64,000 bases of DNA. Source: Neonectria sp. B-13 (Eukaryota > Ascomycota > Sordariomycetes > Hypocreales > Nectriaceae). The DNA is taken from assembly GCA_002682825.1 (NCBI GenBank), contig NOKP01000018.1, positions 871,783 through 935,782 of the forward strand, given 5' to 3'. The notes beneath the pieces were generated by a model. The model was given only the letters and a program-made list of their open reading frames with translations. It was not told where the DNA came from and did not search any database. Of the stretch, positions 1-64,000 are shown piece after piece; position 1 is the first letter of the stretch; each line of letters begins with the position of its first letter. The position numbers and the translations under genes were made by a program.

Positions 1-2
1 TG

Positions 3-263
3 CTCGTCAACATGGCCAAGGTGAAGCTGCCCGCTGACTACCCCTTCCCGCCGCACGTTGCCAGCCGCCCACGGGACTTTAAGCTGGCTTGGTTCCTGAT
101 TCAGGAGCTGGGTGTCGCGGCCATCCCGCCGACCGAGTTCTACACCGATGCCAACGCGCACCTGGCGGAGGACTACATCCGGTTTGCTGTCTGCAAGACG
201 GACGATGTGCTGGAGGAGGCCAAGGAGCGACTAAGAGGGCTGAAGAAGTACATCCAGGAGTAA
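3..263 (+). CDS. bna3: Kynurenine aminotransferase, C-terminal end (partial)
   Basis: Only the last 86 codons lie in the window; the frame is open to the left edge and ends with TAA at 261-263. The visible part is the C-terminal small domain of a class I/II PLP-dependent aminotransferase: a segment like GVAAIPPTEFY, then AEDYIRFAVCK, then a closing amphipathic helix. This pattern matches the fungal kynurenine-oxoglutarate transaminase (Bna3) family, which converts kynurenine to kynurenic acid. The PLP lysine and the rest of the catalytic domain lie outside. The ATG at position 12 is an internal methionine, not the start. The family call rests on this short tail, so another closely related class I aminotransferase remains possible. 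Confidence 0.72.
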   Translation, partial: LVNMAKVKLPADYPFPPHVASRPRDFKLAWFLIQELGVAAIPPTEFYTDANAHLAEDYIRFAVCKTDDVLEEAKERLRGLKKYIQE

Positions 264-1405
264 GTGAGGGAAACTACTTCAGGAATTGAAAATAGTAAAA
301 CGCAACGGGAGCACGGGATTTGGAAACGCCTGACATAGATGTTCCTAGCAAATAGAAGACCCTGCAAAAGTGCACACCTGTAAACGTAGTACATATGAGT
401 CTGCAGTGACGTTTGGAAGAGCCTCAATCTGTGGCGGATAAGTGCCAAGGGTCATTTCCTGGGGTAAATGACCGATAGGGACGGATTTTAGCACGTGGAC
501 GAACCCCTTGTCGGTGGGCAAGGCAGCCCTTGTTGAGGCTGCATTCTGGCATCATGGCGTATGGGAGATTGATGAACATGCATGTTGGCATACCTGAATC
601 CCGCTAACGAGCAGTACGGAGCGAAATCCGTGCATTCAAAAAGTTCACGTCGATCGTAGTGCTCATCACTATTATTAACCAATACTGATAGGAGAGCTTT
701 GAGAGCTGAAGAACCGCATCGGGAGAAGCCTTGAGAGTTGAGCGTTGAAGGTGGAAGCCGCCGATCGTGGAGATGGCCTATCACTCCGCGGAGCCGGCCG
801 AGGCAAGGTGAAATGGTGGATCCCGTAGGTCTGAGCGCCCTGGAGCGTGGGGTAGACGAGCGCTTCCCCGCCCTGAGCCGCTTGTGGCGTGCGGTGCAAA
901 TCTGCCTTATCAGTGGCAATCTGGCTTTGGCACCGGGCCTGGGATCACGATGGCGCGCGTGATTGAGACCGGGCTGTTTGCGCTTCACACGTGAGACCTT
1001 CCGCTTTCGCTCCGGTTGACATATCTTGAGCTTCCTGTTGGAGCAAGGGCAGGGGAAGGCGCCGCCGGGGAGGGGCGAACAAGCGGGATTGTTTGCTGCT
1101 ACTGCCCAGTCAAGATGACGCGGTGGTTTCGCATTGGACTGCTGTTCGTTATCTAGCCTTGCCTCTCCTCAGGCAAGCGTCCTACCAACCTACTTAGGTA
1201 TGACAAGAGCCATAGTCTCGTGAACACTGACTCTCATCTTACAACCTTCGATTGCCGTTCTTGCCGGACTCGTCGTGCAGCATAAAATCCATTGCCATCG
1301 CCACTTTGTCTAGTGCCTCCTCATTTTGCCCTCTCACGCTGCAGATTTACTTCTTTGCCTGCTTGGCTTCTTCACCTCAGCCACCCTGAGCCTGCCTCCA
1401 TCATC
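264..1405. other. Intergenic: bna3 3' end and xanthine dehydrogenase promoter
   Basis: No credible gene was found. Four HGATAR-type GATA-factor sites occur upstream of the xanthine dehydrogenase (473-478, 686-691, 907-912 reverse, 1149-1154 reverse), about the number expected by chance. One CGG-N6-CCGA motif is listed separately. The 100 bases before the ATG are C/T-rich, as is usual for fungal promoters. Confidence 0.6.
789..801. promoter_or_regulatory. CGG-N6-CCGA motif, candidate UaY-type binding site
   Basis: CGG at 789-791 and CCG at 798-800 are separated by six bases (AGCCGG) and followed by A, about 605 bp upstream of the xanthine dehydrogenase ATG. The Aspergillus purine regulator UaY, a Ppr1-like Zn2Cys6 protein, binds TCGG-N6-CCGA. 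Here one half matches fully and the other lacks the leading T. The same arrangement lies upstream of adenine deaminase at 27360-27372. A single copy could be chance in GC-rich DNA. Confidence 0.35.
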
Positions 1406-4400
1406 ATGGCGCCCAGCGCCGTCTCCCCCGTGCGGGAAACCAACCCTGAGAGGTTGGCGACGCTGACATCCAAGTTCGACGACACTTTGCGCTTCTATCT
1501 CAACGGGACCAGGGTCGTCCTAGATGAGATCGACCCCGAGATCACGGTCCTGGAGTACCTTCGAGGTATTGGGCTGACGGGCACCAAGCTGTAAGCACCG
1601 TCTCCTTAATTCTTCCATTGTGTAGGTACGCTGATGCTGACTTCTCTAGCGGTTGTGGTGAGGGCGGTTGTGGTGCTTGCACCATCGTGGTCAGCCAGTT
1701 CAACCCGACGACAAAAGAGATCTACCATGCCAGTGTGAATGCCTGCCTCGCGCCTCTTGTCAGCTTGGATGGCAAGCATGTCATCACCATTGAGGGTATC
1801 GGCAACACCCAGCGACCCCATCCAACCCAAGAGCGGATTGCCAAGGGTAATGGCAGCCAGTGTGGTTTCTGTACTCCTGGCATCGTCATGAGCCTGTACG
1901 CGTTGCTCCGAAACAATGATGCGCCTTCAAAGGACGATGTCGAAGAAGCCTTTGACGGAAATCTGTGCCGCTGTACCGGCTACCGATCTATCCTCGACGC
2001 AGCCCAGACCTTCAGCGTCGACACGCTTTGTGGCAAGTCCAAACAGAGCGGTGGGTCTGGGTGCTGTATGGAAAATGGAAATGGACCGCCCGAGGGAGGA
2101 TGCTGTATGTCGAAGAAGTCTTCGGATAACGAATCCATCAAGAGATTCACGCCTCCAGGATTCATCGAGTACGACCCAGAGACGCAGCTCATCTTTCCAC
2201 CTGCCCTGAAGAGGCATGAGATGCGACCACTTGCGTTTGGAAACAAGAGGAAGCGGTGGTATCGACCAGTCACCTTGGACCAACTCCTCCAAATCAAGCA
2301 CGTCCACCCACAAGCGAAGATAATTGGCGGAAGCACCGAGACCCAAATTGAGACCAAGTTCAAGGCATTGGAATATCCCGTCTCAGTCTACGTTGGCGAC
2401 ATTGCCGAACTACGGCAATATAGCTTCAAGGAGGATCATCTTGAGATTGGCGGAAATGTCATCTTGACTGATATGGAGAAGATTTGCGAGCACGCCATCC
2501 CCCACTACGGACATGCTCGTGGACAAGTTTTTGAGGGCATACTGAAACAACTGAAGTACTTTGCGGGCAGACAGATCCGGAACGTTGGAACTCCTGCAGG
2601 AAACCTGGTGACGGCCTCGCCCATCTCGGACTTGAACCCAACGTTGTGGGCCGCAGATGCCGTTCTGATTGCCAAGTCAGCAACGAAAGAGACAGAAATT
2701 CCCGTATCACAGTTTTTCACCGGTTACCGAAAAACAGCTCTACCACAAGATGCCATCATTACGTCTATCCGCATTCCAGTCACAGCGAAAGGCGAATTCT
2801 TTAGAGCCTACAAGCAAGCGAAACGCAAGGATGACGATATTGCCATTGTCACCAGTGCACTAAGAGTGAAGCTGGACGATGGAGGCATTGTCGAAGAGTG
2901 TAGCCTTATATACGGTGGCATGGCGGCGACAACTGTGGCTGCTAAGGTAGCCATGAGCTATCTGATAGGCAGGCGGTTCGCAGATTTGGAGACACTCGAA
3001 GGAACCATGGACGCTCTTGGCCGGGATTTCGACATGGATTTCAGTGTGCCAGGAGGCATGGCCTCATATCGAAAAGCCCTGGCATTTGGCTTTGTATATC
3101 GGTTCTACCATGATGTCTTGGCAACATTGGATGGCAAATCCGGTAACATCGACGAAGAAGCTATCGAAGAGTTGGAGAGAGAAATCTCGCAGGGAAAAGT
3201 TGACGAAGATGCAGCAACTGCCTATGTGAAGGAAGTCACAGGGAAATCTAACCCTCACCTCGCTGCGCTGAAGCAAACGACTGGCGAGGCACAATACACC
3301 GACGATATCCCCGCCATGAAAAACGAACTCCACGCCTGCTATGTCTTATCGAAGAAGGCTCACGCCAAAATCAAGTCTATTGACTACAGTATAGCATTGG
3401 ACATGCCTGGGGTAGTAGACGTTGTGGACAAGGATGACATGCCTTATGCGGAGGCGAACCAGTTCGGCCCTCCTTATTTTGATGAGGTCTTCTTTGCCGA
3501 AGATGAAGTCTTCACGGCTGGTCAACCGATTGCTATTGTTTTGGCAACAACACCCGCCAAAGCCCAACATGCGGCGAGGGCAGTCAAGGTGGAATACGAA
3601 GAGCTTCCCGCGATATTCTCGATTGAAGAAGCGATCGAAAAGGAAAGCTATCACAATTTCTTCAAAGAGCTCAAGAAGGGAGATCCCGAAGAGGCTTTCA
3701 AGAAGTGTGACTATGTCTTTACTGGAACAGCTAGGATGGGCGGACAGGAGCATTTTTACCTGGAGACAAATGCCTGTGTAGCTGTTCCAAAACCTGAAGA
3801 TGGCGAGATGGAGATCTTCGCTAGCACCCAAAATGCCAATGAGACGTAAGGATCAATTTCTACCGAGGGAGGTTACGGGCTAACTAGGAGTAGACAAACC
3901 TTTGCGGCCCGAGTATGCGATGTATCAGCGAACAAGGTCGTCGTCCGTGTCAAGCGACTCGGAGGTGGCTTTGGTGGTAAGGAGAGCCGATCTGTAATAC
4001 TCAGCTCAGTACTGGCACTCGCAGCGAAGAAGACCAAGAAGCCAGTACGGTACATGCTTTCACGCGAAGAAGACATGGTCATCAGTGGCCAGAGGCATCC
4101 CTTCCTTGGAAGATACAAAGTGGGTGTCAACAAAGACGGCAAAATCCAAGCTCTTGAGTGTGCCATCTACAATAATGCTGGCTGGACCTTCGATCTCAGC
4201 GCTAGTGTATGCGAACGAGCCATGACCCATGTTGATGGGTGTTACAAGATCCCCAACATGCACGTCACAGGGCGTCTCTGCAAGACGAACACCATGTCAA
4301 ACACGGCATTCCGGGGCTTTGGTGGGCCCCAAGGTATGTTCATCGCTGAGACCTACATGGAGGAGGTGGCAGATCGGTTGGGCATGCCCGTCGAAACCCT

Positions 4401-5616
4401 GCGGCAGATCAACATGTACCGGGATGACGATCAGACACACTTTAACCAGGACCTGGGAGACTGGTTTGTGCCATTGATGTACAAGCAAGTCCAGGATGAG
4501 TCGAATTATCCACAACGGAAGCATGCCATTGCCGAGTTCAACAGGGGCAACAAGTGGCGAAGGAGGGGCATGGCACTCATCCCCACCAAGTTCGGCATCT
4601 CTTTTACGGCTCTCTTCCTGAACCAGGCTGGTGCCCTGGTGCACATATACCACGATGGATCTGTCCTTGTTGCCCATGGCGGGACTGAGATGGGCCAAGG
4701 GCTTCATACCAAGCTCACTCAAATTGCGGCACAGGCGCTGGGAGTACCCCTGGACGGCGTCTTCATTTCGGAGACGTCTACAAACACGGTCGCGAACGCG
4801 TCCGCAACGGCAGCTTCAGCATCATCAGACCTAAATGGTTACGCCATCTTCAACGCTTGCAAGCAGCTCAACGAGCGACTGGCGCCGTATCGGGAGAAAC
4901 TAGGACCAGAAGCGAGTATGAAACAGCTCGCACATGCCGCGTACTTCGACCGCGTCAACCTTTCGGCGCAGGGCTTCTACAAGACGCCGGAGATTGGCTA
5001 CGACTGGGCGACGGGTGAAGGCAAGATGTTCTTCTACTTTACACAAGGAGTGGCGGCTGCCGAGGTAGAGATCGACCTACTCACTGGAACATGGACGTGT
5101 CTGCGGGCAGATATCAAGATGGACGTGGGCCAGTCTATCAACCCGGCCATCGACTACGGCCAGATTCAAGGAGCGTTTATCCAAGGCCTGGGGCTCTTTA
5201 CCATGGAGGAGTCACTCTGGCTGCGGAACGGTCCAGCGGCTGGGAGTCTCTTCACGCGGGGTCCCGGAGCGTACAAGATTCCCGGGTTCCGGGATATCCC
5301 TCAGACGTTCAACGTATCTCTGCTCAAGGACGTCGAGTGGAAGGAACTTCGAACGATTCAGCGAAGCCGAGGAGTTGGGGAGCCGCCATTCTTCATGGGT
5401 AGTGCGGTGTTCTTTGCGATCCGGGATGCGCTGAGGTCGGCTCGGTCGAGCGCTGGTGTGGTTGCTAAGGTGGGAGACGATAAAGATCCGGGGCTGTTGA
5501 GGCTGGTGAGCCCGGCAACGCCCGAGAGAATTAGGCTGGCGTGCGAAGATGAGATCATGCGCAAGGCGAGGGTTGTGCCGAAGGAGGGTGAGAAGAGCTT
5601 CTTTGTGGCCATCTGA
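1406..5616 (+). CDS. hxA: Xanthine dehydrogenase (purine hydroxylase I)
   Basis: Exons 1406-1590, 1650-3845 and 3894-5616 give 1,367 aa, close to the usual fungal length. It oxidises hypoxanthine to xanthine and xanthine to uric acid with NAD. Domains in order: plant-type 2Fe-2S domain with Cys64, Cys69, Cys72 and Cys94; second 2Fe-2S domain with Cys133, Cys136, Cys168 and Cys170; a glycine-rich linker with two CC pairs, also typical of fungal homologues; an FAD domain (GRQIRNVGTPAGN, IIGGST); then the two molybdopterin domains with GGGFGGKESR, FRGFGGPQG and the catalytic Glu in RGVGEPPFF. Both introns (59 and 48 nt) are GT-AG, and the frame is conserved across them (LTGTKL/GCGEGG and NANET/QTFAARV). 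The start is the first ATG in frame; the open frame to its left has no ATG. It may share purine induction with adenine deaminase at 27578. Confidence 0.97.
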
Positions 5617-5975
5617 TGAAAGGGGTGTGACAGTGACAACCTGTGAGGCTCGGAGAGACGGACGGTAGTTGAGAGTGCGGGGGAGGGGACGACGAGGGAG
5701 CGACAGGTTTAGTTTGGCCCAATCAGGACGAGGTAGGATCAAGACAAGGTCAGATCAAGACGCGCTAGGTCTGAGGACTGGGTTTCGTGGTTCAAGGGTT
5801 ACTACGTAGGGCCAGGTTGTTTACTTTTGGAGGGACGCATATAGGAAAGTAGGGACGAATCAATGCAAGATGACGGACATCGGAGATGAGAAGATTCGAG
5901 TGCAGCTGAAGCTGGTGTCTCGGCGACAATGTCCCGAAGATATGTCACGGGAGGGACCGCAGGGTTTAGGAAAAG

Positions 5976-6013
5976 AAAACAAAGTAAAACAAAGTAAAAC
6001 AAAACAAAACAAC
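5976..6013. repeat. A-rich short tandem repeat (AAAACAAAGT unit)
   Basis: AAAACAAAGT occurs twice and then decays into AAAAC units. It is a simple repeat about 360 bp downstream of the hxA stop and carries no gene. Confidence 0.8.
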
Positions 6014-6280
6014 AGGACAGAAAGAGGGAATAAGGACAGAGGGCAAAAAAGAAAAAAGGAAACATGGGATGCATGTGTCGTCGAAGATGACGAGGTGGTT
6101 GCATGTAAGTGTATATACGTAGCACGAAGTACTGTGGGTTGTATGTATGCTTGTCTGTCTGTCCGGACACTAGTTTGCGTGTGTAGGTTGGTGGATTGGG
6201 ATTTGTGGATATGGGCTGGTCTGACAGTGACGGGATGCAAAAAGGACGACGACCAACATCCAGTAGACTAGGAGTACGTC

Positions 6281-6308
6281 GTACAGTAGGACGCGTACAG
6301 TAGGACGC
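6281..6308. repeat. Perfect 14-bp tandem duplication
   Basis: GTACAGTAGGACGC is present twice back to back at 6281-6294 and 6295-6308. Confidence 0.9.
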
Positions 6309-6585
6309 ATGAAGGTGCGCGGCGAGCAGTCTTCCTGATTGCGTCGTTTTATGGGGTTTGCCCACTTTGCCCAGCGTCCAGCGTCCAGCCTCTCCGGGGC
6401 AGTATCCCCGGTGCAGTAACCGGCATGCAGGCGCAGGAATTAGAAGAGGCGGTTGCAGATTTGCAGATTGCAGACCAAGGTCATGGTCAAGGTCAGTACG
6501 AAGTACAGCATCGCGATAATCGGCCGATGTTGAGCTGCACAAGGTACCGTAGATTGGGGCCATCGGCCGATTCCTTGGGGGGCTT

Positions 6586-6602
6586 ATTAATTAATTAATT
6601 AA
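6586..6602. repeat. (TTAA)n microsatellite
   Basis: ATTAATTAATTAATTAA, about four TTAA units, inside otherwise GC-balanced intergenic DNA. Confidence 0.85.
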
Positions 6603-7330
6603 GTATGGAGTACGGAGTACTCGTGGCTGAGAAGCAAATATGAGGCAGATGGGCAGAGAGGAGTTGGCGTCTGCAGAAACGGGATGGATGTCTTGCATCG
6701 CATCGGTCCAGCGGGCGATTGTCAGTCGCGTACATAGCACAGGGGGGCGTGTGAAAGGAGGACAATTGGGTAGGCATTTGATGAAGACTTTGGCTGGAAA
6801 GTGCATGGGTGTGGGAAGACGACGAGATGATCATTCAGGCACCGATAGTACAAACAGTAGCAACATTCTGACTCTGTGATTCGTCCAGCACGGACGAAGT
6901 AGAGAGACATACGAATGGCATAATTAGCAACAAGTGAGCGACAGAGGGCGCGTGACCACAACCGTGCATAGCCGATGTCCGGGACGGGTTTTTAGGAGAA
7001 GCCGAGAGCTGGAGAAGAAGGGGGGGTGACCTTTCCTGCTGCTTGAGAGCGGTGAAGATTTCTAGCGACGGACGGGATGGATGGTTGAGGCCTTCAAGAA
7101 CGGCCGCCTCGTCGTGGGAGTGGAATAACGGAATGGAACTACGTAGCTTTACGGGCTTAGGTTGGCTTGTCCAAGTGAGGCATTGCCTGCTTGGGTAAGG
7201 CGCAGCACGGTGCACCAGGGCTCTCAAAACTGCTAGACTAATGTACTGTGCTGTACCTGTCGTGCCCTCACTGTACATAGTATGGGAAATGGGAATGGCT
7301 CCATGTCGTCCGTCAGGTCTGTATCTCTGG

Positions 7331-7360
7331 TCTGAGCTGTGGACATCTGAGCTGTGGACA
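7331..7360. repeat. Perfect 15-bp tandem duplication
   Basis: TCTGAGCTGTGGACA is present twice head to tail at 7331-7345 and 7346-7360. Confidence 0.9.
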
Positions 7361-9485
7361 TTGCGATAGACATCGTACCAGGCCCCATATCTAAATGTCG
7401 GCCATCTCAACAAGCATGGACCAAAAAAAGAAGGGGAAAAATCATGCCAGAAAAAAAAGGAAGCCCGCAAACACCGTCGAGAAGTGGCCTGACGGTGCCA
7501 ATGACGAATCGGAAACCTGGGGCGTCAGCAGATTTTCGCTTCCGTCGCTGTGCCCTCCCTGGCTTGACCTTTCGGCTATCTCGCGGCCCCGCAGTTTTCC
7601 ATCCGTTAACGGTTCTTTGAGAGGAGGGGTTTCCCAGCCTTTTTTATTTTTATCATTTATTTTTGGTTGTTGTTCCTCTGCAAGCTCCGGCTCCGGCTCC
7701 GGCTCTGGCGAGGAGAGGGAGGCTGGAGGGAGTAGTGAGAGAAGCAGCCACGCCTGGCAGCTGCTTGCGTGCGTGGAGGCGCTTGCTTTGGCTGGTTGTG
7801 CGCTGCTGCAGGGACGTTTTCGCTGCTGGATCGATGGATGCCATTCCGGGGTACTGTGCATGGAGCGAAGGAATCGCACTGTATGGGTTGACGAACCCGG
7901 GGTTGGGCGACGAAGTGGTTAGGTAAGGCGTGCTGCAGCAGACGAAGGCAAGTGGATACGGGAGACATCGGTCACTGAGAGAGAAAGAGAAGTCACCGCG
8001 AGCAAGCAGACCTACTAGTAGTACTAGTAGCTTGGAGAATAGGGACGGAGAGCCATTACATGCAACGCCGAGGCTTGCGCTGAAGTTAGACGGATGGGTA
8101 AATGGAAGCTCGGTTGGTGTATTCAGAGGCACGTATCGATTGGTACTGCGTACTTACTGACTGCTGCAATCAATGCGCCGCACGCAGCCGAAAACACCAA
8201 ACAGGCGATTTACAGGGCTCTCTCGAGGCGTTGCTCACCGGGCGGTGGGCAACGGGCAGGCGGGGACACACAGCCCACGGACGGGACTTGGAAGCAAGGT
8301 GAGCTCGGCTTCTCTGGGCTTCTTCAGAGGAGGCCAGCGACCAGCCAGCTGTAACTCATTAGCGGCCCCCGTCTCTACTTAGCGCTCTGACTCCAGGTAG
8401 CCGCTAGTGCGCAACTCGGTGGGCGCGCAACACACAACCGCATGAGGAACAGCCAGTTGGTCGCCATGGATCACAGCGCAATCCTTGCATTGAATACTGT
8501 ACAGTGCACGAAGTTTGGGGCCATGTTCGACTTTTGCAGAGACGTCATCTGGCCAGGTTCGCTCGCTTGCCTGGCACGATGATGATGGCGCTGGCGATGG
8601 GGGTACGCTTTGTCCATGATGCCATCAGCCATCGAACGGGGGAATTAGTAGCCAGATGCCCACGGAGCACCCGGGCAATGGATCGCTCACTCAGGCCGAC
8701 GGGCTCGCACTCGCTGCGCTCTCCCAAACCGCCGTCTCCTCCACAACTCTCCATAGCACCGCCGTCACGCTGCTACACCACGCTACCTACCTTCACAGTT
8801 CCCTTCCCTCCCACCTCCAGTCGCCTCTTCCACGCTGCCAGCTCCACTCCACTTGGGAACTTCGCCAAGGTACTTCCATCGTACCCCCCCTCGGTCCCTC
8901 TCGTGCGGCGTCGCTTCAAGTCCCCCCCCCCCACAGGCTACAGCCCACAGTGGTCAATCAGGCCCAGCCCATTCCGGCCCCAGGTCAGGTCAGAGTTCAC
9001 CGTCCGGGTCCCCAATCATTCTTTTGCTTCTTCTCGAGCTTCTCCACGAACTTGTCTTCGAGATTGCTCCGAGGCTCTGACGTCTTGTTTTGTTCCTGCT
9101 GCCTCTTGGTTGTCCCCCTCGCCGCCTCACAACCCGTCCCTGTTGCTGCTTCAATTCCCCTCGTCAACCTCGCCACAGCAGAGCCCCATCGAATCGTTTG
9201 CCTGGAGCGCTTCCTGTGATCGCTTCTTCTTCCCCCGCCACCTCCCGTTTCGCGCGACGACGCCCGACAACAGAGCGCGACCAGCCATCCAGCCGCGCAT
9301 GCGCCCAAGTGCCCACCGCGCACAGCCCGAGAGCTGCAATTGCAACCGAACCCGAACCCGTGGATGAATGGTGTTCGCTCGCCTGAGCCGTAGACTCTTC
9401 CCCCAGACTGCAACGAGCCGCAAATGATCTGCGAACCTGACGCCCCATTGCGTAACCTCGAGACCCAATGGGAGCATAGGACAAC

Positions 9486-11940
9486 ATGACCGACCGGAAC
9501 CCCGCGGCCATGGGCAAGAGCGGCAAAACGGGCGAGCGAGTCAAAATGGAAGACGGCAAGGGAAAGGACGGCGACAAGCCCGCCGCTGGCCCTGAGAGCG
9601 CGCCCGCCAATGCCCACAAGAGTCCCAAGAAGAGACGCAAGGTGAACCACGGTACGCAGTCCTAGAAAGTCCCCGTTGCGTCCATCGTCAGCCGCGCTCG
9701 AGGACGAGGCCGAGTGAGAGTTGTGGTGTTCTGTGGTGTTGAGAGTGTGCGCTTTGCGGCTGAAGAGCGGCGGCAACCACATCCCAACCCATTGAGCCCC
9801 AGCTCTCGCTGAAATGGCATCGAGGGCGTGGCAGGGGCATGTTGAACAGAGAAACGAACTTGGGCTGACATTGCCGGCGCGCGCGCGTTCCTACAGCTTG
9901 CGTATATTGCCGACGATCTGTAAGTCAACACCGGATGAACATGCGCACGCGCAATTGGCTCCGGCCGCCGTCCCTGGGCGCTCCGAGGCGCTCGACTATT
10001 TGTCCTATGCCTTTGTGCGGCGACACAGCGCCCACGGGCTTCCCCCTTTCCCCCTTGTCTGCATTTGCATCGAGTCCTTGAGAGAGGCGTGGCTGACGGG
10101 CTTTTGCTTGTGCACGGTTAGCACATGACTTGCGATCTCGTATGTAATATCTTGAACGAACCCTTCTCCTCCGTTGGCGCCGCCTCTATTGCTGGTGGTG
10201 TTCGCTGAGAAAGAGGGCTTGCTCGCTTCCCCCCCCTTCCTCTAAGAAAGCCATGCGCTGACAATGTGGATAGGAGAGGCCATGTACGAGATGTATCAAA
10301 CGCAACATCGGGCACCTCTGTCACGACGAGCCCCGAGATACCGACTCCAAAAAAGCCAAGAGCATCCAGACCTCGTCCGTTGTCGATGAGTCTGACGCCC
10401 AGTCCGATATGGCCCGCAGCTCCATCTCGAGCACCATGGGCCCACCCCCAAACTTCGATGGAACCAGACGCAAGTCAGGGTTCGCGTCCGGGGGTGTGTT
10501 GGGACAAGGCAACCCGCTCCCCCTTGTGCAACCGGGGCCCGTCTCCGGCCTGCAGGGAAATACGTTGAACAACGGTAACAACAATGCGAATCAATGTACG
10601 TCTCAAGCACCCTCTGTCCTGCCTGCCCTGCTTAGGGGGGCGCCTGGTCTTTTTTTTTTGCTTGTTTTGATTTTTAACCCACTGCGGAGAACGGGAGCGG
10701 CCGTCACCGACTTATTGACCTTAATCATATCGACTGACACGCCACTTAGTCGCTGGCTTCCAGGATGCATGGATGACGGCCCAGAACCACTTCCATGACA
10801 TGCACAGCTACCACCCCAACTACATGATCCCGCCAGAGGTAACTCACGAGTTTAGCCTGCTCAACGACTTTCTTCATACTAGTTTGTTAGATGACGGCGG
10901 AGTGCCGTCCGACGATCAGCAGAGCCCGGCATTCAGACGATCGAGCCAGTCGGAGATGCTACCCGCCTTCGGTAACAACAACTCGATGCAGCCCGGCGGC
11001 GTCAACCCGGCCAACATGTCAGGGGGACCGATGCTGCCCCCGCCGAACCTCGATACCAAGAACATGTCCAAGTCGGGGGGTACATTGCCTGCCGACAAGG
11101 CCCGTGAGTATTACCTCCAAGCCGCCGACCCCTCGGGCAACGACACCCCCGAGGAACGTATGGCGCGGGTCCTCCGGGCCAAGTACGACGCCGGCCTGCT
11201 CAAGCCCTTCAACTATATTAAGGGCTATGCGCGTCTGGGCACCTATCTAGACAGCCATATCGCGCCGTCATCTAAGCAGAAGATCCTACGGACTATCAAC
11301 CAATTCCGGCCCAAGTTCCGAGAAAAGGCCCAGGCCTTGACGGACATGGAGCTCGTGTACGTGGAGATGTGGTTCGAGAAGCAGCTCATGGATTATGACC
11401 GGGTCTTTGCGAGCATGGCAGTACCGGCCTGTTGCTGGCGGAGAACTGGAGAGATCTTCCGGGGTAACAAGGAGATGGCCGAGTTGATTGGCGTGTCGGT
11501 GGATAAACTAAGAGATGTGGGTTGTCCCCGCCCCCGCGCTCTTTATGCCCCTGAGGCTCCCCTCATTCCAGAGGACAACGACTGGTGTTTTAGGGCAACG
11601 CTTGCTGACTTATTCTTGACGACATAGGGTAAGATTGCATTGCACGAGATTCTCACAGAAGAATCCATGGTCCGATACTGGGAGGAGTTTGGAACGATCG
11701 CTTTCGACCCGGCTCACGAGACGCTCCTGACAGCGTGCTCGCTGAAGAACCCCACACCAGCGTCAAACCATCCGGTTGTAAAATGCTGCTTCTCCTTTAT
11801 GATTCGTCGAGATGATCATAAACTGTACGTCTTCTTCCCCTCTCCCTTCTTGGCCGCCGGACCGGTTGCTGACTTGTCCCTTAAACAGGCCGGCCTTGAT
11901 CGTAGGCAACTTTTTGCCACATGACCCGCCTGCACAGTAA
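9486..11940 (+). CDS. acuM: AcuM/Rds2-type Zn2Cys6 activator of gluconeogenesis
   Basis: Exons 9486-9651, 9897-9919, 10122-10139, 10274-10595, 10750-11516, 11628-11824 and 11889-11940 encode 514 aa. Residues 47-55 are a basic nuclear-localisation patch. The zinc cluster uses Cys57, 60, 67, 73, 76 and 85 (C-X2-C-X6-C-X5-C-X2-C-X8-C) and reads CVYCRRSHMTCD...CIKRNIGHLCHDE, closest in my knowledge to yeast Rds2 and Aspergillus AcuM; the AcuK/Ert1 cluster looks different. A Gln/Asn/Pro-rich linker follows, then a C-terminal PAS-like domain from about residue 390 (CCWRRTGEIFRGNKEMAEL) to LIVGNFLPHDPP near the end. The family activates PEP carboxykinase and fructose-1,6-bisphosphatase genes on non-sugar carbon sources, usually as an AcuK-AcuM pair. 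The zinc cluster is split over four exons, two of them only 23 and 18 nt. The paralogue assignment rests on the cluster sequence. Confidence 0.88.
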
Positions 11941-12415
11941 CAGCAAGGAATACTGGTCACAAGAGATGTTGGTACATGTGGCCCTCTGGTACACGAAGGG
12001 CAGGATTCAGAACCGGGACTGGGCGGCTATTGATTAGCATTGCAACAAGCGGAAGAGCAAGGGGTCCTTTTGGGGCGTAAGGACATGCGCAGGATTCATA
12101 TTCGTATATACTGTCTATGATAGGCTAGATAGCAGGGCCTGTCTAAACATCATTACCGTTATCGTCGTCGCTGTCTTGGAAGTGCCTACGCCATACGGAT
12201 TATAGTTGGGAGAACGCGCAGGGGAGGCCGCTCCTGCCAGTCCGGCGCAGCTGGACAACCACCCGGGCAGGCACGAGTTTCTTTTCACGCACTGCCTAAG
12301 TACCTCAGGTACCTATTACTAGTAGGAAATTGCAGGTATCTGGTCCCGCATTATAACTTCAACTTAACGCTTGCAGCAATGTGCGGAAGCCATTGTCGGC
12401 CATCTCGCATCCCGT
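11941..12415. other. Intergenic between acuM and zip4
   Basis: 475 bp with no coding signal. It holds short palindromic AGGTACCT-like tracts near 12300-12320 and presumably the acuM terminator and zip4 promoter. Confidence 0.6.
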
Positions 12416-15400
12416 ATGGCACCCACCGATCCGGCTGCCGCAGGTCGCGACAGAAAGCTCAATGCCATATTAGGTTGAGCCGCTCCCTAGCCCTCTCAGA
12501 CTTACCATTTGGCTAACCAAAGTTGTGGAAGACTTTTCTAAGGACCTTCTCTCAACGCTATCGAGCTCCCGCGATTGCGCCTCGTTCGAAGGCCTCCTCG
12601 CCGACCTTAACCACCACATTCACACCGTAAACGCCTTACCACTGAAGGCTGTTAGCCTGTCCTCTGAGGTTGCGAAACCCTTCAAAGACGTTGGAAGGAA
12701 GCTATGGAATCTATGTATTAAGGAGAGAAGGAAGAATGACGTGTCGGCGTCGTCGGAGAGGGCGAGGTTGTTGGTCAGAACAAGGATCTTTGCCTTTCTG
12801 ATCCATGCGCTGGCGCGAGAGAACCGCCGAGGCAAGAAGGCAGGTGCTAATGAAGAGGAGATTGTGCATCTGACACACTTGGCACTGACCGTCGGGAGGC
12901 TCTGCATCGAAGCGTCCGACCTGAATGGGGCACGGCTGGGCTTGCACAAGGTTGCGGACTACGTTGAGCGACTGAAGCTGAGTGACGGAGACTGTCATGG
13001 AGATCCAGATATGAGGAGCAAGTTTGAAGCAGAGTACCTTACAATGCGTACGGCTCTGGTAGGGCTGAATCCATCGTTTGTAGGCCTGGCTAACAGCCTA
13101 GCAGTCTTGGAAAGAGGATCGACTCGACGTAGCGGAGCATATGTACACCAAAGCGGAAGGCCTTCGACATCATCTCGATCCACCCTCAGCCGAACTAATG
13201 GCAGATACTCTGCAGCACATCGGAGGCGATTTATCCTCGAAGGGCGATTATGCGATGGCATTGAAATGGCTTCGTCGAGCATACGAGCTGATTAACAGCC
13301 AAGAGTTGGAGCGTCTCTCCGCCGAAGGATTGGAACTTCGGCTAGCAATTTGCCACCAGCTCGTCCAAGTGCTTCTTGCAATTGGATCCCCAGAGAATCT
13401 CCGAGAAGCCGACGACTTAGTTGCTTACGTGGAGTCGGAGATTGGGGACAAGCTGGTTGTCTTGCACTGGAAGCTGGAAATTCTGCAGAAGTCGCCGGCC
13501 GAGGTGTTTGACACGGATGCCTGCACAAGCATACTACGGAGGATGATCCGGTCTACTGATTTCTCAGATGCTGTTCTCGGGTTTCTCCTTCACAACATCA
13601 AGGAGTTGCGTGACAGGAATTTCCCGCTCGCCGTGGGATTGCTGGATGAGCTGCTACTGACGAGGCTGTTACCATTGGCAAACCCAGATTGGATTGGAAA
13701 GACCATTGTCCGTCGTGTATGGATGAGCACGATGGAGACTGACGCTCCTAGTGGCGCCACTGACCTGATGGCTCTCATTGCGCGAGTCTCACAGGAGTCT
13801 TCTACCTTGCTCAACGCAGATGCCACTATTGCTGCGCAGTCGGTATGTAATAACCCGCTTGGTGAGGCCTCTTTGCTGACCCAAAAAGCTCATGTGGAAA
13901 AAGCTGGATGCACTCTACCTAAAAAAAGAGTATAAAACAGCAGAGCTTTGGTGCCAAGTCGCCCTGCAACCAGCGTTCTCTAAATGTGGCGAGGCAAATC
14001 AAGGAAAGTTTTCCAGGAAACTCATTATATGTGCAATAGCCTGCAATGACATTGAAACAGCCCGTTCAGCCTTCCATTCTATGTCAAAGACCGTACAAGA
14101 CGACCCCTTGACAAGATATCTCATGTTCAAGGCTGCGCTCATAGGCTGGGATCATGAACTCGGCTGCCAGAGTATCGAGCAGCTGAGCAAATCTGCCGAC
14201 AAGGAAAAAAGTCAAAACATTCTCTACGCCTGTATTAGAGAAGCACAACAGGTCGGCGACAGGTTATGCACGTTGGCGGCGCTAAAAGCTGTTCTAGAGA
14301 AGTTCGACTTGGGAACATCCTCGAAAGCACACTTCCCCTCGCTTCTGAGGTGCACGATCAGGCTGATCTACTTGATTGAGAGTCAAGAAGAAGACAACTC
14401 AAATCAGGATATTGAACTTGCCAAAGATACTTGCAACATCTTCGAGAAAGGTCGGTTGCGCCTATTCAACGACATGGAAGAGGCTGACAATGCTAGCTGC
14501 CGAGAATGCAAGGCTAGACATAAGAGATGAGGATGGTAACAAAGTGTTTACGGTATCAGAGCTGGAGTGGTTCCGAAAAAATGCGTATAACATTGGCGTC
14601 ACAAAATGCCACGTTTAGGGACTGTGGCATTTAACTCGCATATTTGGTGCTTGTCTCGCTTTCATCGGCTGCTTCCCTGGAGATATCCCATCAAGAGACA
14701 CATCCGACATACGATTTATGGCAATGCGGTGCCATTTTGTCATATCTGCGGCTCTTGTATCGCAGGCTCGAACAGAGGACAAGGTGGATGAGCAACTTCA
14801 GCGGTATGTGGAGATGAGACAACATGTCGCAGCATTCGACAATGCGTTTGAAAGCATGTCTCAAAATGAATTAACATCAAGTGATGGACCAGTCATGGGA
14901 GATATGCTGGTCAAGCTTTCGACCCTCTTCGTGTTTGACTTTGAAGGTGCGGTTTGCCTCAAAGGCTGGGACCAACTAGCAGAGATTGTGAGGAAAGCAA
15001 AAGTCTGCAAAGATGAGTTGATGTACAAGGCTATGGGAGATTGCCTGTTGAGAAGTCAAGCTCCGGGAAATGGTACGCATACAGAAAACAAGGACTGGGA
15101 TATTGTTGGTTGACCTGTCTTACAGTGCTCTACGCGACGATGCGCCTCGTCATCAACCAGATTTTTGAGCTTGAGGATTTTGACAACCAGAGGCTCGCAA
15201 AGTACATCCGCTGCATGTACCAAGCTATTCTTCCCCTAGACGACAACTTAGCGTTGCAGGTCGTTGACCAAGCCCTCCAAATCGCCCGTGAGGGCAGTCA
15301 GGTATCTACTCTCCATTCTTCCTTCAAGGATCTGCCCCTTTTGGGACTCGTACTAACCGCTCCAACACATACAGATGCAAAACCCATTCCCCGAGGATGA

Positions 15401-15590
15401 ACTCGACTGGGTCGTCGCTACAACGTTCAACCACGCCATTGATATTCTTGCGCGGGGCGACGAAGCCTTGTGTCATCAGTGGGCGCTCAAGGCGCTCGAC
15501 ATGGCCGAGTATATGGACGATGGAGGCGACATGCGAAATGTTTTGCAGGAGAGGGTTATCAAGCTGGGCTTTGGCAAAGACACGCACTAG
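12416..15590 (+). CDS. spo22: Zip4/Spo22 meiosis protein with an in-frame TAG (candidate edited codon)
   Basis: Exons 12416-12473, 12523-13058, 13105-13842, 13889-14450, 14497-15072, 15126-15301 and 15375-15590 total 954 codons. Zip4/Spo22 is a TPR-rich scaffold of the synapsis initiation complex that promotes meiotic crossovers. Family-like segments include SWKEDRLDVAEHMYTKAE after intron 2, helical TPR-like repeats through the middle, LEWFRKNAYNIGVTKC, and AALVSQARTEDKVDEQLQRY. Codon 672 (14616-14618) is TAG. The frame continues open and family-like on both sides, so the coding information for 282 further codons is intact. I recall tryptophan at this place in relatives, so UAG to UGG recoding would restore it. 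Read literally, the gene yields a 671-aa truncated product. An in-frame intron ending at this TAG is formally possible but would remove the conserved LEWFRKNAYN segment. The first exon and its GTTGAG donor are the least certain part. Confidence 0.85.
14604..14632 (+). promoter_or_regulatory. Hairpin presenting the zip4 TAG: candidate A-to-I mRNA editing site
   Basis: AAATGCCAC (14604-14612) pairs perfectly with GTGGCATTT (14624-14632), leaving the 11-nt loop GTTTAGGGACT. The TAG is in the loop, its A is at 14617, and the base before it is T. Fungal perithecium-specific A-to-I editing is known to favour adenosines in hairpin loops with U at -1, and to recode UAG to UGG in some sexual-stage genes of Fusarium and Neurospora. 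Editing here is inferred, not shown. Confidence 0.6.
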
Positions 15591-16075
15591 ATCTTGGCTC
15601 AGAGTCATTGGCAAGAGATTTGCAGGTGTGGCAGTCAGGCAATGTCAGTTGAAAGAACACCAATGTGGTTTACCAATGATGTTGGCATCTTAATTCAAGC
15701 AGCCGAGTAGGGTGCGTATATCTTCCCTCTATATATCGCGTCCGCTGTAAAAAATAGCGCCCTGCCCAAACGCCGCGCTGGCTGTCTTTTATTTCTCCCA
15801 TGCGCCGGTTTGTCCCCGTCCCGCGTCTCGCCATGTGGTCTGGTATCTCCGTCTCTTGCTCTGATGCCGCTTCCTGGCAGCAGAACGCGCAGTCGCTGAC
15901 TGCTAAGGAAAGAAAAGGAAAAAAAAAGCGCACACCCAACAAAAATAAAACCGAAATATCGTGATGCGCTCATATAGGGGGTATTTCATTAATGTTAGGC
16001 AGTAGAAGCCTGACATGCGCTCATCGATAGATAGACATTAGGCTCCTCTCTTCCCGGAGCTGGGATGGTTGGGCT
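15591..16075. other. Convergent 3' regions of spo22 and the Zn2Cys6 gene
   Basis: 485 bp between two convergent stop codons. No gene is visible; it should hold both polyadenylation regions. Confidence 0.6.
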
Positions 16076-18703
16076 TTAAATGATGTTCGCAATGCTCAGT
16101 CGGTCCTTGGAGTTTCCATGAGTACTCCCGCTCCCGCCCGGATTGCTGCCGGCTGGGCTCGCCCTCCCACTGGCTTCTCCCAATCTCGGGGCCTCGGAGC
16201 TGAAGCGTGGTATATCGCCTAGCCGGGGGATTTCCACCGCTGGGCCAGGCGTCTCGCCCTTGATGGGCGGGGGCAGCGTCCACGTTGGGTTTGAGGGCGT
16301 GGGCGTTACGTTTCCTGCAACGTCTAGACTGCGGACGGCGGACTCGAGTCTCACCCATCCGCCCCATTCCCTATCTTCCGCCTCTGTCAGGCCTGTCCGA
16401 GTTTCGGAGCTGAGTAAGGTGCTGGCGCCGCCTACAGCCTGCGATATAGCGGTTGAGGTGAGTTGGGGTAGTTGCGTTTCTCGCTCCAGGCCAGCCCAAA
16501 GCCAGGAGGCGTCTGGGGATGCTTGAAGGTCCGCTGAAACATATGCCAGCAGATCTTCGTCCTGCGACAGAAGCTGAAGGATCGCATTATGGTCGACCGA
16601 CGGGCGTGGGGCACCAAAGGGGCGAGGGGGGGCGTTCCGGGATAAGTAATTGGCGAATTCGGCCTTCTTTGTCCCCAAAGTGGAAACGAAGAATGACACG
16701 AACCGGCCACATGGAGTAGCAACGTCTCGTCGAGTGCTTATTGAAGACAAAGCTCTGATGCATGTGGCAGCGTGGTCGAGATATCCCGTAAGAAGCAGAA
16801 ACAGGGTACATCGAAAGATATGGGTCGTAAGAAGAGCCGTTGCCCCGTCGGCAAGGAGTGCGGCGTTCGTTCGGTGTAGGAGAGAAGCGGTCTCGAGGGC
16901 TACATGCGTGCAGCTCTCGACAGAGGCTAGACGGGCTTCGAGGGGGTAGCCCGGATCCAGGTGGTGTCGGTGGAGGAGTAGTCGAGCGTGGAATAGGTAT
17001 GCCAGGGGCGCAAGAAAGTGAGGCGCCAGCGGAACGGTGCTGGAAGGGTCGCAGGCCGGGGGAAAGGTACCCAGACATTTTTTGAAGTGGTCCTCGAAAG
17101 TCGATAGTTGAACAGACGACAAGGCTGGCGGTGTCAGTGCTGTGAGGAGCGCCGTGTAAGACCTGACGACGTGAATAACGGCAAGCAGTGAATGCGTCAG
17201 GGGCTCTGCTCCGCTGGGGACTAGCATGCCTCCCTCGTGGATATACTGGTCGTCTACCCCTGCCGGCAACGAAACATCACAATTATCGTCGTCAATCAGG
17301 ACTGACCGCCCGAGCTCCGTTGCCAGAGTCCTGTCCAGGATATAGATAGTCCACCACGTCCTCCGGCGCATCTCCCCCTCGATCACTGGCCACGGCCCCG
17401 ACTCCGAGTAAAGTCCAAGGTCCTGGCCGACTCGGACTGCCCTGCCCAGCCATGTCCATGCCGCAGATTTCAAATTGATCTCGTTGAGGCACAGAGCAAT
17501 CAGGATCAACGCTCTCGCATTGTCCAACGTGAACTCGTTGTTCCAAGGGTCTATCATGTCGTTTGCCGTTTCAAGAAACTCGGCGGGTTGGTAGAACGAA
17601 TTTGGCTGTGAAACAGAACCAAACAAGCTGCCGACAGCGAGGACGGAGAAGAATAGCGAAAGCCATGCGGGTGATGCCCTGGCCAAGCCGCTGGTGGAGT
17701 AAAGGCTGTCAACCGCTGCTCGAAACGTCGGGAAGTGTATGATCGGGAACATGGCGTGGGATGATGAGTAGTAGGTGTGTAGTAGCTGGTCCACGATGTG
17801 CCTTGGAGGAAGGTCCGGTTTTGATGGATTGAAGGTCATCGTAGCTGGAGTGCGGTACTGTGCAGGAGGCTTCCATACTCCCTTCGAGAAGCTCCGGACG
17901 TTCGCTCTGGCTCTAGCTAGCTCTGGAACTGGTGCAGGTCGTTTTCGTCGTTTCGGTTCTGACCCGATCGCTGGTAGTTGAGGAGCCGGTTGGTCTGTTG
18001 CGTCCATGTCTAAGTCCATCGACCCGTCTCTGTCCTGAAGCATCCGCCGCAAGCCATTGTTCTCTCTCTTTACCCGTTCTATTTGCTTCTCCAGGTCCTG
18101 CACCTGCTTGATGGAGGACATCCGTCGGTTTGTCTCCTTGGTAAACTGACATTTGACGTTTCGGCTCGAGCACTCAGAGCAACTCGTCGTCTCTGTGGCA
18201 TCACACTTGACCTTCCTCTCCCGGCACGCGTCGCAACTTGGGTCCTTTCTCCGTTGGCGATAAGCCCTTTTCTGGCCCTGTGGTCCGGACAAGTGCGCGC
18301 TGGAAGGGCCTGGCGTGCTTGTCACAGAGTCAGTTGACGCAAGAGACTCCTGACCCAAGGATGTCGAGGTCGTCATTGGGCTGTAGGGCTGGAAGCCCTG
18401 GCTGACTGAGGGAAGATGCGGAATGCCAATCGGCTGAGGCGTGGGTGCCGCATTTAATCTTGGGTTGTTGCTCATGACCCCAGCAAGGTACTGCGATGAA
18501 GGTCTTGGTGACGTCGCAGACGAGACCGAAGAAGAGTCGTAGGATCTGGTGGATGGGTTTGGAGACCGAGCATAGGGATTCTGCGACGAAGCAGCCATGG
18601 TCGATGGCCCTTTTGGGTCCCAGCCTCTGACGGGCTGGTTGGGGAGACTCTCCACGGGTTCCCCAGCGGGATGAATTCCGGGTAGTCGTCGATTAACGAG
18701 CAT
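16076..18703 (-). CDS. Zn2Cys6 transcription factor with fungal-specific regulatory domain
   Basis: A single uninterrupted frame of 875 aa. An N-terminal Ser/Pro/Gln-rich region of about 150 residues leads to the zinc cluster CDACRERKVKCD...CSECSSRNVKC, followed by NRRMSSIKQVQDLEKQIERVKRENN, a typical linker plus dimerising coiled coil. The middle (from about DLPPRHIVDQLLHTYYSSSHAMFPIIHFPTF, given here only as a landmark in two parts: DLPPRHIVDQLL and FPIIHFPTF) to EMRRRTWWTIYILDRTLA is the fungal_trans (middle homology) domain. The C-terminus is Pro/Gly/Ser-rich. It should act as a nuclear DNA-binding regulator, but I do not recognise the orthologue and assign no target genes. An internal ATG at residue 36 is an alternative start. 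It is transcribed away from the 8.9-kb gene-poor region, which may contain its promoter. Confidence 0.9.
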   Translation of the reverse strand: MLVNRRLPGIHPAGEPVESLPNQPVRGWDPKGPSTMAASSQNPYARSPNPSTRSYDSSSVSSATSPRPSSQYLAGVMSNNPRLNAAPTPQPIGIPHLPSVSQGFQPYSPMTTSTSLGQESLASTDSVTSTPGPSSAHLSGPQGQKRAYRQRRKDPSCDACRERKVKCDATETTSCSECSSRNVKCQFTKETNRRMSSIKQVQDLEKQIERVKRENNGLRRMLQDRDGSMDLDMDATDQPAPQLPAIGSEPKRRKRPAPVPELARARANVRSFSKGVWKPPAQYRTPATMTFNPSKPDLPPRHIVDQLLHTYYSSSHAMFPIIHFPTFRAAVDSLYSTSGLARASPAWLSLFFSVLAVGSLFGSVSQPNSFYQPAEFLETANDMIDPWNNEFTLDNARALILIALCLNEINLKSAAWTWLGRAVRVGQDLGLYSESGPWPVIEGEMRRRTWWTIYILDRTLATELGRSVLIDDDNCDVSLPAGVDDQYIHEGGMLVPSGAEPLTHSLLAVIHVVRSYTALLTALTPPALSSVQLSTFEDHFKKCLGTFPPACDPSSTVPLAPHFLAPLAYLFHARLLLHRHHLDPGYPLEARLASVESCTHVALETASLLHRTNAALLADGATALLTTHIFRCTLFLLLTGYLDHAATCIRALSSISTRRDVATPCGRFVSFFVSTLGTKKAEFANYLSRNAPPRPFGAPRPSVDHNAILQLLSQDEDLLAYVSADLQASPDASWLWAGLERETQLPQLTSTAISQAVGGASTLLSSETRTGLTEAEDREWGGWVRLESAVRSLDVAGNVTPTPSNPTWTLPPPIKGETPGPAVEIPRLGDIPRFSSEAPRLGEASGRASPAGSNPGGSGSTHGNSKDRLSIANII

Positions 18704-20544
18704 ACAAACTACTCTGGCCTAGAAGCTGGGTGTCTGGTTAAGTATACTCCAGGCGACCCCCACGTCTCGCCCTTGCCCACGATTGAGGACGACTTGGCGA
18801 GGAAGACGCCACTTGTTTGTCAATCAACTCTTGGCTGGGGTCACCGAGTTACTACCGGCGGCGTCTTGCGACCCGGTGAACAGTGCAAACTCCGACTCAG
18901 CAACGGGGGTATCTTGAGATACTGCAAGGTTGTGTAACCAAGCGCCACTCTGGTAGGATGGAAGCCCTTCGGCTTATAGCCTTGTCCAACCCTAATCAAC
19001 AGTTCGAAGAATCCCCAGACAAGATTACGATACCGGGAACGGGCGGCTATGCCGTGTGGCGTTGTGGTGATCCCAAGGTGGCATCTGGGTTGGGGGAAGC
19101 AGTTCCGCAAAGATAAAGAGAACCTGCGCAAATCGGACCTGGCAAGTATTCGGCTCGATGCCGTGAGGGGAGTGATAAGTCAGGTGGGCTCCCTTGCCAC
19201 CTGAGCAGAATGATGTCGGAAGAGTCGTAGGGCAAGGCGGAGAAAGGCAACGCACAAGGCTAGGAGAGGCGCCGTAAAGTTTGGTACGAGAGTGGGAATA
19301 GAGGGAAACGTTTAAAAGAGGTCGGCGTCTGCAAGTAGGTATATTGCTGCCCATCAGTGGCCGGGTACCGCAACAGCGCCGTGTTAGTGGCGTTGGTCCG
19401 TGATCCGGGGCTCTCCGCTCCTTAAAGCAGATTCGGAAATATTATCTGGGCCAGGTAGGTATGGGAAATGGGGGGCCGGAGGGGAGGAGCCAGACCCTTG
19501 ACAAATTGGCTGAGCAGGGCTGTTGAGATCAGCCAGGGCCGCTAACGTGTTTCGAGCGGAGTTGGGCATCCTGGTGGAAGTCACCAGTAAGAACCCTAGA
19601 TCCCAGTCACTCTTGCAAGTAATGGGTCCAGAAAGGTGCTTGTTTCCAAGCTCAGGAAGAGCTGTCAAGACCAACGAGGGGAGCAGCATTGGAAGAGGAA
19701 GATGTGTGGATTCTGATGTATGGCATCACTAGCCGCAAAGGCCTCACGGCCGAAGCCCGGATGCCACACAAGGCAAGATGGACGGTTCCTTTGTTGAGGA
19801 GGTCCTGGCCGGCTGGGCTTTGGCATGCCATGTACACGACGATAGGAGACGAGTCCGTCCCAGCGAATGCTACTCGCCAGACGCCAGACGACGACTGTAC
19901 CAACTTCTCGGCATCTGGCCCGTCTTGGGGCGTCCAGGGGGGACTGGTTTTAGGGGAGCGATTTGCACACGGGACCATTGTAAGGATTGGGAGTATGGCC
20001 TGGTGCTAACTGCTATGCCATGTGTGACCCCCGGTCCCTGGGTCGCAGTCTTGGGAACAACGTGTTGCATGGCTTTTAGAGATCCGGGAAGATTCATTCC
20101 TTCGTCAGTTTGGAACCATGCACCCAAGCACCCAAGCACCCCCCTCCATTGCTCTTGACTGCAGATGGCGAACATGACTTTGACCCACGCGCTGACTCAG
20201 TATCAACCTTTGGGTTTGATGAGTGCGGCATATGACCAGCTAGCGATGTGCTTGGTTGTGTGCCCAGATGCAGCCGCGGGAAATAGAAGCAACTGAGGCT
20301 TGTAGAAGCATACACGGCATGGCCCGAGGACGTACACGTCAGTCGACGGCTGTTGAATGTAACGTGATGAGATGGCCACATGGGCTTGTATCGAAGACAG
20401 CCGGCTGTCAAATATCGCAGTGCCCTACTCGTGGAGAATTAAAACCACTGATTGAATTAGAACACTTGGAGCTCTGCTTCATGGTGTCCCTGCTCGCCTT
20501 GCTAGACGCGTGGCGTCAGCAGCCGTTGGACGAAGGCCCAGGGG

Positions 20545-20586
20545 GACGGGGCCTTGGACGGAGCCTGGGACGGGGCCTGGGACGGG
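20545..20586. repeat. 12-bp tandem repeat, 3.5 copies
   Basis: Units are GACGGGGCCTTG, GACGGAGCCTGG and GACGGGGCCTGG, followed by half a unit. Confidence 0.9.
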
Positions 20587-21706
20587 TATGGCTGCCCTCA
20601 GCCGTGGGTTTTCGGACGCCCAAAGACAAGCCCTTGGCCGATTCGAGACCCTCGTCCGAGCTGGTGGGCTAGGGACCAAGGGTTAGTCTGCTTGGACGAC
20701 TCCAGGAAGCATGCAACTTGCCGCTGGGCACACGGCCTGCCGGAGCGTGTGGGTTCGGCCATGGTGGTTTCCGAGGGGGTGCCACCCTTCCATGTGTTCG
20801 CCAATAGCACGGTTGTATCCGCCGCCTTGGGTGGGAACAGGATGACGAGTCCCCCAGTAGGGGTCGTAGTGGGGATTCGGGCTAGAGCCGAGTGAACCGC
20901 CGGGAAGGGAAGGGCTGGACGGGCGGCTCGCTGGGGCCCCGTGGTCAAAGGAGGGATCTCGATGTTTGCCAGGGGACGAATAGCACTGCACGAAGTACGC
21001 ACTAGCTAGTGGCAGGCGTCCACCAGCCAGCCGCCAAGGTCTGAGGTACAGAAGCACAGGGCCGCCTTGCATGTAACAGAGCGCCGGGGCAGTTGATTGC
21101 GCAGAACCGGGCGACGCAGTTGCGAATGCGGTTTGCCTCGAAGCAATCTGGCATCAGATATGTGGGATCTGGGCGCGCAAGGGCTCCGCGATGCCGTCGG
21201 CTCGGTAGCACACATCGCGGAGATGTCTCCCCCCCAAAGTCAAAGTCCCAAGTCTTCATTGTCTTAGACCCGGGCCTTCGATGGGGCTGGGATAGGGCTT
21301 GGGCTTGGTTGTGCGAATTTGTGTCCTAGTCCCTCCCGGGTTTCGAAGCGAGCGCCCAGGCGTGTTGATCTTTGTGGCACCGTCGACATGTGGATTGTGA
21401 GAAACGCGTCTTCATGTCTTGCTTTGGGCTGGCGCCACAAGCGCTTGGCTCCTTAGAGGACGACGCCGGCCGAGGGATCGACTACCTTTCTGGGCGAGAC
21501 GAGACGAGACGAGGGCGACGAGTGCTGGCTCCAAGGCCGGCCGGGTGCTGGGAACACGCCGCCGAGAAGCGAGAGCGGGGCCGACTCGCCGACTGGTTCT
21601 TCGAAGTTGTCGAAGAAGGCTTCCTAACCTAACCTTAAAGTCACAAGGAGGCCGGGGCCGCGTGCGCTAGGTCGAGCTGGACGGACCGACGGGCAGGTCA
21701 GTCCTT

Positions 21707-21754
21707 GTACGTACGTACGTACTGCCGTCGGCCAGCGGCCAGCGGCCAGCGGCC
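21707..21754. repeat. (GTAC)4 followed by a 7-bp GGCCAGC repeat
   Basis: Four GTAC units at 21707-21722 are followed at 21730-21754 by about 3.5 copies of GGCCAGC. The first is a perfect palindrome and can form a hairpin. Confidence 0.85.
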
Positions 21755-22654
21755 CAGCCTGCCACAGAGCCCTAATTACTGATTAGTAGGGGGAATTGCA
21801 GCGGCCGTCGACCAGTGTTGGTCGGATTGCTGCAGAGGGCGGGGAGCAGTGTCATCTGTTGGTGGTCCCTCCTCTGGAGGTAGGTGTCAATCCCCATGTC
21901 CTGGCCGTGTGGGCTGAGATTGGAGCTGGGTGACGAGGGTTCAACGATGCTGGAGCTGCAGGCATCGCGTATGGAGATGAGATGCATGCCGACTTGTCGA
22001 GCGAGTGGACCGTGGACGTGCAGCGCTGCGTAGCCTGATTTTTCGGCGTTGAGCGACGGCAATAATATCGATCGTCCTGTCTTGTCTTGGGTTTGGGGTT
22101 GTGATTGGGATTCGGGCTGGGTTGCTGTTCGAACTGGGACTAGGAGATTGTCATGATGACGGGAGGTGGGCGGCCAAACCGATTCGCTCCCTTCCAGTTC
22201 CCCTACCTAGTAAGGTATGTACGAATACTGTATTCGTACAGTACCCATCCGAACGGCAGACACCTCACGAATAGCTTGCTTGCCGTCGCTCCCAGGATGC
22301 CACCCCACGTATTCTACCCAATTGCTTCCCTACTTACACCTGGTTCGGAATCTTCCGTACGCGCTGCATATGCTTACATACCTTCTTAGTAGTCGTAGTA
22401 GTATCATCAACTTCGAAGTACTACGTACTCCGGACAGCCATGCAGACGAATGGCGTTAGCGAAGGATCTCAGTTACACCTCGGCCTCTCAACACCATTTC
22501 CAGCATTTCGAAGCCGCCTCCCGTCTCCTTGGCATCCAGCCTAGTTATCTCGCAGATCTGTACGAAACTGCAACCGTTGAAGGTGCCGGCCTTCCACTAC
22601 ATAGTAGAGTAGTACTTATGCAAGTGTCACGAAGTATTCGTACACCAACCTTCA

Positions 22655-22687
22655 GACCTCACTGACCTCACTGACCTCACTGACCTC
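22655..22687. repeat. 9-bp tandem repeat (GACCTCACT), 3.7 copies
   Basis: Three perfect GACCTCACT units at 22655-22681 and a partial fourth unit to 22687. Confidence 0.9.
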
Positions 22688-24380
22688 CTCACTGATTACT
22701 CCAGGAGTCGGCGACCTGACAGGCCTATAACTTGGAAGATGCCCTTGTCCTGGGGGCCGGAAGCGCCTCTTGCAGCATCGTCGCCTTCAAAAGCCTTGGA
22801 AACTCCACATCTTTGCTGCGAGCCCCGGTTCCTCCCATGGTATGCTGCGTCTCCCTGGTCTGTCTGTCTCTCTATGCCCGGGCCTGCCCCTTGGCCTCAC
22901 CCTGTGGCCCTGTGTATTCGGCTCGATCGCAACTGACAGCCCTCGCCACGCCAGCACGGAACGACGATCAAACGCACACACCCTGACACCGGACGCGACA
23001 CCCTCGCATCGGCCCACGAGCCACAGGTCCCGACGCCCAGCGCCATCTTCCACGCCTCGCACTGTCTCACTATTGCCCGTTGGAGCCTCCGTCCGTGTGC
23101 GACGACCTGCGACGACCTACTATGTACTACGGCTCCGGGGCCCTAAGGAGGGAGGGGAAAGTGGGCGGGCAACGTGCTACGTGCTACGTAAGACGGCTCA
23201 ACCGCCTCCACTCGGGACTCCCTAGGCTGTCGAGGCACAGATGCGCAACGACAAGTCCGACCCGACTTCGAGAACGAAACGTTCTGGCCGGCTGCTGTCC
23301 GGAAAAAGACTGAAGCGACAGAGGCGCCGTCCCTGCGGCTGATGTGGGGGCTCGGCCTCTGCCCATCCGCCATTGGACACGAGCGGAAGCGCGATGCGCC
23401 AACTTGCTTTGCCTCCGTCCATGTGCGACGTACAGTCGGCAGCACTGCCGGTGTTTCTCAGGGCCCATCGACCCTACGACACCAGGCGGCCCAGTGTGTC
23501 TTTACTTGGAGATTCAAAGCTCCCCCTGCCAATAACATGCGACAGTGCGACAGGGCGCCGCACGCAATCACACCTTATCCAGCCTCTCGGACTATGTACT
23601 GTTAGCTGTCAGTACTTCGTACGTACCCCCTAACTCCAGCTCGCCGGCTTGTCCTGGGGGGCGGCGACGATGGCCATCAAATGAGGCCCCTTGCGGATGC
23701 CGTCCCGTCGCTGGATCTTGTCCGCCAGTGGGGCGATGTTGGCTTGCGTGCTGCTTTGTGTACGTTGAATCTAGGATCCATCCCCCTTATCCAACCGAAC
23801 GGTTCTTTACCGGACGTGGTGATCGGTTCCCAGACCTCCCACTTCCCACTTTCCCATCGCCATGGCTGCGTTCCGACAGCCGATGCGTACTATTACGTCC
23901 ACTCTCGTTGACCAAGGCCACCAATGGTGATCTCACCGGGGCGATGGGTCGCCCGGCGCCTTGTTTCGTCCACGTGCCACTATCACGTATGATCTCTCAT
24001 GTCGTGCCAATCACGGTTACCGCAGACAAAGCCACGCCAGCGCGGGCCTGAGCCTGGCTGTATCTAACCGTTGATCTCTATTCCGACACAGCCTTGCGCA
24101 GTCTGGTGAGATGCCGTCGCCAAAGAGTACGTCCGTGACGGCCCAACGTCTCACAAGGCCGGAAAACTTTATATTCCTCGGTTAGGTTAACGATCTGGAA
24201 TCGTTGCTGGTCTTTGTCCCATGCACAGTGCGACGTCAGTCTGGCAAACTACCGGTAGAGCTCGGGCCTGGAAACCACCATCAAAGTTCATGCCGATTCT
24301 TGCGCGCTAGTCGTTTCTTGAGACATTCTAGCTGTCCACGACCGGGGATGCTTTTCCCCATCTGCCTCCCCACATGAGGA

Positions 24381-24399
24381 GGGAGGGAGGGAGGGAGGG
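24381..24399 (+). repeat. (GGGA)n tract, G-quadruplex-capable
   Basis: Five GGG runs separated by single A residues. Four runs with one-base loops fit the classic G-quadruplex pattern. Confidence 0.75.
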
Positions 24400-27359
24400 T
24401 CTGGGTGACGCCCGACTTGGTCCATCGGGCCTCACCCACATCCCGCAGCACGTTGCGCTACTACGGAACCTAGGAAGCTTACGTATGCGCCGTTCCACTG
24501 TGATCCAAGCTTTCCTTTTATTCTCGGCTCAACAGCCAAGTTAGATGCTCCTAGCTTCGGAGCTCCTCTCCGACTGATTCCCCATCTAACAAAGATGGCT
24601 CCGCGTAAGTGGACGAGCTTCAAGATGCAGCTGAGGCGGGTATGGGAGGGATCTTGCCTCGGTTTCCGATGGTCTTCATGATTCGTATGCAAACCAAGTC
24701 TTGCTGCTCCAATGCTGTTTCATATCGCAACATCAACCAAACACGCGCATGTTGAGAACAATGTCAACGTGTACCCTGAAACTAACACCACCGGCCTAAG
24801 ATGACGCCAGTAGAATTTCTCCCCAGACTAAGTCTCATGAGGCTTCTAGCGGTCAGATCCTGTGCTTAATCACTCTGCTTCCGGTTCGGCGAGGCCTGAA
24901 CTCTCTCCCGTCACTGAGTTTTCAATGATCCGTGTTGGACGACGTTCCGCTTCCAGCAATGCGGTCCCAGCTACTCCGAGACTAGGGTTGTTAGAGATGA
25001 CAGCTCCCGGCGAGTGGGTACCGAAGGCTTGATTCCGCCCACTATTGACCAACATCCGAAGATATTTACCCATGAGCCGGGTGCGTGATCCGGGGAATAC
25101 GTCAGCTCTTTCTCGGCGAGGGAAGAAACCAGCTAGCTCGCTCGCTATCATCAGCTGCTCCTGTTTAAGGGCAGATCACACGTTGGCCGGACGCGAATTT
25201 GCCTCTAATATCCCTAGGGCCAGAGCAACGAGCATCCATGTTTCGCGAGCCATTGTGTTTCGAATCACAGAGCGACAGAATCCTCTCTTTTTCCCATGCC
25301 ATGGCTGTGTCCATGAAAGCAAGAATGCCAGTCTACCACCCCTAACATTGACCATATTAGGCCAGCCAAAGTGCGAATCCAAATTGCTCAGACGCCGGGC
25401 AACCGGCAACGCGGTTCTTACTACGCACCATATAAGTACGTTCGTCATGGTAGTACAAGCGGGGGTTTGTTGGCAAATTTGGAAAGGTAAGAACGGCAAG
25501 TGCCATGCAGCCCAGATGTCGTGAATCTCCTTGCGCGGCTGCTACCGACCATTGGAACAGTTCCGATTCGCATTGGTGCAGGTTGGCGGATCGAATCGTA
25601 AGGTTAATGCGCACCAACAAGCCAAGGCGAATCAACCCAGAGGGGGGCAACCCAGCAAGGCTCGGACTACAGGTTTCCTCGGACGAGTGAGTGTACGTAC
25701 GCAAAATGCGATTTGTGGGGAGACGACGAGCCGAGATCCTTCGATCCTGATGCTAGTTGTCTCTCCCTCTACTCCGTGTGTGTATGTACGATGGGATGCC
25801 ATGGCCCCCATCCCATCCCATCTCATCCCATCCTTGTGCCCCAAGGCCCATGCCCATGTTCAGGAGTCGTGCAGCAAGATACCTCCCTAGCGGCGGGCCG
25901 GACAATCCTACCCTAGTACATGGCAAAACTATCCTTTTGGTTGCCAACTTCTCCTGACAAGGTTGCAAGGGCACCTCTTGCTCAGCGCCGTTGCCGTCTC
26001 GTCAAACCCGGAATCCGGGTTTTATGTCCACTTGGGGAGGCAGAATCATGGTTGATCAAGTCGCAGATCTATTTTAGTCATTAAGGTCCAGCCATCCGAG
26101 GGTAGATCCTAGCTTCCGCCTGCTCTTGGACGAGTCGCATCAGTGAAGAGCCCCCATCTTCAGCGGCTCTGACTGTTATCCGCGGGAGCACCTGAGGACC
26201 GTCCACCACGACGAACTCGCCTGGGATCACCCCAACTTTCCTGTTCACTACCGCGTGTCGGCCGAGGGAGAGACAGGCCCGGGCGGCTCCTTTAGAGACG
26301 GAGTGCGTATCGGCTACGGAGGCGCTACACGGTCAACTGAGGGTCCCTTGCCGAAGCCAGCAGAGAGGAATTCATCAAGCCTTGAGGCCAAGGTGTCAAG
26401 GGCTATCGGAGGTTCGGAGCGGCGGGGGACCGGCATACAAGCGAGGAGTGGACGGGACGCAAGCTCGGGCGAGCGAGCCCTTGCAATCTAGCCATTGGGT
26501 TTTCCCTCCCTGGTCCTGGATGTGGATATGGATATGGAGGTGATGGATCATGGAGATGTGGGTGTGGATGGAGGGATCAGCATTCAGCCATTCATTTGCC
26601 GTGTCTATAGGACCCGCAGGCCCGTCTGCCTCCGTCCGATGTCCACGGCGGCCGGGCGTCTGCACCGGGGAATGTTTGGCTTGTATGTAAGTTGCGCGTC
26701 GTTGCTTTTGCACCCTGGCCGCTCTTTGTCCCTGGGCAATGGGAGACTGGGGGGCCTTTCCGGCCGTCGGAATGGCATGGGACGATAAGACGTGATGACA
26801 CAGGACAAGGCGCTAGTCGTTTACCCCAGTCGACGACGCAAGCCTCTGGAAGACTGGAAAGCCCTTTAGGCATGGACCGGAGCGATAGGAACCCTTGGGG
26901 AGTGGGCCTCGACTCTTGCGCTTTCGTGCGTGAAGCTTCAATTGTGCATGCGCCCCAACATCGAACTAGGCCGGGGCTAGACGCAATGGTAAGCGCTGAC
27001 TGTGTTAACAGCTGGAGGAGCCAGGGCGGACAAAGAAAAGGAAGGAAAATGTTCGGAAAATTGGAAAATATCGGTACTCAGGAGCACCGGGCAGTCGCCT
27101 TTGCCTTCCGTCTGCGGGCTGCTGACAGCACCGGCGACGCATCCCCGACCGGCATGCGCCACATCTCTAGCGGTGCGGAACGGACGTACGGGGCGGGGGA
27201 TGTTGCTTAAAGTACAGTGAAAGGGCACGCAGCATACAGAACACCAAGGCGGGAGTGGTTGAAGCTATTTACAGCACCAAGGGGTGCCCTCTCGCACATG
27301 GCAAAATTGCCTGTCGAAGCCGACGGGGCCGATTGTCGCTCACCTCCGATGTCGACGGA

Positions 27360-27372
27360 CGGAAGCCCCCGA
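27360..27372. promoter_or_regulatory. CGG-N6-CCGA motif upstream of adenine deaminase, candidate UaY-type site
   Basis: CGG at 27360-27362, spacer AAGCCC, CCG at 27369-27371, then A. It ends about 205 bp before the adenine deaminase ATG. It has the same geometry and the same full CCGA half as the motif upstream of xanthine dehydrogenase, matching the TCGG-N6-CCGA site known for the purine regulator UaY except for the leading T. Confidence 0.4.
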
Positions 27373-27577
27373 CGGCGACACTCACAATCGGTCCGCGAGG
27401 GCCAAATTCCGTCTAAGCTCGCCGTAGCACGTGTGGGAGCGAAGAAGTCAAGTCGATCCGACAAGACATATAATCAACTCAACAACTGCTACTTGTGGGA
27501 ACCTGTTTGTACCCCGTCAAGCTTTCATCCTGAGTTTCAAGCGAAGCTTCCTGGACCAGACGAGACGACTTGGCAAT

Positions 27578-28648
27578 ATGTGCAAATCACCCCTCCACGA
27601 CCTCATCGAGGCCCTCCCCAAGGTCGAGCAGCACCTCCACATCGAGGGCACCCTCGAGCCCGAGATGCTCTTCAGCCTCGCGGAGAAGAACGCCGTCGCC
27701 CTCCCCGACGACCCCGTCTACGCCGACCCGGAGACGCTCCGCGAGCGCTACCAGCGCTTCACCTGCCTCGATGACTTCCTGCACTACTACTACCTGGGCG
27801 TGAGCGTGCTCGTCACCGAGGCCGACTTCGAGACGCTGGCCTGGGCCTACTTCCAGAAGGCCGCGCGCGACAAGGTCCGCCACGCCGAGGTCTTCTTCGA
27901 CCCGCAGGCGCACACGGCGCGCGGCGTCAGCTACGACACCGTCGTCGCCGGGCTCGCGGCCGCCAAGAAGCGCGCGCAGGCCGAGCTCGGCATCACCGTC
28001 GAGTTCATCGTCTGCATCCTGCGCCACCTGCCGCTGCCCGAGTCGGACGCCCTCGTCGACACCGTGCTCGACCGCGGCCACCTCACCGACGGCACCCTCG
28101 TGGGCTTCGGCATGGTCTCGAGCGAGAAGCCCTTCCCGCCCGAGCTCTTCACCGACATCTACGCCCGCGTCGCCCGCACCGGCACCCACCTGACCACCCA
28201 CGCCGGCGAGGAAGCCCCCGCGTCCTTCATCACCGCGTCGCTCGAGCACCTCGGCGTCTCGCGCATCGACCACGGCCTCGCCGCCGCCGAGGACCCGGCG
28301 CTGCTGGCCGAGCTCGCCCGGAACCGCACCCTGCTGACGCTGTGCCCGTGGTCCAACGTCGCGCTGAAGAACATCCCACGCCTCGAGGACGCCCCCATCC
28401 GCGCCTTCCTCGATGCCGGCGTGCGCTTCAGCGTCAACAGCGATGATCCGGCCTACTTTGGCGCCTACGTCCAGGAGGTCTACTGCCGCGTCCAGGACAC
28501 CTTTGGCCTGTCCGTCGCCGACTGGGACTGGATCGTCCGGGGCGCTGTCGAGGAGAGCTGGTGCTCCGAGGAGCGCAAGGCCGAGATCCTGGCGGAGCTG
28601 GATCAGGTGGTGGGCGAGTTTCAGAAGAAGACCGCAGTTGAGGCATAA
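27578..28648 (+). CDS. aah1: Adenine deaminase (adenine aminohydrolase)
   Basis: An intronless 356-aa frame. It hydrolyses adenine to hypoxanthine and ammonia in purine salvage and catabolism. The metal-dependent hydrolase barrel is clear: His19 and His21 in EQHLHIEG (metal), THAGEE with His208 and catalytic Glu211, His232 in SRIDHG, and Asp289 and Asp290 in NSDDPAYF. VFFDPQAHTARGV and NSDDPAYF are typical of the Aah1-type adenine deaminases and differ from adenosine deaminase (NTDDP). The start is the first ATG in frame. Third codon positions are almost all G or C, far more biased than in neighbouring genes; this also creates a long open shadow frame on the opposite strand. The product feeds xanthine dehydrogenase (1406-5616). 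Confidence 0.94.
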   Translation: MCKSPLHDLIEALPKVEQHLHIEGTLEPEMLFSLAEKNAVALPDDPVYADPETLRERYQRFTCLDDFLHYYYLGVSVLVTEADFETLAWAYFQKAARDKVRHAEVFFDPQAHTARGVSYDTVVAGLAAAKKRAQAELGITVEFIVCILRHLPLPESDALVDTVLDRGHLTDGTLVGFGMVSSEKPFPPELFTDIYARVARTGTHLTTHAGEEAPASFITASLEHLGVSRIDHGLAAAEDPALLAELARNRTLLTLCPWSNVALKNIPRLEDAPIRAFLDAGVRFSVNSDDPAYFGAYVQEVYCRVQDTFGLSVADWDWIVRGAVEESWCSEERKAEILAELDQVVGEFQKKTAVEA

Positions 28649-29011
28649 TGGGATGCGACCAAGGGGGAATCATGTGCGTGGGCCTTGCTGGAGTTTTGAC
28701 GGGGAGCGAAAAATCCATTACGGTTGATAGAGATACCCCAACTTGAAGTTGCAAGGAGAGCATGGTCATAAGCGTAGATGACATAACCTGTCATGATCTG
28801 TGGTATAAAACCAATAACCCCTTTAAGTCCCCGGGCCGGAACCCGTCTGCTTGTAGTTCTCGCCTTGCCATCCGTAACCGCCCATGCCCGCGTGCTATCT
28901 CTTCAAGGTGGAAAATTGTCATCATAATAAGTCAAGCAACACACAATCCCCCATGCCTCTTGTCACTAAATCATCATCTCGAGCTCTACATCTTGGAATA
29001 GCGGATGGCAC
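28649..29011. other. Convergent 3' regions of aah1 and ufd2
   Basis: 363 bp between two facing stop codons. No gene is seen; it presumably holds both terminators. Confidence 0.6.
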
Positions 29012-32000
29012 TCAACCCTCTGTAGTATCCATAATCACCTCCTTCAACTTGTCCTTGGCTGCCTGCACTCGCCCCTCACGCCACTGGTCAATCTTCTCCT
29101 TGAGCTCCGTCTGCGGAATAGCGTCATTGATAGACATGGGTTGTCGGGTGAAAGGGTCCTTAGGGTCACTGAGGAGGTGCTGCACGATGGTGGAGCGGTC
29201 GACAATGTGTCTGCTGGGCAGGAGCACGGGGTCCTTCATGAGATCGCCCATGATGGGGTCCTCGAACTCGGCCGGGATATCGCCGAGGTCCAGTTCGGCC
29301 TGGTCGATTATGAGTTTCGCATCGATAAACTTAAGCTTGAGTTTGTCCCATCGGGCAATATCCGCCGCGTCCTTTTGGTGCCTCGAAGTGAGGATTCGGG
29401 ACACACGCTCCAGAACTTCGTGCTTGTAGGAGCGGCCATCAGCGGCGACCGCGTCGATGAAGACGGGGGAGTTGCCGAGGTTGAGGTAGATATCGACAAT
29501 GTCTGAGATAAGCTGGATAGGTCGGAAGTGGTACTTGTCCTTGTTAGCGACACTGAGCTCCGCTGCCGCCTTCTTCCCAGCCAGGGTCTCTAGGTTGTAA
29601 TTCAACATGCTAGCAAGACGGGAGACGATTTCGGGCATGGTGAAGGCCTCGCTCATGGCATCAGTGAAGAGCTTCATCATCTCCAGCGTCTCGTTGGCTA
29701 GCTGCATGAATGAGGTGGCCTGGTTGGCTAGGGTTTGGTGCTCCTCATCCTTCTTTTGACGCTCCTCTGCCGACAACGATGGGTTCTCGAGCTCCCTCTC
29801 AAGAAGCCGAATCTTGGGGAACTTTGACAGAGCCTCGTCCAAGACATAGGTGGCGTCGTTTAGCAACATGTTGACGAATTGGACAAAGAACTGCTTGTTG
29901 ACTCTGATTCTTGTTAGCAGACTACTTTCATCCCCGTGCAATTAAAACTCACTTGCTCTCCTGGGTCAGCTGTCTCTTATAATGGTCATTGACCCAGACA
30001 CATTTGATGACCTGGAAAATCTCGTATCGAATGTTGAACTTGTCGTAGAACGCTGAGTCGGCACCGGTTGACTCGCACTCGATGTAGAACTTCATCAGTG
30101 CGTGTAGAAGGTGCTCATTGGCGAACTTGGAGGAGATGAGCTGATCACCAAGCACTCCCCGCTTGAGATGCATGAAAGGCCATGTTGCTGAGAATAGCAG
30201 CGATACCAAAGATGACTTCAGATAGGGGTTCTTGATATACTCAGATGAGCGTAGGAAGGTGATGCAAAGCGCAATCATTTCATCGCCTACTGCGCTGGGA
30301 AGGATGTTGGCAAGAAATCTGTCTGGATATCAGCAATCTTTAGCTCGATACAAAGCGGCTTAAACTGACCTGAAGATGAACTTGAAGTTGTCCACAATGT
30401 TCTGTAGAGCATACTCTGGCAAACATGAAAAGATATCCAACTTCTCCTCGGGCAGAGGGAGCCTACACAAGTTAGCGAGGATCCGGGCTATTCTCACAAC
30501 GCAACATACTTGATTTCTTTCGACTCCAGACCAGGCGTGTACTTTGATCGAGTCGCAAGACGAAGCAGCCAGACAGCCACATATCGCATGAACCTCAAAG
30601 AGGTGCTCTGCATTCGCTCATCCAGGAGAACGCCCTCGATAGCAAACTTCATTCCAATGGTCTTCTCCAGAACGGCGGTGTGCCGCGTCAGGGTTTCTTC
30701 CAAATGCCGTAGCTGATGAGGGACGTTGGCAACCTTGGGTCGCTCCGCCTCCATGGCCTTAAGGTGCTTCTCCAAGTACTTAATGTCTCGGTCCAAGTTC
30801 TTCAACTGGGAATTACATGCTTCGCTTCCGTAATGATGGGCAGCCAAGGTCAAAAAGAAGGCCTCTGAGATGAAATTTGGCTCGCCGGTTAGGGTTTTAG
30901 AGTAGTACTCGTCTGAGTATGCCTGGTCGGCGTTCAGCTTCGTCTCATCCTTAATATCCACTCGCGGATTTTTCCGGAAGTAATCGTCGTCGATCTTGTC
31001 AATCTTGCTAAAGTCGTTATCCATGAAAGGTTCGCAGAATCGATCGAGGATTGTGGTCACGTTAATCATGAAACCGTTAGAAGCAACCTCCCTAGGGTCA
31101 ACTTGGAGAGCTCTCCGCTTGTGGTTCTTGTCCATGATGTAGGCAAACCAGTCAAGTGTCCGACTTCGCGTGTCTGGGCCGGCCCGAATAAAGGCATTGG
31201 CAATCGCAAAGAGGTCATCCTGGTGGGTTCGAATCACCATGCGCAACGCATCCTGCGCATTGCGGATTCTGGCCTTGTCCAACGTCCGTGCCCCAGGGAA
31301 GTAGCTCTTGATGACTTCGGATTGCAAGGGTGAAATACGGAAGAAGGGACCGAGAATTGTATGTTTCTCAATCCCGGAGGCAGATTGTGCCATCTTAAAG
31401 CAAGGATGTTTGGCCAGGTTGACGATCAGAGGAGGGAAGCGCGTGTAAGTCATGAGGGCCTACATGGATTTGTCAGATCTCCCCAATGTTTTAGTGGGGC
31501 ATATGTATATACCTGCATGTAAGGCTTGTAGTCGTCGTCCATGGACAAGGAGCTCAACTTGCCGCTGATCTGAACCATGGCATTGCTGAATATTCCAGGG
31601 AACGCCTCGTCCTCGTCGAAACGCTTAATGGCTTCTCGGATGAAGTCAAAACAGAGGCCATCATCGCTCTGTACACCCTGGAGGATATATGGCATGAGAG
31701 TGTCATGCTTCGGGTTAGGCTCGCGACTGCTCAACGATTAGACAAATTCCCTTGGTTCGATGTTTATACTCACCCATATAGATCTGGCATTGTGAGGGCG
31801 AAGAGACAACTGCTCATGCACAATCGCTTTGCCTCCTCATGCACCTCGAACCGGGGTCCCTCCGTCAACTTGGTTGTCGTAGCTGCCTTGACGGCCCGTT
31901 TCCAACAAGGCAAGAGGTATTGCATAAGAGGCTTATTTTGAGGCCAGACACTGAGGGCCTCCATAATGGCCTGGTCCAGCGAGTTCACGGACAGCTTCAA

Positions 32001-32616
32001 GGGGTCCCCCGAGTCATTCATCTCCTCGTTCAGGCCGGGGAGGAAGACCAGCCGGTGACCATGGCTATCTGTCATGTGATGGGGGTCCACAGAGATGCGG
32101 AAGATATGGGACAGGGTTCGGTTGGCATAGTCTTCGTCGGACTCGGGCTGGGCGTTGTTCGTGCGCTGTGGTGGTCGGTCCGCTGAAACGGCATCGTCAA
32201 TCTCAGAAGCCAGCCTCTTGCGCGAGGGACGAAAGCTACCTGTTGAGCTCGACGGCTCTGATTTGCCATTGTCCTTGACACCCAGCTTAACGGGGGGGTT
32301 AGAGCTGGAGCCAGCGGCCGAAGTGATGTTGATCTTGGGCCGCGATGGCTCTGCGGCCGGAGTTGTCTGGGGCTTGGGCGTGGAAGCGCGGGAAGGGGTC
32401 GAGGACTCGGGTTCGGAGGTCTTGGTGTCTTCGGACTTCGGCGTCGAGGTTCCTAGCTTGGCTAGACGTCTGGCACGGATCTAGATGCGGCGTGGTTAGC
32501 ATTCATGGATGGCGCGCGTCTGCGTCTGTGCATCGAAGCCGACTTGCCTGCTCCATCTTCTCCTTGTCTGGGGCATCGCCTCCAGTCCACGAAGGTGGTT
32601 GCTCGTTAGGATCCAT
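29012..32616 (-). CDS. ufd2: Ubiquitin chain elongation factor E4 (Ufd2), U-box protein
   Basis: Exons in coding order: 32616-32548, 32480-31774, 31726-31513, 31459-30510, 30462-30370, 30318-29953 and 29903-29012, giving 1,096 aa. Ufd2 extends ubiquitin chains on substrates handled by Cdc48 for proteasomal decay. After a charged, disordered N-terminus come the Ufd2 core (landmarks: YILQGVQSDDG, PFFRISPL, HYGSEACNSQ, ESKVNKQFFVQFVNMLLND) and a C-terminal U-box from about residue 1015 to 1080 (DPIMGDLMKDPVLLPS, RQPM). All joins keep frame. Five introns are GT-AG of 47-53 nt. The first, 32547-32481, has a GC donor (CAG/GCAAGT) with a GCTAAC branch site. The next gene upstream on the same strand encodes another likely ubiquitin ligase. 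Confidence 0.96.
32481..32547 (-). other. GC-AG intron in ufd2
   Basis: The donor is GCAAGT after CAG and the acceptor is TCTAG, with a GCTAAC branch site. Removing it joins the reading frame to the RARRLAKLG segment typical of Ufd2 N-termini. GC-AG introns are a small minority in fungi. No nearby GT donor gives an equally good join. Confidence 0.75.
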
Positions 32617-33566
32617 GGCGGCGTGTCGTATCTCCAAGTCCGGCGGGCAGAACGAAGCAGTTGAGAAGGGAGAAGTGCAAGAGGGGATGATGGAATCGCA
32701 AGGCTGACGTCGTCTGTGTGGGAGGGTTTGGGGAAGCCTGAGCCTCACGGTCGAGCTCCGTAGGACAGCGGTAGTGGGGGGATCCCTGAGGCTGGGGCGG
32801 CGTGGGGCGGTGAGGCTGCTACGATTTAGCGGCGGAACCCTGCCTGTGGCGCTGGAGCCTGGAGCTGTGAGAGCCTACCTGCCTGGGGGACGGGAACTTT
32901 GCGGAGAGATGGATGCTACCCAACTTCGACGAGCTAGAACTAACAGATGGGAGTCTGCCTAGGTTGGTGTTGGAGGCTCTGGTAAAGAATGCCACGGAGT
33001 TTTTTGGTGGTTCTTTCGAAGACATCGGAGAAATGAGACGGGGGCAAGGATCGATTGCACTGCACGCACCCTGGGAAACTCCGCAGCCAGCTTTCCTCCC
33101 AGTTCCAAAGTCCGCCACGGTGATGCAAACGTCGGGTGCCAGCAGGCACTCTGATTTCTAATCGCGTGCGTTTACGCTTACAGCATGTATTTCGCCACAT
33201 TCCGAACAATTGGGAACTCGAATCAGCAGCGAAGAAACCCGATAACAGTTATTTAACTAGCATCTCTTGCGGTGTACATCAATATCTCTCCGAAAGAGAC
33301 ATGCTAAGCTGGCTGGTCATCTAACGAGTGCAACTGTCCAAGTCCCTCTTTAGGTATTCCAGACGGACAGTAACATGTCCAAAGGCATAAAGAGTTTACG
33401 AATGCGCAAACACGTTGAGGCATAAAATTTTGCATTTCCTAGGTACACCAGTATCACCGCTTCTCAAGGCCCATGTATCTGCTAAGGGTATTCCGTTGAC
33501 CAACCGAGCGCCAAACAATTGCAGACCCATCCCAAAAGCGAAACAAAGTAACAAATCAGCTCCCCA
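32617..33566. other. Intergenic: ufd2 promoter and 3' end of the RING/TRAF gene
   Basis: 950 bp without coding signal between two genes on the same strand. Confidence 0.6.
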
Positions 33567-35219
33567 TCATAAGCGTGGCAGATTAGTCTCTTGACTGGTC
33601 GACCGACGGCGCTCTGTAAGCATAGGACCCCCGTCCCCAGGGCTATCTCGACGGATCGTGGACGACCCCGAGTTGTTGGCAGCTCTAATGCGGCCCTCCT
33701 CGCGACTTCGGTTGAGCAGCCAGTTGACGTGCATCCGAATCATGTTAATGTTATTCCGCAGTTCTGTAACCTCCTCACGAATCGGCATGACTTGGTTCAT
33801 AGTCCACATGCTTTGCCGTGCCTCCAGGTGTGTCAAATTCTGGTGGACTTCTTCAAACCCGGCATCCAGGTCCTGCATGGTCCGACTGTCGCCCCCGGTG
33901 GAATCTCCTCCCCCACGACGCCCGACGGCCACAGTGACCTCGTTGATCCTTCGGTTCGTCTCATCTTGACGGGAGTTCAGTTGTTGGATCTGTTGCCCAA
34001 GGTCGCTGTACGACTGGATGAGCTCGCGTTGGGATCGAATTATGATGCCAGAGGGCGTGTCCGGGTGGAAAGCGCAGATCACAGTGTGAGAGCCCATCAG
34101 TCCGCGCGTTGACCGAGTTGGGCAGCCAAATTCCTGATACGGGCATGCGATTACGACGCCATCGCACTCCAGTTCTTGGTGAGAGTCCATTTGACGTTTC
34201 CGGATCAGTCTCCAGCATGCTTCACATCGAGTTTTGGCCATAGTGCATGAGAGCATGTGGAACTCACGGTCAGGAGCCTCGATTCCAGCCTGGCAGTAGG
34301 TGCAGCGAATCTCGCGATGAGGGCAAGTGTCGTCGGTTGGCTTAGAGCGCAACCTCTTATCGCAATCCGCGCCAGGGCAGGTGAAGTCCTTAAACCGACA
34401 TTCCGTCGTTGCATGTAACTCCACCACCTCGCGCCGTAGCTCCTCCTTGCAACCTCTCCCGTGGTATGGACACTTGACCACCAGATTGTTGAGCTGTGTC
34501 CGCACCAGGCGAGCAGCACTGAAGCAGTTTGGCCATGCTAGAGGGTCTCGGTCGATAGGGCAAGCCGTTCCGGAAGGACTTGAATAGATGCTCTGGCGCA
34601 GACAGCGGTAACAGAAGGTATGGTCGCAGGGTGTGGTGACGGGGTCGACGAGGGGATCGTGGCAGATCGGACAGAGAAGATTGACATCGGGATCCTTAAC
34701 GTACGTCAATGAGTACAGGTCGAAGATGCAGTCGCCGCCGTAACGTTTGGGAATGTCGAGCGATGAAGGGTGGGGTGGCAACAACGGCCCGGAACGTCGT
34801 TCTGAGTTGACATTAGGGATGAGTAGTCCCGAAGGCTGAGAGATTTCCAGATTGCCCCCATTGAGGGGGACACGGAGTATTTGCTGCATGGCCTGTGTCC
34901 CGACATAGAGGGTATCGGGGGAAGGCGGGCGGACGAGGCTCGTGACGAGGTCGGGCGTCTGTGACGTACGGCGGAGATTTCGACGAGCAAGCCGGCGGGC
35001 CGCTGCCGGGCTCAGACGGATGGCATCATCGCCCGACTCGGAGTCAGACGTGATCAACAAAGCAACGGGTGCGTTGGCGGCTGTGGCAGCGGTCGTAGCA
35101 GTGGTTGCGGGAGCGGTTGTAGCAGCGGCTGTAGTGGCGACTGTCGAAGTCGGTGGCGATGGCGGGTTTTCGGATGGAAGGGCATCCGTGGGTTCGTCTG
35201 CGGGTTCGTCTGTGGGCAT
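33567..35219 (-). CDS. RING and TRAF-type zinc-finger protein, probable E3 ubiquitin ligase
   Basis: An intronless 550-aa frame. An Ala/Thr-rich N-terminus is followed by a RING finger: Cys183, Cys186, Cys198, His200, Cys203, Cys206 and Cys220, with Asp223 (CPIDRDPL) at the last ligand place. A series of TRAF-type zinc fingers follows (CPYHGRGCKEELRR, CPGADCDKRL, CTYCQAGI, CEACWRLIRKRQMDSH, CPYQEFGCPTRST). Then come a coiled coil (about residues 400-500, with QQIQQLNSRQDETNRR) and a short Gly/Ser-rich tail. There is no MATH domain at the C-terminus, unlike animal TRAFs. It probably acts as a cytosolic E3 ligase; substrates are unknown. The Asp-containing RING is a known variant and should still bind zinc. 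Confidence 0.9.
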   Translation of the reverse strand: MPTDEPADEPTDALPSENPPSPPTSTVATTAAATTAPATTATTAATAANAPVALLITSDSESGDDAIRLSPAAARRLARRNLRRTSQTPDLVTSLVRPPSPDTLYVGTQAMQQILRVPLNGGNLEISQPSGLLIPNVNSERRSGPLLPPHPSSLDIPKRYGGDCIFDLYSLTYVKDPDVNLLCPICHDPLVDPVTTPCDHTFCYRCLRQSIYSSPSGTACPIDRDPLAWPNCFSAARLVRTQLNNLVVKCPYHGRGCKEELRREVVELHATTECRFKDFTCPGADCDKRLRSKPTDDTCPHREIRCTYCQAGIEAPDREFHMLSCTMAKTRCEACWRLIRKRQMDSHQELECDGVVIACPYQEFGCPTRSTRGLMGSHTVICAFHPDTPSGIIIRSQRELIQSYSDLGQQIQQLNSRQDETNRRINEVTVAVGRRGGGDSTGGDSRTMQDLDAGFEEVHQNLTHLEARQSMWTMNQVMPIREEVTELRNNINMIRMHVNWLLNRSREEGRIRAANNSGSSTIRRDSPGDGGPMLTERRRSTSQETNLPRL

Positions 35220-36903
35220 GATGGAATTGTTAGCCCGGTCCAGTCGCTCAGGCCGGGGCGCGGGGCTAAGAAAGCCAAAAAGAGCGAGTCTTAGAGGTGT
35301 CTAGTTGAGGCATGTAGCGAGAAAGGTCGTACGCGATGATATCGTGAGCGAGATGGCGAGTAAAGATGATCGTAGAGCAAGGCGGAGCCAGTGCCGAGGT
35401 GGGAGGAGCCATGATGGATTGAAGGATAACACAGAGCGGAACGGTACAGTGTGGCGAGGCGGGCGTAATTACCGGGACACTGTGTTTCGCTCGGCCGGTT
35501 AGCAGGTGCTGCAGTCCGCTGTCCGGTATTCACACAAGAGCAAACAAAGATTATTATTATTGCTTAGAAGTGTCAGGGTGAGTCTCCAAGGGCATGCTTC
35601 TCTTCCATCATCAATTGCTTCCCAGACATGTACACTTTCAAGGCTGCATTCTCAGTTTCAAGGCTGAAGTTCCCTTTCAAGGTTGGACTTGGCTCTCAGC
35701 CTTCAGCCCTATGAACACGAAAGAGGCGTTTCTGACAGTGGTTTGCCTCTAGTGCCTCAGAAGGCCCCCTGGTTGGTGGCTACCGTACTCCGTACTTCTT
35801 TTGTCGTTGGGCACTCCACTACGGGCGACAAACTCGCAACCCTGACACACCCGATGCACCGTCAAATTAGTACATCTAGCTGAGCCCCAAGGCCGGCCCG
35901 ACGTCATACACGCGCAGTGTTACATATTGAATAGCTGCTGTCTCCATCTTTACACATGAAAAACACCTGGAAAACACCTGAAGTACTCAGCCGCACGTTT
36001 GCCTTCCCTTCCTAAAACTACCACCCGCAGCCGTCCGCGACCCATATCTTAAATCCCTCGCTGCCTGTCTGCCTGATACTCGGCCCTGATGCTACTCGGG
36101 TTCGGGTCAACGAGTTACGTCCTAGGCTGCTGACGTGGCGGCACCCAAAGGCTGATATTCGTTGGTTTCTCCGCAAGTGTAACACAATGTCAGCCGATCA
36201 GCATGACGCCCCGTGAGGTCCGTCCAGTGATACGCCGCGGGCCGCTGCTTCAGTTGCATCTCGTCCAACCACCGGACTGTTCTCTATGCTTCCTCAAAGG
36301 TAACTTCCGTCTTCTTTACCGTTGTAGAGCCAACCATCGCTTTAGCCGCAGCTGCCTGGTTGCGATGCAGGCGACAGAACGACTTTGAGGCTCTGTCGCC
36401 AGATCTAGGCCACGCCAGGCGCGTCCTCCGCATCTGCCGTCACCTGTCGTGTAATTCCGGGACTGAGTCAGCACGAGGAGTCATTCTCTGTTCGCGGGAC
36501 TGTCGGGTGTCGACCTGTGTAGAGATCCGTAGTTGCATGCGTTCCCACATTTCAGCCCCTCGTCACATGGCCTGTGGACGCCCAGTCGATGGAGTTGCCA
36601 TGAGTTCTCTCCGCGTCTGATTCATCCCGTCATGAGATGTCTCAGCCTCATTAGGAGCTGCGTGTTGGTCCCATCCCGTAAAGCGGCGTCTCTTAGCGGG
36701 TGCTTCTATTTGCTCAACGCCGTGAAACAATTACTCGTTCGGCTGTCTATATACTAGAGAGCCACCAGGCTGCAGGCCAAGAATGTAAATAGGTCTTTGG
36801 ATACACCGGCCGAATTATCTCAGCTATATAGTGGTCTGACATCCCCAGCCTCGCCCAGGGTAGTTCACTACTTACTCTACCGCTTTACCCAAACTTCAAC
36901 GCC
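35220..36903. other. Divergent promoter region of the RING/TRAF and calpain genes
   Basis: 1.7 kb with no supported gene. Open frames are short and lack family features. Two TATA-like elements lie close to the calpain start (36749-36755 and 36826-36833). Confidence 0.6.
36826..36833 (+). promoter_or_regulatory. TATA-like element before the calpain gene
   Basis: CTATATAG, about 70 bp before the ATG; a second candidate, TATATAC, is at 36749-36755. With the C/T-rich stretch that follows, either could set the transcription start. Confidence 0.3.
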
Positions 36904-39758
36904 ATGGAGCCTCCCCAGCTTCCTCCTCTGAGGTCAAGGCCCAAGCAACCACTGACCCCCCAGGCATTAGTATCCAAGTTCTGGTCCAAGTACCATGCCA
37001 AATCCCCCGGCAAGGTCACCTCCATATTTCCTCGTAGCCTGTACGAGACTCTTCTCCCCGACTCCGACCCGTCACAATCCAGGGCTCGAAACGCTGCCCA
37101 CGACTATGAACAGGCCCGTTCCGAATGTCGGGCTCGAGTGCGTGCCGTGGTTGCTGAGTGCGAACGTACCAACTCCAAGTTCAGCGACCCGGATTTCGAC
37201 ATCGAAACCGACTTCACTATCAGGATGGACAACTGTCTATATGGCCTGGTAAGAGAATGGGAAAATGACGATGCCGATATTGAGCGAGGGAGCAGCGTCC
37301 GAGCCTGGCAGGTCAAGATGTCTCTGGACACTTTGAAAGACAGCGGCGTCTTGGGAAATGACAAGCTCGAGATTGACGTCGGTAACTTGCGCAAATACCT
37401 TGGCCCAGATGATGATTGTTATAACTCGCCCCCTCCAAGACCTGGCTCCGTTCATCGCTTGTCCTGGATTTTTGAAAGCCCCCAGTTCACCGTGGACGGC
37501 TACTCAAGCTCAGATATCAAGCAGGGTTCCAATGGCGACTGCTGGTGGTTGGCCGCCTTGGCTACCGTTGCCCATCGGAAAGACCTGATGAACAAGATAT
37601 GTGTAGAGAGAGACGAAGAATGTGGCGTGTACGGCTTCGTCTTCCATCGAGATGGAGAGTGGGTTTCGACCGTGGTGGATGACAACATGTACCTGAAAGC
37701 AAAGGATTTCGGCCAGGACTCGGACGTCTACGACTCCACGGGGAAGAAAGCCCGGCTATACAAGAAACAGAAGCAGAGCGGTTCAGAAGCCCTCTTCTTT
37801 GCCAAATGCGAGGACGCCAACGAAACATGGCTCCCGCTACTCGAAAAAGCGGTATGTTATTCCCTTTCTAACTTATTCAGTGTCATTGTGCTAACAAGAC
37901 ACAGTTCGCGAAGATTCATGGTGACTACGCAGCTCTCGATGGAGGATGGGCCGGTACCGCAGTCGAAGACCTGACCGGCGGCGTAACCACCGTCGTGGCG
38001 GGAAACCGAGTTCTTCGCAAGGAGCGACTCTGGCGCGAAATGGTAGGGTCTGGTGGTGAGGACGGAGAGTTTGTTTTTGGCCTGTCTGCTTCTGGTACAG
38101 GCATAGGCAGTCGAAGGAACGGACTTGTACTCCACCACGCATATTCCATTCTCAAGGCAGCTGAGGTGGAAAATGAGGAGGGCGTCAAGTTTCGTTTGGT
38201 CAAGGTTAGGTACGTCCCCCACTCCTTTGATCTATGGCAGATTTTCGCCGTATGATCTAGTTTTGAGGGAGGTTTGCTCACTCTTATCACAGGAATCCTT
38301 GGGGCCAACGATCCGAGACTGGCTTCGGCGAGTGGCATGGGCCTTGGTCAGACGGCTCCCGAGAATGGACCCCATACATGATCCAGAAGCTGAGACACGA
38401 ATTTGGCGACGATGGCATTTTCTGGATGTCCTACGAGGATGTTCTTGACAACTTCAAGTGGCTCTACCGGACTCGTCTTTTTGACCAGCGATGGACCGTG
38501 GTCCAGCAGTGGACCAGCGTCAGAATATCATGGCTAACAGGCTATCTGAAATCGAAATTCATCATCGAGGTCGGCAAAGAAGGCATGGTGGTTATTGTTC
38601 TATCACAGGTAAGTTAACCTACCCGGGCGAAGGTTTCCAATTCTGACAAGAATTTAGCTCGACGACCGATATTTCCGTGATTTAAAGGGACAGTATGACT
38701 TCACGCTTCAATTTCTCCTCAAGTGTGTGGGTTCCAACACACCAATCTGCCAAGTGAGGTCTGTCCACGCTTGGGACCGACGTTCCATCAACTGCGAGAT
38801 ACACCTAGAGCCTGGAACCTACGAGGTGGTCCCTAATATCACTGCCGAGCGCGACCATGAACGCCCTACGGTAGAAAAGGTCGTCAAGGCTAACGCAGAT
38901 GACAACCCCCAGAAGCTGCGGCAGGTCGGCCTACAGTACGACCTTGCCCACGCGAAGGGCGGAGTGCTAGATGAGGACGAGAAGCTGCAGAAGCGCCGAG
39001 CTGAGCAGAAGAAGAAGAGGCTTAGGCAGAAAAAGAAGGCACAGCGTGTGATCCAGGTTGAGGAGGCGATGAGGCGGATGGAAGAGGTAGTGCTGCAGAT
39101 GCGGAAGGAGATTGCCAGGAGCTCGCATGGAGACGGTGAAAACAAGGACAAGGAAGAGACGACGACCGAAAAGAAAGGAATTGATGAGAAGGATTCCAAA
39201 GCCGAGGCAAAGTCTTCGAAATCCCCGCCGAGTTTATTACCTGATGAGTCGTTCAAGACGGCTGCCGAGGCTCAACCCAAGGTAGAGGCCAGCCCCAAAC
39301 CGAAGCCGGAACCTGAATCTTCGACACTCGATTCCACCAACAAGATCGAGGACAACAAAAATGATGAGCCTGTGCCGCCGACTAGCACCTTGCAGGAACC
39401 TGTCACAAAGCCAACCAATAGCCCACTTGAAAGCGATGCACCAAACATCAAGGACGACCCTGCGCTGCCAACACCGAAGATCACCGATGATCCCGATGCG
39501 GACTCCTCGAGCTCTGCATCCGACTCTGATTCCGACTATGATAGCGACTCCGGCTCGGATATCTCCTCCTTGTCTGGAGACCGGCCAGGACCCCCGGCAC
39601 CAAAGAGGAAAAAGCCGTGGAACGCTGTGTGCGTCCTCGGGCTGCGAGTCTACGCGCAACACACAAACATCAAGGTCCGCCTTGAAGAGCAGGATTCTAA
39701 AGAGGCGGGCTCTGGCCTCGTGACGACAGAGGGGAACCCCGTTGGTCCAACCTCGTGA
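36904..39758 (+). CDS. Calpain-like cysteine protease
   Basis: Exons 36904-37851, 37905-38209, 38293-38608 and 38658-39758 give 889 aa. The papain-fold calpain core carries all three catalytic residues: Cys213 in [12 protein letters not shown], His394 in [10 protein letters not shown] and Asn419 in VRNPWG. A C2-like segment follows ([21 protein letters not shown] to [14 protein letters not shown]). The last third is disordered: a basic coiled stretch ([13 protein letters not shown]), then long Lys/Glu/Pro-rich and Asp/Ser-rich tracts, then a short conserved-looking basic end ([19 protein letters not shown]). It should be an intracellular regulatory protease; the Ca2+ requirement cannot be judged, as no EF-hands are seen. 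It is not the pH-signalling PalB type as far as I can tell. All three introns preserve frame through conserved motifs. Confidence 0.92.
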
Positions 39759-40874
39759 GCCTAACCTGGCAGAGATGGATGGTGCTTGGGCGTATGGGCA
39801 TTGGGGGAAATTGATAGTTTGGGATATGTGACATGACTGGGATAACGATGTTCTAATATTGTGACGATAGGAGGTATAGGGTTTCCTAGGATGCGGATGA
39901 TCTGGTATCGGAAGCGACTCTCTTCTCAGCTTGTATTATTTTGACCTTACTCCTCTTTGATTATTAGGCTCTGAATACAAATTGCTTCCTATTCACGATA
40001 CGTCTACATTTTGCAATCGTCCGCCCCGGCCGCAGACCATGTGATATCACATTGTGGCGTGGAGCTCGTATTGAGGGCTTGTGCATCACCCGCACCCTGT
40101 TTCATTTATGGACTCTATTCTCAGCCATCATCTATCCCAACCCACGGACACACCTAGCGGCAATTGCCAAGAACCTCCTCATCTGACACGCCTAACCTCT
40201 AAGAGCAGTACCTCGGCACACCAGATGGTGCGTTGGAGGCCAAAGCGAAGTTAGTCAACAAATTCACAGCACAAAAAAAAAACCCGAACGTCTTGTTTCC
40301 GAACAACCCATGCTCAACCCGGGCCTCCGGTAAGCGTCTGATCGTTTCAGCCCGCTTGGGGCCGGCCGTTTCATCATCCCGGACCCCCACACCCGCCCCC
40401 CGGCTTCGGCCCCCCAGTGCCGACACGACTGGCCACGCCGGGGCGAAAAATGGGCTGAGAAAAGGAAGCAATGTTTCGGCGGGCGAGGGTTCATCCCGTC
40501 GGAGAATTCAGGGTGGGGTAAGCTGCGGATCTTGGTGCACACTGGGCAGGGCGCGGGATCTTTTTACGGTGTCGAGGAGTCAGGCTGCCCTAAACTAACG
40601 ATGCCAGGGGGGATTGCCTCTTTAGGAAGATCTTGCGGGATCGAATAGAATCTTGTCATTGGGAATGGAGTGCTTGGTGGTTGAGGAAATGCTGAGAGAC
40701 GGTTCAAGCATATAATAGTCGTCAACTCAGCAGTCATCCAGGTTCTATTCAGCAATCATCTCATCTTCACTCTCACTCTCACTCTCTTTCACTTTCAACA
40801 CTCACAGCCGCAAGTCAGCTTCTTTCCATTCGTTAGACCATTTCAAAACATTACTATTCATTCATTCATTCACC
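39759..40874. other. Intergenic: cutinase promoter
   Basis: 1.1 kb with no coding signal. It includes a TATA box candidate (40711-40717) and, closer to the ATG, a CT-rich tract of repeated CTCACT units (about 40765-40800). Confidence 0.6.
40711..40717 (+). promoter_or_regulatory. TATA box candidate of the cutinase gene
   Basis: TATAATA, about 160 bp before the ATG and followed by a CT-rich tract, an arrangement often seen in strongly inducible fungal secreted-enzyme genes. Confidence 0.45.
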
Positions 40875-41666
40875 ATGCCTTCCATCTCCCGCGCCATCCT
40901 CATCGCTCTACTGCCCTTCGTCACGGCTGGCCCCGTGATCCGCCAGTTCGGCAGCGTCAGCAGCAGCAGCGGCTTCGGAAGCTCGACGCAGAACGGCCTC
41001 GACGGTGACTGCAAGGCCGTGACGGTCATCTTCGCCCGCGGCACCACCGAGACGGGCAATGTCGGCACCTCGGCCGGCCCTCCTTTCTTCGAGGCCCTGG
41101 CCAAGAAGCTCGGCGATGACAAGCTGGCCGTCCAGGGCGTCGAGTACGCTGCCGACATCGCCGGCATCATGCAGGGCGGCGACAAGACCGGCACTGAAAA
41201 GATGTAAGTGGGACAGAGGCGGATGCACAGCCGCCCGATCGGCCGCGGATCGACCCCAGGTTCACGATTGCTAACTGTATCAACAGGGCCAGCCTTGTTC
41301 AGGAGGCCATTACGAAGTGCCCGGAGACCCACGTCGTCGTTTCCGGCTACTCGCAGGGCGCCATGCTGGTACACAACTCAGCCAAATCGCTTTCTGCGGA
41401 TGTGAGCGGCAAGATTGCCGCTTCCGTTACCTTTGGCGACCCTTGTACGTCCTCCCCCTTTGTTCCCACCGATGCCCAGAAGGCTAATACCTCGTGCAGA
41501 CCAGAAGCAGGCCGTCCAGGGCGTGAGCGCCGACCGCACCAAGGTCTTCTGCCACAGCGGCGACAGCGTCTGCCTGGGTACTGGAATCATCACGGCAGCC
41601 CACTTGACCTACAGCCAGGACGCTGAGGCTGCGGCTGCATTTGTTGTCAGTGCTATTGGGAACTAG
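40875..41666 (+). CDS. Cutinase
   Basis: Exons 40875-41203, 41287-41444 and 41500-41666 give 217 aa, the usual cutinase size. It is a secreted serine esterase (alpha/beta hydrolase) that cleaves plant cutin and related polyesters. A signal peptide of about 18 residues ([18 protein letters not shown]) comes first. The catalytic triad is Ser132 in GYSQG, Asp184 in CHSGDSVC and His197 in AAHLTY. Four cysteines (46, 121, 180, 187) match the two conserved disulfides. [12 protein letters not shown] is the family oxyanion-region motif. Introns of 83 and 55 nt are GT-AG, and the second restores GDPYQKQAVQG. Presence of this gene suggests contact with plant surfaces or plant litter but does not prove pathogenicity. 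Confidence 0.97.
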
Positions 41667-42981
41667 AGTGATTGTGGGAGACGCCGGATATGGGTGCGGC
41701 GGTTTCGCCCTGTGCAATGTGCGGTTGGGCGCTTTGTACTATAAACTAGGATATAAATGAGTCGATAGAGAGAAAAAGATGACTCGAAATACTTTGTAGC
41801 CTGAAAGTGAGGTCTTCCATGTGTTGAGTGTTGTGGTTGCAAGCAAGATTGAGTTCATAATTCACTCCCTCGTGAGACGTACCTAGATGGGAAAGAAACC
41901 TTGATGGCTTGTGACAAGCTAAGAACACGAGATCAGCTTGACTACTCACCGCATTGACTTTACAATAGCTCGATTAAAACATTAGATCTTTCTATTATTA
42001 GAACCGAGCTTAGTATTTTATCGTGCTGCAATTACCTAGACTTGGCTTCGTGATAACATTCTTATCCCCAAGTTGCGAACTTCGCTACCCTATATCGGAA
42101 GCCGAGTCTGCGGGGAATATCACGGGGCTTGCATTTCCCCGCATGACATACTCATCTGGGGAAATCCAGGGCCGCATTTGATCTCGACCATTTTGGCTGC
42201 AACTCACTCTGAGAAGAATGGGCCCCTTCTTCCGTCGACTAACACCCATGTACTACTTTGCAATGCTGCACGAGGAGAATGGCTTCGATCCTGCACTCGG
42301 TCTCCCGATCCATGGTAGGATTTCCCATCAAGCCTGCTTCCCGGGTACAGCTTCTAGAACGGTTTCCCACCAGTTAGCGAATGTCTCATGTGCTTTGCTT
42401 GCCTGCGGGCGACGTCATCCCCGCGTGGAGGCGGACGGCCAACGGTCCAATGGCCGTGCCCCGCGTGCAACATACACTTTCACATGTCAGCACAAGACAA
42501 AAGTGCGGCAGGCGACACAAAAACATGTCACGAGTCGCCGTCTCGGCTTGGGAGCCGGTCATGGCCATTCCGGTGCTTACTAGGCCACAGGCGCACCGGA
42601 GTAATGTACGGGCTTCTTTCTCTGTTCTGTCTGTCTTTGTTCTTTCTGCTCTTCCGAGATCTGGCTTGGTCAGTCTCCTTTTCTGTCGTCTTGGTGTCAT
42701 CAGCTCGCCGTTTCAGAGACACCAAAAGCGAAGATACGACCAGTCGATTGATTGACTGACTGCCCGGAACCCGACTCGCTGTCCCACAAGATCTGCCGCC
42801 GAGGCATGAACTGCTCGTGTCAGACGCCCATGTGAACGCCAACGGATAATTGAACCTGGAGCATCGCCCACAATGCGTCTTGGCCTCTCCCGCGAAATCT
42901 CCTCACTCCCTCGTCGCTTACGTCGCCGCAACACCCACTCCCGAGCAACGTCTCGAATTGTTTAGCTTCACCCTACTCAAC
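41667..42981. other. Intergenic between cutinase and the lipase-like gene
   Basis: 1.3 kb; no supported gene. The first 400 bp are AT-richer, consistent with the cutinase 3' region, and the rest is the promoter of the next gene. Confidence 0.6.
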
Positions 42982-45291
42982 ATGATAGACCACGTCCTCG
43001 GACGGCCCTCGGCCAAGTCGCGGCGGCTGCAGGTCCTGGCTGTCATTACATTCTGGTCCTTCTACCTCTTCAAGTACGTCTCCCACTCCGTCTAACTCCC
43101 TTTACTTGGCCTTCCCCGTGGGGTAACGTGGGACGCTGGAGCAACCGCCTAACACCCAAGCAGGGGTCACCGACATGGTCCTCCTGGCGCCAAGATGCTC
43201 TCGAAGCTCTCGACTAAACGCCTGACAGCCTGGCAGACGGTTGTCATCACGATGCTGTACCTCTACGCCGCACGCAATTTCAGTGCCCTGGTCGGCCTTG
43301 CTAGCCCCGAACCCATGGCTAACATGTACGACGCCACGTACTACCGCGCCACGTGGGTTCTGACTGCGCTGGACGCGGGATTCTGGACCGCCATGAAGAT
43401 TAAAAGCAAGTGGCTGCGGGATCTGGCCAGCATGGTCTTCTCCCTCTTCTACCTCGTCGCTGCCGAAAAGGCCGACGAGAAGGTCCGCAAAGTTCGAGGC
43501 ACGCTCACCGTCGAACACCTCCGCGTGGCATGGAACAAGGGAACATCGCCGTACCTGAGTTTCTTCCAAGGACTCATGCGTCCTCGGTTCATGCGATGGC
43601 CGCCTAGACAGCTTCGCATTCCGAGGCCGGCCGACAGTGACTACAAGGAGCCCGTGCTGGCCTGGCTGTACTTCGATGGGCCACTCGCGGACCTGGAGCG
43701 GCATGACAGGCTGATTCTAGATATCCCGGGCGGTGGTTTTGTTGCCATGGACCCTCGATGTAACGACGACAAGCTCTTCGCCTGGGCTGCCAAGTCGGGC
43801 CTACCAATCCTTAGCCTCGACTACAAGAAGGCACCGGAGTTTCCATATCCTTATGCCGTCAACGAGTGTTTTGACGTCTACTCCACCATCATCGACACCA
43901 AAGGGAGATGTCTGGGCATGCCCGGAACAGAGACCCCGAGGGTAGTTATCACGGGCGACAGTGCTGGCGGGAACCTGGCAGTTGCTGCAACCTTGATGAT
44001 CCTCGAGACAAGCAACGCCCACTTTCGCCGGTCTAGCAGACGCGATCTACCCGCTCCCGATGGGCTCGTCTGTTTCTACCCTACTTTGGACATGAACATT
44101 GGCAACTGGATGACGGACGAGCAAATGTCCCTGATCCGGGATAGGAATATGAGGAAGACAAACCGGCCGATTGTGCGACGCAAGAGCATGCAGTATGATG
44201 CTCTGGTCGGGACACCTCATCACTCGGATGACGAGGAGGATACCTCGCCACCACTGCAACCAAAACTAAACGGCACGGGGGCTCAAGACAAGTCGATGCC
44301 TTCAGACCCAAGTTCTCGCAGCTCGCATCCCGAATACTCCCATGTTGGGCCCCAGGCCTTCAGTCAGAAGGAGAACGATGCAACGTCGAGCAAGGCCACA
44401 CCAAACCAGGTGGAACCTATGAAGACGAGACTGGCGACCTCGTCCATGATTTCGTATTTCAATGATAGAGTGCTTACGCCGGAGATGATGCGGGCTATGA
44501 TCATCTTGTACATTGGGCCACATAACCGACCGGACTTTAGTCAGGACTATCTTCTTTGCCCTGTGCTGGCACCGGAGGCCCTATTGGTCAACTTTCCCAA
44601 AACGTACTTCATGACCGGAGAACGAGACCCATTGGTCGACGACACTGTTGTCTTTGCAGGGAGGCTGCGTAGGGCTAAGGAAGCTGCCTTCATGCAGAAC
44701 ATATCCACGCAGAGCCGGCGCGGGGATGGCAGGGAACCGGAATTCAACGAGCGAGATGTAGCCGAAGTGATGCTCATCCCTGGCACATCACACGGCTTCA
44801 TGCAGTTCCCAGCAGTATATCCCCCGGCGTGGAAGCATTTCGACCGAAGTGTAGGCTGGTTTGAGCAGCTCTTCGAACACGTTGATGCTCTGCGCTTACG
44901 CAACATCCGGGCGAGGACTGCCACGATGAATGGTGACGAGGGACGTCAGACACGAATTGAGTCGAGCGGAGAGGAAGACAAGCCGCTGGAGATTAGCATG
45001 ACAAAACTAAACCGAGGAAGAAGCTCGACTCAGTCACAGGTACCAGATTTTAGGGATCAAGATAGTGAAAGTGGCGGCAGCGTGACGCCGACGCCGAGGC
45101 AGACGAACGGCGAGAAGAGGGAAAAGAGGGAAAAGACGGGGAGAAAGACCAAGAAGCGGAATGGCCTGGGACTCAGCAAGAGCAAGAAGATGAACAAGAG
45201 CCTGGTCAAGCTCAGCAGCTCCGACGACCTGTTGGGAAGGCGAATGCAGGGCCTCGCGAGTGGGTTGACGGGGTTGGGAGACGACGACTGA
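42982..45291 (+). CDS. Hormone-sensitive-lipase-like alpha/beta hydrolase, membrane-associated
   Basis: Exons 42982-43073 and 43164-45291 give 739 aa. A hydrophobic segment lies near residues 16-30, and another (TVVITMLYLYAARNFSALVG) around residues 57-76, suggesting membrane attachment. The esterase core has an oxyanion motif DIPGGGFV (a variant of HGGG), nucleophile Ser297 in GDSAGGN, Asp519 in GERDPLVDD and His574 in GTSHGF, typical of the hormone-sensitive lipase family. About 100 polar, disordered residues (roughly 350-460) are inserted between the nucleophile and the acid. The tail (from about residue 630) is charged and strongly basic (KREKREKTGRKTKKR, LSKSKKMNKS). It probably hydrolyses a lipid or sterol ester at a membrane or lipid droplet; the substrate is unknown. 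Confidence 0.88.
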
Positions 45292-48200
45292 TGAGGCACG
45301 GCTGGCCAACGACACGTGGATACTAGGTATGAGTTGCGAGATTTGGTCATTTCGGAAGGGGAAGCTTGAACGGGCTGGTGTTGTTGTTGATTCATTCGAG
45401 GCCCCCTCGGTGTGGTGTCGTAAACATTGGGGGTCGACTTCAGATCTCGGAGACCATGTTGCGGCCGCGGGCATCTTGCGACGGAAAGTGAGATGTTACC
45501 ACGGTGCATAGTAGCCTGATGCCGGGTGACGTCGGTGAAGGGTGAAGGCAACGGGAGAGGAAGATGATGGGACTGGAGACTTGGGAAATGGGGCAGAGCG
45601 GGACGGGGCGAAGTGGAGTCCTGGCGGGCCCTCCGATCGCGATGTGGCAATACAATCATTTGCATAGGAGGGTATCAAGGTTCAGGTATCCATTTGTACT
45701 ACTGTAGCGTAGGTATGGACTGGAAGACTCGGGATAGATTGACGAGAGCGATTGGATACAGCAAAGTACTTAGAGGCCAGCGTCAGCAATGAGGCATGGC
45801 CGGCAGCCCGCGCCAAGGGGCTGAGTGGGAAGTTTCGAGGAGGGAAGTCGGAAGTGAATGAGGAGGAGACGGACGGGGTGGTGACGAAAGTGGTGTGTAC
45901 GATCCATAGCTTCTAGAATAATTCGACCCGACTCGCCGATGAAACACGACAAGAATATCAGAAACCCAAGGTTCACTGCGCCCGAAAATAGACTAGACTA
46001 GACAAGTACGTAGAATTGTGTGCAGAAGGGATACAGAAGCCCAGGCGCCTAAGTTGTGGGCAAGGACAAGGCAGGAAAACAGCCGATATTGATAATCCCG
46101 GTGGCGGGGATTGGTTCGCGGACATGCAGGTCCGGAAAGAAGCAAAGCAGCGGTATCGTCAATGTCAAGGTCAAAGCTGTCACAACGGACAGGCGGCAGC
46201 GGGACAAACGAGGAACGGGGAACGGGGCGGCCATGATCCATGGAAAAGTAACACTCGCATGGGCAAAGAGGCAGGTCATCGTCCATTGAGGACGGGCAAC
46301 GAATCAAGGCAAAGCGAAACGAACCAACGGCGAGACCAGACTCGGAAACGCCGTCGTGTTGCAGGGCAGGGCAGCCAGACCGCTAACTTCGAAGGTGAGG
46401 GTGAGGGCAGGATGGTGTATGAAATTACCTCTCTGCTGATGAAGATTACTACATGTTACTTACACGTTTTCCGCCTGGTCTTTTCTTCTTCTTTCTACCA
46501 TAGGGTTACGCCTCTTTCCCCTTGGATTGCGTCACGTAGTAATTTCCTTTTCTCTGATATTTCTCAGTAAAAAAACAACAGGTAAACAAAGCTGATACTC
46601 ATCAGTTCTCGTAAAGGAAAACCTGGAGGGCTAGCTCCCAAAAGGGGCGCGGGGGGAGAAACTACGGGTGGTGTGGATGAGAGCCCGGTTGCGTCAGAGC
46701 AGGGGACAGGACAAAAAACCCTCGGTGAGCGCCAGGATGGGCGCCCCGGTCAGCGACGGGAATGCAACGAGTCCTGCGGGCTGTTTCTTCTCTCGGCTGG
46801 CGGGTGAATAGAAGGCGAATGGCACAGCAACTAGTAAATAACGCTGTGGACTGGTATCAAAATGAGGGAGTGCTACGGCTGTGGACGGGGTGGTATTTCT
46901 GCGGTGGGTTCCACGAACCACGGACGTGGGCCGAGGGGAACGGCGGTGGAGAAGTGGCATTGACGGGATATACTTTACTCCACGATGCCTTCTTCACCTG
47001 TTGGTGCACAAGTCGCAAGGCATTGAAACAAAGACCCCCCCCAAAGGGCGTCTGTCTACTGTGCCTTTTGGGGGGCGTCTGGATGGATGTGACCAAGCTA
47101 CGAATACAACGTTGGAAAACCCCACGGAAGAGACACCCTGGGGCCTTTCTTCGGCGCAACAGAGCACAAACACGCATAACACGTAGCAACTGCTGGCACG
47201 TTCTCCCCACGGCGACCGACCGAGGGGGCCAAGCCCAAGGGCAACGAAACGAGCGAGCGCAAGGACGCGGCGGGAACAAAAAAGGAACCAGGCGAGAACA
47301 TAGGCGGCCCAACGAGTCCAACGAGTCCAAGCCAGCCATAGAACAATGGACGGCCGGGGAAGGTCGAGACGAGACGAGACGAGACGAGGCGCGCCCGTCT
47401 GACGGACACGCCACTCGGAGGCGCGGCCGGTCAGGTTATTCGGGACAAAAGCACCTCACGGAGAAACCGGGAACGGGGAAGATGGGGCTTGGCTTCCGGC
47501 CTTCCAATCCCTTTTGCTCACCGCGCCCTACCTCGCCTTTGCGTTGCAGGTTGTACGCAGGAGGAAAAGCAAAGCGGGTTAGGTATGTATGATTGTGCGT
47601 TGTTGTTGGGTTTCGTGTTCATGCTGAATCCTGCGCTGGATATTGTCCATGTTGATGTTGATGTTTTTACACGACACCGCTGCGGGTATTAGTGCGGGTA
47701 ATATCGCAATAGGTCCAAGGGGAAAGGGCCCGTTGATGCGCCTTGCTGACCGAGGATAGCATAGGATGATGTCGGAAACAACAGCAGTGAGAAGGGGGCT
47801 CCCGCTCCAAGAGTCGTCGTAGTCGGCCTCTTCGGTACACCACGTCGGCAAGCCATCTCATACCGAGGTGAGCAAGACTGAGAGTCAAGGTGAGGTACCC
47901 AGGCCGGTACTGCGGAGAGACTCGCTGCAGGGTCCTCCCTCGTCGTCGGGATCGTAGAACTCATCCCAGCCAGCCGCAGGACATGCATGGATGGTGGGGA
48001 TGAGACCGTACACCGTACTTCGCGCCTCCGTATCCCATTTGCTTGTTCACCGTTCTCAGATCAGACATGTGCAATTGTCCATGTCGGCTCTGCCGAGAGT
48101 GGCGCCCCTCTCCCCAGCCCTGAGCCCAAGCCCTTTCCCCCTTCATCAACGTCAACATCGAAAGGCGCAACAAAAATAAAAATAAACCCTGTCGACGATG

Positions 48201-49103
48201 GCTTCGGCACAACACGGTACGTTGTCTCCGTCCCAACGGCAACGGGGCCCTTGCCTTGTCCTCCGTTCTGTGGGGCCCGCACTGTCCCACGCCGGCCGGC
48301 AGCCTCCGTGATTGGGCGGTTGGTGCCCCGGAGCTGTGAATGGGAAAGGCCAAAGAAAAAAAAGCTGCCCACAATTACGGATACATTTCACGGAATCATT
48401 GCGAGGCGCTTTCGAGGCTTGCCCGTTTTGCTGCCGTGTCCCTGTGCTACGTAACTGTTACAAAGCATTGGTAGTGGAGCGGTGACAGACTCGCCGCTCA
48501 GGGGCGAGGAACGAGAAACGAAAGAAGGCCATGAAGAAAACGGGCATTCTCTGCGTGCTTTTTGCGCCCGTCGATGCGCCATGATGCAATCGTCTCCAAA
48601 GCTTTCCCGCCAAAAGCAACCACCTGCAGCAAAGCAGTGCCCCAGGAAAAAGAGCCCATCTAGAGGGGGCGTCCAGGGGGTGGAGGAGGAGTGCAGTGGA
48701 GAGAAGGGCCAGGGGGGGCAAGGACTTCTAGTTCTTCTACAAGCCATCGGGAGAATGCAGGGGGTGGGGAGAACCCCAAGGGACCCGCGGGTGCGATGCA
48801 GCAGGCCGTCCCAGCGCCTTGGGATAAGGTGAGGGAAAGCGGAAAGCGGTATGTACTATGAGCAAGGGGAGGCAACCATGTTGGAGATGGCTGATTACGA
48901 CGAAAGTGATGATGATGGCGAGGGTGGCCAAGGTGTGGAGGCAATGACCTGCGGGATGAATGGCTACAGAAATACGAAGACGAGGCAATGCTGAAAATGC
49001 GTGATGATGTTGTGTTGGGTGAGGTGAGACGGAATAGGACGAGATGAGGCGGGCGGCGGTAAGGCGGCGGCGGCGGCGGCGAGCTTGGTGGGATTAGGAA
49101 AGA

Positions 49104-49130
49104 GGGGGATAAGGGAATAGGGATAAGGGG
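49104..49130 (+). repeat. G-rich tract with four regular G runs (G-quadruplex-capable)
   Basis: G runs of 5, 3, 3 and 4 are separated by 4-nt A/T loops (ATAA, AATA, ATAA). Further GGGAATA units continue to about 49160. Confidence 0.75.
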
Positions 49131-49503
49131 AATACCTTGGGGAATAGGGAATAGGGAATACCTCACTTGAGTGAATGGACACGGTCAAGGGAGGTCCAGA
49201 TTCTCCCGACTGGGCAGGTTGATCAGGCTCTTTCGTCAGAGGTGAACTTGCAACTTCCCCGCCAGCATGCCACGGGCTGTGGTGAAGGCCGAATGGGAAT
49301 CGAACCCCAAATCCCAGAACTGGGCCCCCTCCGGCCGATCGCCCCCAAGCCACAACGGCCCTCAGGGCTGAGAGGTAGGTACAGTACGCATTGACGAGAG
49401 CGACGAGGTACTGCAACGGCAGAGAGCTCCATCGTCCCCGTGTGGATATCCTGGAATTGGGGGATGCAGAATCGGATGCTTGGGCAGGGCGTCCCTTTTC
49501 AAA

Positions 49504-49516
49504 CCCCCCCCCCCCC
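49504..49516 (+). repeat. C13 homopolymer
   Basis: Thirteen consecutive C residues; sequencing length error is likely at such runs. Confidence 0.85.
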
Positions 49517-50803
49517 TCTCCCCAGTCCGGAAACCAGAAACCGGAAAGCGCGTGGTTTTCTGGGGGGTGAGATGTTTTCTACAGCGCACGGCATACAGAG
49601 ACCGAGCGAGTGAGAGCGCCGGAGAAGGTTGCGAGAAGCTCGGGTGGTTGACGAGAGTGAGTCGACGAGACGGGGAGCTTTGGGGCAAAGCCTTCTCCAT
49701 TTTGAAAGGGGGGAAGGGGAGGGGGGTGTGCAAGATGGCGTGTCGGTGGGGTAGGTGAGTAGGTATTTGGTTTGGGATTGTTGTAATCGTAGGAATAACT
49801 TGTGAGTTGTTGGGCTGAGTTTGGCTGGAGCGGGCTGGGTTGGGTTGTATTCTGTGGCATATTCATTCCATTCTGTTCTTTGGGCTAGGCTGAGTTGGTG
49901 AGAGCAGGTTCTGTGAGGCAGCCCGTGGGGAAATGATTGATCAAAACCGAGTGTGTTGTTTGGGGGTAGTACAGTGGACTTTGCAGCACTTCAGATTTCA
50001 GGTAAATGGAGCCAAAGCCAATCGTGAGGGAGACTATCGTATCCAGTATTGCGGATCTAGCGCCGGGCGTATTGGGAGCATCTCCCCGTTGCTACAGGGC
50101 CGAGCCAGAGGGAAGCACGGGCAGGCAACGGCTCCAGCTTCAGGCTTCCATTCCGAGTTCCAGGTCCCAAGAGGCTGCTGACTGGTGTCGGTCGGGACAA
50201 GTAGGAGATGGGGGATGGAGAAGGAGAAGGAGAAGGAGGCCAGCCAGCTGTATGGGATGGACATGTCCGGATATGGATCATGTAGTTGCGAGGTACCCGG
50301 AGTGTAGTGGGCTCAGGCGGCTTGTTGTAGCGGGAGTAGTGGGCGGTTGGAGGTCCAGGCGGCTAGGCGGCTTCTGGAGGATGCCCATAATGACGAGATG
50401 GGGGTTGGGAATGGATGGATTAGCACAGCACAGACAGGAAAAGGACCCGACCCGACCGACATTGCACGAATAGGTACACTGGACATTGATGGATTCTGGA
50501 TGGATATGGATAGCGGATCGGGGATGCTGTTCCTGGGCCTAAGCTGAGTGAGGCGCCAGGACGGACGGACGGACTGAGTAGCAGTCGAATTCATCCCCGT
50601 CGTCTTCCTGACCGAGACGAGGGCCCGGTCTGATCATGTCCATCCTGTGCTGTCCCTGACCTGGGGAATTCCTCTCCTCTTCCTCACCCGCAAAAACTAT
50701 TTAACAAGTCAGCATCTCGGCCTTGAGTTCTGCTTTACTCGTCCCCCTCGCCTCTCTCGTCTGCATCTGCCTGCACTCTTCTGTCCATTTTACCACCCAT
50801 CAT

Positions 50804-50835
50804 CCACCACCACCACCACCACCACCACCACCACC
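50804..50835 (+). repeat. (CCA)n microsatellite
   Basis: Nearly eleven CCA units, followed by CA-rich DNA to about 50960, in the upstream region of the glutamate decarboxylase gene. Confidence 0.9.
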
Positions 50836-51098
50836 AGTCTTCTCGTCACCCACTCACACACACACATACACACAACCACATTCACACTTCACACATTCCC
50901 ACATTCACACATTCACACACTCCACTGCTACACTACCTACGTACACGACACACGGCACACGGCACCCAACGCTACACCCTACACGCTAACTCTGCCGTCA
51001 CTCCCGCCCGCTTCTCCCGCCCGTCGCCCTTCCCGTAGCTCTTGCACACGTACCTCGTCGCCCAACGCGTCATCATTACCCCTCTTCCTCTTTGAATC

Positions 51099-53309
51099 AT
51101 GAGTTCCCTAGACACCACGGAACCCAACGAGGTCTCCGAAAACATCCCCGTTATTGAGACATCCGACGACGACCTCAACACCAACACCAACTCCAACGGC
51201 TGCTCCAACTGCCATACCAACGGAAACACCAACGGAAACACCAACGGAACCACCAACGGCACCTCCAACGGCCACGCCAACATCAACATCAACGGCCACG
51301 CCATCCCCTCGTACATCGACAGCATGGCTCACCTCTCCGTCGTCCGCGACGACTCCGACGCCGCCTCGGTCCGCTCAAACAGCTCGCGCGCCTCGCGGAG
51401 GCCTCAGATGCAGCTCACCAACTACCAGGATGAGTTCACCACCAGCGTTTACGGCTCCCGCTTCGCTGGCATGGATCTGCCCCGCCACCACATGCCTGAG
51501 TGCGAGATGCCCCGCGATATCGCCTACCGCATGATCAAGGACGACCTGAGTCTGGACAACAACCCCATGCTCAAGTCAGTTTTCTTCCCACCTGGACCCC
51601 ACGAAACAATTCACTGACATTTCTCGATAGCCTGGCCTCTTTCGTCACCACCTACATGGTACGTCAATGATGAAATGAATCCTCTTTATTTCCTTTTTTC
51701 CCCTTTCGTTATTTTATTTCCGTACACCCCAGAACGTCCTAGCTTGACAGCTTCCCACACCAATGCAAGCCCCACAAGCACCCGTCTTGGCTCTGGGGAA
51801 CCATATCCACCACCATCACAGCCATTCTTCACAGTCATTGCTCACCACCTATGTAAAAACACCTCGCTAACATGTCATTTTCCCCAACCGCAGGAAGAAG
51901 AGGCCGAGAAGCTCATGGCAGAGTCTTTCTCCAAGAACTTCATCGACTACGAGGAGTACCCTCAGTCCGCCGACATTCAGAACCGCTGTGTCAACATGAT
52001 CGGCGACCTCTTCCACGCCCCCGCCGGTACCGCCGTGGGAACATCTACCGTCGGTTCATCAGAAGCCATCATGCTTGCCGTCCTAGCCATGAAGAAGCGC
52101 TGGAAGAAGGCCAGAATCGCCGCTGGCAAGAGCGCCGAGAACCCTAACATCGTTATGTCCTCCGCCGTCCAGGTCTGCTGGGAAAAGGCCACCCGCTACT
52201 TTGAGATCGACGAGAAGCTGGTCTACTGCACTACTGATCGCTATGTCATGGACCCTGATGAGGCCGTCGACCTGTGCGATGAGAACACCATTGGTATCTG
52301 CGCCATTCTTGGTACCACCTACACCGGCGAGTATGAGGACGTCAAGGCCATCAACGACCTCTTGGTTGAGCGAAACATCGACGTCCCTATCCACGTCGAC
52401 GCTGCCAGCGGTGGCTTCGTTGCTCCCTTCGTCGTTCCCGACCTTGAGTGGGACTTCCGATGTGAAAAGGTCGTCTCTATCAATGTCTCAGGACATAAGG
52501 TATGTCTTAAACTACCCCTTTCTAAACGACTCTAAATCCACCACCCTATGGAACATAGTTGGCTAACTCTAAACTCTAGTACGGTCTTGTCTACCCTGGT
52601 GTCGGTTGGGCTCTCTGGCGAGACCCCGAGTACCTCCCCCAGGAGCTGGTCTTTAACATCAACTACCTTGGTGCCGACCAGTCCTCATTCACCCTTAACT
52701 TCTCTAAGGGCGCCTCCCAGGTCATCGGCCAATACTACCAGCTCATCCGTCTCGGCAAGCATGGTTACCGTGCCATCATGAGCAACCTGACCCGAACTGC
52801 CGATTATCTTACCGACACCCTCGAGAAGCAGGGCTTTGTTATCATGTCTGAGCGCTCTGGTGCTGGCCTACCCCTGGTGGCCTTCCGCTTCCGCACCCCC
52901 GAGGAGGGTGGTGATGAGGATCGCCACTACGACGAGTTCGCCCTGGCCCACCACCTGCGCTCGCGTGGTTGGGTCGTCCCTGCCTACACCATGGCGCCCA
53001 ACTCCAACGTCAAGATGCTGCGCGTTGTTGTGCGAGAAGACTTCACCAAGACCCGCTGTGACTCCCTCATCAGCGACGTCACCCTCTGCCGTGGCCTGCT
53101 TGAGGAGACGGACCGGGAGAGTATCAAGAAGCGAGAAGAGTACATTCGAAAGCACCACTCAAATCTGGGCAAGGGCCACCGCGCCCACCCCTCTTATGCG
53201 GTTAGTACACCCCCTCTTATGTGGTTGATAGTACTTTTGACTAACACAACTCCAGAACGAGACGCATTCCCTCCAGGGCAAGACGGGCAAGACTCATGCT
53301 ATCTGCTAA
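51099..53309 (+). CDS. gad1: Glutamate decarboxylase
   Basis: Exons 51099-51574, 51631-51658, 51894-52499, 52580-53200 and 53256-53309 give 594 aa. It is a PLP enzyme that converts glutamate to GABA and CO2, the entry to the GABA shunt used in acid and oxidative stress, sporulation and nitrogen use. An N-terminal extension rich in Asn, Thr and Gly (about residues 30-66) precedes the decarboxylase fold. HVDAASGGF carries the PLP-ring Asp, and Lys370 in [10 protein letters not shown] is the Schiff-base lysine, placed exactly at an exon end. The C-terminus ends in GKTHAIC, as in other fungal members. Exon 2 is only 28 nt and encodes LASFVTTYM; the 235-nt intron after it is long for this organism. 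No plant-type calmodulin domain is visible. Confidence 0.96.
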
Positions 53310-55155
53310 ATAAATAGACGGGGATCGATCACCCACTGGGATGGCGTCATATGGTGTGTTTATGAAATACTTGGTTTTCTTCATACAAGCCCTTATGACT
53401 TGATACTTGGATAAGACTACAAATGCATGGCGTGCTTACTTTTAGACCTTGTCTCTCCTGCTCCGCGTGACGATTCGTGTTATGTAATAGTATATGTTGC
53501 CAAATGTTCAAGACACGAGGCACAAAGAACCGAAAATCAAGGAAGAACAGCACTACTAAGGTGAAGAAAGTTGAGGAGATAGGTTTGCGGGCACTCCGTC
53601 TTCTTTCCTTCTTATACTAGAGCCACTTATACAGGTCACGCATCCCATATGAAACACTGCCAAGACGTAAACACCGTTCAACGAGGGACAACATCATCTA
53701 AGAGATTGGCTGATGACATCTAATGACGCATGAACTTTGAGGTTGGTGGCTATTGCGGGTAAGGCAGCATCTTTGGCCGGGAATGTGTGGCATCATGCTA
53801 GACCCCTTGCAGTAGGTCAGCCCCCGCGTGCTGGAGGCCCTAAGTTCGATCATCAGCTCGGGGACCTACTGCAGCAGGGATCTTGGAGCAATAGGGTTGT
53901 GGAGTCGTTGGGGGCGGAAATAAACAATGATCGTCGAGGGTTTGCAGGAGGGCAGGGTTGGATCAGCATATGCCGTAGCCGTTGGTTGCTATGTGCAGAG
54001 AGACGGCCTTCTGGCTAGTTTCCCATGTATTCACTTAGTATGAGTCCTGTGTTTGTCTACAAAGCTGATTTGACCTACTGGTAGTAATCGTATACCCATG
54101 ATTGAGACCACCTCTAACTTCAGTAAACTCGGTACTTTCCACTTATATACCCCAGCCATTGGCAAGCTGCACAACCTCTCCAGACTATCGAGAACACTAG
54201 CTTAGCAAGCATTCAGTTCGTATGAAACACTAATGGGGCGGGATACAGCTCTCATCGGCAAGCTCTTCCCACCCAGGGCCCTCTGCAAGGCATTGCATCC
54301 ATCCAAGGAAACAGCCTGATGATCTTCCCATTAACTGCCAGGGCAATCAGCAGCCATCCAATAGGATAGCATCGAACTCGATGGTCCCCGAACGGAGCCC
54401 GGCAAGTGTCTTCCATTTCGTTGTTCCTTGGCTGGCCGGGGTCCACTACGAGCCCGCTCGGCCGTTTTTGGACCCCGATTTGTGTTATTGTGACAAGAGT
54501 ACCGCCATTTTGCGATCCTCCTGTATCCAGAGTTCATTGATTATCCCACCGGAAAGAGAAGGAAGGGGGCTGAGTTTCTCTGGTTGCCATTGGTGCTTTG
54601 TTGGATATTTGGCGCTGTTGGTATGCGATCGGGTAGAGGGCGATGCTTTGGCAATGCTTCTGCGGAGTGATAAGAATATGTAGAAGAACTAATTCTGTAT
54701 ATGCTATAGCTTATAAAAACCGTTCTATTCACGTAGCTTGAAGCATTTGAGCAAGATATACTTAGGTCCTAGTTTCAGCTACCAAATTGAGTCTTTTACT
54801 GTCGCGTGACGTATATCGTGTTCCTCCACTTCTTCATATCACTTGGCTTCCAGAAGATCTCCGCCCCCAGTCCCGGCTCCTGCAGTAGCGACTATAATCA
54901 CTCCGTAGGAATCCTTCGAGCCTCTACCAACTGCCCCTTTTGGTAGTCGCTAGGAATGGGTGAACGGCGACCTTAATGATCGTCCAAGTTCGTCCCCATG
55001 GCAAGTCCATGAACTGGATAGGCACTGCCCTGTTTGGCTGAAAGCGCTTGTCCCGCAGTTGCCTGGCGTGGAACAGGTAACGTCTATAAAGAACGAGACT
55101 CGTCCAGACGTTGAATAAATACACTCCAAGCGCCAGAGTACCAGATTCTTACACG
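53310..55155. other. Intergenic between gad1 and the secreted-protein gene
   Basis: 1.85 kb, locally AT-richer than its neighbours. Only short frames without features are present; I see no gene. Confidence 0.55.
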
Positions 55156-56984
55156 ATGCTGCCCAACATGAAAGCCCTCGCCACCCTCTTTCTCTTCAAC
55201 TCCTTTTCTCGAATTTTGGTTCAGTCCAGCCCATTCGACGGCGTCGATCCTACTACCGTTAGTTGCGATGCCGAATACCTCAACGACGCAGGCGCCCAGG
55301 CGGCTGACCGCTGGGCTGCTGCTGGCGCGGAACAGGCCTTCACGGAAGCAACCATTCAATGGGGCTGGTACCAAGGCACTTCCGACGCCGGAAGACTTAC
55401 TTTTAGCGAGTTCATTGGAAACTCGTTCAACTCCAGGGACTTGATGGTCTGCCAGAACATGGGTGACGGTCCGTGTGAGAGCACAATGACCTGCTCTGAA
55501 GTCAACCAACCAGCCGGGTATGAAGAAGTGGACAGAGAGGACGATTCCAGTACTGATACTTGTCATAGGTTTCTCATCCTAAATTCTTTCGTTTCACTGC
55601 ACGTGGTGGGTCCCCGTTGCGCACTTCAATCGTTTGGTATACTAATCGAAGTCCTTTCTGCCAGATGCGCCGGAATATCTACGAAGGCCTACAGAACGGA
55701 ATGAACGAGATGCAAAGTGAACTGGGACGCTTCCAAGAGACCTTTGCTCCCGAGGCGCAGCCTACGAAAGGAAACAGCTGGATTTCAGATATGATTACCG
55801 TCTTCCAATTCATCGTCGGCATTGGGTCTGCATACGCGTGGAACGTTGGTAAATGTTCCTTCTGGCTACTTCGAATACGGGCACACTGACCTGACATGCA
55901 CAAAAAGCGGCCAAGGAAGCTGCCATCATTGCGAACGCGAATTTCCATGCCTTCGCCGCAGAGTCTGTCAACGCAGCCATCGGCATGGCTTTCACGGTTG
56001 GAAAAAACCACCTTCCCACGTACGTTGCCGTTGGCTAGCTCTGCTACAGTGGAGGTTTTGGATCTCGGTTTTGACAATTATCTAGCGCTTCTGAAACCAA
56101 CAATGATCTCTCCCTTGGAATGGGCACTCTCTTCGAGGCGTGGATCGACGCCGAGCTCGAATTCTTGAATGAGCTGTTCAACGGCACCAACGAATCCGTC
56201 GCCACTCTGGAAGGGTTGGTGAAGAACGGCATGGCTCTCGAGATCACCCGAAACCTGGACCTCGGCGACTTCGTGAACGTGGCTCAGAAGATCATGTACA
56301 CACAGCTCATGCCCACTGCCTGGAAGATCTCATCCAAGAGCATCGACGCCCTTCCGAACAAGATGGCGCCAATGATTATGTGAGCATCTACTTGATTCAG
56401 TGCGTGATTTCAGCTGCTGATATGTGATTGATAGGATGGTGCCGGGTGACTGTGTCAAAGATGGTGATGACTTGAACATGTATCTGAACGAGGACGATGC
56501 CGGGAAGATGGCAGTCTGCCACGACGGCCATACCTTCTATCTGGGCTACCCAGCCTTTTCAATGATGGTGAGAGCGCCGGAAGGAGAGGGAGCCGCCAAG
56601 ACCATGTTCGAGTTCAGGCCTCTGCCCGGTGGAACGACGGACGAGCTCGACGGCACGAAATGGGGCGGCGTGACGCTTGAAGATCTCGTCATCAGCGCCT
56701 ACGAAGGATGGCGCCTGAACGGTGGGAAGGGCGGCTACGAGATCCCGGAAGACTCCAAGGCAATCGACGGCCTGGGCACTCAGGGTGGCCTCATCATGGA
56801 GAAGGGCATTCAGACGCCAGGCTTCTCCAAGATCCCAATCTGCACTCCAGACAGGGCTTTGAGCGCGGCTTTCGACTGGGTGGCCTCCCAGTTCTATGAC
56901 ATGCTCGACGACGAAGATGCTCAGAAGTTCCCCTGTGGCGATGGTACCCCGATGGAGTGGGAGATGGCGGATTGGGGGTACTAG
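55156..56984 (+). CDS. Secreted protein of unknown function
   Basis: Exons 55156-55517, 55569-55605, 55665-55848, 55908-56019, 56086-56379 and 56435-56984 give 512 aa. The start is the first ATG in frame and opens a signal peptide (about 24 residues: charged start, then ALATLFLFNSF). The mature part has eight cysteines, a central helical, Ala-rich stretch (AAKEAAIIANANFHAFAAE) and a C-terminal domain with MMVPGDCVKDGDDLN and YLGYPAFSMMV. All five introns are 51-66 nt with good borders; the 37-nt second exon has two possible donors that differ by one codon. I do not recognise the family and assign no activity. Paralogues in plant-associated fungi seem likely but I cannot confirm that here. Confidence 0.82.
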
Positions 56985-57689
56985 TATGGACTTGGAGGTA
57001 AATCGTTTGACTGGGACTGCTATTCGTACACTTCTGCAAATGCTCCATCCTCGATCAGAGCTTCTAGAGGGACCCGACATGACAAGTTGGTGACGCTGGT
57101 CGATGATGAGGAAAGATGGGTGTATATTCGTCAGGCGTCAACTTCATCCTTGATCGGACTCCCATTTCTTTTTGGCTCTGCCGTTCCTCCATTTGGAATC
57201 TTCAATCTACAAACCGTTCGCAGTCTTGGAACACGCAAATACATTTTCGCTTGACTCTTGGAGATTGGTATCGTCTCCCCTTTCGAGTGACAGATAGTCG
57301 TCCCGCGCCACGCCCTCCCATACTCCCCCATCGATGACGATGGCGCACTCGCCCGTGTTTCTCTTGGAGCTACCGCCGACCGGTATTAGCGCTGTACAGA
57401 CGTTGATAAAGCTTTCGCGGGAGCTTATCGCATTGATAGGAGAACCTTCTGGGCTCACCTGAAGGCAAAACGTTGAGGAAATTTTCGAGGCTAAAACCCT
57501 ATGACCCATATATTCGCCAAAGGAATTGAAGCCATCATTTAATGAAGAAGGTATCGGTCTGAAATCCATATCTAAATCGCTTTTCATCTAAGCCGTAAAT
57601 CAAGTGCACATCCTTTACCCCTGCTAACCCCTAAAGACCAACATAAACAAGAACGCCGCACTTGGATCCAAGTCCCCCTAGAGACAGAC
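56985..57689. other. Convergent 3' regions; one small unexplained frame
   Basis: 705 bp between two convergent stops. It contains one small minus-strand frame, listed separately, and otherwise nothing. Confidence 0.55.
57207..57587 (-). CDS. Hypothetical small ORF (126 codons), doubtful
   Basis: It begins with ATG at 57587 and ends with TAG. The translation (with segments such as FNSFGEYMGHRV, SPEGSPINAISSRESF and GECAIVIDGGVWEG) has a more protein-like composition than other intergenic frames here, without the usual Arg/Pro bias. It has no signal peptide and no family that I recognise. It sits between the stops of two convergent genes, where real fungal genes are uncommon. It could be a gene remnant or chance. 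Confidence 0.22.
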   Translation of the reverse strand: MKSDLDMDFRPIPSSLNDGFNSFGEYMGHRVLASKISSTFCLQVSPEGSPINAISSRESFINVCTALIPVGGSSKRNTGECAIVIDGGVWEGVARDDYLSLERGDDTNLQESSENVFACSKTANGL

Positions 57690-59106
57690 TCATCGCGTAG
57701 CGGCAATGGCATCGTCCAGAATATCCAGACCCTTGTTGATCTCCTCATCCGTAATTGTCAGGCTGGGCACGAATCGCAGCACGTTGGTGCCGGCGGTGAT
57801 GATGAGCAGACCCCGCTCACGAGCCGCCTTGATGATGGGGCTTGGGTCCTCGGAGAGCTGGAGTCCCAGGATCAGGCCGCGGCCACGGGTCTCCTTAACG
57901 AGATCGGGGTATTTGGCCTTCAACTTGGTGAAGCGGGCCTGGAAGACCTTGGACCGAGCCAGAACAGCGTCTTTGAGGCTTTGTTCGGAGAGACGGCCGA
58001 CGATATAGTGAGCCAGGCGAGACGCCAGAGGGTTACCGCCGAAGGTGGTGCCGTGATCGCCAACCTTCATCTTGTCGGCTACGTCCTGGGTGACGATGAC
58101 GGCGCCAATGGGGAAGCCATTGCCGAGCGCCTTAGCAGTGGTGAGGACGTCGGGGTGAGCTTCCTTGGGGAGGTTACCGTGGGCCCAGAAGGTGCCCGTT
58201 CGGGACAGACCGCACTGAATCTCGTCGTAGATGAGCACGGCGTCGACCTCTCGGCATCGCTTAGCCAGGGCAATAAGGAACTCGTCATTCGCAGCAATGA
58301 GACCGCCCTCGCCTTGGATAGGCTCAACAATGACACCACAGGTCTTCTCCGTCACCAGGTCGTTGATGGCGGCAACGTCGTTGTATTTGCCAACCTTGAA
58401 GCCAGGAACCATGGGCGCAAAGGGTTGCTGGTACTTGGGGTTGGGAGTGGCCGACAGACTGCCCATGGTCCGGCCATGAAAGCCATTCTGGAATGAGACA
58501 ATCTCGTGCTTGTCGCCTGAGGGATCGACGATCTTTCCGGCCTTCCTGGCGAACTTGATGGCCGCCTCGTTGGCCTCGGATCCCGAGTTGCAGACGAAGA
58601 CCGACGCCGCGTTGTGCATACCACCCGACTCAAGCGTCTTCTCGACCAGCAGCTTAGACAGGGCACCGGTCCAGGGGTTGTAGTACAGGTTGGAGGCGTG
58701 AACAAGTTCCTTGGCCTGCAAGAACGGACTGATTAGTACTGCTGCTTATGACTTTAAACTGAGGATAAGGCTCCAGACTCACCTGCTCGGCTAGGATCCT
58801 GGTGAATTCGGGGTCGCAGTGTCCAAGGCCGTTGACGGCGATACCGGCAGTGAAGTCGAGGTACTTGCGGTCCTCGATATCCCACAGCCACGAGCCCTCG
58901 CCCTTGACGAATACGGGCGGCGGTCGAGCGTACGTAGCGACCATGTAGGGGGCATGCTCGTTGACAATGGCGGCACTGCGCGAGCCCGGAGCCGGGTCGG
59001 CGTTCGGCAACGAGGCGAGACCACGGCGGGCGATTCGGGGGCGGACAACGGCGCCGGCGTTGGCCAGAGGCGCCAATCGGCATCGGAGGGGGAGTCGCAG
59101 AGCCAT
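57690..59106 (-). CDS. arg8: Acetylornithine aminotransferase, mitochondrial
   Basis: Exons 59106-58783 and 58715-57690 give 449 aa. It transfers the amino group from glutamate to N-acetylglutamate semialdehyde in arginine biosynthesis, in the mitochondrial matrix. The first 35 residues are Arg- and Ala-rich with no acidic residues, a classic mitochondrial presequence. Class III aminotransferase landmarks are YLDFTAGIAVNGLGH, NSGSEANEAAIKFAR, EPIQGEGG, LIYDEIQCG (Asp272) and the PLP lysine Lys303 in TTAKALGNGFPIG; THFGGNPLA follows as GTTFGGNPLA. One 67-nt GT-AG intron. The promoter carries four TGACTC cores, in line with control by the amino-acid starvation factor Gcn4/CPC-1. Confidence 0.96.
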
Positions 59107-60232
59107 GGCTTCGGAAGATGATCGCCGCGCAACAGGATTGACTTAGTCGAGAGAGATGAGAAGGTGAAGACTTGCAAGAGTGGGATCTAAGTGGCGGACT
59201 TAGAGTTGGAGGGGTGGGCTGGAGAATATTTATTGTTTCGCTATCGATAACACTCCGCTATCGCAGTTGGTGCGTCACTTATGCCGACCTGCACATGTTT
59301 TTGGAGTCACGTAGCTAGGTAGACTGGAGAGTCACTTCCTCTTATTTACCTTTATAAGCCCTAGTGCTCGATCGCAGTCAATTGAGGCCTTTTCGACGGT
59401 TCAATTGACTCATTACATTACTTGAAAGACTCGATCAAACAAGCTATTTTCGCTACTTTTGTTGAGAAGCCAGGCTAGGAGTCACGTCCACTGTCTCGAA
59501 CCCCCACCCGGGCTGCCATCTCAACCGCATTAGGTCGGAGGTGCATGGATGGGACTGCTGGGTACAAGCAAATATCGTGGGTGCGAAAGGATGATTATGA
59601 CTATGAATCGCTGACGACTTCTAATTTGATTAACCTTGCAAGCTTCTCGCACGGGAGCCGTACCCTCACGCTTCTTTCTTGTCGACTCGTCCTCATGGGG
59701 ACTCCTTTGCTATACGTCTACACTTTGTGTCGCTAAGACAGGAAACTCACTTCCTATGAGATAATTAACAGACCACAGTCATCATAGAGTCCTCGGCCGC
59801 CCGAATGAGACGATGATAGACCTGTGAGCAAGGGCACAGAATCTCCAGTAGATTCAGAGCGTGTGATGTCAAGTACAGATAAAGAAGTAAGACCGATCAT
59901 CGAGGATCGCCGAACCTAGGTACTTGTGTCAAAATATTCAAGATACATATTAATATACAGCCAATGGCGCTGGCCACTGGTCTCCCAAAACACCTTCCGT
60001 CTAACTTAGGTCTGTCTGTCAACATTCCTGTCCTAGTCCACCAACTGCCGCCCACTCCCCCACGAAGCTTCTTCTCTGGCTCAGAGTCCAACTTCCAAGC
60101 TCAACTCCCCGAGTAAGAATACGGAGTCAAGCGGGCAGCCACATACGAGGGTAGCCGCGATACCCGGGAAAGTATCAAGTCACCTCAACTTGGGAAAATG
60201 GCAAAAGCAAATTTACCAGCTCTGCACCCCTA
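59107..60232. other. Intergenic: arg8 promoter and atg27 3' region
   Basis: 1.1 kb. The arg8-proximal half carries the TGACTC cluster listed separately; the rest has no visible feature. Confidence 0.6.
59304..59484 (-). promoter_or_regulatory. Cluster of four TGACTC (Gcn4/CPC-1) cores upstream of arg8
   Basis: GAGTCA, the reverse complement of TGACTC, lies at 59304-59309, 59329-59334 and 59479-59484, and the full heptamer TGACTCA at 59406-59412. Distances to the arg8 ATG are about 200, 225, 300 and 375 bp. Far less than one TGACTC is expected in 380 bp of random DNA on both strands, so the cluster is unlikely to be chance. Gcn4/CPC-1 sites of this form drive general amino-acid control. Confidence 0.7.
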
Positions 60233-61471
60233 TCAAACCGCACTATAACCACCCCGACTTCCAGTGCCCTGGACAGTGTTCAAAACCCGACGAACCCAAT
60301 CCTTCAGCAGGTATGGAACGTCGCGGATGCTATCGCTGTGAGGGAGCAGATCCCATCCTCGAGCACCGTAGCGGTTGTAATTCAACCAGCTTGAGAATAC
60401 CAAGTAAGCAGCAATACCAAGGAACGCCCTGAAATTACGTTAGTGTGTGCCGTCAGTGGGAGTCTCGAAGCAGAACTTACACAACAACAAACCAGGTGAA
60501 GAAGCCCCAGTGGGTGCTGTCGTCACCACCATCGTCACCCTCCTCTCGCTTCTCGCAAGCATACTTGGTGTACCATGTCAAGCGCAGGACATCGGCGTCC
60601 TTCTCGGATGTGTAGCCATCCCAGATGAGGGAAGCGTCCTCGTTCTTGAGCTGGTGCTCCTGAGAGGGGTCCTCCTCGCCGTCCTTATCTTTGTCTCCGT
60701 CCTCTTTCTTGTCGTCGTCCTCCTTCTTGTCGTCATCCTCTTTCTTGTCGTCGTCCTCCTTCTTGTCGTCATCCTCCTTCTTGTCACCATCCTCTTTCTT
60801 GTCACCGTCTTCTTTCTTCTCCTCATCTCCTCGGAGCCGCAATTTGGTGTACTTGTCCTCCGAAGTCCATTCACCCTCGGTTCCTGTCTTGTTGTGGTCG
60901 CAAATGAATTCAATGACGGCCCTCTGGGTTCGATCTTCCTTGGCCGAGCCACCAATAGGGTGGTGCTTGCCACCCTTGAGAACCAATCGCAGGCCTTCTT
61001 TCTGGGAGTCCGCAGTAGAGTCGCTCGTCTTCAGTCTTGCCAGGCTGTAGTCAAAACGCGTACCGCCGTAATTTTCAAGAGCTCCCGCCATCGCGTTGAT
61101 ATCCAGGATAGTATCCATTTCGTCCTCGTCCTTTAGGAGGCGCGTGATCGCGCACACTGGAACTCGTCAGCACTTTGCTTATCCACCTTGTAAACGAGAA
61201 ACCCACCCCTTGTGCCGTTCGGACATCTTTCTCCCTTCTTGGCCTTTCCGAGCGTCAGTGGTCCACAGACGTCCAGAGTGTATGTGGTGTTCAGGTGCGA
61301 GGGAGGGCTCGATTCGTAACGCGTCGTGACCACGGAGTGCGGCCCCTTCAGCTTCGACAGATCGAAGCTATGGCCATCAATCCGGATATTCTCGCAATTT
61401 AGCGAGGCCAGTCCTAGAACTGGCGCGACCAGGACAGGAAGCAGCAGTGCCGATAATTGTGACGGATGCAT
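60233..61471 (-). CDS. atg27: Autophagy-related protein 27 (Atg27)
   Basis: Exons 61471-61207, 61156-60481 and 60428-60233 give 378 aa. Atg27 is a type I membrane protein that cycles with Atg9 between Golgi, vacuole and autophagosome formation site. A signal peptide of about 20 residues is followed by the mannose-6-phosphate-receptor-homology domain: NCENIRIDGHSFDLS, GGPHSVV-like KGPHSVVTTRY, VCGPL, CPNGTR/VCAI across intron 1, and RLVLKGGKHH. One transmembrane helix (about 305-328) precedes the conserved cytosolic tail (NYNRYGARGWDLLP, then GTGSRGGYSAV). The lumenal part contains an unusual 50-residue block of DDKKED-like repeats (about 199-249), making the protein longer than yeast Atg27 (271 aa). 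Confidence 0.95.
60678..60827 (-). repeat. 15-bp coding minisatellite in atg27
   Basis: A run of 15-bp units encodes D/G-D-K-K-E-D pentamers about eight times, with small changes. The perfect in-frame period means copy-number change would not break the protein. Copy number is likely to vary between strains. Confidence 0.85.
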
Positions 61472-62235
61472 CGAGGAGGCGTGGCGAAGTCAGGATGAGA
61501 GAAGATAAGATGGTTGTTGGCTGTCACAGCCCGGGGCCAGGAGCGAGGCGGATAAGATGGAATCGTAGAGGAAGTACTGGACGCGGGGAAACAAGCTTTT
61601 ATTGTGAGAATGTCCGGCTCGTGTCGTCAAGAAGGTGCGTGATGAAATGGTCACGCTGCCTAGAGCTATCACGGGTTTGGGTGGACATAAACCAAGCTCC
61701 CCGACGAGGCGGTTGTGTCATCACTGCATGCGACGGCACTCGATTTGAGCACGTGACCACTCACGGGCCACCCTCAAGTTCAACTAGTCCCTTAGGTGCC
61801 TTAGTTCCTACGGCTACCTCGATCACGCAGTGTCGTCAACTACTAGTCTACCTCGTATTATTCGTAAGTGAGCAGGCACTCCAAAGGCACGTAGTGATAA
61901 AAGTCTGGAAACACATGTGGCAGCTGGACAATGATGATTCCTAACACAACTTATTGGTATGGTACACTTGATTCCCAGCCTGAGCCTAAACGCCATGTAA
62001 CCGACGCTTCCATCTCGACCTTGTAAAGACCAACACCCGCTCATCCCCCCCAAGAAAGTGCATCCATGAGATATCCCTGTCCTGACTCAAAAGAATTCCG
62101 CGGGGTATAAGCAACCATGCCCGAACTTGAAAACTGAGGCGAAATCACAAAACGTTACCGTCCCCTTAACTCCAGTTCCCCATCCTATTCGTCGTTCCAT
62201 CAACTCCGATCGCTGGAACCATCAGAATGGGCGCC
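61472..62235. other. Intergenic: atg27 promoter and 3' end of the next gene
   Basis: 764 bp without coding signal. Confidence 0.6.
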
Positions 62236-64000
62236 TTACATCCCCTGATGACCCATCATTCCGTTCATCCCCTGCATTTGTTGCTGTTGCATTTGTTGTT
62301 GTTGCATCTGCATCTGCTGCTGTTGCTGCTGCTGCATCAACATCTGTTGCTGCTGTGCCCTACGCTGAGCAAGGTTTTGTTGAAAGAGGTGCGTAGCTTG
62401 TGCTATCGACGTTTGTTTCACCTTTTCCATGACTTCTGGGGGAATGCGCTCCAGTCCTCCATGCTTAGAAGCAAGGGTTTGCAGCATCTTTTGATACAAG
62501 ACCCGAGCTTGGTTCTGAATTTGAAGCTGCACAGGATTTCCGCCCATTTGTTGCTGTTGGGGTTGCTGCTGAGGCTGCTGCTGCTGCTGTTGTTGCTGCT
62601 GTTGCTGTTGCTGCTGCTGCTGTTGCTGCTGCTGCTGTTGCTGCTGCTGTATTGCCGCAAGAGCCTGCAGATTCATGTTGTTACCGTTCATCATTTGGCC
62701 GCTGACTTGGCGCTGCATAGGATTGCCCATCTGACCGCCCATCTGATTCATTCGTTGCATTTGCTGCTGTAGCTGCGCTTGCATCTGAGGCGTCATCTGG
62801 CGCATTTGACTCCCCTGCATATTCTGAAGCTGCTGGGCATACTGCTGCGCGAGTTGCTGCTGGTTCATCATGCCACCTTGCTGCTGTTGCTGCTGCTGTT
62901 GTTGCTGCTGCTGCTGTTGCTGCTGTTGTTGGTGTTGCTGTTGCTGTTGCTGTAACAGCATTTGTCGCTGCATCATTTGCATCATCTGCTGCTGCTGCTG
63001 GGGTGACATGGCCTGGCCATTCATGTTGCCATTAGCAACACCGTTTTGCATCGCGGCGAGTTGTTGTTGCTGTGCAATAGCTCGTTGCTGCGCCGCCATA
63101 TGGGCAATAACTTGCGGATTGGTCTGCTGGCCCATAGCCTGGTTGTTCATCATCATGGCTTGTGCTTGTCCCATCTGGGAGTTCTGGGCCATCATGTTAG
63201 GAGGCGGACTAGCCTGAGTCATGCGAGGAGTCGCAACCATGGCGGGCCGATTGATTGGCGTTCCGTGCGGGATGTTGGGCGTTGAATGAGGAATACGCGG
63301 TGTTCCAGACGGGTGGCTCTGCTGGCTGCCCCGTGAAGACATGTTATGGGCCATCGGGACGGACATAGGGTGGTTCTGAACCACCGAAGAAGGTCTAGGA
63401 GGGCTGGCCGCCACGCCGGAGTTTGTCTGCTGCATTGGGACGCTACCGACCATAGGAGAGGACATGTTTTGAGGCGTTCCTTGTCTGGCCACAGGTGAAG
63501 AAGCAGGAGGTTGAGAGATCTGAGCCTGAAAACGCGGTTGTGCTTGCGCAGTCATGCCGTTGGTCACAGGTGTAGGCGTGACACCAGCCCCATTTGACAT
63601 GTTATTGACCATTGCTCCGTTCTGGACAGGATGAGCGTGTTGTGGCTGAGCCATGTTTGGTCTCTGGGCATTTTGATTGCTTGGCGTCGATGCGGCTGCC
63701 CGCGCCTGTCGGACTGCTTCTGCCTGTCGCTGAGCTGCCTCTCTTGCTGTAGCGGCTTCCCGCCTATTGCGTTCTTGCTCTGCTGCTTGCTGCCTTTGTG
63801 CTAAGACCAATGCTTCTTGCTGCTGTTGCTGTTGCTGCTGCTGTTGTTGCTGTTGCTGCTGCTGTCTCTGTTGCTGCAACCTTCGGTCGTTCTCTTGTTG
63901 CTTGATCTTCTCCTGCTCCTTCTTCTCGGCATGCTCTCGTTTAATATCCGCAATGACCTGGAAACGCTCGAATCGAGGCTCGAATGTTGCCGCGCCGTTT
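62236..64000 (-). CDS. spt20: Glutamine-rich protein, probable SAGA subunit Spt20 (C-terminal part)
   Basis: The frame runs from the right edge (start outside the window) to TAA at 62236; 587 codons plus two bases are visible. The first visible residues (TFEPRFERFQVIADIKRE) and a charged helix (EHAEKKEQEKIKQQENDRR) lead into long polyglutamine tracts. Met/Pro/Gln/Asn-rich sequence follows, with one ordered-looking island near the C-terminus (ARVLYQKMLQTLASKHGG, PPEVMEKVKQTSIAQATHLF). This layout fits fungal Spt20, a scaffold of the SAGA coactivator complex. The diagnostic N-terminal Spt20 domain lies outside the window, so another Gln-rich coactivator is possible. CAG/CAA tracts (for example 62570-62650, 62878-62960, 63810-63870) are probably length-variable. 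Confidence 0.62.
   Translation of the reverse strand, partial: NGAATFEPRFERFQVIADIKREHAEKKEQEKIKQQENDRRLQQQRQQQQQQQQQQQQQQQQEALVLAQRQQAAEQERNRREAATAREAAQRQAEAVRQARAAASTPSNQNAQRPNMAQPQHAHPVQNGAMVNNMSNGAGVTPTPVTNGMTAQAQPRFQAQISQPPASSPVARQGTPQNMSSPMVGSVPMQQTNSGVAASPPRPSSVVQNHPMSVPMAHNMSSRGSQQSHPSGTPRIPHSTPNIPHGTPINRPAMVATPRMTQASPPPNMMAQNSQMGQAQAMMMNNQAMGQQTNPQVIAHMAAQQRAIAQQQQLAAMQNGVANGNMNGQAMSPQQQQQMMQMMQRQMLLQQQQQQHQQQQQQQQQQQQQQQQQQGGMMNQQQLAQQYAQQLQNMQGSQMRQMTPQMQAQLQQQMQRMNQMGGQMGNPMQRQVSGQMMNGNNMNLQALAAIQQQQQQQQQQQQQQQQQQQQQQQQQPQQQPQQQQMGGNPVQLQIQNQARVLYQKMLQTLASKHGGLERIPPEVMEKVKQTSIAQATHLFQQNLAQRRAQQQQMLMQQQQQQQMQMQQQQMQQQQMQGMNGMMGHQGM

What the first reader, a model, noticed from the sequence alone, without database searches (positions are those of the whole stretch)
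14604..14632. In-frame TAG of zip4/spo22 sits in the loop of a perfect hairpin: candidate A-to-I stop-recoding site
Seen: codon 672 of the spliced zip4 frame is TAG, yet the same frame stays open for another 282 codons, with three further exons' worth of family-like sequence and intact splice sites. AAATGCCAC and GTGGCATTT flank it as a perfect 9-bp stem with an 11-nt loop; the A (14617) is in the loop and has T before it. Known: Sordariomycetes edit A to I in mRNA only during sexual development, favouring hairpin loops and U at -1, and some genes such as PUK1 of Fusarium graminearum need UAG to UGG editing. Zip4 is itself a meiotic protein. Inference: editing restores Trp672 and ties full-length Zip4 to perithecium development. 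A nonsense mutation or sequencing error would not explain the hairpin or the preserved downstream frame.
Basis: partly seen in the sequence, partly recalled or inferred. Interest (0 to 1): 0.92.

Follow-up and report, generated by a model that had tools for sequence, protein, structure and literature searches.

The report
Meiosis gene stop codon, RNA-edited away
A fungal meiosis gene carries a stop codon in its middle of the kind that such fungi erase in the messenger RNA during sexual development, and a number of its relatives carry a stop at the same place.

Summary
The spliced zip4/SPO22 gene (12416-15590, +) has one in-frame TAG (14616-14618; codon 663 in my model) followed by 281 intact codons. 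The A sits in the loop of a hairpin with a perfect 9-bp stem, and all six neighbours (-2 to +4) match the published preference of fungal A-to-I editing. In relatives, every row read through at this codon has Trp (81, plus 3 with Trp shifted by an insertion); but in Nectriaceae 9 annotated proteins end exactly here, and 51 of 66 rows of the first search have a gap over it. F. oxysporum rows encode Trp. The part behind the stop is more conserved than the part before it in the 8 relatives compared. The same genome holds a PUK1-like kinase with TAGTAG, a Tad2-like gene and an Ame1 candidate with the key residues. Liu et al. 2016 already list the Fusarium graminearum orthologue, FGRRES_01563 (SPO22), among 69 genes with UAG-to-UGG editing in perithecia. 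New here: the probable age of the stop (base of Nectriaceae), the Trp in F. oxysporum, and that much of the hairpin is built into the amino-acid sequence. No RNA of this species was seen.

The parts
12416..15590 (+). zip4/SPO22 gene model, seven exons: 12416-12443, 12523-13058, 13102-13842, 13889-14450, 14497-15072, 15126-15301, 15375-15590 (944 codons including the internal TAG, then a stop)
   Evidence: model; one PF08631 hit in the genome; nearest Neonectria punicea, 89% over 471 columns
14616..14618 (+). in-frame TAG, codon 663; predicted UAG-to-UGG (Trp) edited codon
   Evidence: stop at the homologous codon in 9 annotated relatives; Trp in rows read through
14617..14617 (+). predicted edited adenosine; context UU-A-GGGA fits all six preferred positions
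   Evidence: preferences from PMC9600606 section 6
14604..14612 (+). 5' arm of the hairpin (codes K-C-H)
14624..14632 (+). 3' arm of the hairpin (codes part of L-W-H-L)
14451..14496 (+). intron 4 (GT..CTGAC..TAG), needed to enter the frame that holds the TAG
14553..14618 (+). 66-nt in-frame GT...TAG stretch that would remove the stop if spliced; a like stretch is cut out in several relatives' annotations; no CTRAC/TTGAC branch site, unlike the six introns of the model
14619..15590 (+). coding part behind the stop (rest of exon 5, exons 6-7), used only if the stop is overcome

Best explanation
The TAG is a conserved premature-stop-correction (PSC) site of sexual-stage A-to-I mRNA editing. In perithecia the Tad2-Tad3 deaminase with Ame1 deaminates A14617 in the UAGG loop, UAG becomes UIG (read as UGG, Trp) and full-length Zip4 is made for meiosis; unedited transcripts would give a 662-residue protein without the last 12 helices. 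Shown here: the stop, the intact and conserved frame behind it, the sequence context and hairpin, a stop at the same codon in relatives, and a PUK1-like kinase with TAGTAG, a Tad2-like gene, an Ame1 candidate and a MAT alpha-box gene in the same genome. In print for the F. graminearum orthologue: UAG-to-UGG editing of this gene in perithecia. Inferred: that A14617 is edited in this species, by this complex, and that meiosis depends on it.
For: Published editing of the SPO22 orthologue FGRRES_01563 (PMC4817773, passages); P0081, FGSG_01563, has a gap over the homologous codon. 9 Nectriaceae proteins end exactly before the site (7, 2). 12 of the 51 gapped Nectriaceae rows resume at the very next codon, as expected if the annotators used the TAG as a 3' splice site. 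Rows read through have Trp: 81, plus 3 shifted. Identity before (400-640) and behind (665-944) the stop: N. punicea 87.3/90.0%, I. robusta 74.0/83.2%, F. graminearum 51.9/66.7%. Context and hairpin. Machinery: Tad2-like, DUF726 gene with M-V and E-x-R at the published Ame1 spacing, PUK1-like gene with TAGTAG, alpha-box gene without stop.
Against: No RNA of this species was available. The exact edited base of FGRRES_01563 is in a supplement I could not open. A gap alone does not prove a stop: 8 Trichoderma rows have one too, and 4 of those 8 species have another row that reads Trp. Two rows of the Nectriaceae clade besides F. oxysporum read Trp (P0018, P0005), so the stop is not universal there. 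Given the protein, the hairpin is only mildly special. Tad3 was not identified. The DNA methylase genes, a family with a published PSC member (FgRID), showed no stop in their matched parts.
Confidence: 0.88

Rival explanations
1. An in-frame exitron: 14553-14618 (66 nt, GT...TAG) is spliced out, so the TAG is only a 3' splice site.
For: 7 of 12 rows that resume at the next codon are cut at K[VL]FT|G, the corresponding place (Ilyonectria, Dactylonectria, Fusarium). The length is a multiple of 3. FgBUD14 shows both editing and splicing of an intron containing its PSC site (PMC11156358).
Against: It would delete ELxWFxxNAYN, kept as far as Podospora. No YTRAC branch site, while the six introns of the model have one 10-22 nt from the end. 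Liu et al. state that such PSC exons were wrongly annotated as introns. Relatives are cut at many different places.
Confidence: 0.06
2. A dying gene: recent nonsense mutation or RIP-type change (TGG to TAG) in a strain that has lost sex.
For: TGG-to-TAG is a change RIP could make (recalled); Zip4 should be dispensable outside meiosis.
Against: A stop at the same codon in 9 other annotated proteins; the rest of the frame is open; the part behind the stop is more conserved than the part before in 8 of 8 relatives compared; one SPO22 hit in the genome; alpha-box gene without stop.
Confidence: 0.03
3. Translational read-through or a suppressor tRNA decodes the UAG.
For: The frame behind the stop is under selection.
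Against: Relatives have Trp, and UGG is exactly what A-to-I gives; editing is reported in the orthologue; the PUK1-like gene of the same genome has two UAGs where PUK1 has its edited ones.
Confidence: 0.02
4. Sequencing or assembly error (genomic TGG).
For: A single base; the assembly has odd mirrored contigs.
Against: The homologous stop in closely related N. magnoliae (P0093) and in other genera.
Confidence: 0.01

Closest known systems
FGRRES_01563 / FGSG_01563 (SPO22/ZIP4 orthologue) PSC editing, Fusarium graminearum (Liu et al. 2016, PMC4817773)
   Same: Orthologous gene; UAG-to-UGG in perithecia in an exon that annotation took for an intron; the gap in P0081 spans the homologous codon.
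   Different: Another genus; here seen in DNA only. The exact edited base in the paper's supplement was not readable.
PUK1 tandem UAGUAG editing (F. graminearum; single UAGs in N. crassa and F. verticillioides)
   Same: Restorative UAG-to-UGG at Trp codons; the window's genome carries a PUK1-like gene with TAGTAG.
   Different: Kinase; proteins ending at its site occur in several orders, whereas the zip4 stop was seen only in Nectriaceae rows.
CHE1 PSC site conserved in Fusarium (PMC11169179)
   Same: Conserved PSC site, hairpin loop, and the same annotation faults: truncation or a false intron (passages).
   Different: Edited in hyphae; transcription factor; reported for closely related Fusarium species.

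Membership tests
Fungal premature-stop-correction (PSC) A-to-I editing site | in-frame UAG with family-like, conserved sequence behind it | tested here: met
Fungal premature-stop-correction (PSC) A-to-I editing site | U at -1 and preferred bases at -2 and +1 to +4 | tested here: met
   UU-A-GGGA; 42 of 1136 window TAGs have all six; preferences
Fungal premature-stop-correction (PSC) A-to-I editing site | A in a stable hairpin loop (30 nt each side) | tested here: met
   (kept in a 244-nt fold); weak as independent proof,
Fungal premature-stop-correction (PSC) A-to-I editing site | UGG (Trp) restores the residue found in relatives | tested here: met
Fungal premature-stop-correction (PSC) A-to-I editing site | editing machinery in the genome (Tad2, Tad3, Ame1) | tested here: inconclusive
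   Tad2-like gene and Ame1 candidate found; Tad3 not identified among the hits looked at
Fungal premature-stop-correction (PSC) A-to-I editing site | A/G difference between genome and perithecial mRNA, absent in hyphae | not testable with these tools
   no RNA data here; reported for the F. graminearum orthologue
Zip4/SPO22 | SPO22 domain PF08631 and likeness to fungal Zip4 | tested here: met

The most novel reading that the evidence does not exclude
The meiotic gene zip4 acquired a stop in the ancestor of Nectriaceae and has depended on RNA editing since. The stop went back to a hard-wired Trp in F. oxysporum, for which no sexual stage is known (recalled), and in two other lineages. The hairpin arose with a clade-specific Trp three codons downstream (K-C-H-V-stop-G-L-W-H-L), so protein sequence and editing substrate evolved together.
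Probability: 0.55. Interest if true: 0.62.

Novelty: new member of a known kind. Interest (0 to 1): 0.5.

Why it matters
It ties a crossover/synapsis protein to sexual-stage RNA editing over much of a fungal family, and gives natural controls (F. oxysporum with genomic Trp beside sisters with the stop) for the open question whether restorative editing is adaptive or a neutral ratchet. It also shows that 58 of the 66 Nectriaceae-clade Zip4 rows of the first search are cut or gapped at this site.

Tried and rejected
Considered and rejected: RIP or decay (part behind the stop more conserved); exitron (no branch site, conserved segment lost); error (same stop in relatives). Rfam gave nothing at gathering thresholds. 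DNA methylases, which include the known PSC gene RID, showed no stop in the 4 matched stretches; the site may lie outside them. Of 11 other TAG-split frames in the window only two were looked at: 11625 looks like an ordinary intron end, 56982 has no Pfam match. Relatives' DNA could not be fetched, so hairpin conservation was judged from residues only. Papers: (zip4, FGSG_01563, Spo22 with editing terms; 20 of 67 papers were listed) showed only Liu et al. 2016 joining the gene and fungal editing; the other spelling, FGRRES_01563, was not searched. One search found no paper with Neonectria and RNA editing.

The scan for 'nearly invariant' Trp rests on 28 rows that I picked mostly because they read Trp, so I do not use it; one search counts all 168 rows. 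My script first put P0036 and P0115 under 'skip'; their sequences show Trp, corrected. In one search three rows (P0054, P0058, P0059) caught by the pattern are gapped rows, not readings of the site.

Full report
Gene and site. The window lies in a 60.9-Mb, 123-contig fungal genome. Its Zip4 is nearest to Neonectria punicea (89% over 471 columns), then N. magnoliae and N. ditissima, so the source is a Neonectria-like fungus (Neonectria is placed in Nectriaceae). The seven-exon model gives 944 codons with one internal TAG at codon 663, 14616-14618. The six introns of the model have a CTRAC or TTGAC motif 10-22 nt from their 3' end. PF08631 matches once in the genome.

Structure and context. The 9-bp stem is perfect, and RNAfold extends it to a UAGG tetraloop with A14617 second; the hairpin is also in the MFE and centroid of a 244-nt fold. 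Of 1136 TAGs on both strands of the window, this alone lies in a 3-12 nt loop of a perfect stem of 9 or more. Positions -2 to +4 (UU-A-GGGA) all match the preferences in PMC9600606 section 6; 42 of 1136 TAGs do. The hairpin is less independent evidence than it looks: with the amino acids fixed, 63% of 2000 synonymous variants still place the A in a hairpin loop, 2.5% of 20000 have a stem of 9 or more, and 17% fold as stably.

Relatives. A search with residues 400-944 gave 134 proteins, 120 listed. At the homologous codon the 66 rows of the Nectriaceae clade (65 by source name, the family of three genera checked and the rest recalled, plus unnamed P0005 placed there by the tree) divide into 7 that end exactly there, 51 that have a gap over it and go on behind it, and 8 that read Trp; the 54 other rows into 44 Trp, 2 Trp shifted by two residues, and 8 gaps, all Trichoderma. 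The 8 Trp rows of the clade are 6 of F. oxysporum, P0018 (source: F. lateritium) and P0005. Without F. oxysporum, Trp is readable in 2 of 60 against 46 of 54 (Fisher p = 9e-21; rows are not independent). Gaps alone are weak evidence, since four of the eight gapped Trichoderma species have another row with Trp. Two further kinds are stronger: proteins that end at the stop (N. magnoliae, Cosmosporella sp., F. heterosporum, F. lateritium P0117, F. musae, F. falciforme, F. culmorum; F. duplospermum and F. poae), and 12 of the 51 gapped rows that resume at the very next codon, which, for an intron between codons, asks for AG at the end of the skipped codon. A second search with the pre-stop part gave 123 proteins, 120 listed, 48 of them new: 2 end at the site, 25 read Trp (none from Nectriaceae by source name), and 21 were not read by that script. 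Over all 168 rows a pattern that does not ask for Trp reads Trp in 81, Trp shifted by an insertion in 3 (P0098, P0110, P0284), and no other residue; 9 end there; the rest cannot be read at the site. On the tree, coding only ends (with the window) and Trp, four changes suffice, and four also if Nectriaceae gaps are counted as stops. With Trp outgroups the simplest reading is one gain of the stop at the base of the family and three returns to Trp. The tree is a quick one with many weak forks.

The hairpin's residues. In all 12 rows that resume right behind the stop the third codon on is Trp (G[LVM]W), as in the window; in readable Trp rows outside the clade it is P, S, R, Q, F, V and the like. 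That Trp codon forms the core of the 3' arm here. Hairpins in relatives are thus inferred, not seen.

The part behind the stop. Identity to the window is higher behind the stop (665-944) than before it (400-640) in 8 of 8 relatives compared. A model of P0018 (mean pLDDT 87.7, pTM 0.57) is nearly all helix; the homologous Trp669 lies in the turn between helices 648-664 and 671-686, and truncation would remove the last 12 helices.

Is the genome able to edit? A kinase domain at C1:4483355-4483543 (-) reads ...KYDGRCD**SIGIILYECLYG with TAGTAG at the place of the WW of DWWS; the stretch occurs once in the genome. Among 120 listed relatives 22 end at Y-D-[GA]-R-C-[DG] or one Trp further, 18 read WWS, and 80 do neither. 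This is the pattern of PUK1, whose two UAGs are edited at 91 and 99% in F. graminearum (PMC11156358). No listed relative is named PUK1, so the orthology is by pattern. A Tad2-like gene (HAE...PCVMC, motif recalled) is on C45. Of three distinct DUF726 genes, one of them present in two mirrored copies, the one on C2 has M-V at 499-500, E545 and R547, the spacing of MV500-501, E546 and R548 of FgAme1 (PMC11087585, passages); the other two have other residues at M-V, though one shares the E. One alpha-box gene (PF04769) without stop is present. Tad3 was not identified.

Literature. PMC4817773 (passages) lists FGRRES_01563, orthologue of yeast SPO22, among 69 genes with PUK1-like UAG-to-UGG editing in perithecia, in exons wrongly annotated as introns. 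FGSG_01563 is our P0081 by number and name. The exact base is in a supplement not readable here. PMC11156358 (two of three parts read), PMC9600606 (passages and section 6), PMC11087585 and PMC11169179 (passages) supply mechanism and preferences.

Verdict. It is a new orthologous member of a known kind of site; the probable age of the stop and its return to Trp in F. oxysporum are the new parts.

Noticed in passing
Protein rows P0010-P0013, P0027, P0053: F. oxysporum Zip4 encodes Trp at the stop position (KCHVWGLWYL), while F. musae ends and F. verticillioides is gapped there.
   Followed up: partly
G000:C1:4483355-4483543 (-), L032: PUK1-like kinase with tandem TAGTAG at the place of the WW of DWWS.
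   Followed up: yes
window 10725-12416: An acuK/ERT1-like gene lies just upstream on the same strand; 34 of the 120 listed Zip4 rows carry PF24990, 33 of them together with the SPO22 domain, as acuK-zip4 fusions. Real transcripts or annotation faults is open.
   Followed up: no
G000 contigs C27, C45, C47, C50, C72, C95, C105, C114: The same matches occur twice in mirror orientation on one contig: large palindromic contigs, real or assembly artefacts.
   Followed up: no
Trichoderma rows P0068, P0094-P0096, P0099, P0101, P0102, P0104: An in-frame segment over the same site is left out of the protein although other Trichoderma rows read Trp: possible exitron or pipeline habit.
   Followed up: no
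window 56982-56984 (+): TAG after a 187-residue open frame with a further 89 open codons; no Pfam match on either side.
   Followed up: partly
window 11625-11627 (+): TAG between two acuK-like frames; TTGAC just before it suggests an ordinary intron end.
   Followed up: partly
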